Assembly: GCA_009869945.1 (NCBI GenBank)
Contig: WIXG01000037.1
Location: forward strand, 248,001 to 312,000
Source of the DNA: Mesaphorura yosii
Lineage: Eukaryota; Arthropoda; Collembola; Poduromorpha; Tullbergiidae
Direction: 5' to 3'
DNA length: 64,000 bases
A program made the position numbers and the translations under genes. Shown one piece after another: positions 1 through 64,000 of the stretch (the stretch's first letter is position 1; every line of letters begins with the position of its first letter). Below the pieces are notes generated by a model. It was given only the letters and a program-made list of their open reading frames with translations. It searched no databases and had not been told where the DNA came from.

Positions 1-3000
1 GGAAAGCAAGGAAGTGAAAGCAAGAAGAATACGGTTCACTAAAAAGTGCCTTTTACTGATGCAATGCAGCAATGCTGCAATGTGAATGCAAAAATGCAAA
101 TGCAATGTCTCATAAGGAAGTTTTCTCACAATTTAATTCTTTCGCGCACTGAAAGAAGGAAAGAATTAATTGAATTGACTCAAGACAGCACAGGTTTGTA
201 TCATCACTCCGAATAAGATAAAGGTAAAGACATAAAATCTTTCGCCAATGCAATATTATGAATAAATTTTAACGACCCAAACTAAGCTGAAGCTCCCTTG
301 GGCCATATATCACATTTGTTTCGAGTCGCAAACTGCAATGCAATGCAGCGGCCTCAGCCTCAGTCCAGTACGTACAAGTCGTAAATTTCTTGTACTAGGC
401 CAGGACTGCCTACTGTAATGGGAAAAATAGTGGAATGACAATAACGAGTCAAATCTTTCGGACTTGGGAGGCCATAAAATGACCACACCAAAGCAAATCT
501 AGTCTAGCAAGTTCACGAGTAGCGAGTAGCAATTCGCCCGAAAGTGCAGAGGAGCAACGAGCAGCGGAGAAACTGTGAGAAGATAAAATGGTACATGGTA
601 TAAAAGTTAACCCATGAATTACTGCCTGGGAAAGATTATCAACGCAGCAAGGCCGGCTCTTCTTCTGGTCCACTTGAACGACTATTTACAATACACGCGA
701 TAAACTCGTGGCTCCTGCACTCGGGCTCGTGTTCTACCTTGTAGTGGTTGCATTTATTATTGCGGACATAAAATATACTGATGCCATTTGAATGAATCTT
801 CGCACACAATGGAGAAAGTAGGCTAGGCTGTGCTGCTGCTCGCGCTTCGTGCACGATGGGGAAACTTTTCCATAAAAATAATATAAAACTTTTGTCCTTA
901 CTTTGCTCTTGTTTTTAGTTTCTAAGTGATCAATTGTATTTTCAGTGAATGCCGTGTCTCTGCTCTGCCGCAAAATCTAAAGCCATGTGTGAGTCGTGTA
1001 CACATTTTATAACAGATGAATTACAAGATAGATACAACAACTGGCGACCGATACGACACGACTTCACGACCAAGTTGGTGTCAATCTTACTCAAGCCGCT
1101 GCTGGTTGCTGCGGCTGTCACCCAACACGGCTTATTCGTGAATGCATCCGGAGGCAAGTGCAAAGAATGCGGCGTGGCATGGCGTGGATTCAGAAAATAC
1201 AGACCCAATGCGATGCAGTGCAGGACAATGTGGCCCGGTCGACCCGAAACGGATTGGATTTTTAGATCACAGAGATTTCCTGGTCCATTCCCGCGCGCCG
1301 TGCACGACACACAATGAGATCAATACAGAAAGGATACAGAATACAGCGACTGACTGAGAGTCCAAGTGAAGTGAATTGAGTGCTGCATCAAAAGAAACCG
1401 AGTTTTCACTTTTGTCAGAAAAATGAACTTACGACGCACGACCGACCGACTAGCGCCGTCCGCAGAAAGTCAATTTTTGCTCAGAATGAGGAATCCAAGA
1501 TGCGGATTTGGAAAGGATATTGCAATGCGATGCAATAAAATATATTTTTGAAAGCCGTGTCAGTAAAAAAAAAAGTATGTAAAGTGTGACTTGGAAAGCG
1601 AATTGTCTGCCGTGCTTTCACTTTTCGACTTCTGCTATCTACTTTTCACGTCCTCTTCGAAATAATAGTATAATACATGCACTGCCAGCTCCGCCGCGTG
1701 CTGAACGGCAATACGCAAAAGTTACACTTTGGAAGAAGCTGCTGGAAAAGCTGGAGGACGAATGGTTAAGAATGACAAATAGTATCAAGCACGTCAGAAT
1801 CCGCCCGAGCCCTGAGCCTTTTCCCTTCCCTGGCGTCGCTTCGCCTTGTGCTGGCTGCTCTCACTTCATCTCTGCGCCATCATCTTTACTTCGCTTCGCT
1901 TTGCACTTCTTGTGTGACTCGTCTTCGTGATCTCATTCCTTCTCCATTCGGTACCTTGACTTGTGAATCGTGAATCCCGGTAAGTATAAATACATGGTAC
2001 ATAAATTCAGAAGACAAAAGCCGCGAGAAGCGAGAAGCTGCTGAGACATGACGCGACTCAGGACTGGCTAAAAATGGCGAGAACTTTTGCAAAAACCAAA
2101 GAACCGCTTTCTTCTCGCTTTTACGTGTCCCATGAACAATTGTCATAAAAATAGTATCCTGCCGGAGCTCCACGGATTTCTACGTACGTGCAGAGCGGGC
2201 CGACGGAAAAACACGCAAAGAGCAGAAAGAAATCTGAATCCGCGGAGCGAGGCTCTGAGCAAAGGAGCAAAAGGCTCTGAGTGTCTGAGCTTCTTTGCTT
2301 CGCTTCGAATACTCGCATTAGCTCACGGATTGACTGAGCACGTGTGCATAAGCCTTTTAACATCTTCGAGGCGAACTTTGCTTCAAATCCCTCTGAAAGT
2401 CTGACCATGGCCTGCCACGACACGGCAAGATATGTGCGCAACGTACTCAATATGAGATTTAATTATTTTCCACGCATGAAAACGGCGCGGCGCAGCCAGA
2501 TCATTTAACCAAACTCATTGAATTTCCTACCCAAATTCATTTTACGTGCATGCCTGTACGAATGAAGTTGGTCTCGTTGAGTATCTCCGAGAGACCAATT
2601 TCGCTGAACTCGTTGGAGTAATGATGAAAAAGTCAAACTGTGAAACTTTTCTAGTACTCTGTGTGTCATGTGCAGTAATTTGTAGGCTGAAGTCTGCAGA
2701 GATTTTGCTTTTTGCTTCCCTCTTGTCACTATTTTGCATATTTGACTACAGCCCATGAGTTTCAATTCCTCCTGCATTGTCTTGCCTATCTTTTGTCTTG
2801 TGCTTGTACGCCAATACAATTAGCATAAACAAACCAGGTGAGGAAAGAAGAAAGAGAGAAACGTAATTAAACTTCTTCACCATCAAAGGCCATAACTGAC
2901 TGACTTTTTCATAAAGTAACGGCCTCGTTGCATGCTGCATGTTACTTCTGAGAAATCTTCATCAAGAAATTGACCATGACCATAAAGAAGCCGCCATCGC

Positions 3001-6000
3001 GCCGGCTTAATCAAAATCGGTCTGATGCATCTTGCATAAAAAATCTGCTGTGCTGCTTAACCTGGCTCGAAGAGCAGCGCAGAGCAGTACAAGTACAAAT
3101 TTTATTTTACATCACCATCACGATTATTAGACAGTTTTTGATTGATGACTTGTTTGCCAGGAGAAAAAGTGGAGCGCACTTTTACGTACGTACGTACATC
3201 TTTTTGCGGAGGTCCAATCAAGCGGAAAAGATGAAAGTGAATGCAAGCCGATCAGACGCACAGCGACGGCACACCTGTCGTACTATCACACGGCATCTAT
3301 GCGAGGATCACGCTGTTTACATCTACGCGCTTCGTCTCGAATTCAAAGTACTTAACGACCAGGCATTGGAAAGTGGACCGGTCTGGACCCAACGCCAATT
3401 TTCTCTAGTCCGAAATTCAATTTAGAGGCGATTTAAATTACTGCCGGGCAGAACGAGCGACCCGACATCCGATTCATCTTCTTTCGAGTCAGAAGTCTCA
3501 GGAGTGAATTCGACAGACAGCGACAGAGCATTCAGGCCGACATGGCAATGATCCACGTGGTCGTGCTGCGCTTAATTTAAAGCGCGCGCTCCTTCATCCG
3601 AAAACTGAGCTGGGCTCTATCGTCGTCGGATGAGTTTTCATGCCCCGGAGTCGTCGGACGTGTCCGGACCACGTATACAGGTCGAAGGCAAAAGGCAAAG
3701 GCAAAAGTTGTTTAGAGCTAAACAAAATTCAGTCAATCGTGAGCAATGAGAGTTGGATAAACAGTCTGGCCTTTGTTAGACTGGGAGCTGGGATCATGTT
3801 ACTCGACCGACTTGGGTCGAATTTCTGCAGCCACTCTTCCGGAGAGAGCTCGTAAGTTGTTCTCAACTTAACTTGAAGCACCAGGTAAGTGGACGACTAT
3901 TGGATTGGACACCCCTCGTCCTTGTTCCAGGCTGACCTGCTACTTTGGATGTTGACGCTGATTGTCACGTCCTTCAAGTTAGTCACCCACGTCTAACACG
4001 ATGACCTGCGGCCAGTTTAAATTCTCCACTGCGATGGTCGATTGTCGGCAATTTCGTCCAAACAAACAAACCAGTCGCATAAAATTCTAATAAAATAAAT
4101 GTCAAGCTGGTCTGACTAGTAACCTCTGTTTTGTCTAAAAACCGTCGGCGCGTCGGTCGACCAACCATAAAAACGACACCACCCACATGTGAAATGCAAT
4201 GCTGAAGCACACTATGCCATGCTATCATGCCCGCTAGCCTTCTGCACTACAGGCTCCGCTCATTTCAAAAGCAAAGTTTTGAAGTTGTAATGGAACTAAA
4301 AATTCGTTTGCTTGAAACTTTTCAAAACAGAACAGGGTACGGGCACATACTGCGCCCAGCGCCTACAAAGAGAAAAGCCATCAAGGCTCCGTCTGGAAAT
4401 TATTGTAGTTAGCAGAAACTACCACACTCGTCAATTCAACTTCAGAGAGGACAAGTTGCATATTTTTCAAAAGTGCGACTCCAATCCACAGTTAGACAAC
4501 TCGCAATACAACGCATTAGAGCAAACGGCGGATGGCTCGCCATTTGGGCACTGGTGTTTTCCGGCCGTTACCGAATTTGCATAAAACTTTTCAGCATTCA
4601 CTCACTCACTGCGGAGAAAGTCAAATTTGCAATTTGCTTTCGCAAAACATGCATGCATTAAACTGGAACCTGGAGAGCAGACCACAGATTTCTTGCCTTT
4701 TAATTTTATGATTATTTTTCGCAAACTGCTAGGCACAAATAAAATATCCTGGCATGGCTATCCAAAGGCAGAAGCAGAGGCAGACAGCAGCCGAGCCAGA
4801 GTCGGAGTCTGGGCCAAGTTTAGTGTGTCGCGTCTGCTGGTTGTTCGTTCATGTCGCGACTCGCTCGACGCTGCTGCTACGGCTCTGCAAACACTGCACA
4901 CTTGTGCCAGTTATTAAGTGAATGAGGCTGTCTGGGCCGTGACTTGTCTCCAGCCACGCCACGCACGCCAGGAAAGATGAAATAGGTTTCCAGCAGCAGG
5001 AGTCGACCGACTCTCGCTGAATAGGAACGAGGGAAAAGTTTTGCATGAGATCCGAACCGAATCCGAAGGATCGTGCCATAGTAAAATTTAACAACGGGCC
5101 GTTACCGTTAATGCTTGCTGCTGCGATGCGATGCTGGTGTGCATGACCCACTTGTAAACAACGGCCATAGCTGTGTTTCAGCTCAGAAGCGAGCTAGCAA
5201 GCATAAGTTTAGGCCGCTGCGACTCCGACTTACCCGCCCGCCCACAGGAATTTGCAAGTCAGCTACATGTTCGATATGACCTAGTCTTGTAGTTCCCGGA
5301 ATTTCCATAACGAAATAATAACTAACCATGCGTGCGTTCCAGCCCGAAGAGAAGAGAAAGGAGTTGAGGGAGGAAATTAGGCAAAGGCATAAGTGTGATC
5401 AATGACATCATTTGCCCGCCTGGAATAGGATGCGTTTCGGGCGCGGACGGAAAAGAAGCATGTGAAGAAGCCACTGCCACCCTTCCATGCAATCCAAGAA
5501 GGATGCTGCACGTAAAATAATACGACACAAGTTTGGTAGATTATATTTTATTTCCACTGCCAGGCTTTCACCAGAGACAGGAGACGTGGCTGGTTTCCGG
5601 TCTCACGTGTTCCAGTCCCAGTTAGTTTAAAGGCCCTCAGGATTCCTTCTCCTTAAACTGCTCTTGATTCCTCCTGGAATGCGAGCCACAGAAGTAAAAC
5701 TCGTACATTCTCTGTTGCGCTTTCGAGCCTTGCTGTGTTATTCCTTGTTCCAATATTCGATACCGGACATGGACCTATCACCAAGGCTCAAGCCTACTTC
5801 AATTTACTTTACTTGGTCATGCTTTATAGAATTGAAGTGACTTCCTGTTCCTGCACGAACGATCGAAGATTTAATAGCTCTTATAAACTTCAATGATCTG
5901 GAACCAATCGGGATTGCGACTTGTACTTCTACTCTACGTTTAAGTACGCGCATTTCATTTGGCTATTTCTTAATCCTCGATATTCGGAAATCCTGGTCCA

Positions 6001-9000
6001 CTAAATTGAATTCAATTTAATTTCGCTAGACCTCGCTGGTGGACTGATCAGAAATGAAAATACAGAGCCTACCTGGCAAGTTAATGCAGTTAAAGGAAGC
6101 AAAAATTAATTCCCAGTAAAGACGAATTGCGTATGACTTTAATAACGTTTGGTTTGTCGCTTTCCGCCCATGATCTCTTTACCTTTCTTGCCATAAATGC
6201 ATGTTGCCACTGCCGTTTGTCTGCAGATTTTCTCCAGCCGGTCAATTTATGCCGCAGCAGCCAAGCCAGTTGGCAGTTACTTTCTTAACAAGCCGGCAGA
6301 CAGTCGCAATATTTACCTTCTCTGAAGCGGAGTCTATTTATACCCTTTTAATAATCCATAAACTGGAGTTGTGAAGTAATCAAACATCCGCACCCGAGTG
6401 ATGCACGCGCAAGCAGTTGGCAATGGCATGAAGTCTGCAGAGTAGCAGGCCGTATCTTCTAATAATTGGATTAGGGATATTACTTTGTTGATTTAGGAGG
6501 GAATAAAGTCTGAAATTCGAACAGTTAATACACAATACGTAAAGTCTAGACATTTGTCGAGGAAGGCAAGGCAAGACAAGGAAAGAAAGTTGGAGCTGGC
6601 TGAAATTGGAATGAGCAACATCTGCATTCTGAACAGAGGAGTCGGAATCGTGATTTAATTTATCTTAATAAAATGTAAGCTGAAAACTCAATTTGACAAT
6701 TCCGGCCTCTGCTATGCTGCATCTGTGCAAGTGCACAGCAAAGAAAGCAAAAACAAAATGAAAATATCAAGCACAGATTTGGACCAGTATTTGCTTAAAA
6801 TATTACACATTGCTCGATTCAAATCCAATATTTAGTAAATACAGCACAAACGCAACCTCCCTCGCTTCGCCTTACATTCGCAATTCACTTTTCTTTGTTT
6901 TGTTTACATTTAACCGTACTTGGCACACAAAACAAGGCAAAACTACGCGAACATAGAAAGAAGAAAGGAGAAAAGAAACGACACCAATCGCGAATCGAAT
7001 CTCCAACGCAAGACAGGCCGTGCGCGCCGCACTCTTCATCATGAACTCGCCTTGTTTCGAAATCCACAGATAGATATAAAGAAGTTCAAAGCTTCACGTT
7101 CGCCTCCTTCAATTGAATTCAGTATTGATTTCTTCGTGTCTGCTATGCTATTACTATTTTTACACTTACACAGCCATCATAATGATGGTGATTCTGAGAA
7201 ATCAGTCAGACACAAACAATGTTAAACAAGCACTGCACTGGACAATTCTGATCAGGTCAGGTTAAGAATACAACATTAACATTATGCGATGATCATGACC
7301 AAGTACCAAGATGCTTGAAATTTAAAGATCAATTCAATCTATATGACCAGGCCTGGCCGACAAGGAGAAAGTCATCCAGTCAGCCAGCAGGGAAAGTATT
7401 TTCATTTGTAAGAATTTCACTCCAAGGCAATTGTGTTGGCTGAGCTGCGTTTATTTACTCAAGAAGTTGAAACTTTCAAAGAGTGGCTGCTATTTTCATT
7501 TCCTACCTGTCTGCTCCACTCTTTTCACAACCCAGACAACCCAGAAAGCAATGGTAAGGAGAATTTCTCAGCCTGGAAGTTCGGGTTCAGGCTCGATTTA
7601 TTCAAGAAGCCCGAGAGTTCAGTAAGCCAACCGGCGGAGAAAGTAGTTCCTTGTTTTCTTTACTCGCAGCGTCTCGCATCGCATCGCATCACAATGCAAT
7701 GCAATGCAAATGCCCATGGCAAAAACTTATTTCTCTTTCTGTCTCTTATTAGACTTTTAACACAAGTCCCATCCATCACTCCCGGGCCTTATTTGTTTTA
7801 CATTATCAAAGACAAGATGAACGGACGGACGGAGCGCGAAAGCAAAGTGAAGGAACGAGAAACTCGGATTGCGACTTGTGAATAAAAGCCAGCAAATCAA
7901 TAATAACATTACCTTAATACTGATGCTGGCGTACTTAACGGAGTCTCGGCAAAGTCACAAAGTGCAAAGTACCTTCGTGTTTACGGATCTCGACGTCTCG
8001 CGCTAACTTGACGCTTTTTCTTTCTATTTGCCGTGACTTTCACAAAGCGATACGACGACGACGACAAGAACAATAAGAAAAGATCGCAAAACGGGAATAG
8101 AATAAAACAGAAAGCAGGGCCGTATCGTGAGAAAGGAAGATGGCAATTTACTTTTACGGTGATAATACATCGAGGTTAGAGCATTCAAATTAATATTTAC
8201 AACGCCTAAAATACGAGCGTTTTAGAACGACTTGAACATGGAATAATTGCATTATTAACACATTCCCTCGCTTGCATGGTACAGGGCCCACGAAACTGCG
8301 GCCCGGCACATCGCTGTTTGCTCGTCTGAAACACGGCTGGCGAACGGCGAACTCCAGCGTGTCATTTGAATGTCTAATTAAATTATCCTTGAGAACAAAA
8401 ATTTTATGGCTCTTCGTTTGTGCTGCGCAATGAATAGGAAAGACATTGTGCATTTCATTACGCGAACGGCCAATTTTAGTGGAATGTCAAATTGGAATGC
8501 TTCACTGGCTCTTGGAAGGCAGCAGAAAGTTTGTGCCTCTTCAAGCAAGACGAGACGATGGCTGATGCCTGCCAAAATCTATGAAATCTGTCAGCCGCGC
8601 CGGCAGGGCACAGACACATCGCCACAAAGCACACGGCAGGCGCAAGTGCCTGCCGCTGCTTGGCGGTCCGGAGAATAAATATACATAAACAGAGAGAAGA
8701 AGTCATTGAAGTAGCCTATTTGAGTCAATTCAACAAATTCAATAAACTTCAACGATGCTCTTCAAAGAAGAAAAACTATAAAAAGACAGAGACAAAACTC
8801 GCAAGACACGAGACTACTGGAGTACAAGCCGAAGAAGACGCGGATACGCGGAAGAACGCGGAGATGAGAGAAAGTTTGGAGGCAAAATAGGCACATTTGA
8901 CAGGACAGGAAGGCGGGCATGCAGGCATTATCGCATATGCAGTCGGTCGTGGTCCGTGTGTGCTATTATCATAATAATATCACTCGTCGTGTCCCAACAT

Positions 9001-12000
9001 TGTGTTCATGAAGGAAACAATGTTCCAGCTTCCAGCGTATCTTCATGCATGCTAATAATACAAAACTCAAGATGATGCACAAGAAGTCTCATTTTCCTGG
9101 TTGCCTGTTTGGTGAACGCTGAATTCTTGCTGCGGCATGAATAAGCTTATTGGCATTGATATCGACTCGGCTTGGCCTCTCTCCATCGCATCATTTTAGT
9201 TGATCGTCAGTTTAAGAGATAAAATATTGGTCCATTTAGATTGCTATTTCGGAATCTTCCCAGCAACTCCTAAAGACTTCCATAAACTTTCCTCATCCAG
9301 AAACCCCTCTCATCCTCTTCCATGGCATGGCTCACATTCACTTTGCCGTTCGCCATTCATAGTTGAAGACAGTAATCAGGAATGTCAGGGGGAATGGAAC
9401 AACTTTACAACCGGGACGAAATTGTCGCAACTCGCAAAATGGCAAAATGCGGAACGAAAAAAGGAGTCAAGTCAGCTGCAAAGCACGCTACACGCGAACG
9501 TGTGTCTTATAAATCCTCAAAGGCATTCATGCAGGTTTATGAACTTCATTTCATCTGATCTCTTCCTGTGGATTCATAAGAGATGAATTCCTTGGCCTGC
9601 CTGCTTTCTGTACCAAACAAAAGTATGGCAATGGCGTGCATGCACGCATGCAAGACAGGAGTTTTTGTATGGACTTTTCCCGTTGGCCGTTATCCATGGC
9701 CGGGCCACGTCGGTCGTCGTTCTCACAATGCAAGCCTTTATGTACGAGCATGATGACACTTTGTTAAGACGCTGACTTGTCTTCTATTCGACTATTCCCA
9801 TCTCGCTTTTTATCATCTTCCTTGCCTGCCATCGCCATTGCCATTGCTGAACAGACTCCACGGACGCATTGCATTGAATTATTCTGTGTAGCTGCTATCT
9901 TCCTGCTTGTCTGCACTGCCTTGCCTTCGTTTGTCTTGCCTGACCTGACTTTCATTACAATTCCTTCCTTCCTTTCTTTCGTGCTCGCGCTCGGTTCTTT
10001 ACTCTTGACTTGATGCGATGTCTTTCTCTTTCCCTGTCTGAGAGAAAGAAAAACGTTGGTCCCGCTCTATGAACCAAATTGGAAAAGAAAGGAGAAACTT
10101 TCCAGTTGTCAGAAAACTCGTCGCTGCTGCTGATAAAGTTCACACAGCACAGCGCAACGCAGTGCAAGGAAAATGATTTGGATTGCATGAGCCGAGAAAG
10201 TTACGTAGAATGAAAGAGAAAAGAGGAATTATCAACTAATCATGAGTAATGCTGCAAGCACCATGCACTTTTATAACTCAATTTCATTCTGCTGTCGTTG
10301 TCGAGTGAAATTAACGGGACAGGAATCGAAAAGAAGCTGACTTGACTTGAATCAAACTCAAATTCAATTCGTCGCGGGAGCGAAAATCAAAATTTCACTG
10401 CGCTGCGTTGCAGTCCGAATTTCAATTTTCAATAAAAACTGAGGCAAAAAAGAGAACGTCCAGCGGGAGGCCATGAAATTCCCCAAAATGATATGACGAT
10501 ATAAAGGAAGATCTCATTTCTCCCGATTTGGTGCCCTGTCGTGGCTATGCCGATGCTAATAGGAAGGCGTAATAGGCAAAATAAAGTAAGATTAAAGTAA
10601 AGACGAGCATGAAAAATAGGAAAACTTGATAAAAAGATAAATCAAATTATATTTCAGCCCTCAACTTCTGTTTCCCAATTCAAGCTGTCTTGTGCCCGAG
10701 TATCCAATGATCACGCAGTTTACTTTGTCTTCGTGTGGCAAAAACTCATAAGACTCATAACGCACTCGATGACTGACTGAGCCTGGTTGGCGGAGGATCC
10801 ATTTATTAAATACTTCAAAGGAGGAAGGAAGACCCTTTACGCTGCACAGTATTTTTATGGAGCAGGAGCGGAAACATCATAATTTAAGTGATGCATCTAT
10901 AATTCCTTCGCGTTCCGCCATGAATCTCCAAAATGGCGCAAAAATTGGGCTCTTTTCTTTCATGCATTCGGTTATGCATAATAAATTCGTGCATCTCAAT
11001 AACAAATGGGCTTAACTTTCACTCTTTTGCTCGACTCGACACTCGACTGCGTCCCTGCCTCCGCTTTAGCCTTTGCAGTCAATCGAAGTCATAGTCGTAG
11101 ATGGCCTAATAGCTTTTCCTGATGTCCCATTTTTCAATGCGAATAATTCTTCCGATTCTGCATATTTTCAAACACTTTCAGGGTTACTCGCAGCAAGCGG
11201 AACAAAAGATGGCTTTTAGCTGGGCGGAGTCGACTCGCTGCTCTGCTCACATGCGAAATTCCTTTCAGGACAGAATTGAATGATGATGATGGAATGGATT
11301 TAAAATGAAGAATGAAAAAGAAGAGAGACTGACTTCGTACTACAAATTATACAAAGTAAATATAATAATCTCCTTATTTTCTCATTTCTCAGCTGCCTGC
11401 ACTACATTCTGCTTGTACCTATCTGAGTCAACAGAAAGAGGAGTTAGGTTAAGACTGTGAATGCAAAAACTGGGAGAATAAAGCCAAGCAAAAGCTACTG
11501 GAAAAATTCATCCTTAAAGCGAGGCGTCGGGTTCCATTTTCTAAAATTAATTCTGAGAATGAAACGTAACAAGTTACAAAAATCATTGAAAGCACCACAA
11601 CCAGACCGTTCAAATTCATTGTTATAAAACTCTGTTTGGCTCCAAAACCAATTTAATCAAATCCCAATGTCCTGGACGCTGTTTGTAAGCATAAAAGTAG
11701 GTAAATCTTCGTCCGACCCAATTTATCAAATACGAGGAATTTGAAATGAGAAGAAGCACACGGCCATGGCCATGGCTAAGAAATATGAATGCTAAATGCT
11801 TATTCATGCGTGCTTGCAGTGCAGATGTTGAGTTTTTGAGACCTACAGAACATATTCTCTTCGTCCTCTCGTTCTCCAGAATCCAAGCAGCCGGCAATGA
11901 GGACGAGATCGACGGTCGTTCCAATTCCGATTGTATGGCACAAAGTCAGTGAAACATGAATACAAATTTAATCATTAAATTGAGTATTCAATGATTTATG

Positions 12001-15000
12001 TAGAGGAAATCGTAGATTTGCAACATACATTTTACATTCATGAAGACCAAGTATGCAATTCGAATTCGAATGCTCAAGAAATCGATGCGAAACAACTCGA
12101 ATTGAATTTGCTGTGCTTAGCTGAACCTGGTTAACGAAAAGATTCAATGGAGCGGGCGGACGCTTGGTAGGAGAAGCGAGCCAACAAGATACTCGACCTT
12201 CACCTTTCTTGTTAACTGCAGTGAACTGCCATCGTTCTTTTCGTAGGACGTCTCAGTTTCCGGTGACAGGGAATCATGACTTATTTTTTTACTCCAGCTT
12301 CATTCTTTGACCTAGACACACGAGACACGATGACGCAAGAAGACATTTCCCAATTGTCATTATGAAGATAACACCTTATGAAATAAAACCTCATCGCAAG
12401 TCAAAAGTAGAAGCATGGCACAATAAAACACGCTCGATCGCCGCATCCGTGCTGACACGCACGTACGCACGGATGGATGACTGACTCGAACCGACTCGAT
12501 CATTCTTCCACACGCTTCTAATCTCTTTTTCAAAGAAAGCATTGAAGAAACACGATTGATGACTTCTGTAGTAGACAATAGGCACTTGGAGCCCATATGA
12601 AATGTGATCGGAATTGACAAACTCCGAGAGGAATGAAACAAGCATGAACGCGAACGAATTTGGATTCAGGTTACGAACGCATTACACATCACACATCACA
12701 GCCACGTTTTCATGATGTACGTGCACATGAAGGCGGCAGGTATCTCAAAGTTCCAGTTCCAGCCTGAGTTCCGATAAAATTCCGACACGTGTGTTCTAGC
12801 AGAAGAAATAGTAATTCACATTCCGAGCAAAGAGCAAGAGCAAGTTTTCTATTTCGAATTTCGTTTCTTTTCTCGCATGCAGGTCGTATTTGACTTTAAC
12901 AGCGATAAAAATAGCTTAACAAGTTATTAGTCTTATTGAAGTCGTGAGACTTCATCAAGAAAATTACAGCACACAAACCAGGTGCAGGTGCATGGAAACC
13001 AAGATGCATGTAGCCTAATTTTAACAAAGAGGATTTTGCATTTGCTGCTTTTTACCTCAGCCATTCATTCTGCATTCATTCCGGTTTAAATTAAAAATGG
13101 AAGATGCGGGCAGGAACAAACGAATAAGACGCAATTGAATTAACCTGAAGTCGCCTTGTCGTTCGTACACTTAAAAGGTACTGGAGAGAAGGAGAATTCC
13201 AAATCCCAGTCATTATTTTTTATTTGCAATTTTAAATTGTCCCTGGCTTTGTCGCTTAGATGCTATGTTAAGAATAGCTCGCAATTTAAAATGAGAATGA
13301 ATCAAAGTCAGAACACACGAGTGCGAGGGCAAAGCTTGGCGGTGAGTATTTTAAGTACCTGTGAGATTCGACTACCTGCTAAATGAGTGCAAAAGTCAGA
13401 CCGAGCAGTTCCAATTCCAGTTTTCAGCATTACGGCACTTACAACAAAAAGCGTGAAGAAACAGGAGGAGAGACAACACGAAATCGATGAAAGAAAGTGA
13501 AACAAATGTACGTTTGAGGAGATTCTCCGTAACTTGAGACTGTTGAAGCTCGTTCAAAGCACACACATAAAACCTTCATTTCACTCGTACAACATTTATT
13601 GTACGATTTGTAACTTTCACTTTAAGCATTAACTTAGTTTAGTTCCTCTGGAGTATTTCATTGCTTGCAGTAGCGTGCATTAGGTTTTCAAGCAATGCAG
13701 TAGTGCGTTGGTTGTTGGAGTTGCTAGTGCAGGAATTGTAAAGAAAGAAGAAAGACTTTGACTACTCTCCTGCTCTGTTCTGCCCGATTCATGCCATGCC
13801 ATGCCGTGATCTTAAGGTTTCATTTTTATCTCTTGCAACACTCGCTGAAAAGTCTCCGGTTTTAACCATTAAACAAGACATCCTCCAAACCAAGCACAGC
13901 AAGTCACAGTTTCAGAGCTTTCAGAGCTTTCAAGCCCAATGTTGAGGTGTTAGTCGGAATTGCGAATTGGAATTTCGCATGGCCATAGCCTAGCGGAAAA
14001 TGGAGCTCGCTAATGAATTGGACGCTTCAGTATCAAAGAAATGCGTGCAGTCCTTGTGATTTGCGCTGTGAAGGATTACGGCTCTGCTGTGACAAGAGCT
14101 GCAAATTCGTGCTCCCGCACCGTAAAACCACAATCACTTTCCACCTAAAGGCTTCCTTTTATTACTGTAATTAAAGCTTATTAGCCACAGAAAATAAACC
14201 AACAATTGTAAAAACAGGATGGCTACTTGGCTTAGCTGGCACGCACGCACTTGTGTGGGTAGACAGACGAATCGCAAATCACGACCATGAACAAATCCTT
14301 TCCGCACTGCAAAAACTTCCTCTTCATTTATTCCCGGCGTTTAGTGCAACAAGCTCTGAAATTCACACTTCAGGCGTCCGGTACAATTTGTCATGATCAA
14401 TTCACTCGGCAAACGCTCCAGTCGCTCGGCTGTCGGCTGGTCTGGGAATGCCCGGAGAAATGAAAACAATGCGTTGAAAGAAGACGGTTGTCGTGTGCCT
14501 TCTGTCGTGATAATCATAATCATTATTTTGCCATTAAAAATTCGCAACCAGCCACCTTAAACAAAGGCAGTTTATGATTATAGCTGTCCATAATTGTAAT
14601 TACGCCGGTCGCTCGCCGCGTGCCGTGACATTTGGAAGAGTTCTCACTAACACTGAGCCTGAATGCGATGCTGATGTCGGGCTACAGTAACAGATCCGTA
14701 AAATTGTCATGTGCCAAGCCAAGCAAGACGGAACAATTTTTTGTAATTACGATCATTGTTTCTTAACACCGGACAAAATAGAAACTCAGCACAAACCAAA
14801 ACGTGCAAAAAATCAAGGCAATGAACTTGAGTCGTCAGAGTCCAATCTCATGAATGCTACAAATCACGAAGATGAATTTTTTGTGCTTCTCCGCAATAAT
14901 TACAAAAATCATCTGTACATAAAACGGAATCGTACCCAACGGCACGACGTGCCTCATAATACTCGCAGATACCAGCACAAAAATCCATTTACAATAATGC

Positions 15001-15938
15001 CAACTTTGTTAATTAAAAGTTGCAATTGAAAACAAACAATAAACCTCGGCTCGATGTTGAAAACAGGAATATTTCGTCAAAATCGACCGTGAATTTTTAC
15101 GCGCGACAAAAGTGCGAAACAGCGAGAGAAATTTTGTTATGAGAAGCCGACGAACAATTTCAGTTTCATCCGACATCGTCGGTGCTTTTCATTAATTATA
15201 AATTAGTGACACTCTGCTGGAGCTTTCGAGTTCCGAGATCGCGAAGGTAGACGCAAGACACATCAACCGAAGCGAAGTACACGCATTTCATCGTCTTAAT
15301 TTCATCCTGCCATGATGGAAGGTCTCCACAGATTCAGGAATTCATAACGCTGGAAATGGAAGCCTGGCCAGACCAAAGTCGGCCGGCACTAGGAACTAGC
15401 CACATAAATCTTCATCACTGTGGCACAACGGCACAAGTTGCAGAATCATCAAGTAAGTTCATGATGGCGTCGGCAGAATGACGTAAGCTGAAAGGGGAAC
15501 AAACATACAAGATCCGAAATGTCACATTCTTTAACATGATTTAAGATACACGAAAACCGCGTACTTGCTGACAGGAGACAAGAAGTTTTCTGACGATGGG
15601 AAAACGTCATTTGATATTTCGTCTTACTGACAAAATATACGAGGTTGTCTCTTCAGGTGTGCCGTCCACATGGAGTGACTTAGTTTGGAAGCATATGAAT
15701 TCGCAAAGCTCATTCGTTACTCGCGTAAGCTACATCGAGGATTGTAAATGATCTTGGTTGATTCAGAATTGACATCACTCACTTATGTTAAGTGGTTGGG
15801 TCAAGTATTGTGATGTTGAGTCTAGAGTGCATCAGTGAAATGAGAGTTTGCTGGGTATGCAATCAACCGTGCGCGTAGTCTCGCACCAGGTGTAATGGTT
15901 TGGAATACGGGAGCGGGTACGACATCATTAAAACTTAC
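1..15938. other. Long stretch without supportable genes
   Basis: I find no exon series, RNA gene or mobile element that I can defend here. Open frames up to about 150 codons occur on both strands (for example 2976-3425 plus and 949-1317 plus), but they lack splice context, family motifs or a consistent coding strand. Short tandem motifs of the GCAAT, GCATC and GCCATT type recur (about 60-115, 7675-7711, 9831-9847, 13791-13806). Because a PDZ-protein gene on the minus strand is cut in mid-domain at 15939, part or all of this stretch is probably its downstream introns, with further exons beyond the window. Confidence 0.5.
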
Positions 15939-18900
15939 CTGGAGATACTTCGTCGATGCACGGCGGAAAGCCTTCGTCCATTCCGCCAATTACGGAGAAT
16001 CCGAACCGACGTTCGCTGTCTCCCAATTTAATTTCAAATTCGAGAACCATCACCTGCAACCAGAAAGCCGAGACATCATAATTAGCGTGTGAGTATATAT
16101 GCAAACAAGATCTCGGCATCCACGCCGAGATCGTGTGTGTACGATTTATAATGAACGTGGCTGTTTATGCTCGTGTTTGGACGCCCACGTGCCGGCCAAT
16201 TCTGCGAGCGTCACTAATTGGCGCGTTGGAGAATTTTCCTAACAAGCTACACGTGTAAAGAATCTCCTTTCCTTTTATGCTCATTTTGGAATTGCATGCC
16301 CAATGCCCCATGGAAAACTCATAACATAGGAAGTTCAAGCGAACGTCCAGTCCAGCGCACGCACAGAAGATTATAAAATGAAATTATAGGCTTTCAGATT
16401 TCGGATTGCTCTCATTGTGTTTCCATTCTCATCAACTTACATCGTTCTCATCCGGAATGTACACTTCAGCAGCGTGCGGATGATAAATTTCAGTCTCAGC
16501 AGTTGTGACCGAATCCGAAGTTGTGGAGGTTGAAGTGTAGCTGTTGGAGTATGAATGAGAATGCGAATGCTGAATCAAGTACGTCGACGGTGCAGTTAAC
16601 GGCTGCTGCTGCTGTTGAGTCAAGTTCGTCGTTGTTGGTGGCATTACACTAAGCTGGTTGTTGAACGCAAACGGCTTGGTATGGTCTTCATGGCTAAGTG
16701 AACGTGAGTGAATGTACTTGTTCCGATCTTTCTTGCTCAGTGAACCATTCGTCATGATGTTACACTGCTTGCCCGGTGTGCCAGTGTGATTGTCAAACAG
16801 CATTGGGATCGGGACTGGCTTGGCTCTCGATAGGCTGTTGCCAGTGATTCCGCCATTGGCTTTCAGGGCTTTGGGAAATGTTCCATGATGCTGGTGTTTC
16901 TGGTACTGAGGACGATTATTGCTATTGCCATTGCCGTTTATGCTGTCCGCCGAAAATTCTGACATTGGGGTTACTGGCACTGAAAGCGGAATTATTTCTT
17001 GGTTGCCGTTGATGTAGCAGTAACTGCTTCCGTGATTGCCACGGCCGTTCAGTCTCGGGAGCGTGGACGCGGTGACGAGTGAAGTGTTCACGCATCCTGG
17101 CGGAGTGTGTTTGTTTCCATTTGCATTCGTATTCATGGCCGCAGAACCTGCGCTACTGCCGCTGCCACTGCTGCTGCTGCTTAGAATGCTGTGCTCGTTG
17201 TAATGAAATCCATTCAGACTCCCATTTCCATTCACACTATTAGCCGAGCCGGGGCTTGTCTTATCAAATTGATCCCCATTTCCATTCTTATTATTCTCTT
17301 GCTGATTCCGCGCTGCAAATGTCTGGAATGAAGACAAAGATCGCTGCGTCCACAGATCGTCCTGGAAGAGAAGAAATGAAGCATAAATTATTACACTTAA
17401 TTAGAGCCTGTGAGACGAGTCACTTTATCTTCATGTAATGCAGCACAATGCACAGAATTACGAGGTCCCGAGACTTGACGTTCTGGCTGAGATTCATTTC
17501 AGCCAAGCCAGTGCACGTCCACTCAGGGACTCAGCGCCTCCGTCAAGCCAAGTCAAGCACGGTATGAAAACTCCAAAAGAAATTAGAAAAGGGCGTCTGT
17601 CCGTGTGCCGTGTCTCGCCTCGTACTTTGTACTCATCATAACTTGTCAGCTTTAATCCCATAATTCCAAATTTTTTTACAACGAGCAAAGGCAAAAACGA
17701 ATATTTTACAACTAATAAAATTCTGCTGCCTTGGTCTCGCATTCGTTTTCGAAAATACATGACACCGACTCCATTTTTCATGGCTGCTGCGCTGCAACCT
17801 CGAACTCAACTTTCTTACAACTTACGACTGCCTTGCGAGCATTGTTGCTGTTGCTAAAAAGCAATATAATTCTGAATTTTACGTTGTACATTTTGCAGGG
17901 TCGCCACCGAGCCGTATCATGTAAAATAACTCGGTTTTACGTGCACATCGCGGCTCGGCGGTCTTTGTTTATTCTATTTTAACCTTGGCATTCCTTCTTC
18001 ACTTGAACATTTAATAGCTTTTTGTATTCATCCTCTTAAAACCTAAACATCGATTGTTCCGCCCTCCATTCTCTCGTTCGTGTCTTGTATTTGATTTAAA
18101 CCCTATAATTCAAGCGTCTTGGACTTTTAACAAGAAACCGTATCCATTTATCACTTCGTAGAAGTTTCTGAGTGCGGCTGAAGACGCGAGGAAGAACAAG
18201 CCTGCGTGGCTTTTGGATGCGCTCTCCTTGCAAATAATTAACATGAATCTTAGCAGCTAGCTGCCTAAATCATGTTATCGTTAAAAATTTTCACTGTTTG
18301 ACATTCGTACTACTTAAATCAAGCTTCAATTTATCGCCGGACTAATCCTGAGGTATTTGTTTTGGTTAATTAACATGATTTGCCAAGTACGCCATAATAT
18401 TATGCTAATGCTAAATAGTAAATACTGCTGCTAATGCTGAGAATGCATTCAGTCATTTAAACAGAGAACAAGAAATGTAAACCGACAAATGCTTCAATCG
18501 GATTCCCCTCTGCTACTGCAATTGTCAATTTAACAAAGATTAATGATAGTAAGCAGATGTACAATCCTTGCGCCTTTGTGGAGCAGCGCAGTTCAATTGT
18601 CGCTACAATTTAATCATTGTTGACAAAAGGGCTTGGCATTTTCTTCATCTCGTTGCATTGGTTCTTCGAAGGGGAGTAGCACATCTCGTCATCATTAATC
18701 TAAGGCCTTTCAATTGAATTCCCATTTAATTTCTAAAACTTTTACTGTCAGACGGACAGTTTCACTGAAAATGCATGCATTTTCGACGTTGTAAATATTT
18801 TGGTGCTTTAAATTGTGCGACGAACAATAAATTGTTAATTGCGACAAAGTTAATCCCCAGATTACAATCACTCGGCAAATATTTACATTCTTGTCAAGGA

Positions 18901-20956
18901 AAAGCAACAATTTGGGACGTCTGCATAGAAAAGGGAAATTGAGGCAAGAAAAGGAGCTTGACATCAATTTGCAGTTGCAGAATTTCTTTCGCGACATTTC
19001 AATCATATCATTCAAAGCACAAAAGGATGAAAGGCACGAAAACCAACAAAGTCACACTGCGGTGAGTTCAACCAGCGCATCTTTTGATATTTGATTGTCG
19101 AGTCCATGCTAAAAGATCAAGAGTTGGCTTTTGTTGTTCATTGTTCATCACTGAATTGAGCCTGCATTTCTTCAGTTGCCGAGTTGCCATTTATCGTTTA
19201 CCGTTTAACTCTTTTGAATATTAATTTCTCAGCAGGGCACGATCAAAAGCTACGCCTTTGTTTCGTTGAAGAGCCCAAACATTTCTTTCAGTCCAATTCT
19301 CAACAATGTCTTTAGCTTTAGCTGACGTGTGAGTGTGACACACTTTCAGTTGAAAACACCACGACCTCGCCGAAAAAGTATTTTAACGTATTTTTATCTC
19401 AGTATCACGTTGTCCCAGCGCAGTGCAAAGAACCGTAACAGGACATATGCTAATGCTAATCGGGTCTCGCACAAATACTAAGTGCGCTTTAACTAATGAA
19501 AAATGTAGCAAATCAAATCCGCTCAAACGCCAACGCCAAACTGGTGTGTTGATTGCTAATGTATTCGTTAATGCGAAAATGATTCTAACGTACGTCGCGC
19601 ATGCGGCAAATGCAGACTTCAACTTTTCGACAGAATAAGGACAAGGCAAGAATGCACCGCGTGGATTGTGGATTGTGAATTGGTCCTGAATGCAATCGTG
19701 ATTCGTGATGCAGCATGTGAAAATAATTTCCTAATTTTGCGTAAAAATTCCTGCACAAACAGTAATCAATCCTCAACTCATTTATTTATAGCTGACAACG
19801 CGGCACCTGAAATGTGAAGATGATAACCATGATACTTTGATTTGGTTGAAAGTAGCACTTGTGCCTGTGCTCCGTTTCGTAATTTGCTTACTCATCGCCA
19901 TTGCCATTGCCATCGCACATTTGTTCGCTGTTCGAGTAAATGCAGGCCCATTTGCAATTTATTACTGGTGCTAATGAAGTAAGTCAAGTTCTTTCAACTC
20001 GGCACTTCGCGCTCTTCAAGTTGTTTGGCCTCCATTCATTGCCATTACCAATGCCAATGCCATAATTACGTATCAAAACCGCGCACTCCGCAGGCGCAGG
20101 CAGGCATTAAACGCTAAACACTGAGTACGATGTAATGCGATGGGTTCGGCCAGAATCCCCGTCGGGCAGTGCAAAAACAGCCCATTCTGTGTCTGTCTGA
20201 AATCAAAATCAAATTGCACCCACTCGAAGACCTGATTAATTTAATTGTTTATGGTCGCCGGGAGCCATAAAGCAGTATGCGAAGCAGGCGAGTTGTTTCC
20301 ACCGCAGTCGCAATTCATTGATACATATCCTGCAGCTCCAATTGCCAATTAATAGCCCTGGTTTTTGTTATTATCGCATTAATTCATAAATTCATTCAAT
20401 TCAACGCTATATTCTCGTTATTTCAAGTTCACGATTAATGATGCCGCTTCGGAATAATCGTCCTACAAGTAGTTAACAAAACACCGTCACATCGTTTTTT
20501 AAGAAAGCTTGCCCTTCACAAGATGGCAAGCAAAAGAATAGCAAATCAGTGAACTTGAACGTACTGTGCGCACAGTACAATAAACTATAATTGCAACTCC
20601 CATGCTTGCCAACAAAACTCTAACTGTAACAAACTTCGACAAGACTACGATAAGCCGTAGAATTTCACCAAGTTCAAATGGCGAAAGTCAGCGCAGACGC
20701 TAAACGTAGGCTAAATCGTCCGAGTATGTTGACATTTAGTGAGTTGAATTTCTTCAACTTTAATCAGTCAGATTTAGAATACCAGCACGAGTGTTCCACG
20801 CTGGAATTGTAATCCCAAAGCGATTAAACATTAAAGTTACGCTTGCCGTTTACGTTAGTCATTACAAAATCATGTCGAAACCCGAAACTTGTCGAGATCA
20901 GTCAGAAACTTGAAATAGAAACTGAAACTCACCGAAGTATTCTCTCGGGTCTTCAT
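15939..20956 (-). CDS. PDZ-domain protein, 5' part of gene (partial)
   Basis: Three phase-compatible exons were joined: 20956-20933 (start codon in a CACCATGA context, encoding MKTRENTS, then GTGAGT donor), 17361-16441 (307 codons, acceptor CTCTTCCAG, donor GTAAGT) and 16053-15939 (acceptor TGGTTGCAG, donor GTAAGT, ending phase 1). The product begins with about 315 residues of low-complexity Asn/Gly/Ser/His-rich sequence, including a poly-Gln run and SHSHSYSNSYTSTSTTS-like repeats, and then enters a PDZ fold: the motif RFGFSVIGG (the carboxylate-binding loop region) followed by FPPCIDEVSPG, a typical first half of a PDZ domain. The remainder of the domain must lie in exons at lower coordinates, which I could not find; the gene is therefore truncated by the window. 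PDZ domains bind C-terminal peptides of membrane or scaffold partners, so a cytoplasmic scaffold is inferred. The exact family is not recognised. Confidence 0.72.
17362..20932 (-). other. First intron of the PDZ-protein gene
   Basis: This 3.6 kb stretch lies between the eight-codon first coding exon and the large second exon. I see no additional phase-compatible exon, RNA gene or repeat unit in it. It contains the imperfect GCCATT run at 19893-19916. A long first intron in a gene of this sort may carry enhancers, but the sequence does not show one directly. Confidence 0.45.
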
Positions 20957-23900
20957 GGTGCTGAATGCTGGAGTTGACGCTGTTGCCTACTGTGCTGCTG
21001 AAGCTTCTAGTTCAAGTGTTCTTGCTTATCTTTATTAAAGATGATAGATTGGCTCCCCATTAGAGAAGTGCTACGTAACTCCACACTCCAGACACTATCG
21101 CTATCTCGAGTCACGGTCTTGACGGCACGGCGGCGCGGTGCGGGCGTCGCGACGTGTGGATATGAGAAGTCGTTTACCGAGCGCGTGGATGACACTAATG
21201 ACAATTTCTCTCCATTACCCTGCAAAGCAAATGCAAATGCAAGACAAAATAGAGTCAGAGGCTATAATGGCACGGCACAGCTACAATGGCAGAACAATTT
21301 CATGCTTATGACAGAATTACGACACGACACGACTGCGACTTCGATCAGACAAAAATGAAAATCGTGCAATTTCTGAGACAGTGGCAGTAATTTCCAGGCT
21401 GTAGCTTTGAGTAATAGCTTTTCATATCTAACGCGATGCGAAACTGCTATGCGACTCGGCGGCGACTGGCGATATGACACGATGCGAAGTAAATCGAAGT
21501 TCGATTCTGAGACAGGACTCTGGTGATAAATTTATGGTAAGGAAATAGCACGTGCATAATTTACACTTCTGCATTTGCACGTAACCCTCGGAATTCCTTT
21601 CTTTCTTCGTCCAGTTTTCCTTACGCAGCCTTTTATTAACATAACACAGGAAAATAACCGGGCTCACTCTCGGTTCATCGAAGGCATTCCAACTTTCAAG
21701 GGACAAAGCAGAAAGTTGAAAGGAAATGGAATCTCGGTAAATTCACTTCAATGCACTCACAACTGACTCGAATGACTTCAGGGCCGGAAAGAAACAACGA
21801 ATTAAGACACGGCACAGCGGACAAAAAAGTGAAAAAAGTACCCTTGTGTGGGAAAAAGGAAAGAACGAGGATAAGATGAAGGTTTAGGTCATTAACAATC
21901 GAAGGAGGAAACTAAAGACATCAAGGCCAGGCCGGAGCGGAGCATAGGAGAGCGTGGAATAAGGGATCAGTATTGAATACCTGTGCTACGTCGTGATAAT
22001 GCCCGTCCACCGTCCGCGTAATGGATAGGCTGGGATGAAAATCCAGCAACATAAATTAAAAGTGATGCTAGCTCGAGTCTACGAATAAAATAAGTGTACA
22101 ATATTCATGCTATGCTATGCCGCACTGCTCAGACATCGAGACTGCTTCGTCATGCTCAATTTACAAATCTGGGCGACAATGCCTCTCAGTTTGGGAAAAT
22201 CACGGATGCCGTTGTTGATGTCTCGTTGTGCAGCTTTTTGAACTGGACCGACTTTCGTTGGAGCTTCAGATCGAAAGATCTTACTTTCTCAGTTTAGAGA
22301 TAAGTTTTCTCAGTTCTTATGTCTTAGATAAAGTTGAAACACCGATTAAAAGTAGAAGAATAAGCGCAAATATGACGTACGGTCAGTAGGTCAGACGAAT
22401 TTTGTTTCAATTTTATGTGGCTCTTGCCATGACCGAAAACTGCAATAAAGGTTAATTATAAATGAAACGGAATACACGTTCGGGACAATGTTCCATTAAA
22501 CAAACAGCACTTAGCAGTACTGGAATCAAGAATCAATTATACCGTGGGTTAGGGTCTATAGTTCGCAATCGCGTTCCTGAGTTCCCGTTACTTTGATCTT
22601 GTGGGCCAATTCTTGGAAGGCAGAGGCAACACACCAAAATAGAATCAAATAGAAAGTGGTTTCAAGTTTCTGGCATGCATTGGTTTGAAATAAAGCAACG
22701 CGTCTTCCGGTTCGTTAATTTTTCACTCTCATTCGCATTATGTGAAGACAATGAAGGTAACCCAGGCATTATTTATAAGAAGAAAGAGCAGCTAGCCGTC
22801 TAGTCAAGCACAGCAGCTTGGGCTTGAAAGCAAATCCTTTTGTTCTTTGTTTTTGAAATTTATATGAGCCAGTGCCAGTGCCAGTTACTGAAAGCAAAAG
22901 CACATTAGTCCGCATTGGCATTGGCAAGAGGTTCTGTTAATAAATTACCGATTCGGATTAATGGTTAATTATTGCGTTAATTGCTAATGAACAACGAGTT
23001 AAGACCGCAATACTAAAGTTACACGACACAACGAAGGTACCAAGCTCTAAGGTCAAGGCTATTTTTGTGAACCGCAGCCGTAGCCAGCCATCGAATCCAA
23101 ATCCACGTCCGAGAACAATAATAGAATAAACTATGCATTGATCCGAACCCGAACTTGACTTTTTTTTAGACTCCAGACTCTGACACACGAACTGATTTGT
23201 AGCGAGAAATAACAACGCAAAGTGGATAATACATCGGCTGAGAATTCAAGGCATTCATAATTGATAAAGTGGAATGGATATAATGCTGGCTCCAATAACA
23301 AAGCACTTACTGGGCAAGAACAAATAGCAAATCCTTCCACCGTATCACTTCAGTCAGCATAAAATATCGAGCACAAGCTTTGCGGGTTTGTTTTTGTTTT
23401 TACGAGCGGTGGAGCCGGCTTTCTGCTTTTGCGGACGTTAATCGTCCAATACACCACACAATTGTACACGATCACGCCGCGACTGTCATACAAAAGTCTC
23501 AAATTAATTGCAACTTAATTGCCACAATCGGCACTTCACCCTTCTCTTTGCGGGACTTAAATTATTGCCAGATTTCGTAGAGTTATCTGATTGAGCTCGT
23601 CTTCTTTCGCCAAGTTGTCTTAAAACAATTTCATTACAAGCCGTTCGAAAACCCAAAAACCAGTTATTGTTTGTGGTGGTTGCGTTGCATCGAGATGTTG
23701 TAATTACAATCTGGGAACACACACCACACCTGCACTGCACAGTTCGAAACAAGTATTATTCAAATTACCACCGATAAGACGTGCAAAATTCTTATCTCAC
23801 ACTTAAACGAAGTATTTAAGCCTTGTTTTTGGCTGGATCCGTTCAATTTTAGTCTCACAGGACGTAAATCTGTTAAGAGTCAAAACACACTGCACAAAAT

Positions 23901-26900
23901 ACGACACGATACGAAGATAATCTGGCAGATTCTTTCCTGCCAGAGTCTTTGGCCTCTGATTTTACTGACTTTACTGAGTCTTTGTGTAATTATCATTAAT
24001 GTCAGCTAACGCTAATTAGTTCACTGCAGGTTGACACACCGTCAAAGTCTCCTTCAACTGGAACCTTTGATGGATGTATTTCCGATAGTATGAGTGTCAG
24101 CAAACCACTTGGCCGGTCACAATTCACGAATTCGCAATGCAAAACGTGGAGAATGAATGGAATTCGCACACTACAACGATACGATAAGATTCCCTCTAAA
24201 ACTGCATTCATCAAATCCAACCCTCTTTAACCACGACCACGACTGACTTATTTGCACCTGTTTCAAAAGCCAACTAAAACAAGTATTCGAGGAGCGAGTG
24301 AGCCTGAGATTAGTACCAGTATTATGATGCTGCACGATACCACGACACGGCACGATACGCAACAATGCAACAACAACGAGCTGGCCGGCCGTAAAGCTTG
24401 TAACTTGTAACCAGCATGAGAATCCTTTCAATGGTCTTGCAAGCAATGCGTGCATGATTACCTGAATCCTGACTCTGGCTTAGCCAAGTCTTTTATGATT
24501 ACCTTGCGTTATTGCTATTGCATTGCGTTCCAGTCGAAAGAAATTGTGTAAGTAAAGTCGTCGTGGCGTGGTATTGAAAAGAAACATTTTTCGTCGGGCG
24601 AGCAGCGTAGCTGAGCTACGCCTTGGGCTAGCCATTTTCCATTTTCGTTAATCATTCTCATTCCCAGTGCAGTGCAGTGCAGGAGGCATTCAGGCTCAGC
24701 CTGGCATTGTTGCTGTTGCTGGCTTCGAGATATTCTGAGCCTGAGTCCATGCAATGCGCATGCCTTTTCATTAGTTACTATTTACAGGCAACTTGGCAAA
24801 CTGAATGATCATTATCCTCAACATCTTCCGAATGGCAAAACACAGAAGGACGCAAGGCAGGGACTGGGATTATGTCAAAACACTTCGTAGATTATGCCTT
24901 ACACACCTTCGGACGAGCATTTAGCACTTGCATTCGTATGTGGACTTGTTTATGTGTATTTCGTCTCGTCTCCTCACAAACGCAGACACAAACAGCTCGT
25001 AAACTGCATAGCCCATTCCGAAATTACATCTTTAGCTTCATCATTGTTATAATTGAGTTCAAATAATTCATGTGTTGACTATCTAGGCTTCAGCATTCGC
25101 AACAGAATTCGTTTTGGTTTACGCTGCTAAATTCCTGACTTGAATATCCTCACGCAGGTGAGAAGTGAGAACAAATACACAAACACGAATTTGTGTCCGT
25201 CATATCGTATGGACTCACGGCGCGGCTCGTTTTCCCTGTGGCGATTCTCATGCGAGTGAGATCGAGACAAGATTCGAATTCGAATCGGGGATCATTAAAA
25301 TAATGCACGAACGCAGTCAGTCAGTCAGTCATAATGCGCAGTGCAGTGCGATGTGGTGGAATGAGAAACGTGAAAACACGAAAATGAAAATCGTTTATTT
25401 TGGAATTATGATTATGGCATTTATGTTTTGATGATCATGATGAGTCGGAGACTTACGAAAGTGATGAAATGATGAATGTGCTAAAATGAGAATGAGATGA
25501 GTATAAATTCCAGCGAGCCATAAACAAGAACATTAACGCACTGCGTTTGTGTTTGTTTGGTTTCAGTTCACACATCGAACTTAATGATTTAATTGTGCTT
25601 TAATGCATTCTGCAGCCAGCCCTTTGTCTTGTCTTTCTTCAGTTTTACATACCGTGTCGTGTTCACGGTCTAAGGCAAGCCAGCACGACCAAGCGAAGCC
25701 GAGCTGAACAGTTCGCGAAGCTTTGATTATGGTTTCTGGGTGGCCAGGCCTGTCCATAGTTTTGTGCCCGTCGCCTGTTGTGCCGTGCTTTAAATCACGT
25801 CTCTCTTAATATGCACGAATATAATTAAGAGTTAAGGAGTTGGTACTTCTTTTTATTTATGCCTGGCTGCAAGATGCAAGGCTTGTAATCACGAATTCAA
25901 CAATTCTCGATTGAGACTTCCATTTTGCTATGTTCGACGTTCACACGCATGCATGTATTGAAACTCAAACAAAGACTCTCCAGGCCTCCAGATTTCAAGA
26001 TTCTCCTGGGAACATTTTGTTTCGTAATCCGAACATCGTGCGCAATGGTGTCAGGTGCAGGTTACGAAAGTACAATTTTACGATGTCTGCATTCTGTGTG
26101 CCGTGCCTTCTCGAGGATATCCGTTTTCACTTGCTTTATCTTTTCGTAATTCGTAATGCACTCTTTACTCTTTGCTGCGGTTGTGGTCGCGGCTTGATGG
26201 AAAATGCTGATAAGACATCCTTCATGCTTTCTTATGCCGGCAATTTAACAATGATACGCTTGGTTGCGCCCGCGTTGGCCTAAAATGTGGGTTAATGAAT
26301 TAAGTTAATTGCCCAATTTTAAGGAGGTTGCGTTTGTTGCTGAGTTTTTTCTTAGCGAGTGATTGATTTCTTCCCCGTGCTCTTACGCGTGCGCTGGATG
26401 CAAGTTTATGACGACAGGACAGGAGTCACAATAATTAGAATTGGTATTTTACAATAGGTGCTCGACGCATCGGAAGTGAAAAGTCTTCAAATATGAAGTA
26501 GGCAAGCGCCTTCACCTTCACTCGAGAATCTGATTGATTAATGCTTGGCGTATTTAAACTAAGACACGCTCCTTCCTCATCTGCATTCAGTTCAATTTTC
26601 ACGCGTTTATTGAAACCCTGAAACAATATAACAAAATTTAATAAATTTAACACTAGATACCGTACAAAATGTATTAAAATTAATAGAAGTACAGAAACTT
26701 GTTTTTCTTGATGCGGGCCATTTTCTCTCGATTGTTTCTCTGCATCATTACATCAATCTAACGCTGAAGCAGAGTGAAATACCAGTTTCGCGAACGCGTT
26801 CGAGGAGGCATTCGATTCAGCATTCGTCTTCAGTCATAAATTAATAAAATATACGCGATTCTTATTAAATTACAATCACATTTTGCTATATTACCTTATT

Positions 26901-27456
26901 TGTTGGAATACGAAATGATAAAGTTGCAACACCTGCCAACAACCTGTTCATGAGTTGTTTCTGCCTGCCTACAACGGGCAAGGGAAGGGCAGAATTTAGG
27001 CTAATTTAACTTACAACCTAAGCGACTACTTCACTTTCGTTTTCTGCTTCTCACTAACTACTTTACTACTACACAACCACGTTTAAAGCGTAATGCAGTA
27101 CAATAATTGCTTCTATTTCACCTTACAAATTTAGGAGATTCGGCCGGCATCAGCAACAAGTGTGAATGAACTCGCGTGTCTTCGACGTTTTGGGGCCAAT
27201 CTCAGTTTCTTAATTTTGACTAAAGTTCCTATGCAAAACGTGCTTTTGAGGAACATGAGTAAAATTACGCCGTCAAAACGATGCGGCTGGAACAATTTAC
27301 ACACGGAAGAAGTTAGCAATTAATTAAAATTACGATTTAATTAAGGGTAACTCAGTCAATTGTCTGTTTGCATTCAGCATGCACATGCACGTTTTGTCAA
27401 AGCCGGAATACGAAGTTTCAAACCGGAATCAGTCTAACGCCAAGTCACGTTTCAGT
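20957..27456. other. Intergenic stretch, no firm gene
   Basis: The part just above 20957 on the minus strand should be the 5' untranslated region and promoter of the PDZ-protein gene. The rest contains only short open frames on both strands. A weak exon-like segment at 26435-26617 (minus) is listed separately. Short tandem runs are present at 24667-24682 (GCAGT type) and 25315-25330 (CAGT type). I see no transposon ends, tRNA or long repeat. Confidence 0.4.
26435..26617 (-). other. Possible terminal exon, unassigned
   Basis: The minus strand has a good acceptor (pyrimidine-rich tract ending GTTTCAG) followed by 60 open codons and a stop, encoding GFNKRVKIELNADEEGA and ending with a KYQF-type tail. 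A second acceptor-like segment lies at 27131-27282 (minus), reading PHRFDGVILLMFLK onward to a stop eight bases before a GTAAGG donor. The two do not join in frame as simple neighbours, and neither shows a family motif. They could be exons of an unmodelled gene downstream of the Pro/Gln-rich protein, or chance. Low confidence. Confidence 0.18.
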
Positions 27457-29823
27457 TTATGTCAACTTGTGTTCGAAGGCGTGAATCATTTCTTCTAAGA
27501 ACTTATTCGTTTTCCGCACGTTTCGCATCGCGTTTTCTGGTCTTGAAATCTTGATTAAGGCCATCGATGGCTTCGGTTCTCTCCGCGCTTTGCTACCTGC
27601 GCCCATAAATGGAAGCACGGCTGGGATCAGCTGCTGGGACGCTGTCTGAAGGTTGATGTTGCTGAGTCCGAAAGGCGCTCTTGGAGTCGAGCTGGCAAAT
27701 CCGAAACCTGGCTGCTTGGGCTCTGGCGCCATCATGTACGAGTTTGGCTCCAAGTTTGGCTGTCGGAAGTTGCCCCCGAATACGATGGGTGGCTGAGTTC
27801 CGAAGGCTGGTCCTGCACCGCGAAAAGGTCTCCGTACACTTGCAATGTGTCGTCCGCGGTAGTGCGATCCAATTGGTCGAGGTCTTTCTGCAAACTGCTG
27901 CAGCTGGAAAGGTCTCTGGATCTGCTGTTCGACAAACATCGGCCTTGTTTGTAGTACAACTGGAATTTGCTTGTAAATTGTTGAGAACGACTGTGGGCCG
28001 AGTGGAACTGGGAAATTCACTAACTGTTGATTCACCAGCTGCTGCTGCTGCTGGTGGCTTGCGTATAGGGCAGGATCAAACTGGGGAGCGGGCGTTCCTT
28101 GCAAGGAATTGCTTGTGAGTTCCTCCGAAGGAGGAGGATGGTTGAAATCCTTCAACGGTGCTTGTTCTTGTGCCTGTGTTTGTGTTTGTGCCTGTGCTTG
28201 TGCCTGTGCTTGTGCCTGTGCTTGTGCCTGCGCTTGCGCTTGTGATTCTCTGTAAAAGTTGAGGAATGCAGTGTGTCCAATCTCTGGCGGATTTTGGATG
28301 ACCATGAGTGGGTGAGATTGATGCGCGTAATTCAGTTCCATGGGTCCTGCCGTTGGTGAAGGTGTTGGCTGAACTTGGAATTGTTGAAGCACTTGGCCAT
28401 TTGCTGTCACATATTGCTGTGGAAGACCCTGATGGGGCAGCGAATTGAAGTAAGACGAAGGCAGGGCGACTGGACCCAGCGGCGACTGAGCCACCTGAAT
28501 CAGTTGCTCCTGCTGCGGTTGGCGTGGCTCTCCCTTCTGTCTGATTTGCACGTACTGCGGCTGCGCAGGCCGTATTTGCATAATTTGTGGTTGTGCCGTC
28601 GGAAATGGTGCTGGCCCAAATGGCGATGGTGGCAATGGCCTGACTTGAACGAACTGTTGCTGTGCTGGGCGGGCTTGCAGTATCGAAGGCCCTGGCGGTG
28701 GAGGTGGCCTTCTCGGAACTGGAGGTTGCACTAGCACTGGAGGCATATCATCTTGTTGTTTCTTTGCCTCCTCCAAAACTTGCTGCAGGCGCAATTGTGG
28801 GTGTATGAATGGTTGTGGGGAAGGAGACGGCACCAACTGAACCAAATGTTGTGGAGGATGCATTGTTGGGGCTGGACCTCCCGGGGGGAAAGGATAGTAC
28901 ATTTGCGGTGGCGGAGGATTGGGCTGAGCATAGCCAGGCGGAGGCAGAAACATAATCGGCTGCTGTGGGATCATGTTCGGGTGCACAAACTGGTACGGAT
29001 TTTGTTGCTGCAGGTTTGCGTTGTGTGCGTCTCGTTCTTCCTGCTCAATTTGTTGCTTGATGTGCTGGTTCACGCGCCTCTCTTCTTCTTGGAACGACTC
29101 AACCTTTTGTGATGAAGATTGCTGCTGGTTGGAACCCGGCGGAATCAGATCCAAACTCTCAAGAACGTCCAGCTTTGGAGTCCTGGAAAACAGTGTCGTC
29201 AAGCTGTCCAAGTCTACGGTTCCATTTCCGTCCCCGTACACGGACTGGAATTGCTTGAACGCACTTTGCGCAACACTTTTGTCAGTCCCCTCCAGCCCAG
29301 CCATGGGAAGCTGCTCGAAATTTTGCAGGTTCAGCTTTTCATTGTCGTCAAATCCTACAGTGAGAATTTGGGCCTTCGAACTGCAAAATCACAACGAAAT
29401 AAAAGTCTCATCGCCGAGTTAACTTTCACCTTCCATCTCAAGTGAGTAATTTCAGATTGTTTTTTACCCATACCCGGGCAGATTCAGCGTATGAAGCTGT
29501 TTCACATTCCCGAAGTACTTTGCAACGTCGCCCTCACTCAGTCCAAGCTCTTTTGGGTCCACAGATTCCAGACCGGTTGGAAGTTTGGGGCTTTCGACTC
29601 GCTCCTCTGCTTCTGAGGCTTCAGCTTCGGATTCTGTTTCCACATCGGCGTCGACTTCTTCTTCTCCATCTTGTTCAGCCTGATCTTGATCTTGAGAAGT
29701 GACAAGCTAAACGATAAAGTTTGTAAATTAGAACCGGTACACACAAAGCAGCTGATGAGCAGTCACCTGAACCGAGAACGCCGAGAAAAGGAGGACGCTT
29801 AAGCATATCCACTGGATCCGCAT
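27457..29823 (-). CDS. Secreted Pro/Gln-rich low-complexity protein, 739 aa
   Basis: Three exons join in phase: 29823-29767 (19 codons, donor GTGACT), 29706-29468 (phase 2 end, donor GTAAAA) and 29380-27457 (acceptor TTTTGCAG, stop at 27457). The first exon encodes a classic signal peptide, MRIQWICLSVLLFSAFSVQ. Exon 2 is highly acidic (about residues 20-70) and then has an LGLSEGDVAKYFGNVKQLHTLNLPGYG-type stretch. From about residue 155 the chain is Pro/Gln-rich with PPP runs, repeated QPQ, QIRPAQPQ and VQVRP units, and an alternating Gln-Ala run near residues 478-505. The basic C-terminus ends in a short helical-looking tail (KFLEEMIHAFEHKLT). There are almost no cysteines. The composition resembles extracellular structural or matrix proteins of arthropods (cuticle, silk, eggshell or glue), but no named family is recognised; secretion is well supported, the specific role is not. 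Confidence 0.82.
28163..28244 (-). repeat. Coding minisatellite (Gln-Ala repeat)
   Basis: An imperfect 12-bp unit (plus-strand GCCTGTGCTTGT) is repeated about six times inside the Pro/Gln-rich protein gene and encodes alternating Gln-Ala with two Gln-Thr units at its end. Length variation between individuals is expected for such an array. Confidence 0.85.
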
Positions 29824-31293
29824 TGTGGCGCGGCTGCGATGGTCGTTGACTGCCTGGCCTAATCAGCACTTCACTTCACACTGCACTGTCCAAAGTAGGT
29901 TGTTGTGAACTCAGCGAAGGGTCGAACTTGAGTGACACAACATCAAGCGCTTTCGCTTTCTTCGTCATTATCGTGAGCGGTCTTGGTCAACCCTTTGTTA
30001 TTATTTTGCACACGATGCAGTCATGATATAAAGATTTCTTTCGTCAAATTATCATATTTTTTCATCCTTAAACTTAAAGCCAGCCAAAAGTGAGAAAGAA
30101 AGAAAGAAACCGGCTGACAGGTAATGCGAGAAGCGAGATGAGTGCAAGTCCTTCAAGGTAAACACTTCAATTTAACGCTTAACGCAACAGATGTGTTTTG
30201 ATGTGTTGGCTTGGCTTGGTAGTCGAGTCGAGTGCTCGTATAAAGTTGTTACATGACATGAGTGAATCGACAGACCCAGCGACCGAGTGACTCTGACTCT
30301 GGCGCTGACTCCTATTGTGCATTTTACACAGTGCATCTCATCTCGTCATTGTTGTCACACGTGCAGTGTTGCAGTGCATCAGCAGCAATGGTGCGAATTT
30401 CTCAAAGTTAAATGCTCTTTTCACGTCTGACTGGTTTTTGCGTACTGTTTTGCATTCTGCATTGCATTGACAGCCTGCCGCGCCTCGACTCGCCTTGCCG
30501 TGCATGTAAACATATCATTATTACGGCACGGCGGAGTGGATTTGGGATTTGGGACTTGCACGGCGACAGCAGACCAGCAGACGTGATACGTGATCTTTGT
30601 CTTTGCCAATTGCAGTCCGCAGTGAAATTGAAAGTTTCAAGACGAGGTGATTATCGTATCGCGTATGCGTAGCATAAGGCTGAGGTAACACAATGAGCAG
30701 TAAAGATGTGAAGAAAGTCATAAAATCTTTGCTTAAGATAAAAAAATTTGTGAGTGAGAATCAAAACTAGTATTTCTGCATTGGCATTGGCAAGGTTCGC
30801 AAATTACGAGCCCTCGTCGTCCTCGTAACTGTCACACATGTTCGAAATGGGAAAAGCCTTTTATGTCCTGCATTGCGTCGCGTACGTGAGTACTGCCGAA
30901 ATTATGTATTCAACTGCAGGCGTGCTTGTGGCTGCTAGCAGATTGTCGGCTTGTGTTCCAACTACAAATTTGATGAAATTACACGCAATTTGATGTATCG
31001 TTAGCGTAAGCAGATAAATAACGTTGTCATAAGCGAGAAGCGAATCGACGCACGAGCGTCAGAAGTTAGTCATCGTCGTTTGAATGCTGTAATCGCTTTC
31101 TTGTCGTGTTGTCAGTGTCGTGCCTGTCATTGCAGTGATTTGATGTGATTGCGATGCGATTACGTTGCGATACGCGAGTATTGAACTCTAAACAAGTCGT
31201 GCAAATTAAAAATGCCTTGTAATTGACTCTGATTAACTTTCTTTCAATTTTGATTCTCGGCCACACGTTAAACTCCTAAATTACAACATCAAA
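29824..31293. other. Divergent intergenic region
   Basis: This stretch separates the minus-strand Pro/Gln-rich gene from the plus-strand gene at 31294, so it should contain both promoters. I see no convincing TATA box at a fixed distance from either start. From about 31066 the sequence is the first copy of a diverged local duplication whose second copy begins near 31830 (see findings). Confidence 0.5.
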
Positions 31294-31324
31294 ATGACAG
31301 AGCTCGCATTTCTTCACAAGAAAG
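31066..31324 (+). repeat. Duplicated promoter/first-exon unit, copy 1
   Basis: Colinear blocks are shared with copy 2 at about 31830-32073, in the same order: a GCTGTAATC block (31085), GATGTGATTGCGA (31142), ATTGAACTC (31180), CTTTCTTTCAAT (31238), TTAAACTCC (31268) and ATCAAAATG at the start codon (31288-31296). The unit ends in the 31-nt coding exon 1a (31294-31324). Spacer lengths differ, so this is an old, diverged tandem duplication. Confidence 0.75.
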
Positions 31325-34049
31325 GTGAGATTAATTTGCTTGCCTTCGCTCATTTATTACAATTAAGGAGACAGAAATTGATTGCAGAGGATCTTGTTAG
31401 TAGAGCTGGCCATAAGCAATGCCAAATTGAGCGAGTTTCCTACAGTTCCTTTCTGCTGTTGGGTGACATGATGATTATCAAGTATTTTGGAGTGAATGTG
31501 CAAGTTTTGAATTTATTACATAGAGCAAAAGGAAGCAGGGTAAAGGAACTATGCCCTTGTTAAAATGTATACCTCATACAGGTGAGAAATCGGGAATTCC
31601 AACCCAAAATGATTGAAATATTACATTTTTACCTTCAAAAAAACAAATTATAATTAAAAGAGGTGTATCTGTTGATCGATTATTGCTTTCCATTGAACGT
31701 GTGGAGGTCCTCGGATCGAGTCGTACCAAAGACCCACAGTACAACAGAAATTATGTAGGCTACAAAATCTGGTGAAAGAACGCGACGCAATTCGGTGTAT
31801 CCTTAACACAAGGCGAATGACGGACGTCCATCGTCACAAACGACAAACAAGCGAATCATCAGTAAGTCGGATGCTGTAATCAGTTTCTTTTCTCTACGAT
31901 TTGCATCCGATTTTCGATGTGATTGCAAGCATTGAACTCGATAAAAGCATAACAAACCCTTACAAATCTTGGTTGTGTCCCAGCTTTCTTTCAATCTTCG
32001 TCCTTCGAAGCACATTAAACTCCAACTTGCAATATCAAAATGTCAGACAATTCGAAGCGAGAGAAGGAACAAAGTAACATCTATTTTAATCCGCGATGCT
32101 GACCAATGCCTAGAACAATAATAAATTGTTCCAATGCTTGCATTCATTTTCTAGGAAAGCGAGACGAATCGCCGTATGAATATCACACCAGTGACGATAC
32201 TGTACGGAAGCATTATTTTCTGAGCCTGATCCCTGTTATTGGTCCTTCTCCTCCTGGTCAAACGAGTTCCCCAGCTACCCCAACTTCTGCTCGGTCTCGC
32301 CCCAAGTCTCCGAGAAGAGTAAGGTCCTCGTCTCAAGAAACAGAACAGCAAATCAAGAACATAGAAGCTTCAATCAGAAGCAGCCATCCACCAAAAATTG
32401 CCAAAGGAGAAGTTCCCAAAAGGGTTGTTCAGCCTATGTTCAAACCATTAGCGCTCCAACAGCACCCGTTTCCCCAACAATCCGAGAAGAGAGCTGCTCC
32501 TGGTGCTGGTGCTACTTCTGGCGCAGTGCATAGAAAGGAAGCGCAGGGGCACCCATTTGTAGCGTCTCTTGCTCCAAACAGAGCACGAATTGCTGATAAA
32601 GTAGGCCAACGCCAACCCTATCAAAAGCCGGTATCTGTAGATGCTGCACAAAAAGGATCAATCGGAGACAAACAGAAAACGGCTGCCCTTTCCAGACTAG
32701 TCAAATCCGCTCCACACGATGTAATGCACGTAAAACATGTTCCAAAACCTGGTGCCGAAATCCGGAAGACTCCGCCCACAGTTGTTGACTTCAAAGCGCA
32801 TCCAACCGTGCCAGAAGCAGCCACGCCTCAATCAACCGGAAGAAGGGCTGGGACTGAGGCAAAGCAACAGCCACCTTCACAAGAAATGCATACGCCTGCC
32901 GCTGCTCAAAGAGACACCATCACGGAATCTTTGGCGAGCCTGGCCACCGTCGCTGAAGAGCTTCCAAAAACTGTCCTGTTCGGTGCACCAATCGAGGAAC
33001 CACTTTTCGAGGCGTTGACCGCCGGGCGCCATCAGCCAACACATGCGCCAAAATCTACATTTAAGTATGAGCATCCGAAAGTTCCTTTCTTAAAGCCTGA
33101 TATCGCAGAGCGCCTAAGGAAACTTCAAGCACTAGAAGAAGAGTCTACTCCTCCTTCCCAAGTCTCATTCGCCACAGCAGAAGCTCGAGGTCCCCACCCT
33201 GACTTCCCAGAGGAAAATTTGCCTACAGCACCCACACCTCCGAGACAGGAGTTTGACATGTTTTCGGCGCGTCCGTTTCGACCAGAAGAGAAAGCAGTGC
33301 ATGAAGAGTCAGAGAAACTCCCTCGTTCTCCGATTCCGACAATTGTAATCGAACCGCCAATTGAGGAAGCAGAAGCACCAGCTCCGCCTCAGAAGGAACC
33401 TGAATCTGAGCCTCAGAAGTTTAACTTAGCGTCAATGCGGCCAGAGCCCAAGCCAAAGTCCGTCGAGAGCATTTCCAAGCTTGAAGCTCCTGAAAAGGGT
33501 GGATGGTTTAGTTTAGCCAAAAAGCCAAAAAGCAAAGTACGTTGACAAAAAAAGGAAAAGCACGTAGGTAGAATTTCATTTCGCATTAATCAACTGTTGT
33601 ACTGAAGATTTTCAAACGTTTGTACAGGAAATGATTCCAAAGAGTCCTTCGAATTCCATGCCTGAGCTGAAGGTTCATCAGCCTGCCATCCTGTTTTCAA
33701 CTTGTCCATTCACATGCTTCTTGCATTGCAGAACCCAAAGTCAGCCTTAAAGAAGAGCCCAAGTGACTCTGCCCTGGCTAAATCACAGCAGTCCAAAGCG
33801 AAGAGGTCGCCCTTGGAAATTCCCAAGCTGCGAGAAGCCCTGCCGCAATTTGGAGAATACGGAATTCCAGACCAGCATCACTTGTTGGACGTCCTGCTTG
33901 ATGGTGACCTGAAAATAGACGACTTTGGTGGATTCCTGAGGGCGTACTTCAGTCCATCATTGCGGAGCTTTGCACTGCTGAATTTGCAAGGGAGATACCG
34001 CGGGGCGGAGAACCCAGACTGTTTGAAAACCATCGACATCGAGAAGTAG
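31294..34049 (+). CDS. Pro/Lys-rich disordered protein with alternative first exons, 591/592 aa
   Basis: Isoform a: exons 31294-31324, 32155-33536, 33628-33672 and 33732-34049 (591 aa). Isoform b replaces exon 1a with 32040-32073 (592 aa). Both first exons end in phase 1 and restore the same frame into exon 2 (acceptor CATTTTCTAG), giving MTELAFLHKK or MSDNSKREKEQ at the N-terminus followed by KRDESPYEYHTSDDTVRKHY. Most of the chain (about residues 40-510) is disordered, rich in Pro, Ala, Glu and Lys with RSRPKSPRRVRSSS-type basic stretches. The last about 80 residues, after PKLREALPQFGEYG, look folded: LLDVLLDGDLKIDDFGGFLRAYF has an amphipathic-helix pattern. The 33672 donor (GTTCAT) is weak, so exon 3 may be optional. 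No family is recognised. The nuclear-style basic/SP composition could suggest a nuclear or cytoskeletal adaptor, but this is speculation. Confidence 0.8.
31830..32073 (+). repeat. Duplicated promoter/first-exon unit, copy 2
   Basis: This is the partner of the 31066-31324 unit. It carries the same blocks in the same order: GATGCTGTAATC (31871), GATGTGATTGCAA (31916), ATTGAACTC (31932), CTTTCTTTCAAT (31984), TTAAACTCC (32016) and ATCAAAATG (32034-32042). It ends in coding exon 1b (32040-32073), which reads MSDNSKREKEQ and has donor AA|GTAACA. The intron to exon 2 is only 81 bp. Confidence 0.75.
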
Positions 34050-34070
34050 TATCGTTCTCAACGCGTTTTA

Positions 34071-34107
34071 CCGATTAGTGATCTTAGGTTAAGAGATCGC
34101 TAATCGG
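34071..34107. promoter_or_regulatory. Near-perfect hairpin between two plus-strand genes
   Basis: Arms 34071-34084 (CCGATTAGTGATCT) and 34094-34107 (AGATCGCTAATCGG) are complementary over 14 bp with one T-G position, around a 9-base loop. The hairpin begins 22 bp after the stop of the 591-aa gene and 75 bp before the next start codon. In RNA it would form a stable stem in the 3' untranslated region or intercistronic region. Confidence 0.7.
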
Positions 34108-34181
34108 AACGACACGTTCATCTTTTCACGTTGAAATTTTTATTCCCGTTTCTTCTTGTGATGAATTTATCTCAATTTAGA

Positions 34182-34670
34182 ATGGCATCGAAGGACGATG
34201 CGGAAGCTGCTACAAGAGCTCGCAATTTAGGTCAGTTTTATTTACACGAAGAATTCGAAGAATACACGAACATCAATTTAATTTAGTTAATAGTTATGCA
34301 GCAATTTTAATTACTTGCCTCAGAGAAACGCGAACAGGAGCTGGAAGGGTTACGAGCAGCCGCGAAGGACGAAGAACATTTCCAGTTCTTGAAGGGCTTT
34401 GCGAACATGCAGGCTGTCACTTTTCCAATTACCGTTAGCCACGGACTCCTTCAAGAAACTGTTCCAATGCTGGACGAAATATTTCATTGTAAGTAGCCTA
34501 ACCAGGCATTTATTTAATTGGATTGCATCTTCATCAGTGCAGTGGAATGCTAAATTACCCGTTACGCAGTTTACATCGATAATCTGGGCCAAGATCACAA
34601 GTCCACGATTGAGGCGGGTGAGCATTTCGTCAGACATCGAAATCGCCTTAACATGTATGACAATTTGTAA
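34182..34670 (+). CDS. Small charged helical protein, 104 aa
   Basis: Three exons join in frame: 34182-34230, 34324-34488 and 34570-34670, with donors GTCAGT and GTAAGT and acceptors CCTCAG and ACGCAG. The translation starts MASKDDAEAATRARNLEKRE and continues with a charged heptad-like stretch (EQELEGLRAAAKDEEHF), then VTFPITVSHGLLQETVPMLD, and ends HRNRLNMYDNL. There is no signal peptide or membrane segment, so it is probably cytosolic or nuclear and may act as a small coiled-coil subunit of a complex. I do not recognise the family. The start lies only 132 bp after the upstream gene's stop, with an acceptor-like TCAATTTAG directly before the AATGG start, so a 5' untranslated exon or co-transcription with the upstream gene is possible. 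It is convergent with METTL14 (147 bp between stops). Confidence 0.66.
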
Positions 34671-34816
34671 GTGATTTAAGTGGGTCGTTAATTTTTGTGC
34701 TTATTAAAGTAACGAATACCAGCCAATACTTAAGTAAATTATAAAATAGTCGTCTAAAATATTAAGAATCAAAGATGCTAGTAAAAAACCATGCAGAAGT
34801 AAAATGAAAATGCGAA

Positions 34817-36371
34817 TCAGCGCGGCCGTCCTCTGAATGACTTGTTTCCAGCTTTCGGAGGTGGTGATTTTGGTCGTAGCGCCTCAATTCGCTCCGTGCA
34901 CCCTGTCGTTGTATTTTTCTCAAAATACGAGGCATACACGTCAGCATTAAAGTTGTCGTTTGTTAATTGTGGGCCAATAGTTAGCCATCCTGGTCGAAGA
35001 GTTGAGTCACGTCCAAACAAATGCAGTCTTCTTTTGCCCAGACAGAAATGCTCGATTATGTGAAATATTTCTGCTGGCTTCTCCAAAGACCCAGAGTCCT
35101 CCTCTTCTGTGATTATGAGGTCAATATCCACGTTCGCATGAATAAAATCGCCATCCGTTGATCGACGAACTGTTCCTTTGATGCCCATTAGGCAATGCTC
35201 CTGAAACACACAATCAGAATCTATTAGAATCTTCCGCGTTCTGCTCCTGCTGCTGAACTCTTCAAATCTGTCCTGACTGCTTACCTTTGTCCTTTGAAAT
35301 ACTGCTTTCGGTTCCAGATTTTTTGTATGCCCCGGATTCTTTATATTCGTGCGAATCCAGCAAATATCTTCACATCTTCGGAAACCCCACCTTCGTAAAC
35401 AAACTCTCCCCATGTCAAGCCCCTCAGAAGAACCACACCACAGAAATATGAAAGATCTCTGAGCAGCTACGGTCGGAATATCCAAAGCTAGTATTTGTTC
35501 CCAATTCCAAAATTCGATATCCCCAGTTATCCCGTAACTGCGCTGATACTCTTCCAAAGGAGGCTCAATTAGGATTACATCAAACTTGGTTTTGATGGAG
35601 CCCAGCGGGAATGTGTGAAGATCGGTCTTCAAGTACATGGGTGGTGAAGCGGTTTCTTGGATTAGATCATCCTGTGTGTTGAACGATCAAATACTTAATG
35701 CGTTTGGCGACAAGGAGCATTTTGAAGATGAGTTCATCACCTTGAGCCTAATGAGTTCCTTCAATTTCGGATACTCCTCAAATCGGTCAGCAAGCCCCAC
35801 ATCCCTGATAAAATTTTGTGGCCTTTGACCCGTGTCAACGAAGTGTTGACAATAATCATTGTGTGGATTTGAGGATTGAGTTCCCTAGAGTGAATAGCAT
35901 TATCATAATTTTAATTCAGTTGAGTTAGACATTGACAGTTAAATTCGTAGTAAAGAATTCCCTTACTTTAAGGAACGTCGACGAGTCTTTGTACACCAGG
36001 GGCGCTTCGCCTTCACTTTTGCTCACCGATGAACCGTCCTTCCCATTTTCTGCCTCCTTCCTACGTTTTTCCTGCGGGAGCGCCGAACTTGGAGTTGTAG
36101 ACTCAGGTTGCTTGTCCGGCCTTTTAGTCGGTTGATTAAGGACAGATTCTGCAGGTTCATGACTTCCGGCTACACCAAGCACAGAATGAAGTTGCTCCAC
36201 AGAATCGACCCCGAACTGGAAGGAGTTTAGTCACAGGCCATGCCATTGGATTATCAATTGTAGTTGCTAGAATTCCAAGTGACTAACCTGCTGTGCAAGC
36301 AAGAGTTTTCGTCGTCTCGATCTTTCTCTCACGGATTTCAATTCATCATCAATATCGACATAATCACTCAT
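34817..36371 (-). CDS. METTL14: METTL14, m6A methyltransferase complex subunit, 415 aa
   Basis: Five exons join in phase 0: 36371-36288, 36215-35967, 35884-35741, 35671-35285 and 35200-34817. METTL14 pairs with METTL3 to methylate N6 of adenosine in nuclear mRNA (DRACH sites); it is the non-catalytic, RNA-binding and scaffolding partner. The diagnostic EPPL tetrapeptide (in place of the catalytic DPPW of METTL3) is at about residues 195-198. Other family hallmarks are [93 protein letters not shown] and RPKSPPPK. The N-terminal helix ([17 protein letters not shown]) is also present. The C-terminal RGG tail, long in vertebrates, is reduced here to about a dozen residues ending SFRGRPR. The fourth intron (35284-35201) is 84 bp, in frame and without a stop codon. 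Confidence 0.97.
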
Positions 36372-36923
36372 TGCTATCCACCACACTAAAAACAGCTGAT
36401 GGTGCCTGGCAGCCTGGCTGGCAGTGTTTTAATCGCTCACAGTAGTCTGAAATGAATGCAAATTAATTCGCATTATGCTCTGATTTCTCAGCTTCCAGAG
36501 TTAAGTTACGTCGTTGTTCGCAAGGGATCGAATATAAAATCGGTTACGGATGCTCCCGTCGTGTCTTGTGTCCCGCTCCCTGCCAATCCCAACACATATG
36601 ACTGGTTGAACTAATAAAAGCGCACCAACGTTGGACAATGATTGACACTGAACACCTGCCTGCCTGTAAAATTTGTAAAGATACGCAATCTGAGCCCGAA
36701 GTGGCTTTCATGAATACAATCTTGCAAATACAGTCGATTTTTGAATCTGTCCTTTCCGCCTACCGCGGAAATTCCTTTTCAAGTGTTTCAACACGAATTC
36801 AAGTCGCATTCCCGATACGCATTTGTATACATTTTGGAAACGAAGAAAAGATCAGATTTTGGTAAAGGCGAAGGCAAAGGCTGCCTGAAGTGTCCAAGGG
36901 AAGTGTCAGAACTCAGCATCAGC
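36372..36923. promoter_or_regulatory. Divergent promoter region, METTL14 / CWF19L2
   Basis: About 550 bp separate the two start codons, so both promoters and 5' untranslated regions must lie here. No TATA box is obvious at a typical position for either gene, as expected for housekeeping genes. The CWF19L2 frame stays open upstream of its ATG back to a TGA near 36711 without another ATG, so 36924 is the first usable start unless an upstream exon is spliced in. Confidence 0.6.
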
Positions 36924-39843
36924 ATGGATGTCAGGGATCCTATGTTGGATCCAAACTTTAAGACGCTCACATCAGATGAGTCGGACAACGATTTGCCGCC
37001 TAACGCTTCCAAAGATCGCAAACGAGGCAGCAAGTCGCATTCTCCTAAGAAGCACAAGAATAAACATCACCGACACCATAAGTCCAAAAGTAAAAAGAAG
37101 CGCAAGAAACACAGCAAGAGAAGTAGCTCGTCTTCGGAGGAGCAGTCGGGGTCAGAGTCAAATTCAGTAAGCACTCCTTCTCACGTTTCATTCTTGTAGT
37201 CTCGGCATACGAAACAATATTTATCATCATTGTCTTCGTTGCAGGGAGAAGATGAATGGGTTGAAAAACAGTCAACTGAATCCATAGTTCAAAAAGCTCC
37301 GAAGCAGGAGAAGACTTTGGAAATGACTATTCCTAAGGATGATGAGGATATGTTCAATCTTATTCCAACCTACTCGAATGATTCTAAGAAACAGAAAAGA
37401 AAAGATGAGAAGCGGGCTGATCGCGAGCTATCTTCCATCGATCGGGTAATTAGGCAGTAATATGCTTGCAGCAGTATAAATTCAGCAGGTAACTAGTAAC
37501 CTAACGTTGTATCGATTTCGTGTCGTTTCAGGCCGGACTTCATGAACGCGAGCTCAATCCTTATTGGAAGGATGGCGGAAGCGGATTGCCCACAGAAGAG
37601 GGCCACCAGACTAGCCAGAGGCCCAGCTCATCTTCTGCAGTAGGCGACGGAGGGCTGAGCTGGCTGAAGAAATCATACCAAAGAGCAAAGGAACAAGCGG
37701 CAGAAGAGAAAAGAAGTTTAGAAGAAATTGCAGCGGAGCGTTGGGGGGTAAATCCAATCTTATCTGGCTAAATTAACTTGTACTCTCACAGTCTTTGATT
37801 GTTCTCGTTCCAGTCGTTGAACAATTTCTTCTCGATGTTGGAAGAAGCAGAAAGGAAGGCTTCAAAGGGAAGCCACAGAGGCAGTGCGAGACGCGACAGA
37901 GATCGAGACGATGACAGACGCCACAGATCGTCATTCAGGAGGCCGGACCGTGATAGCGATGAGGAACGGAGTACCAGTAGGGACTCTTCGTATTCGAGGT
38001 CACATAATCGCCAACCTGGTTGGAGGAAGCAAACCGCTGCGTCAGACACATTGCATGATGAACGAAAGAAGAGAGAGTTAACTCCAGAAGAATTAAAGAA
38101 AAGGTCGCGATCAAGATCACCATTTAGCCCACCAAAGCCAGAGGCAGTGGAAAAGACTGGTGATTTGGAATCTGAAGAGGATGAAGTCAAACCTGAAACT
38201 GAAGCTAAGGTTTTAACAGACCAAGAAATGAATGCGCTCAATGCGAAAATTATCAAGGCTGAACTAATGTCCAATACGGTAATTTCAATTCAAATTGTTT
38301 CTTTCGTGTATTGCACTTTGCGCCTTGTAAATAATTACTATTGTCACATTTTATTAGGCGTTGGCGGCTGAACTGAAGAGTCAGCTTGAGAAGGCCAAGA
38401 AGGACAGAGAAGAATTTATTAAGACGGGTGGTAAACCAAATCGTGAGAAAAGAATTGTGACGAAGGTAATTATGGACAACCGTGGTGGAGGACGCCCGAA
38501 GAGAGATAAGCCAACGGAAACCCACAAAGATGGCCAACGAGTTCGATATTTTCCTGACGATGACAAGTACTCTTTGGCTAATATGGTTAGTTCAGTTCAT
38601 CATCCAACTGTCTACTCAAGCCCATTTCACCTTGATTTTATTTGATCTATTTCTTCGAATTTTAGTTTCAAAAGGAGAAGATGAATACTGTGGAGGACGA
38701 AAACGCTCTATTTTCGAGATTAGCGGGACAGGTAAGACCTCAGAAGAAAAGGGATTTTGCTTACGTTCGTAAAATTTGACTCATCTGTATCCGATTTCAC
38801 CTTGTAGAAAATGAAGCCAACCGAAGATTATGACATGGATGACATTTTTGCCGATAAAGCAAGTAGTTCCAAGAGCGTTCGCAAGGAGCAGGAAAGAGAT
38901 ATTCGAAAGGTGGTGGATGAAGAGAAGCAATACCAAAAGACTTTGGCTGATTGTAATTGGTGCTTTGAAGGGAAAATGCAAAAGAACATAGTGATTGCCA
39001 TCGGTGAAAAGGTGAGTGAATCTCAGCTCGAATTTTTTCTTAATTCACTCAAACTCCCAAACTATTGTTCATTTGTAGAGCTTCCTTTGCGTACCTCCAT
39101 TTCAATCTCTGACCGAAGGCCATTGCATGATAGTTCCAATGTTTCACTCAGCCTGTTCTACCGCAGTGGATGAGGATGTATGGGCAGAAATGCAAGTAAG
39201 TTCTCAGTTCCCTAGTTGCGGTCACAAAATAAAATGCATACATAAAAAGCAAATGCATGCTGAGGTAAAATTTGATAATATTTACTTAATTCTTGCAGAA
39301 ATTCAGACAAGCAGTTGTACGAATGTTTAGCGATAAAGACGAAGATGTCGTGGTCTTTGAAAATGCTGTTTGCCTGAAGAGTCATCCACACATGTACATT
39401 GAATGCGTCCCGATGCCAAAGGAAATCGGTGAATTGGCTCCAATTTACTTTAAGGTTAGTCGAATCGATATTTCGACAAGCAACTAAATAAGTTCGCGTT
39501 GTGCAAAACTTGAACATTTGGTTTGCAGAAAGCGATTCAGGAATGCGAGACTGAGTGGTCACAAAACAAGAAAGTAGTCGAGTTGCGCGGAAAGGATATC
39601 CGGAGAGGAGTTCCAAAAGGGCTGCCCTATTTCTGGGTTGATTTTGGAATGGACAGTGGATTTGCCCATGTCATAGAAGACGAAAAGTATTTCCCGAGGA
39701 ATTTTGCACAGGAAATTATTGGAGGAATGTTGGAGCTGGATCATCACCTTTGGCGAAAACAGAAACAGGATGACTTCAATGCACAGAAGAACAAAGTCAT
39801 GGAGTTCCTCAAGATTTGGGAGCTGTATGACTGGACGCGGTAA
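36924..39843 (+). CDS. CWF19L2: CWF19-like protein 2 (spliceosome-associated), 736 aa
   Basis: Ten phase-0 exons: 36924-37166, 37245-37445, 37532-37747, 37814-38278, 38358-38585, 38666-38731, 38808-39011, 39079-39195, 39299-39454 and 39529-39843. CWF19/CwfJ proteins act on late spliceosomes and intron-lariat processing. Order of parts: an N-terminal Asp/Ser segment and a Lys/His/Ser-rich tract (about residues 30-80), the family motif GEDEWVE (82-88), ERWG followed by an [15 protein letters not shown] helix (about 217-235), an Arg/Asp/Ser-rich tract, then the two CwfJ C-terminal domains. The HIT-like CwfJ domain 1 has CNWC (residues 522-525), GHCMIVP with His556, and CVPMPKE; domain 2 has [32 protein letters not shown] and a final YDWTR. 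Splice donors and acceptors are consensus throughout, with introns of about 65-100 bp. An AATAAA follows the stop. Confidence 0.96.
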
Positions 39844-39958
39844 CACAGCCCAACGCGGAACATTCTTGGGACTTCCATTAATGGTCGAAGTATGTGTTCT
39901 TTGTATTTTTATTACATGACGGTAACAGAACATTAATTTTAAAAGCATAAATCCTAGT

Positions 39959-39964
39959 AATAAA
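39959..39964 (+). terminator. Polyadenylation signal of CWF19L2
   Basis: AATAAA lies 116 bp after the CWF19L2 stop. The opposing gene's signal lies at 40103-40108, so the two 3' ends are separated by a short spacer. Confidence 0.7.
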
Positions 39965-40102
39965 ATGTTTATTATTGACGAAAGACGAATTCAACTCTAA
40001 TTCTTTCGTCTCCTTTTCTTGTATTTAATTTAATGGCACGTAGCGGCAAAATTAACACTCTAACTCATGTTTTCTAACAGCGATTGAACAGGAAGTCATT
40101 AG

Positions 40103-40108
40103 TTTATT
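40103..40108 (-). terminator. Polyadenylation signal of the degenerate dehydrogenase
   Basis: AATAAA on the minus strand, 62 bp after the stop of the dehydrogenase-like gene. Confidence 0.65.
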
Positions 40109-40169
40109 CATGCCTTTCCCTGTCCTATTTTGAAAAGTGGGTTCATCCAGCGTTAGCACAAATAAGCGT

Positions 40170-43100
40170 TTAGACATCGTAACGAGCTGGAAGGGCAGTC
40201 TGTTGTTTGTGTTGTTTTAGAACAGCGTTTGAAACACAGTTTGGCGAGAAGGCGATCATCATGCTCTTGACTCTTGAACTCGTCGACGGTGTCAGGACGT
40301 AGTACTGCTCTGGGTTGGAACACATGACGGACTCTTCCACAGTCCTCATCGCGTACGGGGACAGAATTTCCACGGTTGGATCGTCTAGTGTGTCTTGCGC
40401 CTTGCGCTCATGCCCGAGTGCGTAGGCGTAGTCGTCATACTTTGCAAGCTTGCCTCCAGTAGCAGTTGGGTTTGGGAATTCGTTGATTCTAAAGAGGATG
40501 AAAGTAAAAATAAAAAAATTGTTTGGGAAGGAATAATGCGTGCACGAAGCGGCGAATCTCGATGAAATATATTTTGCTTCCCATTCAGGCTATACTTCAG
40601 ACTCCGTTTGAAAAATATAGAAATGATAGTCAAATCCATTCTTGTTAACCATATACTAAATCCTGTTCACATAATTGTTTTGAGTTGGGTCATTAATTAA
40701 ATCCTGTGCAAATGGCTAACTAAGAACTACGTCAGCCTAGACTCTCCCGAAGCGCAATTATGTTAATTAGTTTCAAAAGGGTAAGCTCCATTGTGCGATA
40801 AGTTCCTGTATACCTCACTGGAAGATATTTTTTGACATCTCTACCTAATTAATGAACGTCTAGCAGAGTGGAGAAAGCAGGAAGTCCCCAGGCTTCCAAG
40901 AATTGATGCACTCCCTCACAGTTCTAAATGTTAATTAGCTCCGCGCTGCTTTCTTTGCTTGTGGCTCCCAAACCGAGGCCCACACCTGGTGTGCCAATGT
41001 TTTTACTACTCGACTCAGACTGGCTCGTGGCTCCTTTTGCTTTACGACAAGATACTACACGAGAGCACGAGAAAGATTTTGAAGGAGAAGACTAAAGACT
41101 ACTTTATGATGCACTCTGCAGGAAACTTTGCCGACATAAAGCAGCTCGTGGATTAACAATAAAGATGAGGAAGAGATTCTCCTAATGCTAACTGCTACGC
41201 TGTACTGGTCTAGAAAGTAGGACAAATTAATAAACCCAGCGATAAAATCTCTCTCAGTTTCATGATACGATTTGGTGACACGACGGGCGGGAGAAGACAC
41301 GCGGAAGCCGATGCTGGGTTGGATAGGACCACAGCAGTAGCAGAGGAATTACTGTCATCTGCCAAGCAGAAGTAATAATCCCTTCATTCATTAAACTTCC
41401 CATTCTCAATTTTACTTCACTTCGCTCCTTGCAAGTATTTTGCTCGCAGATTTGATGAATTCATTAATCAACGTAGAGTGTCGGTCGCCAAATGTGGTAA
41501 AACCCTGACAAAGTTGCACATCTCACATACGCGGTATGCGGGTGGTCTAGGATTATAAAAACAAAGAATGTCGCATGCATTCGCTTCGCGACGACTGCAA
41601 TAAAGAAATGGACCGTCTCTTCTTTCATTTCATCCCCCAGCATGCGAAGCAACAGCGAATCAATAAAGTCGTATTAAGTTTCGACTGACTCCTGCACTAA
41701 TTCCTTCCTTCAAGCCTTGCCGAAATCAACCATCAACCCCTCACGTAAATACCGCTTCTCAATTCCGACTTCGTAAATTGACATAAAATTGGCGGACCAG
41801 CTTCTAGCATCATTACTCGTTTGTGGACGTGCTCGCTAATTCTGTTTGGCATCATAGTTGCCTACACTGCAAACCCGAGAAGAGAAGCAACTTCAACTAC
41901 AACTTACGCATATGTGTGTTAAATTCTAAAATATGAAGTGGCGTTCTTATAGCTTATCATCAATATTCTAAGGCTCTTTACTTTTGTGCATAAAATGCAT
42001 CTGGATGCAGGCAAATGACGGGCACTCCGTGGGGTTTCAGCTGTGCTCGGAGGCCAGCTGCTAGGCCTTCGGCCGCGAATCGTGCGGCGGTCCAGACTCC
42101 ATGTGTGACACCAATCGCTCCAGTTCCCCAAACACGAAGACCCAGAGACATACCGTCGTCGGCTCCCAGAATGATCAACCGACCTGCAATACAAGTGCAA
42201 GAGAAAAAATTGAAAGCTTGTATTAAGATATTTAGAACGACCATTCTCGCATGGCCCACCGCATGACATCATCTGAACCTATTTTGGTCATACAAGAAAT
42301 TGCAATTAACTTTATACGACCACATTTACGAGTACGAGACCATTACGACCATTTGATTTTTAATAACGCTTTTAAGGTGTCTCATAAAACGGCAGACGGC
42401 AAAAGCAAACCGCAAGTGCAGTGCCGTGCATTGCAGGTCGTGTCGTTTGCGCAATTACGCCATAATTATCTCAAAGAATGTAATGAAATGATCAAATTCA
42501 GCAAACCCAACTTAATAGCCCGTCTTATCTCAAGTAAATTACTAAACGCCAGCGCAAAATCAAGAATGATCAAGACTATGATGAACTAATTCAGTTTCTG
42601 AATGGTTTGGGTTGGGTCGGCTCCGCGACTTCATTATTACGATTTCGACGTGTCTGCGCTGCGAAATGCGAAATGAATTACGAAAATAGCAGTACACGCA
42701 GCAACCATCAGTGGCAAGACGAATGTTTGTCTGCAAATGTAATTGTCGTTACTCTTGCTAATAAAATTGCTGGTGCGGGTGCCCATTGTCGATTTGCACT
42801 GCTTATAATTATAATGCAAGACACAAAGCGAGTGCACGTATGCAGGTACATGCGAAATAGTCAATGCCATTCTAATTTTGTCATTTGGGTCATTGGTTGC
42901 GGTTTAGGCTCAGCACAGGTAATAAACCAACAATACGAATTGGTGATTGTGGTTAATGAGTTTCGAATACAACTGAGGATGCGAATAAGAATAGTATGTG
43001 TATATATTTATCTTTAGCTCCGGTTACAAATTGAAATTCGCCTTTTCAATTTCATTGCCGGTGGTGGTGGTGCTTCTTTCAATGCTGCTAATAATGGAAT

Positions 43101-46100
43101 TTCTGTTTCGTAAATTCGCTCAAGCCATCGTAAAACCTAGTAAAATTCGTCAGCCCGGTCCATTTCGAATAGCGACGGTGGCGGCAATCAAAATTCCTCG
43201 CCGGAATTTCGAAAGGCAGGCGGCTGAGAAGGTTACAGAAAGAATTAAAAGCCTCGGCGAATGTTAATTTTGACATTAATATTTTGAAAAGGATTCTGAC
43301 AGCAATGATGTTTGCACAATTTCGACAATTTCACGAGCGTATTAATCACCTCAAATTACTTGAAGTACGCATAACGTGTCATTACAATTTATTAAATTAT
43401 TCAGGACACACGCGCATCATGCCGAACGCTGCATATTAAATGAGAATTACTTAATTGCAAGCAAAGGTCTGATAATTTGTAAGAGGAAGGCTCATTCGTT
43501 ATAGCCAGATTGCCAACCTGCACAGCACAGGCAGACACACACTCCTTTCAAGAGTGGAGGCCCTAATTTGCATTTTAAGGACAATTGCAATCTCTGCTCG
43601 CCTCAGAGTGTAAGAATTTGTTTTCCTAGCATCGTAGCATGTCACTTTGCTTCAGCATAGCAATAACTGGGCTGCAGAAAGTACCAATTGCGACTGAGGT
43701 TGGTGGTTTACGCATTCGTTCCGTTCAAGGCTCAAGGTGAACCTGTGTTTGTAAGAAAATATGAGATAACACTATGCTTTGTCAGAATTCTGCATTTATT
43801 CAAGCAGAAATATCCCTAAACCTTTCCGAAGGTGTGAATGAATATTTGCAAAAGTCCTTCAAGTATGTTGTCTCGCCTTGCTTCATCCAGCAATAAAACG
43901 AATCAATGAAGCTGGGCAGCTCAAATCTGCTGTCTATTATTAGATGACCACGTTTTATTTGACTTTTGCTATGCTAATCATTTTTCAAGGAAAGATCGCA
44001 ATTTTTCAATAAAAGTAGTAGTTCTTGGAGCGCAGTCTGCATTTTATGGCGTATGGCTGATGTCCTAATAAATGGTAATTAGAAGTAAGTACAGCTCTCC
44101 GCGTGTTTTGCGTTTTGCTTTAATTGCGGACGTGCAGTACATTTATGCTAGAGCCTGCGGCTGGCTTATAATCGTAAGATCTGCAATTAAAACTTTAATC
44201 CATCGCAATTCATAATGCCTGAAGTCCTCGCGTCGTTTCACTTTTGATCTTACCTTTCGCAGCTGAGAGATGTGGTAAACACGCTCGAATGAGCCTCAGC
44301 ATGCCCACAACGGTGACCTCCAACGCGGTTCGCAATTGTTGTTCATCGTCACCACCATTGAATTTTGCGCTCTTGACTCCTGTGCCTGCCAAGTGCACGA
44401 CAGCCCAAAGCCCTGCAAAAAGCAAAATACAAAATACATTAGAGGAATTAATTCGGCTGATTTGTTTATGTGTTTGTTGTCGACAGTCAGCTTAAGAACT
44501 GGATTAATAGCAGTGCATTTGCTTTCAGAATATTTCGAAGGCATTTACGCATTGTTCGTCATTTCGACAACAACGCTATAACAGGTTTTCTTAATTCATA
44601 ACCAGCAAATACTGATCTTGATACACAATGCTAATCTCACGTGCATTTGCCAATTGTTCATTTGTTGTTATTGTTCATGTCAAATTCAGATTTCTATTCA
44701 AGCGAGTCAGCGACAAGCGATGAATAAGAAATTAATTTTCTTGCTGCGTGTGTTGTGTTGCAGCTGATGCATCGTATCGTACAGTATTGAAGCGAATGAA
44801 GGAGAGATGGCTAATTATCGATAAGGACATCGAAAATCGAAGACATGTGTCTGTGATCTAGAACGCTATGCTGGCCTACTGGCGGTAGTCAATCAATTAG
44901 TTTCACACGCCCAATTTGACCCACTGTTCAAAGGCCAACTGCACGCACGCACACTTAAAACGCGTTTTGATTAATTGCTGCTTTTAATTTCATACATTAA
45001 ACTCAGGCTGAGACTCTGAGGCCAAAATTTTATGGTGTTGTTGCTGCTTCAAGCGAGCAAACAGTCGCAAAGACTCGGGCATAACTTTCATCTCTTTAAT
45101 GTTTTATGTTTAAGCTTTTGCATTTCGCTTATGAATGAATTTACGTTTTGAGCTTGCCAAAAATTGCAAAAGCAAAATGCTAACGCACAGAGTACAGGCA
45201 TAATACTTGGCAGTTGCGAGCAACAGGAAGGAAGTGAAAGTGATACACGCCTACATTGCAGACAAATTGTGTCTTTGTGTTGGAAGCTGATGACGCTGAC
45301 GGTGACATGACAGATTGCAGGTATTGTTCTACGTCCGTCGCTTGTCCGCTGTCCCACAAACAATGACGCTCTGAAGCAAAACAATGCTAGCCAGCCGTGT
45401 TTCAGTTTTCAGAGGACGGCTCGATTAAATTAATTGGAAATTGCTATACGCCATGAATATGAACGTGGGTATGTTAACTTATGCAATACAGTGCAAAATA
45501 CGAGCACCGAAATTCCACGCATTTATGCATTGGCTTCGACGTTTTGCCTGAGCATATTTCTCATTACGTTTAATGGAAAAGTAAATGGATTTAAATAGTT
45601 CAATTTGTAAGCGTCAAATTATGCCACATGTGCTCTTACTGCCGGTGGTGGATCCGTTTTTATGTGCCACGCTAATTAATCGACATGGAATCGATAACGG
45701 AAGGATTTTCACTGACTAGCAACGGAAACTCGATGCGAGAGGAAATTAGCCAATGAATTTTCCTTTTGCAAGCATTAATCTCAATTAGTCAGGTACCACA
45801 CACCTGCTCGGTCCAAGCTGCAGGAAGGAAGGAATTTTGGACACGGGGAGAAGTAATTGCTTCTGTCTAACTCGACAAAGCTAATTAGAGGCAAGTCGGA
45901 AAGGTAACAAGAGTTCCCACAATGCTAATTAACGGGTTGGCATTGGCCAGTCCGTCCGTGTCTACGAATCTGTGAAGTAAAAATCAATACAGAATGTCTG
46001 ACTCTCACTTACCTTTCTCACCGGCATGAAAATGCTCGCGTACGATTTTGATGGCAAATCTCAGACTCTCGTCTTTCGTCACGTCCAGTTCTATAACATG

Positions 46101-46448
46101 GATCCACGGCGAGCCATTCGCTCGAAGGCGGTAGGCGGCTTCGGAATTGATGTCTGACACACCAGCAAAGACACGAAACCCGAGGGACGCCAAATGCTGA
46201 GTTATTTGTGTGCCAATGAAGGTGTCTGCGGCTGCAAGTCGTGAACGAGATCATGTATCATGTTCATGCTATGGCTGTGCAGCATTATGAGTTTCAGTTT
46301 ACTAACCAGTAATTAATACCGACTTGGATCCAGTTACAATTCTCGCACGTCCAACAAGCTTCTTCAGCAAAAATAGGAGAATGCAAACGGCTACGAAGAA
46401 TATCACAACCAGTTGCACGATCAGCATCCACAGCAGTTGGTCTTCCAT
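40170..46448 (-). CDS. Membrane-anchored SDR-family protein with degenerate active site, 346 aa
   Basis: Five coding exons join in phase: 46448-46307, 46231-46013, 44412-44254, 42183-41982 and 40488-40170. A splice acceptor at about 46508 implies an upstream untranslated exon. The N-terminus (residues 5-29) is a membrane helix of Leu, Val, Ile and Phe followed by KKLVGRAR, then a Rossmann start KSVLIT. This layout, plus LGFRVFAG, ELDVT (95-99), GLWAVV and a long C-terminal cap, matches the retinol/hydroxybutyrate dehydrogenase-like SDR branch. Key motifs are altered: TGxxxGxG reads TAADTFIG (47-54), NNAG reads HLAG (127-130), the catalytic Ser region reads LGADDG, and YxxxK reads WTAAR (Trp204, Arg208). 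Classical SDR chemistry therefore looks lost. Arthropod relatives of this branch include the ecdysteroid-pathway protein Shroud, but I cannot assign orthology. It may be a pseudoenzyme with a binding or regulatory role. Confidence 0.88.
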
Positions 46449-49400
46449 TGTTCACGCGGCCGTGTATCCGCCTAGCATCCACAAGTTTCAAGAACTCCTT
46501 GTCTAATCTCTGAAACGGAAACAAAATTTCCAGAATTACCGACCTTGAAAAAAGTTCGAAAGTACGACATCGATTCATTTTGGTATTCAGTCAACTTGAA
46601 CTTTGGGCACTGGCAGCATGTGGACCAGAAACTCAATAAAATTCATTAAAAAGTAATGCCGTGTACACACAACGAATACAAAACACCGTGGCAAGCGGCA
46701 CGTGGAGTCGTGGACCCGCATTACCATATTTACTATTCGTACCTTATGAAACCAAAGCTAAACTATAATTGAGTTGTTCTTTGCCCACAGCCCGCTGGCT
46801 TGGGCGGGTAGAATGTTTTGTGCCTTTATTGACTTAAAAACTCGATAATAAAGAAATTGCACACGTATTATTTACTTTCTTTCTCTTTCCTACTCTGCAA
46901 CAACGGCCCATGGAACTAATTAACAAACTTTACACGGTCGAAGCGCGAAGGACTCTCGCTTCGCCTGTCGCGCTAAAAAAATTCGCTTTCCGCGTGCATA
47001 GCAAAATTAATTAGCTGCCTTGAATTTGTCAAATAAAGTAAAATTGCCGTAACGGCCACGCCAAGGCATCAGTCAAAATACGAAGATTCTCACAGAACCT
47101 TTAACAGCAATAATAAATTGAACCGCATTGTGTTATTCATTTACAGTAGAGTTAGAATGTAAAGCGTTATTGATTTTCTCAACCAACGAATCGCGTAATA
47201 AATGGAAATAGCAAACGGGGCTAATATCATTAACGTGGAAAGTCAACCGTGTCTGAAAGAAAGCTGCGATGACCTTGTCACGGCTTTCTGCAACGAACCG
47301 TTTGATGAACTTACGAATTTGGGATTTTCAGAATTTGCTGGGGTACAAAGAGCTGATGCTGACTACAGGCTGAATAAATTTCGGTCAAGCATGTAATTAC
47401 GAATTACAGAGCTTCTCAGTCGGAACAAGCAACAAGACTTTTCACATAAAAATACAAAGTATTGCTGACGTCACAGTTTAACGCTTAACATGTGGTGATT
47501 TGAGTTAAATAGGTGTAAAATTCCGAAAACAATGAAAACAAAGTTCCGGTCACTTAAGCTTAGTCAGTCAGGCCAAGTCTTCCCTCGCTTTGTTCAAAAC
47601 GAGTTGGCAATTGGCAAAGACAAGCTTTTAAGTCAAAGCCGCGTCGACGTCGAGTTAAGAATTTTAACGATTCAACTCTGCAAAATTAATTTCTTGCTTA
47701 CTGAAAGGTGCTTATTATTTGGCTGATAACCTGAAACACGAGTTTATTTCAACGTGCACATGTTCAATGAATGCATAAATGAAATTTTATGCAAATTGAT
47801 GATTAATGATTAGTCAGACTCCTTGATCATTGAGCTCAGACTCAAATTCAAGAATTCGCCATTGCACTGCACAAGCATGCAGCAATCATGTTAGTGTGTA
47901 AACAACTTCTTCCCACGTTTTCAATTAAACTATTAATTGATACTTGTCTTATAATTTATGTGAACCATTCAATTCAGGAGCTTTGAGTCCAGCTCGTCAA
48001 TTGCAAATCCAAATCCTACGTGCTCTTGCATATTTTATACTTGGCCGCGCAATCGCGTAAAATCTCTGCTTCAGGATATCGAGAAATCCAAAAATAGTCA
48101 CGCCGCGATCAAAGAATCAAGTTTTATCGAGAAAAAGCGCTCTGCCATCGAATTTATGTCACTCAAAGCGATATAAATAGAGCAAATAGGCTCTGAAAGG
48201 TGGAAATTCGCCAGGTGTATGGGTAGAATTGAGGTTTGCAGTCATCGGGTCATGAAATGTTACTTGTGGGTCACAAGCTTCGCCCTTTTCACCTTTCGCT
48301 TGTTTGGTCAAACTCGTCATGAATCCGATATTAAATATGAATTCAGTGTTTGCGTTTGGATGAAATTTCTCAAGTGAATAACCGGCGTAAGGACGCCATT
48401 TAATTGCTGTGACAAGATAAACTAAGTTTTGATGTGGACGTTCACGCTCCTATGCACACAGGATGCAAAAGCGCCAACAAAAAGAAGACAGTTAATCTTT
48501 CTAGATCTAGTTTGCTTTCATCAAGATGCATACTGCTGCATTTGGCATTGGCGAACTTGAGACGCGAAAATATTCCGTGACGCTTGTCGAGATGTGACGC
48601 TGCTTTTAATTGACAAACGAAATGAAATCTTGAGACGACACATTTCGAGATTTAAGGTATTTCACAGAATTCGACCTCTTGTTGCGCTTGTAAAATAGCA
48701 AGTTAGCAATTAGAATTTAGTAATTAAAAGCACGGCCGCATTTTAATTGCATTCCTTTTGCGTTTGCGCGCCACGCACCAAATACGGAATTAAGTACTTA
48801 AACCTTCGCTCAAGCTGTTGGCGTTGGCTAAATTAAGCGTGTCGCAACAGTGAACAGTTTTTATTTGCTTTAAGATTTTTACGATGGAATCTCGCCAAGT
48901 ACGGCGATGAGCAATAAAACTTTGCACTATCCGGCAGCGATTACATAATTTCAAATTCTGTATTCCGTTATTGAATACTTTAAGCCCTTCCTCATCTCAA
49001 AATTTCTCAAAGCGTACGTTTTCATGTAACAATTCCCAGTCCAATTCTCATACGCAAAACAAATACAAATACGCGCGAATTTTGCGGTGATCGCTATCAG
49101 CGTCTCCAAACAAACGATTCCGATATGACAACAGCAGGAAGTCTTATCTTACGGTTGCGACCTCCTGCTTTCTGTAAACAATTCAGCCGCAGCCGCATTG
49201 TGCCATGTTTGAGCAATATTGACCAACGAATGCGTAAATGGAAATGCGTAAGAATTGGTAACCCACACGGTTGATAATTCACATGGTGGTGGTTTATCAA
49301 ATTCCGAAATCCGAAATCGACTCCTCTTCACGGTCACAAGCAGGAGAGCACTTCACTCCAAATCGTGGAAAAAACAACGTGAGTCTCAGAATGTCAAGCG

Positions 49401-50926
49401 TCTCCAATTGAGCCCTCCTCACGCTTCAGGATTCCAGAATGCCGAGACCAAGTTTCTCGTTTCTCCGAGGAATTAACCCACTTAACCCAAATTCCACAAT
49501 TTTTCAGGTAGAAGACTTCCGTTCTCTGTTCTACCGTACAACACTAGCGAAGAAGCTGAATGACAATGAGTGTGGTTACGCACAAATGATAAATGTCTTT
49601 GAACTCATACTTTAACCATACACTCGAGTATTTCTTTCTTTCCCGTTTCTCCACCCAAAAAATGTAAACACACACGCTTGGTAAATAAAAAAAACGTAAC
49701 TGCGATGCGATGAACGAAACTATGAAACCAACTTGACACTCGAAAGAAAGGGTATTGTATTATCAAATTAAGAGAAGAATTCTTCATACATTATCACACG
49801 ACAAGCCCAAAAGTTGACCCGGCGACTTCGCCACTTCAAAATGCCAGACAAAGTGAGACACGTTTACCTGCGTGCAGTTGCTGCGCCTTGGTCAGACGAA
49901 TAAATTGTAATGCACTGCAGTACAAAAGAGTTTCTAAACAAGTGGTTAGAAATTACCACTTCGTGGTGCGGCGATGTAGGATTGTGATACGCTGTGATTA
50001 TAAACTTGTGAATTCTGAGGGCAGGTGTAAATTGTATGTTTCCCTTGTAAGTAATTGAGTTGACCACTACTGCAATAAAATACTACAACTGCTTGCTACA
50101 ACAGTGCGGAGTACAAAATACAGGGGGATGAATGAGATGATGTAGTGATTGTGATTACACGATACAATCTCTAGCCCACAGTCTATGAAAGGAATGTCAT
50201 TAAGTTGTGGACGCGAGTAAAATGAATATGGGTACAGTGCATGTGAACACAATAAATAAGAATCTTTAATGGGCTGCGGATGGCTCACATATGAATTATA
50301 AGACAACCTCCTCAATGAAGAATTTGCATCCAACAATGTAAAACAGAACCTGCTGCTTTCATGTTATTGTATACAAACTCGAACTGCTTCATACTTCATG
50401 AACATTTAAATTCAACAATATGAAAAGATTTTAGCATAAGAATTCTCTCATTTGATTGTTCAATTCATGCATAAACTCTAAAGCTTCAAGAGTCAAAGTT
50501 TGCCTTGCCTGTCTACATGGCCACCAAGCGTTCATGTGCGAGAGTGAGACGACTTGTGAAATCTAATTATAATTATAAAGAAATTATCAACGGCTATTAG
50601 CACTTGGGTTCTTACCATTTGGCACATGTCGGCTGCAGGAATTTTTATGGTTTGTTCGTTATTCAATTCATTTGGGTAGTTGATTCTGTTGCACTTTCTA
50701 CACACACAAGGAATTAGAGCCTCAGCCAGCCAAGCCAAGCCATGCAGTATGCCATAAAGTAATTTACTGCCGAGGTTAATGGGGCAATATAAAATTATAG
50801 TGCAAGAGGTCTGAACAAGCGGAATTGTGAACAGCGATCGCTAATCTATTGACGATTACAACATCAATACGTATCTTAAAATCATTATTATACGAACGCG
50901 ACTCGAAATCGACTCAATGCAGCACG
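46449..50926. other. Intergenic stretch
   Basis: It should contain the 5' untranslated exon and promoter of the dehydrogenase-like gene near 46.5 kb and the promoter of the small gene at 50927. A 64-codon ATG frame at 47202-47396 (plus) has no supporting context. No repeat units or RNA genes were seen. Confidence 0.4.
50788..50794 (+). promoter_or_regulatory. TATA box of the small-peptide gene
   Basis: TATAAAA lies 139 bp upstream of the candidate start codon at 50927, which would leave a 5' untranslated leader of roughly 110 bases. Confidence 0.35.
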
Positions 50927-51097
50927 ATGTTGCTCAATTTGCCAATCTTATTTTGTGTTGTCACATTCATCGGAGGCATTGTTGCCGTCCGCTTTTTGCA
51001 GACAGAGTCTCAGTATTTTTCTCGAGATTGGTTAATGGAAATAGAACGCGAGAAGGATGAGAATTTCGATTTCAAATTCATATACGACCGGAAGTAA
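50927..51097 (+). CDS. Candidate small secreted or membrane peptide, 56 aa
   Basis: A single-exon frame starts MLLNLPILFCVVTFIGGIVA, a strong signal-peptide or signal-anchor sequence, and continues with a polar, acidic tail (RDWLMEIEREKDENFDF). It is bracketed by a TATAAAA upstream and an AATAAA 22 bp after the stop, the arrangement of a compact intronless gene. There are no dibasic cleavage sites of neuropeptide type inside the tail and only one cysteine, in the hydrophobic part. No family is recognised. Because short frames arise by chance, I give only moderate confidence. Confidence 0.42.
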   Translation: MLLNLPILFCVVTFIGGIVAVRFLQTESQYFSRDWLMEIEREKDENFDFKFIYDRK

Positions 51098-51118
51098 ATG
51101 AATTATGGCAGTGGAATG

Positions 51119-51124
51119 AATAAA
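51119..51124 (+). terminator. Polyadenylation signal of the small-peptide gene
   Basis: AATAAA 22 bp after the stop codon at 51097. Confidence 0.45.
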
Positions 51125-54100
51125 ATACACAGACGGAGGCGTCCTCATGTCAAGAAGATGAATTATGTGCTTTCACATACACCATGCAGAACAAGCGCAC
51201 TGCAATAATGCCGCAAAATAAGAGCCACTTTCAACTTGACCAACTGAAATTACAAGCTGAGCTCGTGCCTTGCAGCGCTCTTCGTGGCCATTTCTCATTG
51301 AAGTATCAAATTTCCTGCTATAATTTTATCAATTCTAGAGTAAAATACGGAAGGAGAAATTCAAAGTATCAATTTCTTGTTCCGCCGCGAACACATGCAA
51401 TATATAAACAGGACCCAATTCTGGAATTGGGAAAAGTGGCACTTGGGCACTGAAAATTCGTGCTGACGTGCAGTCTGCTCCTGTTATCTGTTTATTGATT
51501 TTTGGACGTGCATGTAAAAATATACTTAAGATTAAATCTTGTCTTTTCTTCTAGAAATTTTCTCAACAGTAAAGGTGAACCATAAATTATTTGCAATTGG
51601 GTCTTCCCATAAAAACACGAAATGCGGCATAAGTGCATTTGCATAATCGGCCAAATACTCTCGGCATTCTCAATAGAATAGTTCATCAATATATGTTCAT
51701 TTTGTCTGTACGAAGAAAGGAGCCCAAAATCAAGGCGCTCCAGACTGAAGGAATCAATTCCCCACGCCAGACAACTCGTCTCACGTGAATTTCGACGCTA
51801 TTGATTATCTCCGCTCTGAGTCGAGACTCCGAGAGCGTATCGTAAAGTGATATTGATTGAGGTTCTAATTTTTCTGATTCGACTTCGCTAAAGCCAGCCA
51901 TTGCTACAACCAAAGCAAAACCGTTCAGTTCTTGTGCAGTGCACGGCACGGTTTCGGATCAGGAATCACGATGCGATGCGATGCGGTATTTGCAATTTGG
52001 AACTTGGCAAGAAGCGAAGCCGGCACTTCAGCCATCTGCTAATTTAAAATTTATGAATCAGTTCTCTCAGTCATAGTCGTATCACATGGCGAAGTAAAAG
52101 GGAAGGAGTGCAGTGAGTACGTGCTCTGCCCATTTAAATTATCATGCAGTGCAATATTTCATGGTGGGAAACTTTTCCTTGTCATTCCATTGCCTACTGC
52201 AATCGCAATCATTCCAGCACAAAATAAGTTTGCGTGATGAAAAATTTACAGCTTGTTCGCTTTTCGCGTGCAGTTCGGGAATTTCACATGTGCTTTGCTT
52301 TGACGTCGTGGCCGCCCGCGTCTGATGTTCTTGCCCCAGTTCCTTTTCCTCAGGAGAAATTAAAAATCGACATTTCAGAGCATAGCAAGGCAAGCAAGGC
52401 TTGAACACTTGAAGGAAGGAATTACAAAGTCAGAGTAGTAGTAGTGAAAATTGCATTCCTCTGCGTAGTGATCGAATCGGATTCGGGCACTTTCCATCAA
52501 GAGTCAAGAAACCCGATCGGTTTATGGGTTGTCCGTCGCATCGGGCAAGCAACTTGTTTCATTCCATTCCAAGTCAAGTGGACGAATGTCCAATATGACA
52601 AGCATCAGCGATCAGCGACAGCGACCAGCTGGAAAAGGGACAGATTGTTGTTAGCCGCAGCCACTTGACTTTGGCATACTTCACTAAATCGCTGTAGCTA
52701 TGCTGAGAGGAGCCTAACCAAAACTCTCGAGTCTTGAAGGAAAGTCAAACCACTTGTGTGGCTTCCTATTTCTTTCATTCTCCAGGTTCGTTTCAAAGTA
52801 GGCAATCCAATCGCGTACTGTACTCTGTTACTTTTGCGTGAAAAAAAAGCTACGTGGATTAAGTTTGTAGGCTAATCATGAAATTTTGTTTTCGAATCTC
52901 GAGATTGTTTAGCAATTCAATTATCAACGCCAGAGCCAAAAACAAGCCTGTCTTCTTGCTTGTCGGATGTACAAATACATTCGCAACTCGCACATCGACT
53001 TTACATTTTCGAATCGCAAGTTATGCGAATGTGGTTTGAGATTAAAGATTCTCGAATTTTCTTCCGCGTCCTTGGAAAGAGGGAAAGTAAAGGGAAAACG
53101 ATGGATGGAGTTGCTGCAATAATGTAATGGGAACATAATTGCATTGGGCAAACGCATGCCCAACGCTGTCTCCTTCTTTTTACTTCGGGCACTCTTTCAT
53201 GTGCCGTTGCCGTGTGGCTTCGTTTGCCAGTACGAACTGCGACAGCGGTTCGCGAGATTGCGAGATGATCATACGTGTTTAACCACATATTTAAGTTATT
53301 GTTGTGTATATCATCCGAGTCATGAGCCGTGATGCTATCGTTTACCAGGAAGAGCAACAATAATATTGTAACACATTCATCCTGCGATGTACTACATTCT
53401 TTTTCCATTTGCTCCTTTCTCTGGATGTTGTCGCAGCATAGCACGGCTCTTCAGCAGAGAAAGCGAATGAGCAAGCAGGGCACAAAGTAGAACAGAGCAA
53501 GACTTTCACCGCATACGCATACAGACCAAGCTCAAGCCACTCAGGCAGTAACAAGAACAAGATAGAAAGCAGTGCAGGGAAATTCGTTCGCTTTCTGCCT
53601 TCTGCCTGTGCCTGCAATATTACCATTACGGAACGACAACTCGGGGCTCTTTCGTATTTCCCTTTCTTTGTAGGGAAGAAGTTCGTATAGCTTAATTTCT
53701 TGTTGGCTTTTGCGCAGAAGGCGGACTTCGATTTTATTCCCAGCATACATGCCACACGCTAATGCTGGCACTATACTAAAACCCGATGCGATGCGCAGTA
53801 TGGCTCAGTCGAGAAAGAAAGCTTACATCATGGTTTGGTAGGGCTTTAGCTCCAAGACGCAGACCACGAGCCTGGCTTGGTTTAGGTGTACATTCTCCAT
53901 TGTGTACGAAGAAAGCTTTCTTCCACCAAACGCACGCTCACGAGCTCGTTGCGCTAGAAAGTGAAAGACTCGAGCACTCGATTCAGCAGAAGCAGAAACT
54001 GAAGCAAGGTTCTGCAGAAAGTTCGATTCAGTCTAGCAGACACAAGCTACGGGTTCATTTCATAGAACAAAACGACGACGAGCAGCAGCTGCTAGTCAGC

Positions 54101-55057
54101 TTTTTCTCGGTTTGGTGCTTTAGTGTGACAATTACGAAACGATTACTTTAATTGGTGCAATTAAACGGTACGTGACCATTTTAATTGCTAGTGGACTGGA
54201 CATTCACTTGACCTTCGGATAAACTAAGCATATGTCTGTGTGTTTTCTTCAGTGCTTAATGGTTTAAGTAATTTTGAATGAGCTTGAATCCAGTTAAGTC
54301 CTGTCAACCGCACAGCGCACAGTTAATTAGTGAAATCTATTTTAGGATGTTCGAAAATGGTCGAATCTGCAATTCAATTCTGGTTTTCGGACTCCGTTGC
54401 TGCTTAACTCGCGTGACTGTGACTGATCTTCGTCTGAGATTTAGAATAATTGGATAATCAAGCAATTGACTGACATTATATTTGACAGATTTGTGAACGT
54501 CGACCGTACAATGGTGACTTAGCGCAAACCCAAAAATTTAAGCAAGAGCTGGAACCATTTTTAATGACGCAAAACTGAATTTAAAATCCTCAATCATTCT
54601 CACAACACTCATCGTTGTCTCTGTTTTACTACTTCTAACCCTTCACTGCTTCAGTAATCATCTTAATTTCACTCCATCCACCGCAGCCTCAGCCACCATT
54701 ACAGATTCAGCCGCCACATCGAGCTCTTTCTTTCCTTCACAGATCTTTTCGTCTTTCATCGCTTTCCTGCGTTCCACCTTTTCTGATAACCTGAACCACC
54801 TCTTTGCTTCGAAGCATCTGGAAGATTTAGCCGTAATTGTGCCATCAGCACACAATCACTACAAGACAACTACGACTGTCTCAGCTTCTTCGATTCCTTC
54901 GCTAAACGAGAATTGTCAACCAAGGCACCACCACCAGAAATACGGTTCATCGCTCTCAGCCTTTGACGGAGAATGTTCAGAGGATAACAATTTCATTTAT
55001 CGCACAAATATGGTTGAAATACATGAAAATGGGGAAAATCTTAACTGTAAGTCACAT
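51125..55057. other. Intergenic stretch
   Basis: Apart from the exon-like open stretch at 54577-55069 listed separately, only chance-type frames are seen (for example 51184-51453 and 53786-54151, plus). A short ATGCG run lies at 51971-51986. Confidence 0.4.
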
Positions 55058-55069
55058 TTTATTCTTTAA
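54577..55069 (+). other. Long ATG-less open stretch, possible exon
   Basis: The plus strand is open for about 490 bp without a usable ATG at the beginning. It begins with a hydrophobic segment (SIILTTLIVVSVLLLLTLHC) and continues Ser/Thr/His/Asn-rich, with a TTTTVSASSIPSLNENC stretch and a GTAAGT donor-like site at 55046. It could be a coding exon whose start lies in an upstream exon that I could not find. It overlaps, on the opposite strand, the 3' untranslated end and AATAAA of the last tandem gene, which weakens the case. Confidence 0.22.
55058..55063 (-). terminator. Polyadenylation signal of tandem gene C
   Basis: AATAAA on the minus strand 45 bp after the stop at 55108. Confidence 0.7.
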
Positions 55070-55107
55070 ACATTTTAAAAAATGAGACGAGGTGACAGTA
55101 TTCACTG

Positions 55108-56915
55108 CTATTTTTGCGCCCACTTCATTTTTTGGGCATGATTGTAATAATACGGGTGCGTGATCGGGAGTAGCAGAGGCAGAGAATAAATTCCGCCATG
55201 TCTCTTCAGCTCAGGGCACGTTGGATACGACTTTTCACAGTTTTCGCCTGTCCTTCCTTTGAATGCCGATTCCTTGAGAAGCTTGAATAATGATTTGTTG
55301 GGTGTCCTATCGAGAATCTGCAGCATTTCGATTATTCCGTCCCTGAAAACGAGTTGGGATATGATAATATGAACTAGAATTACAATTAGGCAGATCTAGA
55401 GAAGGTTCAGGTCAACTTACGTGATCTTCATTCCGAGAATTGTTCCACCAACTTCGACATTTTTGACAATCAGTTGATTCGTACGACACACCTCTTGGAA
55501 GGTGCAGTTGACAGGAATCTTTCCGTTCCGAACGTGCGCCACAACATTCTAGGAAATGAATTGTGTCTCATTATCCCATTACGGTAAGAATCAATAGCTG
55601 CTTTATGCGCTTACAAGTGAAGGCAACACAGCCTGGGAGATGCTATCAATTGCTTCAGTCCCTGGTACAACGGCTGTATCATCCGGGCCAGTAACAGTAG
55701 AAGCATTGTCATCGACTGGAGACCTCTTTCTCCTTCCAGGAGCCATCGTTGTTGTTGTAGTAGTTGTAGTCGTCAGTGCGAGTAGTGCTAGCTACGAATT
55801 GTATTCAGTGTCCGGTTGACTCAAGAGGCATGAAAGAATTCTGTTTGTACCTGAAAGAGGGACAGTAATCCCAGCAAGCCAAGAAGTCCGAGTCCATCCG
55901 TGTTGACGGCACTTACTTTGTAATCTGTATGACTGGTGTGACTCGTGTGTCTGAAACGAACACAACAAACCTTTTAGACGCACGATCTTAAAAGGTTTCT
56001 TATCAGTATTTGTAATGGATTAGCTGGTCAGCTAATTATAGAACTCTTACTTATGGCCTTTCCATCCTTTCCAACCCCAGCCTTTTCCATGGTGTTCATG
56101 CGAAGTTGCGGCCGCCACGGGCCCTGACGACCCGAAAGAATTACTGCCAGCCGCCAACAAGTCCTTTTCATTTTCAATCGCCATCACTGATAAATTGTAG
56201 AAATTCTCAGATCGAGGCTGAAATAGAGTACAGCAAGCTCCAGTATTATGCAGTACTTACAAGAGTTGTACAGCGGAGCTCCTCCATAAGTGTATACATC
56301 AGTCACGTAATCTGGAAGTGATGAAGTTCGGAGTTTGCGAGCGCTGTACGTCAACTCTGAAACAAATTACCGTATAATTGAACGACCAAGCTAGTGACCA
56401 GTGGCGTTTTCTTATCTTAAGGACACTTGTCAAGAGCTGAAGCAGGTTACTCGCGTACCTGGAGTATATCCATAATAATTCCCATTGAAGTACTGCAGGT
56501 GTCGAGGTAAATATGAGCTGGCGTATGCTGAGCCGGGCGTCGAACTTACCGCTTGCTGATGCTGATGGTATTCATTGTATGATGGAAGAAATACGCTTTT
56601 GGTTCCACTGCTTGATGGCGACCGATAAGACGAGTGATATCTGGAATTTGTGGCGTCTACGACATCGATATGACCTTCATGATCGTGATCATGGTTGTCA
56701 GTGTTAACTTTAATGGAGTTTTGTAACTCATTGACGTTGGCATCGTCAATAATAGTTCCACTGATGCCTCTACTGCGTGCAAGGCCGTTGACAATTTTGT
56801 TTTTTTTTTCACAAATCACGTAGCTTTGAGAAATTATAACAGACAGGTACACAAAGACAAAAAGGAACATAGTTTGCTTGTTCTGGAATATGGAGAAGAT
56901 TTCAGACGTGGACAT
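55108..56915 (-). CDS. Tandem secreted-protein family, copy C, 442 aa
   Basis: Seven exons: 56915-56459, 56356-56261, 56186-56051, 55950-55851, 55791-55615, 55548-55421 and 55342-55108, with intron phases 1,1,2,0,0,2. The N-terminus carries a signal sequence (second Met in MFLFVFVYLSVIISQSYVIC; translation may start there or 15 codons earlier). Exon 1 is Tyr/Ser/His-rich. Exon 3 has IENEKDLL and a GKGWGWKGWKGHK tail. Exon 4 carries the hydrophobic GLGLLGLLGLLSLFQ segment continuing into exon 5 (LALLAL), then eight Thr, then a GRRKRS cleavage site of proprotein-convertase type. Exon 6 holds NGKIPVNCTFQEVC and exon 7 ENCEKSYPTC and LPITHPYYYNH. The conserved part after the cleavage site has four cysteines, likely two disulphides. 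Function unknown; secretion is well supported. Confidence 0.87.
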
Positions 56916-56999
56916 GATGGATTGAAGTTTTGGGGAAAGAACATGTCCAAAGGTGCTAAAAGAAAAGCGAATGTCACAGATTGGATCATCAGACGCACG

Positions 57000-57007
57000 C
57001 TTTTATA
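57000..57007 (-). promoter_or_regulatory. TATA box of tandem gene C
   Basis: TATAAAAG on the minus strand, 85-92 bp upstream of the start codon at 56915, and only about 80 bp downstream of the polyadenylation signal of gene B. Confidence 0.6.
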
Positions 57008-57087
57008 GTGTTTGCAGCAACATTTCTGCTAGGAAACCCCAAAATTAGCAGATGCACGCAACCTTGAATCGGAAACCTCCCAAAACT

Positions 57088-57093
57088 TTTATT
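57088..57093 (-). terminator. Polyadenylation signal of tandem gene B
   Basis: AATAAA on the minus strand, 205 bp after the stop at 57298. Confidence 0.65.
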
Positions 57094-57297
57094 GAATCAG
57101 ACGGGCAAAAATACGACCAATCAAGCACGAATATGAAGGTAGCTAACAGAGTTAACAAAGCCAAGACAGGAGCAACTGAAGCTTAATGTCTTCATTACTC
57201 GGTCGAAATGATTATCTCGGTTCAATTACTACTAAACAGCAGCAGTAACGATTACGGAAAGTACGCACTATTTTTGTACACCGCATGATTTCACGCT

Positions 57298-59152
57298 TCA
57301 ATTGGATTTGCTCTCTTTGCCAAACTTAATTTTCTGCGAATGGTTGTAGTAATACGGGTGAGAAATTGGCAACAGAAGTGGCAGCGAGTAAAGTCCACCA
57401 GGCTTCCTCAGCGCACTGCAGGTTGGATAGTGTTTCTCGCAAGTTTCTCCCATTCTTCCCTTGAACGAAGCATCCTTCAATAGTTTTGCCAACGATTTGT
57501 CAGACGTTTTGTCGAGGAACTGCAGCATTTCAATGATGCCGTCTCTAAAATATGGATATGCAGCTTGCACGAGTTGTTTCATTTCCAAACCTTCATTGAG
57601 GGCAACGTGCAAGAACTTACGTGATCTTAATTCCGATAATTGCGCCTCCAACTTCGATGTTCTTAACAATCAGTTGATTCGTGCGACATACTTCTTGGAA
57701 TGTGCAGTTTATGGGGATCTTGCCGTTTCGAGCATGAGCCACGACATTCTGAAATATTGTCATGAGAATGTGAACATAAATTAAGCTGGCGGAGATCGTT
57801 TCATTCTTACAAGAGAGGGAAGGACAATCCTTGAGATGCTGTCAATCGCGTCTGGGTCCGACTCAGAAACAACCACCGTGTCGTCCTGCGCTGCTGGGAA
57901 ATAATCGGATACGGATCTCTTCCTCCTTCCTGGAGCTGGAGCCATCGTTGTTGTTGTTGTTGTTGTTGTAGTTGTCAACGCCAGCAGTGCAAGCTAAAAT
58001 ATTGTTGAGCCTTTCTAAATTGGACAATTTGTTCAGGCGCTAAAGTCAATCGTTCGTGTTTTATACCTGGAACAAAGACAGCAATCCGAGGAGGCCGAGC
58101 AGTCCGAGTCCGTCAGTGTTGACGGCGCTTACTTTATAATCTGTGTGGCTGGTGTGACTCGTGTGCCTGAAAATCAGTAGCAATATTTAGGAGGATCCTC
58201 AACGTATCTTAATGCGAACAAAAGTAGCAGTGCTCATTGCACTTCAAATTCTTACTTCTTCTTTCCTTTCTTCCAACCTTTTTTCCAGCCTTTTCCATGT
58301 CCATGTCCGAAATGTCCAAAGTCAGAATGGTCTTCCTCCGTGTCGGAATCCCACCCGTGCCCGTGTCCATGGTATGAACTGCCACTCGATAGCAAGTCCT
58401 TTTCCTTCTCAATTGCTGTTACTATTTTTGTTAAGATCAGCATATTAGATGCATTTCATCTAACTTGTTATCGTTATCAGTGGCATTTGGCGACTTACGT
58501 GAATTGTAAAGAGGGGCTCCTCCATACGCTTCGCTGAGGTATTCTGGAATCGGCGAATATCGGAGCTGGCGCGCACTGTATGTCGACTCTGTAATGCATT
58601 GAATCGTCTATGGTGAAGGCCAAATCGTGGATGTGGTTTTAATATGCAATTTTTGCTATTAATTATTCCTTCCTTACCCGGCGAGTACGTATAACTGTGA
58701 GGATAATGAGAGCTGTAGAATTGTAAATGTTGAGGTAAATATGAGTTCAGCGGGCTGGGCGTCGGATTCAGGGCTGATTGATGCTGGTGCTGATATTCGT
58801 AGTAGGATGGTTGGAATACGCTGCTACCACCATTGCCAGTCATGATCAAGGGCGATGCGATTACTGATGAGAATTTGGAACTAGTGGAAGCGTGTGCGCT
58901 GTTTTCCGAGTCTGAATTAGTGCCATGACTGCCGCTTCCACTGCTAGATCCAGGATTGTGCTCGTTTTCTGTATTAATTTCTCGGCCACTGATACTCCGA
59001 CTTTGTGCGAAATTGCTGATCGTTTTGCTTCCGCCGCCGCTCTTAACACAATTAACATCATTTTGGATGACTATTGAACACAGTAGCAGAATGTTTATTA
59101 GACGGGTCCCGTACCGCCGTTTGAAGTAAGAATGAAATGCAATGTTATACAT
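57298..59152 (-). CDS. Tandem secreted-protein family, copy B, 462 aa
   Basis: Seven exons: 59152-58678, 58588-58499, 58421-58256, 58166-58067, 57993-57811, 57748-57621 and 57544-57298, with the same phases (1,1,2,0,0,2) as copy C. The start MYNIAFHSYFKRRYG precedes a hydrophobic LINILLLCSIVIQ segment (signal peptide or signal anchor). Exon 1 is Ser/Gly/His/Tyr-rich with YEYQHQHQ and SYLPQHLQFY, the latter matching SYLPRHLQYF in copy C. Exon 3 has IEKEKDLL and a His/Gly-rich HGHGHGW run ending WKKGWKKGKK. Exons 4-5 encode the same TSHTSHTDYKVSAVNTDG lead-in, GLGLLGLLGLLSLFQ, ten Thr, and PGRRKRS. Exon 6 (NGKIPINCTFQEVCRTNQ) and exon 7 (GETCEKHYPTC, HPYYYNHSQK) are nearly the same as in copy C, so B and C are the most recent pair. 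Confidence 0.88.
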
Positions 59153-59233
59153 TACTCAACGTAAAGTTCGAAGTGGAGCTCCAGTTTGGGGTTGCTAGAC
59201 TAAACTGGGGAGCAGATTTGTCGATTTCGATCA

Positions 59234-59241
59234 TTTATATA
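59234..59241 (-). promoter_or_regulatory. TATA box of tandem gene B
   Basis: TATATAAA on the minus strand, about 82 bp upstream of the start codon at 59152, at almost the same distance as in copy C. Confidence 0.6.
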
Positions 59242-59402
59242 AGTTCTTAATCGAAACATGATTCGATTCTTCTTATCGTCAGCAACAACTTAGTATTTGC
59301 TGTTAGCACTGCTTCGCTCCTCAGTGTTTATTGGATCGGACATGCTCATGCTAACAATGAAGATGGTGTAAACGAAGATTGTTGTTTAGAGTAATCTTGC
59401 AC

Positions 59403-59408
59403 ATTTAT
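59403..59408 (-). terminator. Polyadenylation signal of tandem gene A
   Basis: AATAAA on the minus strand, 146 bp after the stop at 59554. Confidence 0.6.
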
Positions 59409-59553
59409 TCCGGCTCATTTGTCCTTAATTTAACCACATACGCGTTTTGCTTGTGTGTATTTTGAACGTGCTCGGCCAATAGAAAACAAACCAAACCAGC
59501 TATCTCAATGGAGGAAGATACTCGAGTACGCGCCGATGTGCCACGCCAATTAG

Positions 59554-61289
59554 TCAACCATGCAGTTGTAGTTCAAGCAGCGACGGCGGATGAAAAGCTG
59601 TGCCATTTTTGTGTCTCATTTCAGCACACAGCGGATAAAGAAGGCCACAGTCCAAGTCTGCAAGTCCGTTTTTTCTTGCCGCATCGACTGACTTTATCAG
59701 GTCGTTGCTTGTGGTCTCCGATTCAGAAGCAGGAAGTGCGCCGTGTCGTTGGAGCAAAAGATCTCGTATCGCGTGACTGGGAGAAAGTAACAGTCGCATT
59801 GTTGGGCAATGGGGCTGCTTACTTCCGAAACAGAACTCTCAACTTACTTTTAGTGTGGAAAGCACTCACCTCATTTTCTCGGCAACATTCGTGCCCATCA
59901 CACCGTACGCGCCGAGTTCCTTCTTTATGATCTTGTTTACAAAACACACTTGTCGCTGTGTGCAATTCAATGAAATTGTTCCTTGTCTCGCATGTGCGAT
60001 TACATTCTTGAGATAAGGAAAAATTGCTCATTAATGGCAGGTCGAAATGCAGTGTTCGAAACGTTCTAGGTCGTACCAAGTAAGGGAGAACGAGACTTGT
60101 GAGCTGGTCAGTCTGCGCTTTGTGGCTGTGGACGCTATCGTAATCTGTGCCCTCATCTTCCGGTGTGTCTCGCTTACGCCGTCTTCCCGGCGCTGGAGCG
60201 GGCGCTGGAGCTGCTGTGGTAGCTCTGAAGGCTGCCAGAACTCCCTGTCGTAGTTAAAGACACCAGAAACATAACACGCTATTTTACTCTTATGGAACAA
60301 GCTTTCTTACCTGAAGAAGTGATAGCAGTCCAAGAAGTCCCAGCAATCCAAGACCTTTTTCGCCCAATCCATTATTTCCATGTCCGTGACCCCAGCTGGC
60401 AATTAAAAATTGAAATACGGTGCGTTACGGCACTTGTATCAAGATACAAACAAAAACAACAATAATTAACCTACCCGTGGTGATGTTTTCCACCACCACC
60501 TCCTCCTCCGCCTGCTGCGGACATGTACATGTCAGAAACCGGAGAATCTATGCAGTAAACAAAGAAAATACCACGTTGTTAGACGACGTCTGGCCACCCG
60601 CCCACTTTACATATGCTACGTGCACAGCCTCGTGCTCATTCATACAAGTTAATCTAGTCTAAACCTGCGTAATTTGTGGCCGCTGGTGAAAGATGAGCGT
60701 AGCTGTTCGTCATGGAGCTCGATGGATTATATTCTCTCGCAGTCCTTTCATACGGGTCTGTTCAAAGCAAATACAAAGTCAACATGGCATGCATAATTCG
60801 AATTCAGAATGAAATTCCGACGTAGTTTCGGTTTTGGTGGTGAATAGAACACGAAACTAATTGCTAAATCTGAATCGTACCAGCGATAATTGGATTAGCA
60901 CCTCCATAGAGATAATTGCTATTGTATCGGTATGAATTGGATGAGGATGGGTACGAGCTGTATCCTCCAAGGCCGTAGTAGCCAGAATTGAGATTGCTGT
61001 ACGAGGAGAACGATGACGCTGGATGTGGACCGATCATGGATGAGTGCGAATGCGATGGCGATATGGAACTCGAATGTGCCGAGTACTTTGGTTTCGAGCT
61101 GTGACGGTGTTCGGATCCGTGTTTTCCACCACCGCCGCCATTGTTGCTTATGCTGTTCAAGTCAAGGTCTTCTGGTGACGACGGGCTCAGTCCTTTCGCA
61201 CCACACACTTCATGAACACTCAAAACCACAATCAACAACGGCACCGCTAATCCAGCTACCACAAATCTCTGCTTTGCAAGGCGAGTCAT
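59554..61289 (-). CDS. Tandem secreted-protein family, copy A (diverged), 395 aa
   Basis: Seven exons: 61289-60881, 60757-60665, 60547-60475, 60395-60311, 60244-60077, 60006-59870 and 59776-59554, with the same intron phases as B and C. The ATG at 61289 is chosen because it precedes a clear signal peptide (RFVVAGLAVPLLIVVLSV then HEVCG). Exon 1 is Ser/His/Tyr-rich with YYGLGGYSSYPSSS-type repeats; exon 3 has a run of eight Gly and KHHHG. Exon 4 keeps the hallmark GLGLLGLLGLLSLLQ. Exon 5 replaces poly-Thr with an Ala-Pro run and keeps the cleavage motif as GRRRKRD. Exon 6 keeps NVIAHARQGTISLNCTQRQVC and exon 7 keeps the cysteine pair as DLDCGLLYPLC, but the HPYYYNH ending is absent, replaced by HPPSLLELQLHG. 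It is the most diverged copy. Function unknown. Confidence 0.85.
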
Positions 61290-64000
61290 GGTTATTCCGA
61301 TATGGCGTTCGTTATCCAATAAGTCTCCGATTTTAATATTTCCCAGACTTAATTATCCTATCCAGTCTCTTCTCTGTGGTCAATACGGCTGAGTAAGACA
61401 ATAATTATTTACTGCGACTGTGTCAGGCAAGTATTTAATTTTAGAACTAAAGGTCAGGGTTATGCAGACGAGAGGCTTTTATTGACTTTGGAGGAATCTA
61501 AATATATAAATAACAACAACGCAAGATAGTGGATCATTCTTGCTTGGGCTGGCATACATAATAAGCAATCATGCCTGCTGTAACCTTATTATGTTATGTA
61601 AACTAAACACGGGAACAATGGAGCTTGCCTATCCTGTCAAAGCCTTCGAAGTGTGAAGAGTTCATATCGTTTCATTAGAAAATCACACTCAATATCCAAT
61701 ATCCATCTTGTCAAATCTATTTTTAACACATTTCACTGCGTCTTTGCACTATTTGCTGTTTTTCAGCGTTCGTCACATGAAAATTAAGCGAATGATTCCA
61801 ATTTTACAATTTTACGGTGGCTTGTGCTCAGAATCCGGAAATTGGGACGATGCGTGTGATTCTGTGACAATCACATCTACTCGTGCGACAAATTCATGCC
61901 ATGTCTCACCGTTTCCGTAAAGTCGTACGTACTTTAGCATTCTGATCCACATTATTTACACGAATCATCGTTACCTTGAACTCCATGTTGAATATTTGCA
62001 AGTGTATGCTTACAAGCAGGCTTGTGCCATAATTCTGTAGCGTTAATAACAATGGCAAATGGCACTGTGCTGTGTTAGTTCACACATGATTTAATTGCAT
62101 TACTGAACTGGGGCCACGGCCATAGCTTGTAATTGTGCCGTTGCACTGTGACAAGAAACACCGTTCTGTACGTTTATCATGCTCCAATACACATATCGAT
62201 TTTCGCAAGTGAACCGTTTCCGTGGGTCGCATTTTGACGTTGTTGTCTTGCTTCACGGCTTCACGTCTTCATGGGTTCGGCTTGCATTGGATCAGAGTCA
62301 GCGTTAATGCGAACAACATGCAATTTAAGAATTTAATCAAGTGTGCTATGACGAGTCTTAAAATTGTCATTTTGGCACTCAAGGCCATGAAAAATTAACG
62401 CTGCCCTCAGACGTTCAAAAGAAGATGTACTTTACTTCACGAGAAGATGAACACTTTGAATTGCTGTTCGTCGTGCTCATTTGTTCATTTACTCAGAAGT
62501 TTGTTAAAAATGGGAATGGCAGAACGGCAGTCCATGAACTCATTTCTCCCAACCCTATGTAATTAGTTTTTCGTTATATCATTAATTTCATTAATAGCGC
62601 TTAATTGTTTTGTTTTGCACTTTTCGCTTTTCGGTTCCAACTTCCAATTTAATTTTTGAGTGAAGACGCTCTTTCTCGACGAATTCTTTCATCGTTAATT
62701 GGATCCTCATCTCACTTTAATTTATTTTTGTCTTAATGATGATATCTCGGATCTTCTTCAAGGTGCAGCAGCAATTCCAGTGATAATTTGTTTAGCTCCT
62801 AAATGAATTTTCACGAAATTTTGATATTAAGCTATGCATATTCTGTTTCGCATTCAAATTCGCAATTTCAAGTGCCTTTGCTTTTGTATTTTGCGCGATA
62901 CATTTATTAGAATGAATGGGAGCACCAGTTTTGTGCAGCCTGTTGACGTAATCACATAAAAGTAGATACCAATCTGCGTAAGTGTTGGAAGATGAAATAA
63001 AATTGTTATTGCGTATTTATATTTTATTGGCTTTTACCATTTTTGAGAAATGATTTAGGTACTAAAATGGAATTTTTATGAAGGCTATTATTATGATTTT
63101 GCTGCTCCTGCTGCTTCTGCCCTGCTTCGATCTCAAAGAAAACGAGCCGAGTGGTTGGCTCTGGCCTGGCCTACATGTGCCGTGCGGATGCTGGCTCAGT
63201 GTTTGTTGTGTGTATCGTTACACGGTACATTTAGCACGCGTCTACGGTTTGTGAAATGGAGTTTCAGTTTCGGCAATTTTATGCGAGTGATTTATTCATA
63301 CTCGGTCATGCGTCTGGCTTTACTGCATTCGGGTTCCACAACCCTTACCGCCAATTTTAGAAGCTGCGTGCACTGGTGATCCAGATTCTTGAGATTCTAG
63401 GCCAAATCAAGAAGAAAGAATTGAAACATTTGACTCACGCATGATTTGGGTCGCCATTCAATCGAACTCAGAAATCCTGAATTGTAATTTTTTGGCCTTC
63501 TGTCAGTTTTCTGGCAGTCTTGCCTTGTAGAAGTCAATCATAATTATTCGCCCACCTGCTTTCCGTCCATGTAATGTTCATTTAGAAATGACATAATGAC
63601 AAAGCCAAGGTTTAAAGTAGTAATTAAAATCCGCAAACTTTCTCTAAAGGTCGTGCTTATGATTCCTGCGAAGGGAACGCAGAGGCGAAAGGTTAAGCTG
63701 ACTACAGCCACACATTCAATTTCCCTACAAGAAGAGTTAACAATCCCGTTAATGGGTTCTGTTTATTGGATACTTGCGAATTTTAATGTCACGCCCAAAC
63801 TCCATTTTCCACGATGATCATAATATTAAAGTCCTTTATCATAATATGATACTAAAGACTGTAAAAGTGGTAATGCGAAACTTTTATTATTCACATTATT
63901 ACTACATCTACTCGAATTTCCATTTCTCCTGCCCTTGTTGAAAGGTGAAAACAACGTAGCGCAGCTGAACTTAGTGCAGCCAGAATACTCTTACTCTGCC
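61290..64000. other. Flank of the tandem cluster, no supportable gene
   Basis: The first few hundred bases should hold the promoter of tandem gene A, but no clear TATA box is seen at the 80-90 bp position used by copies B and C. No fourth copy of the family, RNA gene or repeat was found up to the window end. Confidence 0.4.

Follow-up and report, generated by a model that had tools for sequence, protein, structure and literature searches.

A tandem cluster of three genes for putative secreted precursors, probably a diverged branch of the DM4/DM12 family

Results

Organization of the tandem gene cluster

Three genes, named copies A, B, and C, lie in tandem on the minus strand of the window (the whole stretch of 64,000 nucleotides that was analysed). 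Their exon joins were picked from sequence alone and represent predicted models. The features of the locus are as follows.

59554..61289, minus strand: copy A coding span, 7 exons, 395 amino acids, stop-free spliced translation
61289-60881, 60757-60665, 60547-60475, 60395-60311, 60244-60077, 60006-59870, 59776-59554, minus strand: exons 1-7 of A
60311..60395, minus strand: exon 4 of A, hydrophobic GLGLLGLLGLLSLLQ segment
60077..60244, minus strand: exon 5 of A, basic (furin-type) site
59554..60006, minus strand: exons 6-7 of A, four-cysteine (DM4/DM12-like) domain
59327..59332, minus strand: AATAAA downstream of A, 91 bp before the TATA box of B
59234..59241, minus strand: TATA box of B, TATATAAA, 89 bp 5' of the ATG
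57298..59152, minus strand: copy B coding span, 7 exons, 462 amino acids, stop-free spliced translation
59152-58678, 58588-58499, 58421-58256, 58166-58067, 57993-57811, 57748-57621, 57544-57298, minus strand: exons 1-7 of B
58067..58166, minus strand: exon 4 of B, hydrophobic GLLG segment
57811..57993, minus strand: exon 5 of B, basic site and Thr run
57298..57748, minus strand: exons 6-7 of B, four-cysteine domain
57088..57093, minus strand: AATAAA downstream of B, 86 bp before the TATA box of C
57000..57007, minus strand: TATA box of C, TATAAAAG, 92 bp 5' of the ATG
55108..56915, minus strand: copy C coding span, 7 exons, 442 amino acids, stop-free spliced translation
56915-56459, 56356-56261, 56186-56051, 55950-55851, 55791-55615, 55548-55421, 55342-55108, minus strand: exons 1-7 of C
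55851..55950, minus strand: exon 4 of C, hydrophobic GLLG segment
55615..55791, minus strand: exon 5 of C, basic site and Thr run
55108..55548, minus strand: exons 6-7 of C, four-cysteine domain, 15.1 bits to PF07841
55058..55063, minus strand: AATAAA downstream of C

All 18 introns of the spliced models have GT-AG borders, and the models confirmed the seven coding exons and the intron phases (1, 1, 2, 0, 0, 2) that the sequence-only reading had assigned to each copy. A second in-frame ATG of copy C, at 56870, would give a protein of 427 amino acids. The elements reported as common to the trio, namely GLGLLGLLGLLS, a basic R-x-[KR]-R run, NCTxxxVC, and a second cysteine pair, were found in all three copies. 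The gene models also support a tandem family in which the exon architecture is conserved and the proteins begin with a leader-like hydrophobic stretch and carry a basic processing site. The architecture had been called identical, which holds for the phases across A, B, and C; exons 1-3 of A share these phases but align poorly with those of B and C. Scans of the window for Rfam families and tRNAs returned no hits.

Family size and conservation

Genome searches with the proteins of A, B, D1, and D2 and with the DNA of C revealed two further copies, D1 and D2, in tandem on contig C523, giving a lower bound of at least five genes; the tandem trio stands as described, while the total of three does not. 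Exons 4-7 of D2 have phases 2, 0, 0, 2, matching the window genes in full, and D1 keeps phases 2 and 0 around its GLLG exon. Contig C941 gave a match at E 5.5, and a weak one on contig C129 (E 0.67) was rejected, as its open frames show no family feature. A pattern scan of viral contigs returned 57 matches, none of them a relative.

At the protein level, B and C are 60% identical, and A and B 32%; A is far more diverged than the earlier account implied. Identity between B and C rises from 44% in exons 1-3 to 78% in exons 4-7, and a 113-base block spanning exon 4 of B is 84% identical to C. Exons 4-7 of this pair are under purifying selection (dN 0.14, dS about 2 and near-saturated, dN/dS about 0.07), and because of this difference between dN and dS, together with the phase-matched relatives on C523, chance is an unlikely source. 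Alignment of the five proteins showed that G-L-L-G, R-R-K-R, N-C, and four cysteines near the C-terminus are invariant. The first cysteine pair is Cys-x5-Cys in all copies and the second Cys-x6-Cys in four of the five (Cys-x7-Cys in D1), and the motif N-C-[ST], a glycosylation sequon, coincides with Cys1 in each.

Promoter and polyadenylation signals

TATA boxes were located at -74 to -92 in four of the five family members, while the 150 bp upstream of the ATG of A contain none. The TATA boxes proposed for B and C were recovered, at 89 and 92 bp from the ATG rather than about 85. Within 600 bp, three AATAAA/ATTAAA sites follow A and two follow B, and one in each case lies near the next TATA box, at the distances listed above, in agreement with the proposal that polyadenylation signals stand close to the next promoter. 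The distribution of TATA boxes would be compatible with co-regulation, which it does not demonstrate.

Relationship of the four-cysteine domain to DM4/DM12

None of the five members reached the curated cut-off of the DM4/DM12 model (PF07841, DM4_12; 22 bits) in full-length, second-half, or isolated-domain scans. For C and D2, the isolated domains matched it at 15.1 bits (E 0.04) and 14.7 bits (E 0.052), respectively, with Cys1 to Cys4 covered, and the second halves of the proteins at 13.0 and 12.9 bits; it was not listed for the second halves of A, B, and D1, nor for the isolated domains of B and D1, the other two scanned. In the five-member scan (E up to 10), in which filters remove most matches above E about 0.1, PF07841 was the sole Pfam family among the matches listed, in two of the five members. 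It was absent from the matches listed for full-length A, B, and C (E up to 1), where A and C gave sub-threshold unrelated models (best E 0.053) and B none, and for full-length D1 and D2 (E up to 10), where unrelated models also stayed below threshold (best E 0.11). Isolated domains additionally matched a peptidase model (B, E 0.14, unrelated) and a holin model (D2, E 0.19); these E-values are within a factor of five of those of the DM4/DM12 matches.

The family was also compared with six DM4/DM12-like proteins of the same genome (L026-L031); L032, whose weak PF07841 match covers profile positions 11-39 only, was not used in any DM4/DM12 alignment, and L031 was absent from the first alignment and included in the later one. 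Profile-profile comparison with hhalign gave P values of 5.6e-5 and 6e-6, and of 1.2e-5 and 8.3e-7 after rows were corrected and added. None of 700 column shuffles (200 free, and Cys-fixed sets of 200 and 300) reached the real score, and the reversed profile failed as well. Sub-sets gave weaker comparisons, with P values of 1.6e-4 for L026, L027, and L029, 0.016 for L028 and L031, 0.034 for L030, and 0.0018 for the first alignment without L029.

When an HMM of the six proteins was used to rank the five real sequences among 1000 Cys-fixed shuffles, B, A, D2, and C took ranks 2-5 of 1005 and D1 rank 17, with one shuffle above all five. In the reverse direction, L029 ranked first, L026 12th, and L031 23rd of 1206 sequences, and L027, L028, and L030 fell outside the best 25. 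Single-sequence HMM scores overlap those of the best shuffles, unlike the hhalign scores. The four-cysteine domain probably derives from DM4/DM12, an origin that is supported short of proof. The proteins had been described as unrecognised, which is correct in that no member exceeds a Pfam cut-off and needs amendment for this domain, which is probably DM4/DM12-derived.

Discussion

Proposed precursor and alternative explanations

A, B, and C belong as one tandem cluster, beside a second formed by D1-D2, to a family of five or more genes, which we consider with moderate confidence to be a diverged DM4/DM12 branch. The precursor predicted for each window gene starts with a leader peptide, followed by about 200 fast-changing residues rich in Ser, Gly, Tyr, and His, a hydrophobic Gly-Leu segment, and the basic R-x-[KR]-R site, and ends in the domain with Cys-x5-Cys and Cys-x6-Cys (x7 in D1), its first cysteine lying inside the N-C-[ST] sequon. 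Such a precursor would enter the secretory pathway, where a furin-type protease may cut at R-x-[KR]-R and free a domain whose four cysteines would pair into two disulphides. The freed, putatively glycosylated domain would work outside the cell, and the His/Gly-rich part may be retained at the membrane or in the apical matrix (cuticle). A hydrophobic segment that crossed the membrane, once the leader had been removed, would instead leave the cysteine domain on the cytosolic side, at odds with furin cutting, disulphides, and the sequon.

It is possible, but doubtful, that the proteins are structural components of the cuticle or apical matrix, in which the His/Gly/Tyr-rich N-terminal half, through crosslinking or metal binding, does the work and the C-terminal domain aids folding or sorting. 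The first 230 residues of A-C contain 5-7% His alongside Gly/Ser/Tyr runs, HGHG runs are present in D1 and D2, and TATA boxes in four of five genes would suit strongly regulated genes; however, the N-terminal half is the least conserved part, and cuticle domains, chitin-binding ones included, are absent from the Pfam matches listed for A-C, D1, and D2.

A secreted family that arose independently in this lineage, its likeness to DM4/DM12 reflecting convergence of small disulphide domains, is rather unlikely. The sub-cut-off PF07841 scores, the weaker sub-profile comparisons, and the one Cys-fixed shuffle that outranks the real sequences would all fit convergence, but the full-profile comparison beats every shuffle in three control sets, PF07841 is the only Pfam family among the matches listed in the five-member scan, three of the DM4/DM12-like genes carry a phase-2 intron about as far from Cys2 as that of the family, and in L031 the leader, hydrophobic segment, basic site, and four cysteines follow one another as they do in the family. 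There is a low probability that the family, with five or more secreted precursors, has no kinship with DM4/DM12 and uses a Gly-Leu helix exon (of which D1 has two mutually exclusive versions) and the basic site to deliver a glycosylated two-disulphide domain as an undescribed extracellular component.

The sequence-only reading had also raised the idea of processed, hormone-like extracellular ligands with the C-terminal piece as the active signal. The leader-like start, the conserved basic site, and the conservation of the cysteine-bearing C-terminal part over the N-terminal part (78% against 44% between B and C) would agree with it, but the freed piece would be about 150 residues long, the Pfam matches listed for the family include no hormone or growth-factor domain, and a profile search of the PDB with the family returned nothing at E up to 10, so that such a ligand set seems unlikely. 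Misprediction or decay, to which models drawn from sequence alone might be open, is highly improbable and was rejected on the constraint in exons 4-7 of B and C (dN/dS about 0.07), five copies moreover having open spliced frames and common phases.

Comparison with known families

A leader followed by a hydrophobic stretch is common to the family and to the Osiris proteins (DUF1676, PF07898), for which AQxLAY is an example of other motifs. The Pfam scans listed no DUF1676 match for any of the five members, and Osiris membership was rejected; elsewhere in the genome, DUF1676 has one match at 24.7 bits (cut-off 24.3) and one below the cut-off. According to PMC12825958, two planthopper Osiris proteins also contain DM4_12, and DM4/DM12 is a domain of no known function; in PMC8238462, the name DM412 denotes a transposon.

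DM4/DM12 proteins and the family have in common a C-terminal four-cysteine domain with Cys-x5-Cys and Cys-x6-Cys, the Cys2-Cys3 spacing being 56-67 residues in the family and 48-57 in L026, L027, and L029. A phase-2 intron follows Cys2 at codon 23 in L027, L029, and L031, and at codon 22 in B and C, 23 in D2, and 25 in A; D1 lacks the domain intron, and L026 and L028 read through the domain intron-free. This match is only suggestive, because the hhalign alignment places the DM4/DM12 and family introns in different columns. L031 (34.8 bits, cut-off 22) resembles the family in layout, in that leader, hydrophobic segment, RVRRD, and four cysteines, read by eye from the sequence, appear to stand in the family's order. 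Unlike DM4/DM12, the family scores under the Pfam cut-off, encodes GLLG in an exon of its own with border phases 2 and 0, and has a His/Gly-rich N-terminal half; Cys1 lies within N-C-[ST] in the family and in none of the six DM4/DM12-like sequences compared. This suggests that the PF07841 model may miss part of the superfamily, to which a probable sister branch would add a conserved cleavage site, a sequon at Cys1, and a Gly-Leu exon, as concrete, testable residues.

The tandem genes and a second cluster

Three genes with seven coding exons each lie in tandem in the window:

A, 61289-59554, minus strand, spliced open frame of 395 aa
B, 59152-57298, minus strand, spliced open frame of 462 aa
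C, 56915-55108, minus strand, spliced open frame of 442 aa

All 18 introns (18/18) are GT-AG, with lengths from 59 to 123 bases, and all three genes have phases 1,1,2,0,0,2; this bears out the sequence-only reading that they splice into open frames of like architecture. Protein identity was 60% between B and C and 32% between A and B. Over exons 4-7, B and C showed 78% identity (dN 0.14; dS about 2, near saturation), and over exons 1-3, 44% (dN 0.51; dS saturated). The three appear to be genuine old duplicates whose second half is conserved. Two other minus-strand open frames of the window were recorded: a long one at 34820-35686 with an MT-A70 match (PF05063, E 8.4e-54), which we take to be probably a METTL14-type methyltransferase, and a Pro/Gln-rich one of 643 aa at 27460-29388, which contains a long repeat of Gln and Ala and matched nothing in Pfam at E 0.01.

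A search of the genome (93 Mb in 1127 contigs; the window belongs to contig C37) with the second half of B revealed a homologue (33% identity, E 2.9e-12) on a second contig, C523. Two tandem genes, D1 and D2, were read from that contig, both on the minus strand of locus L034; D1 includes two consecutive candidate exons for the GLLG segment, the hydrophobic Gly-Leu stretch of exon 4:

D1, L034 4372-2858, minus strand, 312 or 313 aa, phases 1,2,0, cysteine domain without introns
D1 candidate GLLG exon, L034 3814-3757, minus strand, 58 bases, phase 2 to 0
D1 candidate GLLG exon, L034 3507-3447, minus strand, 61 bases, phase 2 to 0
D2, L034 2080-571, minus strand, 342 aa, phases 1,2,0,0,2

D2 thus repeats the phase pattern that A, B and C show across exons 4-7. 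Since 58 and 61 are not multiples of three, the two D1 exons cannot be used jointly in frame, and they would be mutually exclusive. Genome searches with partial protein sequences of A, B, D1 and D2 and with C DNA returned no further credible member, the resulting copy count being a lower bound. The tandem arrangement of A, B and C stands, but the supposed three-gene family has at least five members, arranged in two clusters. TATA boxes were located at -89 (B), -92 (C), -74 (D1) and -90 (D2), with none within 150 bp upstream of A. Downstream of D2 on C523 lies a minus-strand gene (L033 9796-8800), presumably encoding a PI-PLC X-domain-like protein, judging by its motifs.

Conserved features and proposed processing

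The invariant positions of the five-sequence alignment include G-L-L-G, the R-R-K-R run, four cysteines, N-C at the first cysteine pair and the Gly preceding Cys3; A, B and C carry the sequon as NCT, D1 and D2 as NCS. Hydropathy, computed for A-C, had its top two peaks in the leader, as read from sequence (1.71-2.27 over 19 residues), and in the GLLG segment (2.1-2.25). His makes up 5-7% of the first 230 residues of A-C.

Judged from sequence, the leader and the basic site, together with the sequon and the cysteine pairs, point to a secretory route. The most likely course would be a cut at R-x-[KR]-R, the furin-type site of exon 5, which would free a glycosylated two-disulphide domain, while the His/Gly/Ser/Tyr-rich part would stay behind on the cell surface or within the apical matrix. 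One difficulty for this mechanism remains: if the GLLG segment spanned the membrane and the leader ahead of it were cleaved off, the domain would end up on the cytosolic side. The segment would therefore have to be buried in an assembly or not membrane-spanning.

Probable relationship to DM4/DM12 proteins

DM4/DM12 proteins (PF07841, an arthropod family) have a cysteine layout similar to that of the A-D2 copies. The PF07841 search of the genome placed loci L026, L027, L028 and L029 above the cut-off and L030, L031 and L032 below it; with two exons joined, L031 scored 34.8 bits, above the cut-off. PF07841 was absent from the Pfam matches of full-length A, B, C, D1 and D2. With second halves it was the sole Pfam family listed, matched in 2/5 (best E 0.17). 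The isolated domains of C (15.1 bits) and D2 (14.7 bits) matched it over the Cys1-Cys4 stretch, and those of B and D1 had no PF07841 match in this Pfam scan; since two unrelated models appeared in the same scan at E 0.14 and 0.19, these matches are no proof alone.

The corresponding DUF1676 (Osiris) search, run exon by exon and hence a lower bound, gave one match above the cut-off and, among the matches listed, one other, below it:

L050, contig C222:34886-35215, minus strand, DUF1676 match (24.7 against a cut-off of 24.3 bits), open frame of 287 aa

Osiris is described, in the abstract of PMC12825958, as a large insect-specific family; with one match just above the cut-off in this lower-bound search, a typical insect is a less likely source of the DNA. 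The several PF07841 members of the genome fit an arthropod source.

Compared with the Pfam scores, profile-profile comparison gives the stronger support for a DM4/DM12 relationship. In the two directions, hhalign gave P 5.6e-5 and 6e-6 with the first alignments, in which two rows were short by about 10 residues. Once rows had been corrected and added, P was 1.2e-5 and 8.3e-7; the probability reported by hhalign was 66 to 92%. The real score was equalled or exceeded by 0/200 free column shuffles and 0/200 with cysteine columns fixed (first alignments), and by 0/300 with cysteines fixed (corrected alignments); the reversed profile control gave 0.22 with the first alignments. When one row was omitted from the first alignments, P ran from 1.8e-5 to 3.4e-4 for the A-D2 profile and from 3.8e-5 to 0.0018 for the DM4/DM12 profile; in the corrected alignments, DM4/DM12 sub-sets alone were weaker (1.6e-4, 0.016, 0.034). 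An HMM of six DM4/DM12-like proteins ranked B, A, D2 and C 2 to 5 and D1 17 among 1005 sequences (5 real and 1000 Cys-fixed shuffles), rank 1 being a shuffle. The reverse search of 1206 sequences placed L029 first, L026 12th and L031 23rd, the other three DM4/DM12-like proteins lying outside the best 25.

A phase-2 intron falls in the 23rd codon past Cys2 in L027, L029 and L031 (splice sites chosen from sequence), and in the 22nd in B and C, the 23rd in D2 and the 25th in A; D1 has no intron at the corresponding place, and the domain is without intron in L026 and L028. As the introns are not superimposed in the corrected-row hhalign alignment, this apparently common layout is only suggestive.

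The earlier interpretation is partly supported: the enlarged family, regarded as unrecognised, is probably a diverged DM4/DM12 branch, yet one below the PF07841 cut-off. The DM4/DM12 domain is described as function-unknown in a passage of PMC12825958, which accordingly supplies no function to borrow for A-D2. By eye, the order in the DM4/DM12-like protein of L031 appears to be that of the A-D2 family: leader, hydrophobic segment, RVRRD and four-cysteine domain.
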